From a bacterium (lineage in GTDB: Bacteria; UBA9089; CG2-30-40-21; SBAY01): DNA of 11,159 nt. Shown here in pieces: positions 1 through 11,159 of the stretch. The DNA is taken from assembly GCA_040757115.1 (NCBI GenBank), contig JBFLYA010000124.1, positions 1 to 11,159 of the forward strand, in the 5' to 3' direction. Numbering within the stretch: the stretch's first letter is position 1; the number at the start of each line of letters is the position of its first letter. The notes beneath the pieces were generated by a model that did not search any database, was not told where the DNA came from, and saw only the letters and a program-made list of their open reading frames with translations. The position numbers were made by a program, and so were the translations under genes.

Positions 1-27
1 CTGAACGGTTACTAATGGATTAGTGAA

Positions 28-2832
28 ATGGGGAAGATAATCGAGATTCCATTTACAGAGAATCTTATTAAATTTATCGGCGAACAGATACTTGAAAAAC
101 AAAGGTATGATTATTCATCAACCGCTGTTGTATTTGCCCATCGCCGTCCAATTCTGTATCTTCGCCAGATGATGACGAAACAACTAAATCAGCCATTCTT
201 TCCGCCAAAGATGTTCTCAATGGACGATTTTATCTCCTCTCTAACCTCACAAATCCTGCCTGATTTTACCCTCGTAAACAGACTGGATAGCATCTATCTG
301 CTTTTTCAGGCAGTTACAAAACTCAACAAGAACCCCTGGGATAAACCGGGTTTTTCATTTGCTCAATTTTTACCCTGGGGAATAAAGATTGAACGGGTAA
401 TCGAAGAAATTGACATTGAAATGGTTAAAGATGAAAACCTCAAGGGTATCCAGATAGAAGAACTATGGGAACCAAATGTTGTCCGCAATGCTGGTCTTTT
501 AATGGGGCATCTTGCAGAGATTCGTAAAATTTATCATACCCTTCTTGATGAGCAAGGTCTGATAACTCGTGGTAGAAATTATGCACTGGCGGCGGAGAAT
601 ATCGAAGAATTATCTCTTCCATTCAAAACCATCTATTTTGGTGGACTTTTTGCGATGAGTCAGGCAGAGAAAACGATTATTCGCTATCTCCTCAAACAAC
701 CAGCCGTTACTTTTATCCGTCAGAACGATGAAATCCAATGGACACCATTTGAAGAAATGAATGAATGGGTAGAAGAGATAGAGCACGGAACACAAAGCAC
801 ACAACACAGAGCAGAGATATTTTTACATGAGGCATTTAACACTCACTCTGAGATAGTGGAATTAAGAGATATTATCACAGAAGACCGGTCTGAGTATGAA
901 AAAACAGCCATTGTTTTACCTGACCCTGAACCGCTTATTCCTTTACTCTCTGAGGTAATGACTACCCTTGAGACAGACTATAATATCACGATGGGCTATC
1001 CAGCAGTCAGAACACCAATTTATGCCCTTTTAGACCTTTTTATAAAACTTCAGGAAACAAGGCGAGATAACACTTATTATGTTGATGCCTATCTCTCCCT
1101 TCTAATGCATCCCTATATTAAAAACATTCAGCACCAACTTAAATCTACCCAGATGCGAATTCTGATTCATTCTATAGAGGAAATACTTCTGAACAAGGGG
1201 AAAATGTTTAATAGCCTTGATGAAATTGAGGAGGAGGCTGAAATATTTGAGCAGGCACAGCGATTGACTGCAGGAGAGGTTACCACTGCGGATTTCAAAA
1301 ATACCCTGATTGAGTGCCACGATATCTTTATCAGGAGAATGGATGGAATCAGGACTCTTGCCTCTCTGGCAGATTTTTTCGAGGGAATTCTCATCTATCT
1401 GGCAAAATTCAGCCCGGCTATTCACTATCCATTTTCTGGAGAGTTTTTCAATAGTTTTTTTCTTTTTCTGGACAAAATCAAAATCTCCATCCTCAAAGAC
1501 GAAGAATTTAAAGATACTAATAACCTCATCAATCTCTTTCGTTATATTGTTAGAGAAGAGCAAATTGCATTTCAGGGAGAGCCGCTTAAAGGTCTGCAGA
1601 TTATGGGGTTATTGGAAACACGGGCTTTAAATTTCGACAAAATCTTTTTATTAAATGCCAACGAAGGTATTCTTCCAGCAAGTGAACCTTTTGATTCGCT
1701 TTTGCCACTTCCATTAAGGACTGCTCTGAAAATGCCACTTCACTATCACAATGAAGAAATCTACCGCTATCATTTCCATCATCTCGTCTCATCCAGTCGC
1801 CAGATTCATATCTTCTACTTGAAAACTGAAAAACAACTTCGCAGTCGGTTTGTTGAAAAATTAGTCTGGGAAGAAGAAAAAAGAAAGGGACAGATAGGAG
1901 TTTTGAAAGCAAGTCAGGTGGCATTAAATGTTTCGTTTCCTCGACGGCATAGGTTTGAGGTAGCTAAAAATCAGGAAATTCTCGATATTTTATATAAAAT
2001 AAACCTTTCGGCGACTGACCTGGAATCTTATCTGGACTGCCCGGTTAAATTTTATTTCTCAAAGGTGCTAAGGCTTAAAGAAAAAGAGGAGATACCAGAT
2101 GAACTCGAGGCTGAACGGATTGGAAATATTCTTCATCAGATATTGGAACGGCTTTATCGCCCCCTTTGCGGCATAGGAATTCTGGGAGAAAAAGAGTATG
2201 TTGAACTTGAGAGAAATCTGTCTGGGGTAGTAGAATCTGTTTTTCTGGAGAATTTTGGCGAGATTCGAGGCGAACAGTATCTTCTTCAAGAGATAACTGT
2301 TGCCCGTTTAAAAAAATATATCCAATCAGAAAAGAAACATATTGGCAACTGCACAATAATCTCTACTGAAGAAAATTTATCCTGTTCTTTTTCACTGGCT
2401 GATGGAATTAGTATTTGCCTGACTGGTCGTGCCGACCGTATCGACCATCTGGGAAAAGAATGGATGATAATTGATTACAAATCAGGGAATCTAAAAAGAT
2501 TTAGACTATTTGATAAGATATTGAAATCCCGTGATGAGATGAAGAAGGAAATAGAGTCTCTTCAACTTCCTTTTTACGCCTTGCTTTATCAAAGGATGCA
2601 TCATATCCTGCGCAGTGAAATAAATTCTAAACTGGTTTCTCTTCGTCTGGATGAAGAAAAACTCCTTTTTGATGAAAATGTTGACCGTGAGGAGTTTTTA
2701 GAGGAGATATTTCTTCCGACATTGAGGAATCTTATCGCGGAAATATTAAGTCCAGATATTCCCTTTGTGGTCGATGGCAAGGAAGAAAGGTGCCGTTTTT
2801 GTCCTTTTCCAACCTTCTGCCGCAAGGGATGA
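28..2832 (+). CDS. addB: AddB/RexB-like ATP-dependent nuclease subunit, PD-(D/E)XK with Fe-S cluster
   Basis: This 934-residue protein is probably the AddB-type subunit of an AddAB (RecBCD-like) enzyme, which resects double-strand breaks in the cytoplasm for recombination. The C-terminal nuclease motifs are all present: GNILHQ with H703, GRADR with D803, IDYKSG with D816 and K818, and LQLPFY with Q846. Four cysteines match the AddB iron-sulfur staple: C671 in LDCPVKFYF, and C922, C925 and C931 in the C-x2-C-x5-C tail. The middle holds LNANEGILP, as in the inactivated helicase part of AddB. No Walker A motif is seen near the N-terminus, so ATP-driven unwinding would come from an AddA partner, presumably upstream and outside the window. 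ATG 28 follows an in-frame TAA at 13-15 and is the first start available, but its Shine-Dalgarno site is weak. It lies 33 bases before mfd, probably in the same operon. The family call is firm; the precise subclass is less certain. Confidence 0.9.
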   Translation: MGKIIEIPFTENLIKFIGEQILEKQRYDYSSTAVVFAHRRPILYLRQMMTKQLNQPFFPPKMFSMDDFISSLTSQILPDFTLVNRLDSIYLLFQAVTKLNKNPWDKPGFSFAQFLPWGIKIERVIEEIDIEMVKDENLKGIQIEELWEPNVVRNAGLLMGHLAEIRKIYHTLLDEQGLITRGRNYALAAENIEELSLPFKTIYFGGLFAMSQAEKTIIRYLLKQPAVTFIRQNDEIQWTPFEEMNEWVEEIEHGTQSTQHRAEIFLHEAFNTHSEIVELRDIITEDRSEYEKTAIVLPDPEPLIPLLSEVMTTLETDYNITMGYPAVRTPIYALLDLFIKLQETRRDNTYYVDAYLSLLMHPYIKNIQHQLKSTQMRILIHSIEEILLNKGKMFNSLDEIEEEAEIFEQAQRLTAGEVTTADFKNTLIECHDIFIRRMDGIRTLASLADFFEGILIYLAKFSPAIHYPFSGEFFNSFFLFLDKIKISILKDEEFKDTNNLINLFRYIVREEQIAFQGEPLKGLQIMGLLETRALNFDKIFLLNANEGILPASEPFDSLLPLPLRTALKMPLHYHNEEIYRYHFHHLVSSSRQIHIFYLKTEKQLRSRFVEKLVWEEEKRKGQIGVLKASQVALNVSFPRRHRFEVAKNQEILDILYKINLSATDLESYLDCPVKFYFSKVLRLKEKEEIPDELEAERIGNILHQILERLYRPLCGIGILGEKEYVELERNLSGVVESVFLENFGEIRGEQYLLQEITVARLKKYIQSEKKHIGNCTIISTEENLSCSFSLADGISICLTGRADRIDHLGKEWMIIDYKSGNLKRFRLFDKILKSRDEMKKEIESLQLPFYALLYQRMHHILRSEINSKLVSLRLDEEKLLFDENVDREEFLEEIFLPTLRNLIAEILSPDIPFVVDGKEERCRFCPFPTFCRKG

Positions 2833-2852
2833 AATATGTTTTGACTGGTTAT

Positions 2853-2857
2853 GAGGT
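2853..2857 (+). promoter_or_regulatory. Ribosome binding site of mfd
   Basis: GAGGT lies eight bases before ATG 2866 and supports that start. The gap after addB is only 33 bases and shows no promoter or terminator, which fits cotranscription. Confidence 0.6.
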
Positions 2858-2865
2858 AATCTACA

Positions 2866-5800
2866 ATGCCAATTTCAGTTTTGAATCCTTTTATTTCTTT
2901 AATTAAAAAATCACCTCAGTTTATTACCATTAGAAAAAATATCATCCAGGGCATAAAAAAACAATCTATTTCTGGGCTTTATGGCTCGGCAAAGGCATAT
3001 TTCCTTGCCGCATTAAAAAATGAAGTCAATCGTCCATTCTTGATTATCCTGCCAGGCCAAACTGAAGCAGAAAGATTCTATACAGACCTCCAGGCTTTTT
3101 CAGAAAAAGAAGTCCTTTTTTTCCCGGATTTAGAAATCCTATCTACGGATGAAATACCACCACACAAGGAATTAGTTGGTCAACGACTGGCTGTCTTAGA
3201 TAGATTATTATCTGCAAAATCAGAAGATGTCATCATCGTTAGCCCCATTCGGGCTATCCTTTATAAGACCTTTTCGCCCAATACCTTACAGCAGACAAAA
3301 ATTTCCATCCAAACAAGTATTAGTCTTGATATTCTCCTTGATAAACTTATCCAGCATGGATATTTGCGGGATGAGATGGTGGAAACAAAAGGCACATTTA
3401 GCCATCGCGGTGGAATTGTTGATGTTTATCCTGTCCATGCTGACCTTCCTGTCCGTATTGAATTTTTTGGGGATGAAATTGAGTCTCTCCGCCAGTTCGA
3501 TACCATTACCCAAAGGTCAGTGGCTTTTATTGACCAGGTAACTATCCTGCCTGTGCAAGAAAATATCAAGGAAAATGACGGCAGTATCTTTGATTACCTG
3601 TTAGAATCTTCTCTGGTCGTTCTGGATGACCCGGCTTATCTCCAGAATGAGGCTAATCGGTTACAAAATGTAGGTAAATTCAATATTCAAGGTTTGACAC
3701 AACCCCTTGTAACCTTTGAAGATGGTGGAGAATTTGAGTTTTTTACCCGACCTATTTTAGAATTTAAAAACAACATTGCCTTATTTATTGATGAATATAA
3801 AAATTGGCAGGAAGAAGGTAATCAGATTGTCGTCATTGCTGGATACAAAGGACAGGAAATGCGAATAAAGGAGTTATTGAAAGATGAGAATTTAATCATT
3901 ACCTCGGCTGATATTAAACAGGGATTTCAATTTAGAGAAATTCAATTGGTTTTAGTTACCGATAAAGAGATTTTTGGCTATCAAGCACCAATCCAGCTAC
4001 GAAGATTTGACCATTCAGACACTCTGCCTATTTCAACATTTACCGATCTTAAAATCGGTGATTATGTTGTCCATAATAATTTTGGCATAGGTAGATATGC
4101 TGGCATAACCACCCTTAAGGTAGAAGGGGTAAAAAAAGACCTGCTTTTGATTGAATATGCCCAGGGAGATAAACTTTATATTCCTTTAGACCAATTTGGG
4201 TTAGTCAATAAGTATATTGGAGATAAAGATAGACCTCCAAAAATATATCGTCTGGCAGATCCCACCTGGACACGGGTAAAGAACAAGGTCAAAAAGTCCC
4301 TTGAGTCAATTGCTAAGGAGTTAATTGAGTTGTATGCGGCAAGAAAATCATTGCCAGGATTTGCTTTTTCTAAAGATACTGATTGGCAATATGAATTTGA
4401 GGAAGGATTTATTTACGAGGAGACACCTGACCAACTCAAGGCAATTTCAGACATTAAAAAAGATATGGAAAATCCTCAACCAATGGACAGGTTAATTTGT
4501 GGTGATGTCGGATATGGAAAAACAGAGGTTGCTTTGAGAGGGGCATTTAAAGCCGTGCTAAATAGCAAGCAGGTCGCCGTCCTCGTTCCCACAACGATTT
4601 TAGCCTTTCAGCACTACAATACCTTTGTGCAAAGACTTGCTCCTTTCCCAATCAAGGTAGAGATGTTAAGTCGGTTCAAGACTAAAGCGCAACAACGAAA
4701 GATAATTGAGGGATTAAAAAACGGCCAGGTCGATATTTGTATTGGCACACATCGCCTGCTTCAAAAGGATATTGCCTTTCATAATTTAGGTCTTTTGGTG
4801 ATTGATGAAGAACAACGATTTGGGGTAAAACATAAAGAAAAACTTAAAACATTACGCAAATTGGTTGATGTTCTGACATTGACCGCAACACCTATTCCCA
4901 GAACCTTGTATATGTCTTTATCTGGAGCCAGGGATATGAGTATTATCAATACCCCGCCTCCAGAACGATTACCGATAAAGACATTTATTTTGCCTTTTAA
5001 TAAACAGGTGATTAGAGAAGCGGTTCTTCGTGAGATGGAGCGTGGCGGACAAATCTATTTTGTTCATACTGAGGTGAAAACAATCTCTCGACTATCTTTG
5101 TCTTTAACCCAGATAGTTCCTGAGGCAAAAATTGCCATTGCCCATGGCCAGATGGACGAACATGAACTTGAAAATATAATGTTAGAGTTTTTAAACCATA
5201 AATATGATGTCTTACTCTCCACCTCAATTATTGAATCAGGCATAGACATATCTACGGTCAATACGATTATTATTAATAATGCCCACCAGTTTGGTCTGGC
5301 ACAACTTTATCAATTAAGGGGACGGGTTGGTCGGTCAAAACATATGGCTTATGCCTATCTTTTTTATCCAACAGAATTTATGGTCTCCGAGATGGCTAAA
5401 GAAAGATTGGAGGCAATACGCGAATTTTCAGATTTAGGTTCTGGATTTAAAGTGGCAATGCGCGACCTGGAAATACGCGGGGCAGGCAATATCCTTGGTG
5501 CTGAACAACACGGCAATTTACTTGAAGTCGGATTTGATTTATATTGTAAATTACTTCAGGAGGCAGTCGCCAGGGTAAAAGGAGAAAAAATCGTAGATGA
5601 GACCTTGCCAGGTATAGATTTACCCTGTGATACTTATATCCCGGAAGAATATATTAAAGATATTACTCAACGATATGCCGTCTATAAAAAACTGTCATCC
5701 TGTAAAGACTTTAATGCCTTACAAGAAGTTAAAGAAGAATTGGCGGATAGATACGGGAAAATCCCAATGCCTGTCCAGAGGCTTTTAGAGCTTTTCCAGA

Positions 5801-6039
5801 TGCGGTTGATGGCAAAAAAAGTCGGTATTACCTCCTTGAGTATCTCTAAAGGATATATGACCATTGAATTACCGTCGGATGAAAAATTAATCCCAAATGT
5901 TCTTTCTTTAGTCACTACCTTTCCTGAATATTTAACACTAAATCCAAGAAAAACTAATTGCTTGATTTTAAAATGGGGTAAAGATGAGGAAAAGAGTATT
6001 TCGTTTTTGAGAAAGGTATTGGAGAAATTGGAAGTGTAG
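2866..6039 (+). CDS. mfd: Transcription-repair coupling factor Mfd
   Basis: Mfd binds RNA polymerase stalled at a lesion, pushes it off by ATP-driven translocation and recruits UvrA for nucleotide excision repair. The usual domain order is visible in 1057 residues. A UvrB-like N-terminal part carries [14 protein letters not shown] near 175 and [15 protein letters not shown] just after it. A CarD-like RNA polymerase interaction domain lies near 395-455 ([14 protein letters not shown]). The RecG-type translocase has Walker [10 protein letters not shown] at 546-554, Walker B DEEQ at 647-650, TATPIPRTL near 673, IIESGIDI near 788 and QLRGRVGRS near 816. After [12 protein letters not shown] comes the C-terminal TRCF domain, about 930-1040. 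It is somewhat shorter than E. coli Mfd (1148 residues), but no key motif is missing. It follows addB closely, so two DNA-repair functions share one transcript. The start is set by a good Shine-Dalgarno site. Identification is essentially certain. Confidence 0.98.
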
Positions 6040-6070
6040 GACGCAAGATTTCGACCTCTGCAGTTAAAAT

Positions 6071-6422
6071 AAACCACGAAGGGCACGAAGACCACGAAGA
6101 AAAAATATTGTAACTATTCAGTAATTATTCAGCCACAGATTAACACGGATAAATAGCAGAGGACAGAGGGCAGAAGGCAGAAGGCAGAGGGCAGAGGACA
6201 GAGGGCAGAAGGCAGAGGGCAGAGGACAGAGGGCAGAAGGCAGAAGACAGAGGGCAGAGGACAGAGGGCAGAGGACAACAGGAGAAAAACCCTTTAGCCT
6301 AATTACGGACACGGATACCGGACACGATTCACGAATTTTCCGTGTTTCATCCGTGTCCATCTGTGGCTGAATAGTTACGATTTGGTTTATAATTCTTCGT
6401 GCCCTTCGTGTTCTTCGTGGTT
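6071..6422. repeat. Composite long inverted repeat downstream of mfd
   Basis: Two arms face each other across a spacer of about 200 bases. The outer arm at 6072-6101 pairs with 6393-6422 at 26 of 30 positions and is made of three 9-bp CACGAAG-type units on each side. GTAACTATTCAG (6110-6121) pairs perfectly with 6367-6378. The inner arm 6126-6150 pairs with 6349-6373 at 23 of 25 positions, around the words CACAGAT and ACACGGAT. The left arm carries a duplicated TATTCAG segment that the right arm lacks. GGACACGGAT at 6307-6316 is perfectly complementary to 6349-6358, so the right arm has an alternative partner. No transposase is inside. It begins 31 bases after the mfd stop and could end transcription from both sides. 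I see it as a non-autonomous palindromic repeat of the kind common in environmental genomes. Confidence 0.85.
6155..6273. repeat. 7-bp tandem repeat, 17 units, consensus GRCAGAR
   Basis: Seventeen head-to-tail 7-bp units fill 119 bases. Three variants, GACAGAG, GGCAGAA and GGCAGAG, are interspersed; the first unit is AGCAGAG and the array breaks down at GACAACA (6274-6280). One strand is purine-rich with a single C per unit. The order of variants suggests duplication of multi-unit blocks. The array sits in the loop of the surrounding inverted repeat. Reading it as protein gives only a monotonous Leu/Cys/Pro/Ser/Ala string, so it is not coding. Copy number probably varies between strains. Confidence 0.95.
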
Positions 6423-6675
6423 TTAAAAGATGTGAGGAAAGTTAATCTAACCGCACAGGTGGAAAATTTGTGTGGAGCAACGCCAACACACAATTCTGGG
6501 TTGAACTAACACAATGGAGTATTATTTGGAATTTGAATAAAAGGCTATTTTGGATTTGGTAGGTTTAGTTGTCTATTTTTGAGACTTCTATAGTTCGCTT
6601 TAATCCAGGTGTGAATGATTTTAAGCCGCATAAAGGGAATATTATCGGTTTTTGTTTCCCTATTTACAAATTTAC

Positions 6676-6697
6676 ATATTACTTAATTAAGTAATAT
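6676..6697. repeat. Perfect 22-bp AT-rich palindrome
   Basis: The half-site ATATTACTTAA is followed directly by its exact reverse complement with no spacer. It contains TTAATTAA at the centre. It could be a binding site for a dimeric regulator, or a cruciform-forming or integration site. No promoter hexamers are clear beside it, so its role is unknown. Confidence 0.7.
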
Positions 6698-7005
6698 ACC
6701 TAAAAAGAAAATTCATTATTATCAGATAGTTACAAACCTATTACTTAAAAATTGGGAAGTTACGGATCAAGATAAAATAATTTACATACGGGGGTGGCTA
6801 TCATGCTCCCGATGAGTACAATTTTTATAGGTCGCTGTCCCTGTTTTTGTCCTTATCAACATCATCTCTTTTTTATCCCGCAAGGAATCCTATAGAGCCT
6901 CTGGCGTCCTGGCGACCTCAAGGGATAGGTGTGCCCTCTTACGAAAAACTAAACATATACAATTCCTACTGTTTGGGTTTTTTCGGCTGATTGTTCTCGA
7001 TACGA

Positions 7006-7016
7006 TGTTGAAAAAG
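7006..7016 (+). repeat. TGTTGAAAAAG direct repeat, copy 1
   Basis: This 11-bp word recurs exactly and in the same orientation at 10950-10960. In both copies, four differing bases are followed by TTTTTA. The two copies bracket the whole minus-strand gene block. The word resembles terminal sequences of several insertion sequence families, so this may be a leftover IS end; chance cannot be excluded. Confidence 0.45.
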
Positions 7017-7042
7017 CAAGTTTTTATCAGCAAAATACAAAA

Positions 7043-7558
7043 TCATCCTCCCAAACCAGTCAATTTTCCAGCTGCCTTGGCAAGAGGATTAAGAATTTTC
7101 TCTACCAATTCAATTGAAGCCGACTCTTTACCTATCCGAATCTTCCATTTTCCATCCTTGTAGGTAGCCTCCCCTTTAATAGTTGCAGCAAATAATATCA
7201 TAGCTGCTGCTGTGCCAACAGCAAGGATGATACCTGCAAACATATCGTCATCCTTGTATGTCTTCAACTCTTCGGCTAAGATTTTTTCTAGTCCAGGTTG
7301 TTGCGCCATGGCTAATAATATGTTTCTGGCACAGTCAGATGCGTCCTTAGCATCCAGGGTTTTCCCTTTTTCATCAGACGATAATTTAAAAATCGGAGAT
7401 AACTCTTTAGATCCCTTAATTTCTGCAGGAACTAAGCCGATTAATTCTCCTTCACCCTCTTCAAGACCGCTGAAAATTTTTCTGCTAAAATGGTTAAAAA
7501 AACGCGTGACTTGAAAGTCGTCAAATTTGGTTATTTGTTCTATTAGTTTTTGTGACAT
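7043..7558 (-). CDS. Small single-pass membrane protein coupled to the CHAT protease gene
   Basis: I do not recognise the family of this 171-residue protein. It has a mostly hydrophilic N-terminal part (1-104), one hydrophobic stretch at about 106-127 (MFAGIILAVGTAAAMILFAA) preceded by DDD, then GEATYKDGKWKIRIG, which looks like a beta-hairpin, and a C-terminal amphipathic helix from about 148 to 166. There is no signal peptide. The start is ATG 7558, because GGAGG at 7564-7568 lies five bases upstream. A longer in-frame reading would begin inside the upstream gene at 7597 with no such site. The start codon lies two bases past the stop of the CHAT gene, so the two are almost certainly cotranscribed and translationally coupled. 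It may be the substrate, effector or membrane anchor of the CHAT protein; that is inferred from position and topology only. Confidence 0.85.
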   Translation of the reverse strand: MSQKLIEQITKFDDFQVTRFFNHFSRKIFSGLEEGEGELIGLVPAEIKGSKELSPIFKLSSDEKGKTLDAKDASDCARNILLAMAQQPGLEKILAEELKTYKDDDMFAGIILAVGTAAAMILFAATIKGEATYKDGKWKIRIGKESASIELVEKILNPLAKAAGKLTGLGG

Positions 7559-7560
7559 TT

Positions 7561-9918
7561 TTACCTCCAATCTCCAATTAGTGAAAAGGCGGCCCAATGG
7601 TACGGGTCGGAAGTTTTGTCAGTATTCTTGAATTCAAGAACCGTGTTGCGCCAAGCTATAGCCCGGCTGTTGCCCTTCTTTAGCCAATAATTATAAAAGG
7701 TTGTGGCAAATTGGGAAGTTGTTTGTGCCGAGGTTTGCCAGTTTGTAGATAGAATACTGGTCGCTCCATTTTGTAAGAAAGCCCATTCTAATCCTAAGGG
7801 ATCCCCACCGAAACCCCGCTTTGCAAGGCCACTTACACAAGCCTGGAGGGTTACATGGCTATTGGAGAAGTCTAATTTTAAATCTAAAATTTTTTCAGGA
7901 GACAATATATGTTCTTCTCCTTCACCTTTACCCAAAATTTCCAGGTCTGGTAAATCTTCGTTAGCCGATAATATTAGACCGGCTGATTTAAAGGGATTAG
8001 GATCAATTTTTAATTTACCATCAGGGAATCGTCCGTGTGTTGCAAAATGTAATAACTTATCTTGAAGGTTTGTTACGGATAGTTTTCCTATGTCAGCCTC
8101 CTCGTGGACTAACATTGTGCCTCCTTTCATATGTTTATTCAGCCATTTACCGGCTTCTTTAAAGGCATTAACCTTGGCCTGATTTTCCAAGTCTTGTCGG
8201 GAAGGCACCTCAACATGAATAAAATACTCTGGGATTTGAGCATTTCGTTTAAAAATTTGGTCTAAAGAATGCGCTCCCGGAATACGGGAAAGAGAAAAGA
8301 GTTCTACTAATGGCCTGCCATTCACTTCCATATAATGAAATGGGATAATCAGTAGTGCATCATGGGGTGAATAACATAAATGTTCGCCTTCCTTAATCTG
8401 TCCTTCATCCAATAACGGACCAATAAACTCAATGAGTCGGCTTAACTGTTGGGGAACATCATTAGGAATTCTGGGCCCAAAAGGATTAGATGGATCCGGT
8501 TTACCCCACAACTCAGGATTACTAATAGAACCCAAATAATTAATACTTTCTTTGGATATAGCAACCTTGGTAGCCTCAATATGTCCTAAAGAGGTTTGCA
8601 TGGCACAAAACATCCAATCATCATCCACGAAAGTTGTTAAATAATGGCTTGAAAGTTCTTTCATCCAGTTAGGAAGTTCATTGAGAGCTTTGGAGAATTC
8701 CCTTTCGGTAGCAGGTTTCCCTGTTTTTTTAGTTTGGATGTCTGCGAGAATTCGGCTTTTACTGGCCTCAATTGCTTCCATGAGTTCTTTATATCGTCCT
8801 AACTTGTAAAACAATGTACAAAGGGAAGCATATAAATATGGATAACGCTCGCTTAAACGAGCCCTTTCAACAGGATCAGCTATTTTACTTCTGGCATTTT
8901 CAATATTTGTCCTTATTCTCTGTAGTTGTTCCACTGCTTGTTCTTCACGATTTGTACGGTTGTAAGCCAGATATAAAGACCAACAAGCCTCATTTTCCGT
9001 ATCAGGAAAATGATGTTCCTTCATCCAATCTCTTCCAAAAATTAAGATGGGTTCTATCTTAGCAATTTCTTCAGGATCATTACCCTTTTCTGGATCAGTA
9101 AATAGATAACTGGCATCAATAATTTTTTGTTTGACGGTTAAAACATTAAGGGCACCCGAAGTTCCAAGAACTTCTGAATCTATGATTACCCCGGCTATAT
9201 CCTTCAAACTTTTATAATACTCCAACGAATCTTCTTGAGTTTCCTCAGTTTCTTTAGCACATCCAAGGGGTCCCAAAACATCTATAAGCTCTTCCCTGCC
9301 AGGACATTTAACTTTACCAAGTAAGTCCGTTCCGCCTCCCTTATGTTGATCAATTCGGTATTTTAGTGCCCGGTATTGAACCTGGGTGAAAGTTGGGAGG
9401 GAAGATTCATCTATTTCGTTCAAATGTTTCTCTGCCTCATCGTATTCTTCCAAGTCTAATTCAGATTCAATCCTCTTGAGTAAAACCATATAGAGGTTAT
9501 CTGTATCACCAATTGATCGGAGCCATTCAATAGGCTCATCAATCAATTTTATGGTGTCCTGGTGCAGTCCTATGTTTTGAAGAGTGGTCATCCAATTCAA
9601 AGCTGCTCGACCTGCAATCATTCTTAAAGTCATTGTGTCACCCTGGTCAGCTTCGTAACCTTCCCGGGCCAATAAGTAACATGATTTTGCTATCCTTTTA
9701 CCCAATTCATAATTTCCTGATAGCAGACAACCATGAGCCAGGAAATCCATAGATTGGGGGACCATTTCCGGAATGGAACTTTGTGCGGATTGTAAGGCTT
9801 CTTCCTTGAAAGGCATTGATGGACAGTCCTCTACAAATTCGATTCTTTCATTTTGATTGCCTTTCTTAAAAATTTCAAGAATCTCATTAACAGATAGATT
9901 ATCAATAGAAGAAATCAT
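7561..9918 (-). CDS. CHAT-domain caspase-like protease with helical TPR-like N-terminus
   Basis: This 785-residue protein ends in a CHAT domain (about 510-785), a cysteine peptidase fold related to caspases and separase. The catalytic pair is visible: H628 in LHFATHGRF and C694 in LQACVSG. The following FGGDPLGLEWAFLQNGA, FYNYW and the C-terminal DPYHWAAFSLIGDWR are typical of the domain. The cysteine context differs from the common LSAC(E/Q)T form. Residues 1-500 are helical, with TPR-like segments near 65-200 and 310-400 and an ASKSRILAD stretch near 385, as in other TPR-CHAT proteins. No membrane segment or signal peptide is seen, so it should be cytosolic. ATG 9918 has AAAGGAG eight bases upstream. 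TPR-CHAT proteins are known as regulated proteases in immunity, for example Csx29 with type III-E CRISPR; no CRISPR genes are in this window. The coupled membrane protein gene downstream is a plausible partner. Confidence 0.92.
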   Translation of the reverse strand: MISSIDNLSVNEILEIFKKGNQNERIEFVEDCPSMPFKEEALQSAQSSIPEMVPQSMDFLAHGCLLSGNYELGKRIAKSCYLLAREGYEADQGDTMTLRMIAGRAALNWMTTLQNIGLHQDTIKLIDEPIEWLRSIGDTDNLYMVLLKRIESELDLEEYDEAEKHLNEIDESSLPTFTQVQYRALKYRIDQHKGGGTDLLGKVKCPGREELIDVLGPLGCAKETEETQEDSLEYYKSLKDIAGVIIDSEVLGTSGALNVLTVKQKIIDASYLFTDPEKGNDPEEIAKIEPILIFGRDWMKEHHFPDTENEACWSLYLAYNRTNREEQAVEQLQRIRTNIENARSKIADPVERARLSERYPYLYASLCTLFYKLGRYKELMEAIEASKSRILADIQTKKTGKPATEREFSKALNELPNWMKELSSHYLTTFVDDDWMFCAMQTSLGHIEATKVAISKESINYLGSISNPELWGKPDPSNPFGPRIPNDVPQQLSRLIEFIGPLLDEGQIKEGEHLCYSPHDALLIIPFHYMEVNGRPLVELFSLSRIPGAHSLDQIFKRNAQIPEYFIHVEVPSRQDLENQAKVNAFKEAGKWLNKHMKGGTMLVHEEADIGKLSVTNLQDKLLHFATHGRFPDGKLKIDPNPFKSAGLILSANEDLPDLEILGKGEGEEHILSPEKILDLKLDFSNSHVTLQACVSGLAKRGFGGDPLGLEWAFLQNGATSILSTNWQTSAQTTSQFATTFYNYWLKKGNSRAIAWRNTVLEFKNTDKTSDPYHWAAFSLIGDWR
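7564..7568 (-). promoter_or_regulatory. Ribosome binding site of the small membrane protein gene, inside the CHAT gene end
   Basis: GGAGG, read on the minus strand, comprises the last coding bases of the CHAT gene just before its TAA and sits five bases before ATG 7558. It decides the start and indicates translational coupling. Confidence 0.75.
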
Positions 9919-9926
9919 ACGAATTG

Positions 9927-9933
9927 CTCCTTT
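9927..9933 (-). promoter_or_regulatory. Ribosome binding site of the CHAT gene
   Basis: AAAGGAG on the minus strand, eight bases before ATG 9918. It is a strong match and confirms the start. Confidence 0.75.
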
Positions 9934-9964
9934 CTTTTTCTAACAATAAAATAAACAGTGAGCG

Positions 9965-9993
9965 ATAGTAAATCCGCTTCATTGGTTAGGCAA
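9965..9993 (-). promoter_or_regulatory. Candidate sigma70 promoter for the CHAT gene
   Basis: On the minus strand TTGCCT (9988-9993) is followed after 17 bases by TACTAT (9965-9970). Each hexamer matches four of six consensus bases. It would give a leader of about 40 bases. The match is moderate, and in AT-rich DNA such pairs arise by chance. Confidence 0.3.
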
Positions 9994-10013
9994 AAGATTC
10001 ACTCCACAAATGT

Positions 10014-10220
10014 TTTTCTCATTTCTTCCAGCTTGCCAAACTATCTCATTTCAGTAAGCTTACCAAGAAATATTTAGCTTTTAAGGTTTGACCATAGCTC
10101 TGCTCCTGACTCTGCCGATAGTACTTTCCCGGCGATGTAATAAATTTTGTTCCCTTTTATATCACCATCTTTTTATCTAAAATGCGTTTGATTGCTCGAG
10201 ATTAACCTTAGCTATGTCCT
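10014..10220 (-). pseudogene. Possible eroded coding sequence upstream of the CHAT gene
   Basis: The 406-base gap 9919-10324 holds no intact gene. On the minus strand, one frame from 10166 to 10077 reads 30 codons beginning GDIKGNKIYYIAG and ends at TAA 10074-10076. The same frame then continues through further stops with LGKLTEMR and GKLEEMR. Just upstream, SRAIKRILDKK lies in another frame and would join if one A were added to a run of five A. No start codon or Shine-Dalgarno site serves it. This pattern suggests a decayed gene, but short open stretches also occur by chance. Confidence 0.22.
10017..10064. repeat. Imperfect 21-bp direct repeat, period 27
   Basis: The 21 bases at 10017-10037 and 10044-10064 agree at 16 positions, beginning TCTCATTTC and sharing AGCTT. 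The period of 27 is a multiple of three, which fits a former coding repeat (GKLxEMR on the minus strand). Confidence 0.4.
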
Positions 10221-10280
10221 GGAGACCTTATGGGCATCGAATTCTTAATGCGTTAGATAGTGTATTCATACAAGGTGTCC

Positions 10281-10309
10281 TAACTCCTGCCTGAGTTACT
10301 TGTTCTCAG
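10281..10309. repeat. Two overlapping, mutually exclusive hairpins after the small membrane gene
   Basis: TAACTC (10281-10286) pairs with GAGTTA (10293-10298) across six bases. CTGAG (10291-10295) pairs with CTCAG (10305-10309) across nine bases. They share bases, so only one can form. They begin just past the stop codon of the gene ending at 10325 but lack a T run, so a terminator role is doubtful. Confidence 0.3.
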
Positions 10310-10324
10310 CAAGAAGGTCAAGGG

Positions 10325-10671
10325 TTAATATGAAGGGGGTGTCCAGTCAATGCCCGCATCAGCCGCCATACCCATTAAATCGCCAACGCGACTCTCATAG
10401 CGTTGACGTGCAAGATCATCCAATTGGTGCATTTGTGTTTGGGCTTGCATGAGCATCTGCGCAATTTGAGCTTGTTGTTGGGGATTCAATTGGCTATTGT
10501 TTCCTTGAGGGATATGAGTCAACATTCCCTCAATTTGGGACAACATCTGATTGAAGTTTCTCTCTGCGTGCCGTACAGCCACTTTTGCCAGCCATACAAA
10601 AGACACGACCCAAATGACCCCCCGGCTACCGATAAAACTGCACCTATGATGAAAATCCAAAGAATATCCAT
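10325..10671 (-). CDS. Small N-terminally anchored membrane protein, frameshifted at a G6 run
   Basis: I do not know this family. GGAGG lies seven bases before ATG 10671, and that frame reads MDILWIFIIGAVLSVAGG, an obvious membrane segment, before running out at TGA 10519-10521 after 50 codons. A different frame is open to TAA 10325-10327. It carries VIWVVSFVWLAKVAVRHAER, a Gln-rich helical part (about 55-95) and the end AGIDWTPPSY. The frames join seamlessly at six G (plus-strand C 10618-10623). One extra G would give a 115-residue protein with a long hydrophobic N-terminus and a soluble helical tail. As written the gene is split. This could be a sequencing or assembly error, a true disruption, phase variation or ribosomal slippage. 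An annotation starting at TTG 10660 would miss the real start. It lies on the same strand as the CHAT gene but 406 bases away, with its own promoters. Confidence 0.75.
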
Positions 10672-10678
10672 CTTTGTA

Positions 10679-10683
10679 CCTCC
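10679..10683 (-). promoter_or_regulatory. Ribosome binding site of the small membrane gene
   Basis: GGAGG on the minus strand, seven bases before ATG 10671. It points to the frame that encodes the N-terminal membrane segment rather than the longer frame, and so reveals the frameshift. Confidence 0.75.
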
Positions 10684-10778
10684 GTAGGGATTAGGGGACG
10701 TTCTTGACTCATAACTGATAGGAAATTGATTTTTTGAGTGTTTTGGGTATTATATCCATTTGTGCCCATTGTGAGGAT

Positions 10779-10807
10779 ATTTTACCACAAATTTTATCCT
10801 TTGTCAA
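10779..10807 (-). promoter_or_regulatory. Strong sigma70 promoter for the small membrane gene
   Basis: On the minus strand a perfect TTGACA (10802-10807) is followed after exactly 17 bases by TAAAAT (10779-10784), five of six consensus bases. Transcription would start near 10772 and give a leader of about 100 bases before ATG 10671. Confidence 0.6.
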
Positions 10808-10904
10808 CAAAAAATTCGGCTCTTTTGAAAAAGATTGACATACTTAATAACTTTTTAGAAAACTGCTCCCTTCTCCTAATATACTCTCCTTCTTCTGTAA
10901 AAAT

Positions 10905-10933
10905 GTAATATCATATTAATTGTATTTTGTCAA
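10905..10933 (-). promoter_or_regulatory. Second, upstream leftward promoter candidate
   Basis: On the minus strand TTGACA (10928-10933), 17 bases, then TATTAC (10905-10910, four of six). It points the same way as the promoter at 10779-10807 and lies about 126 bases farther upstream, suggesting tandem promoters. Confidence 0.4.
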
Positions 10934-10949
10934 GTGTTTTTTTTGAGGG

Positions 10950-10960
10950 TGTTGAAAAAG
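10950..10960 (+). repeat. TGTTGAAAAAG direct repeat, copy 2
   Basis: Exact copy of 7006-7016 in the same orientation, followed by TCGT and TTTTTA. It is preceded by GAGGG and resembles IS-type termini. No transposase is visible nearby in the window. Confidence 0.45.
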
Positions 10961-11101
10961 TCGTTTTTTAGGAAAGGGTAGTTTTTGGAGGGGTGAATTT
11001 TCTAAAAACTGCAAAACTGCCTCCCTCTTTGAATTTAACCTGCAATCGGCAAGTGAGCTAACCAGAATAGCGTTAACCCCTTGATATATCAGTAGTTAAT
11101 C

Positions 11102-11129
11102 TGTTAAAAAATCTGTAGATTTTTTAACA
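11102..11129. repeat. AT-rich perfect hairpin, 12-bp stem and 4-base loop
   Basis: TGTTAAAAAATC (11102-11113) is exactly complementary to GATTTTTTAACA (11118-11129) around the loop TGTA. It has a terminator-like shape on both strands but no GC-rich stem. It could also be an operator, as it sits eight bases before a TTGACA. Confidence 0.5.
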
Positions 11130-11159
11130 AAAATGATTGACATTGGCCTCCTTCTATGC

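Follow-up and report, generated by a model that had tools for sequence, protein, structure and literature searches.

The stretch of DNA analysed here, referred to as the window (11,159 nucleotides; contig C124 in a draft genome of 4.3 Mb whose phylum is small), carries in tandem the genes of a predicted CHAT caspase-like protease and of a small single-pass membrane protein, and sequence comparison identifies a related pair in Rhizobium leguminosarum. In animals programmed cell death is driven by caspases, a group of proteases of which CHAT is a bacterial relative. By analogy, the two products could form a membrane-tethered two-gene CHAT protease module working like the EACC1-caspase pairs, a reading which is preferred here but held tentatively. 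The features of the window are the following:

7043..7558, minus strand: gene of the 171-aa single-pass membrane partner, with its own ATG at 7558
7187..7243, minus strand: membrane segment MFAGIILAVGTAAAMILFA, residues 106-124 of the partner, with a central small-residue patch (located by hydropathy; coordinates computed from the ORF)
7559..7573, minus strand: coupling junction, comprising GGAGG, the CHAT stop TAA and the two bases before the partner ATG (read together with that ATG: GATTGGAGGTAAAAATG)
7561..9918, minus strand: gene of the TPR-like/CHAT protein, 785 aa with an ATG start, with a helical TPR-like N-terminal half and a C-terminal CHAT caspase-like protease

The CHAT domain (PF12770) occupies residues 498-783 of the 785-aa protein, with E=1.5e-31 and 110.3 bits against a Pfam profile cut-off of 24. 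The catalytic motifs, HFATHGRF (containing His628) and LQACVSG (containing Cys694), are unbroken and both are conserved with the Rhizobium relative, the two proteins having L-[QA]-ACVSG at the cysteine motif while most CHAT proteins have LSAC. By its domain and its intact His/Cys dyad the protein is a CHAT caspase-like protease of predicted activity, and the first-pass annotation, which had described an intact His628/Cys694 protease of this type, is upheld by both the Pfam match and the motifs. Residues 1 to about 190 were modelled as helical hairpins by AlphaFold2 run without relatives (low confidence, pLDDT mostly 50-83); we infer the label TPR-like from these hairpins, because the Pfam TPR models fell below cut-off on this protein.

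The Shine-Dalgarno sequence GGAGG of the partner lies inside the last CHAT codons, and the junction sequence confirms the earlier statement that the partner gene starts two bases past the CHAT stop. As read from these signals, both genes are arranged for coupled translation. Their GC is the same as that of the flanking genes. Being both long, placed in tandem and recurring in Rhizobium, the two genes are confirmed as a pair beyond chance ORFs. Further upstream on the same strand, 5' of the CHAT gene, a 111-aa glutamine-rich ORF with no family match was observed (10325-10660, minus strand).

With respect to the partner, the ORF listed as 184 aa merely begins at an upstream TTG, and its own ATG gives 171 aa. 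A single membrane segment was found (hydropathy 2.32 at residue 106), with AVGTAAA as the centre of the membrane helix, and the C-terminal helix (residues 149-166) has a hydrophobic moment of 0.61; hydropathy and moment thus agree with the earlier description of a 171-residue protein with one membrane segment and an amphipathic C-terminal helix. Amphipathicity is higher still in the N-terminal helix 16-33 (0.69). Single-sequence AlphaFold2 (pLDDT only 45) predicts helices within residues 3-29, a loop at 30-69, helices at 70-103, a beta-hairpin at 129-142 and the helix at 149-166, with a further helix where the membrane segment ends. Neither this predicted hairpin nor the helical-hairpin N-terminus of the CHAT protein had been mentioned in the first-pass annotation.

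The profile search that had been proposed for the 171-residue protein matched no known family, with nothing above threshold in Pfam and nothing in NCBIfam, PADLOC-DB or the PDB sequences. EB_dh (Pfam, E=0.035) and phrog_14484 (PHROG, E=0.0098) were considered as its family and judged chance matches. Searches for relatives with the partner sequence alone returned none, whether from plasmids, from phages, from 60 sampled relatives or from elsewhere in its own genome, while contig scans by exact 8-residue peptide patterns were empty, probably due to the patterns chosen, and count as weak evidence, not as absence. Moreover, the anti-phage models of PADLOC-DB 2.0.0 matched neither of the window proteins, nor did PADLOC models match the Rhizobium proteins.

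The closest CHAT protein found (WP_167378990.1; 27% identity) is encoded on the plasmid NZ_CP016290.1 of Rhizobium leguminosarum Vaf10. It gave E=1e-34 in a tblastn search of plasmids, with the next match far behind at E=1e-11, and aligns over 482 aa; a tree built from 47 CHAT domains places the window and Rhizobium proteins as sisters with support of 100/98. Immediately after the Rhizobium CHAT gene, overlapping it by 4 bp (ATGA), comes the gene of a 247-aa membrane protein of no known family (WP_065284197.1). The window and Rhizobium partners align at residues 77-136 of both, on the same diagonal and with one 1-residue gap per side, and the positions common to them include AR-IL------P---------L----DD---AG--L--GT. 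The aligned stretch is only 61 aa long and the similarity weak, with a BLASTP single-comparison E=0.002; its score was reached by 7-11 of 3000 shuffles (p about 0.003), and out of 390 ORFs (100-400 aa) from the loci examined the Rhizobium protein gave the top score to the window partner. Each of these statistics is modest, but none of them takes account of the common diagonal or of the matching place in the genome, which are additional evidence. The common core consists of the membrane helix and the helix preceding it, not of the loop; the Rhizobium protein has an N-terminal region unlike that of the window partner, plus a second hydrophobic segment.

The neighbours of the window pair are housekeeping genes on the other strand, namely mfd and the gene of a PD-(D/E)XK nuclease, and no defence genes were seen adjoining it; with only these two genes nearby, the window therefore offers no support for a defence role. 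Between mfd and the pair lies an intergenic stretch of about 1 kb, which contains a 17-copy tandem array of the 7-base unit GCAGAGG (6156-6277). In Rhizobium the pair belongs to the following island:

NZ_CP016290.1, 841-24837, all on one strand: plasmid island with several nucleases, a trypsin-NucA fusion and the CHAT pair

The run before the pair comprises a His-Xaa-Ser system, a PLD-like gene, an S1/P1 nuclease, a Trypsin_2-Endonuclease_NS fusion and a hydrophobic protein, and that after it an endonuclease/exonuclease/phosphatase gene, a heparin lyase-like gene and a DpnII restriction system. Trypsin-NucA operons, mostly alphaproteobacterial, were described as predicted conflict systems by Kaur et al. 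2020 (PMC7159879). The fusion near the Rhizobium pair resembles their System 3 in joining Trypsin_2 to Endonuclease_NS, but it is absent from the window contig and its association with a CHAT pair was seen once; this single co-occurrence is only suggestive. With regard to the defence-gene neighbours looked for by the first-pass annotation, the Rhizobium pair lies inside a nuclease/protease cluster, and the window pair has no such neighbours. As a marker for an alphaproteobacterial genome GcrA was also considered, and discarded, its sole match lying on a phage-like contig.

The distribution of the pair was assessed by reading the neighbour genes of more than 25 other CHAT loci, from the same genome (two loci) and phylum, from other phyla, and from plasmids of cyanobacteria, Burkholderiaceae, Azospirillum, Hymenobacter, Deinococcus and Streptomyces. 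The partner was not recognisable beside any of them, and the pairing therefore belongs to this rare CHAT subgroup. The subgroup, scarce in all the collections examined, was present in one genome of 386 across the domain, the window's own; the other species of the genus examined have no close relatives of the CHAT protein, nor have 80 and 395 genomes of two other phyla (best E 1e-16 to 7e-21), and viral and phage collections yielded no relatives. As regards the pairing across distant genomes that the first-pass annotation anticipated, one clear instance was seen, that of Rhizobium. Its broader proposal of a protease paired with a membrane effector is sustained as far as the CHAT protease, the unclassified small membrane protein and the recurrence within the Rhizobium nuclease cluster are concerned, but this support does not extend to the partner being a substrate or a membrane-damaging effector.

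Several of these loci have features of their own. Two proteins encoded 3' of CHAT genes were rejected as partners, a 243-aa Paraburkholderia protein and a 260-aa protein of another phylum, both without TM segment, family match or visible similarity; the latter follows its TPR-CHAT gene after 38 bases (locus L053, 2079-2900) and has no Pfam or PADLOC match. Contig C56 of the window's genome (9263-13307) encodes a 1137-aa CHAT protein with N-terminal CHAT, an NTPase-like middle and a TPR tail; 5' of it lie a zinc-ribbon-like ORF of 68 aa and the gene of a multi-TM protein of 143 aa, which weakly matches the Pycsar membrane effector model PycTM (E=0.0013). In three Burkholderiaceae plasmid loci the TPR-CHAT gene is found directly 5' of a two-partner secretion pair (ShlB/FhaC-type transporter and filamentous haemagglutinin), two of them being adjoined by type VI secretion genes.

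Many TPR-CHAT genes are without a partner and stand beside CHASE2, DUF928 or secretion genes, which is consistent with an ordinary role of the window TPR-CHAT protein in signalling or envelope stress, its operon neighbour being unrelated or only structural in role, with no conflict system involved. The housekeeping neighbours and the GC match of the window pair to its flanking genes fit such a role as well. Nevertheless, the window and Rhizobium pairs agree in gene order, in tight spacing and in a recognisable partner core, and this explanation is regarded as rather improbable.

Caspase-type proteases cleave gasdermins, freeing membrane-damaging fragments, and the partner might accordingly be conceived as both substrate and effector of the CHAT protease, cleavage in the loop at about residues 30-69 or past the membrane helix releasing a fragment that damages the membrane. 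The long low-confidence loop between helical parts and the two amphipathic helices of the partner would suit this role, and adjacent protease-substrate pairs are established, such as Csx29, which cuts the adjacent Csx30 in type III-E CRISPR (PMC10028731), and caspase or trypsin with nucleases (PMC12799240). The window pair is like Csx29/Csx30 in combining TPR-like and C-terminal CHAT regions, a His/Cys dyad and an adjoining possible target gene, and like the bacterial gasdermin systems in having a caspase-type protease gene beside that of a possible membrane-acting protein. However, Csx30 has 565 aa while the partner has 171 aa with a TM segment, and compared with gasdermins the partner is much shorter and bears a single constitutive TM segment; no gasdermin family or PDB sequence matched it, its fold model being of low confidence. 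Length and layout agree in this respect with the first-pass annotation, for which the partner was by these features neither a gasdermin nor Csx30. The Csx29 profile gave a weak match on the CHAT protein (E=0.045, residues 675-782), and the identification as Csx29/CASP was rejected, with 12.6 bits against a cut-off of 300 and no CRISPR-Cas neighbours (no Cas7-11, Csx31, sigma factor or CRISPR among the window ORFs). Furthermore, the core kept in Rhizobium is not the loop, and the N-terminal region and number of hydrophobic segments differ there, which speaks against a substrate role. Such a role is deemed unlikely and ranks second to an EACC1-like one.

The coupled operon and the small single-TM protein with amphipathic helices would also be compatible with a pair resembling toxin-antitoxin systems, in which the membrane protein would be toxic and would be held in check by the CHAT protease degrading it. 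A 785-aa TPR-CHAT enzyme would nonetheless be an unusual antitoxin, for which no precedent was found, and the Rhizobium partner has 247 aa and two hydrophobic segments; this possibility is considered very remote.

That a related pair recurs within the Rhizobium nuclease cluster suggests that the two genes form a real, if so far putative, system with the protease at the membrane. In the EACC1 systems, a protein with one conserved TM helix, a central small-residue patch and alpha+beta flanks forms a two-gene unit with a caspase, and is proposed to be a membrane sensor activating it (PMC7159879); the literature also casts it as the constant component in such pairs. By analogy, the partner may work like EACC1, the CHAT enzyme and a different membrane protein filling the caspase and EACC1 roles. 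The partner would lie in the inner membrane, and its non-membrane parts (the N-terminal helices or the beta-hairpin) would hold the TPR-CHAT protein there. It would keep the protease inactive until a signal from the envelope or from infection arrives, possibly sensed via the membrane helix; the released protease would then cut at least one protein of the cell, or neighbouring effectors, leading to arrest, death or effector release. Known switches of bacterial caspase-like proteases include RNA-guided complexes, nucleotide signals and NLR-like sensors. If the proposal is true, a CHAT protease gated by a dedicated small membrane protein adds envelope sensing to these, and the pair offers a simple two-gene model for keeping such a protease silent. 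It would suggest, too, that the EACC1 plan stands among several membrane partners that are unrelated or have diverged very far, and that family-profile searches miss.

A further lead comes from the Streptomyces plasmid NZ_CP109439.1 (NBC_01483, 1077-4902), where a CHAT gene with the motif LRACSTG lies. Behind it come a helical ORF of 110 aa and one of 83 aa with an EACC1-like layout (membrane helix, hairpin, helix), each overlapping the gene before it, by ATGA and GTGA, respectively. The layout of the two small ORFs mirrors that of the window partner. As a third homologous pair the locus was rejected, the similarity being unconvincing, and it is kept as a lead only: the score of the window partner against both ORFs end to end was reached in 67 of 2000 shuffles, that of the shared-core profile in 551 of 3000, and the CHAT tree is neither for nor against grouping the Streptomyces protein with that of the window (p-AU 0.37). 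It is doubtful that the window, Rhizobium and Streptomyces loci are members of a new and widespread class of highly divergent, two-gene, membrane-gated caspase-like immunity, composed of TPR-CHAT proteases and fast-evolving small membrane proteins that would share only the membrane helix, hairpin and helix plan of EACC1.

Finally, the comparison with the EACC1-caspase systems (Pfam PF19953) shows both likeness and difference. Both have two genes, a small single-TM protein and a caspase-superfamily peptidase, as well as small residues at the TM centre and alpha+beta flanks (the hairpin and helix of the window partner coming from the low-confidence model), and the order of membrane helix, beta-hairpin and helix recurs in the C-terminal half of the partner. 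On the model, this layout appears nearer to EACC1 than to a pore former. In contrast, the EACC1 gene lies 5' of its caspase while the window protease gene lies 5' of the partner; the EACC1 systems combine an N-terminal caspase with a variable C-terminal effector while the window enzyme is a TPR-CHAT protein with C-terminal protease, and the window partner bears an extra helical N-terminus of about 100 aa. PF19953 did not match the window partner at E<=10 (hmmscan), and a genome search with it was empty and equally silent in every control genome. Profile comparison by hhalign of the window partner with five EACC1-like proteins, taken beside caspase or other second genes (two Pfam-confirmed), gave nothing, and the Rhizobium partner showed a hairpin-level hint only against EACC1 profiles. 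Thus, the identification of the partner as EACC1, convincing by eye, was rejected on the negative profile tests and the reversed gene order, and is therefore unsupported. The combination of a small membrane protein and a caspase-type protease is of a kind already known, and the CHAT pair would be a variant of that kind.
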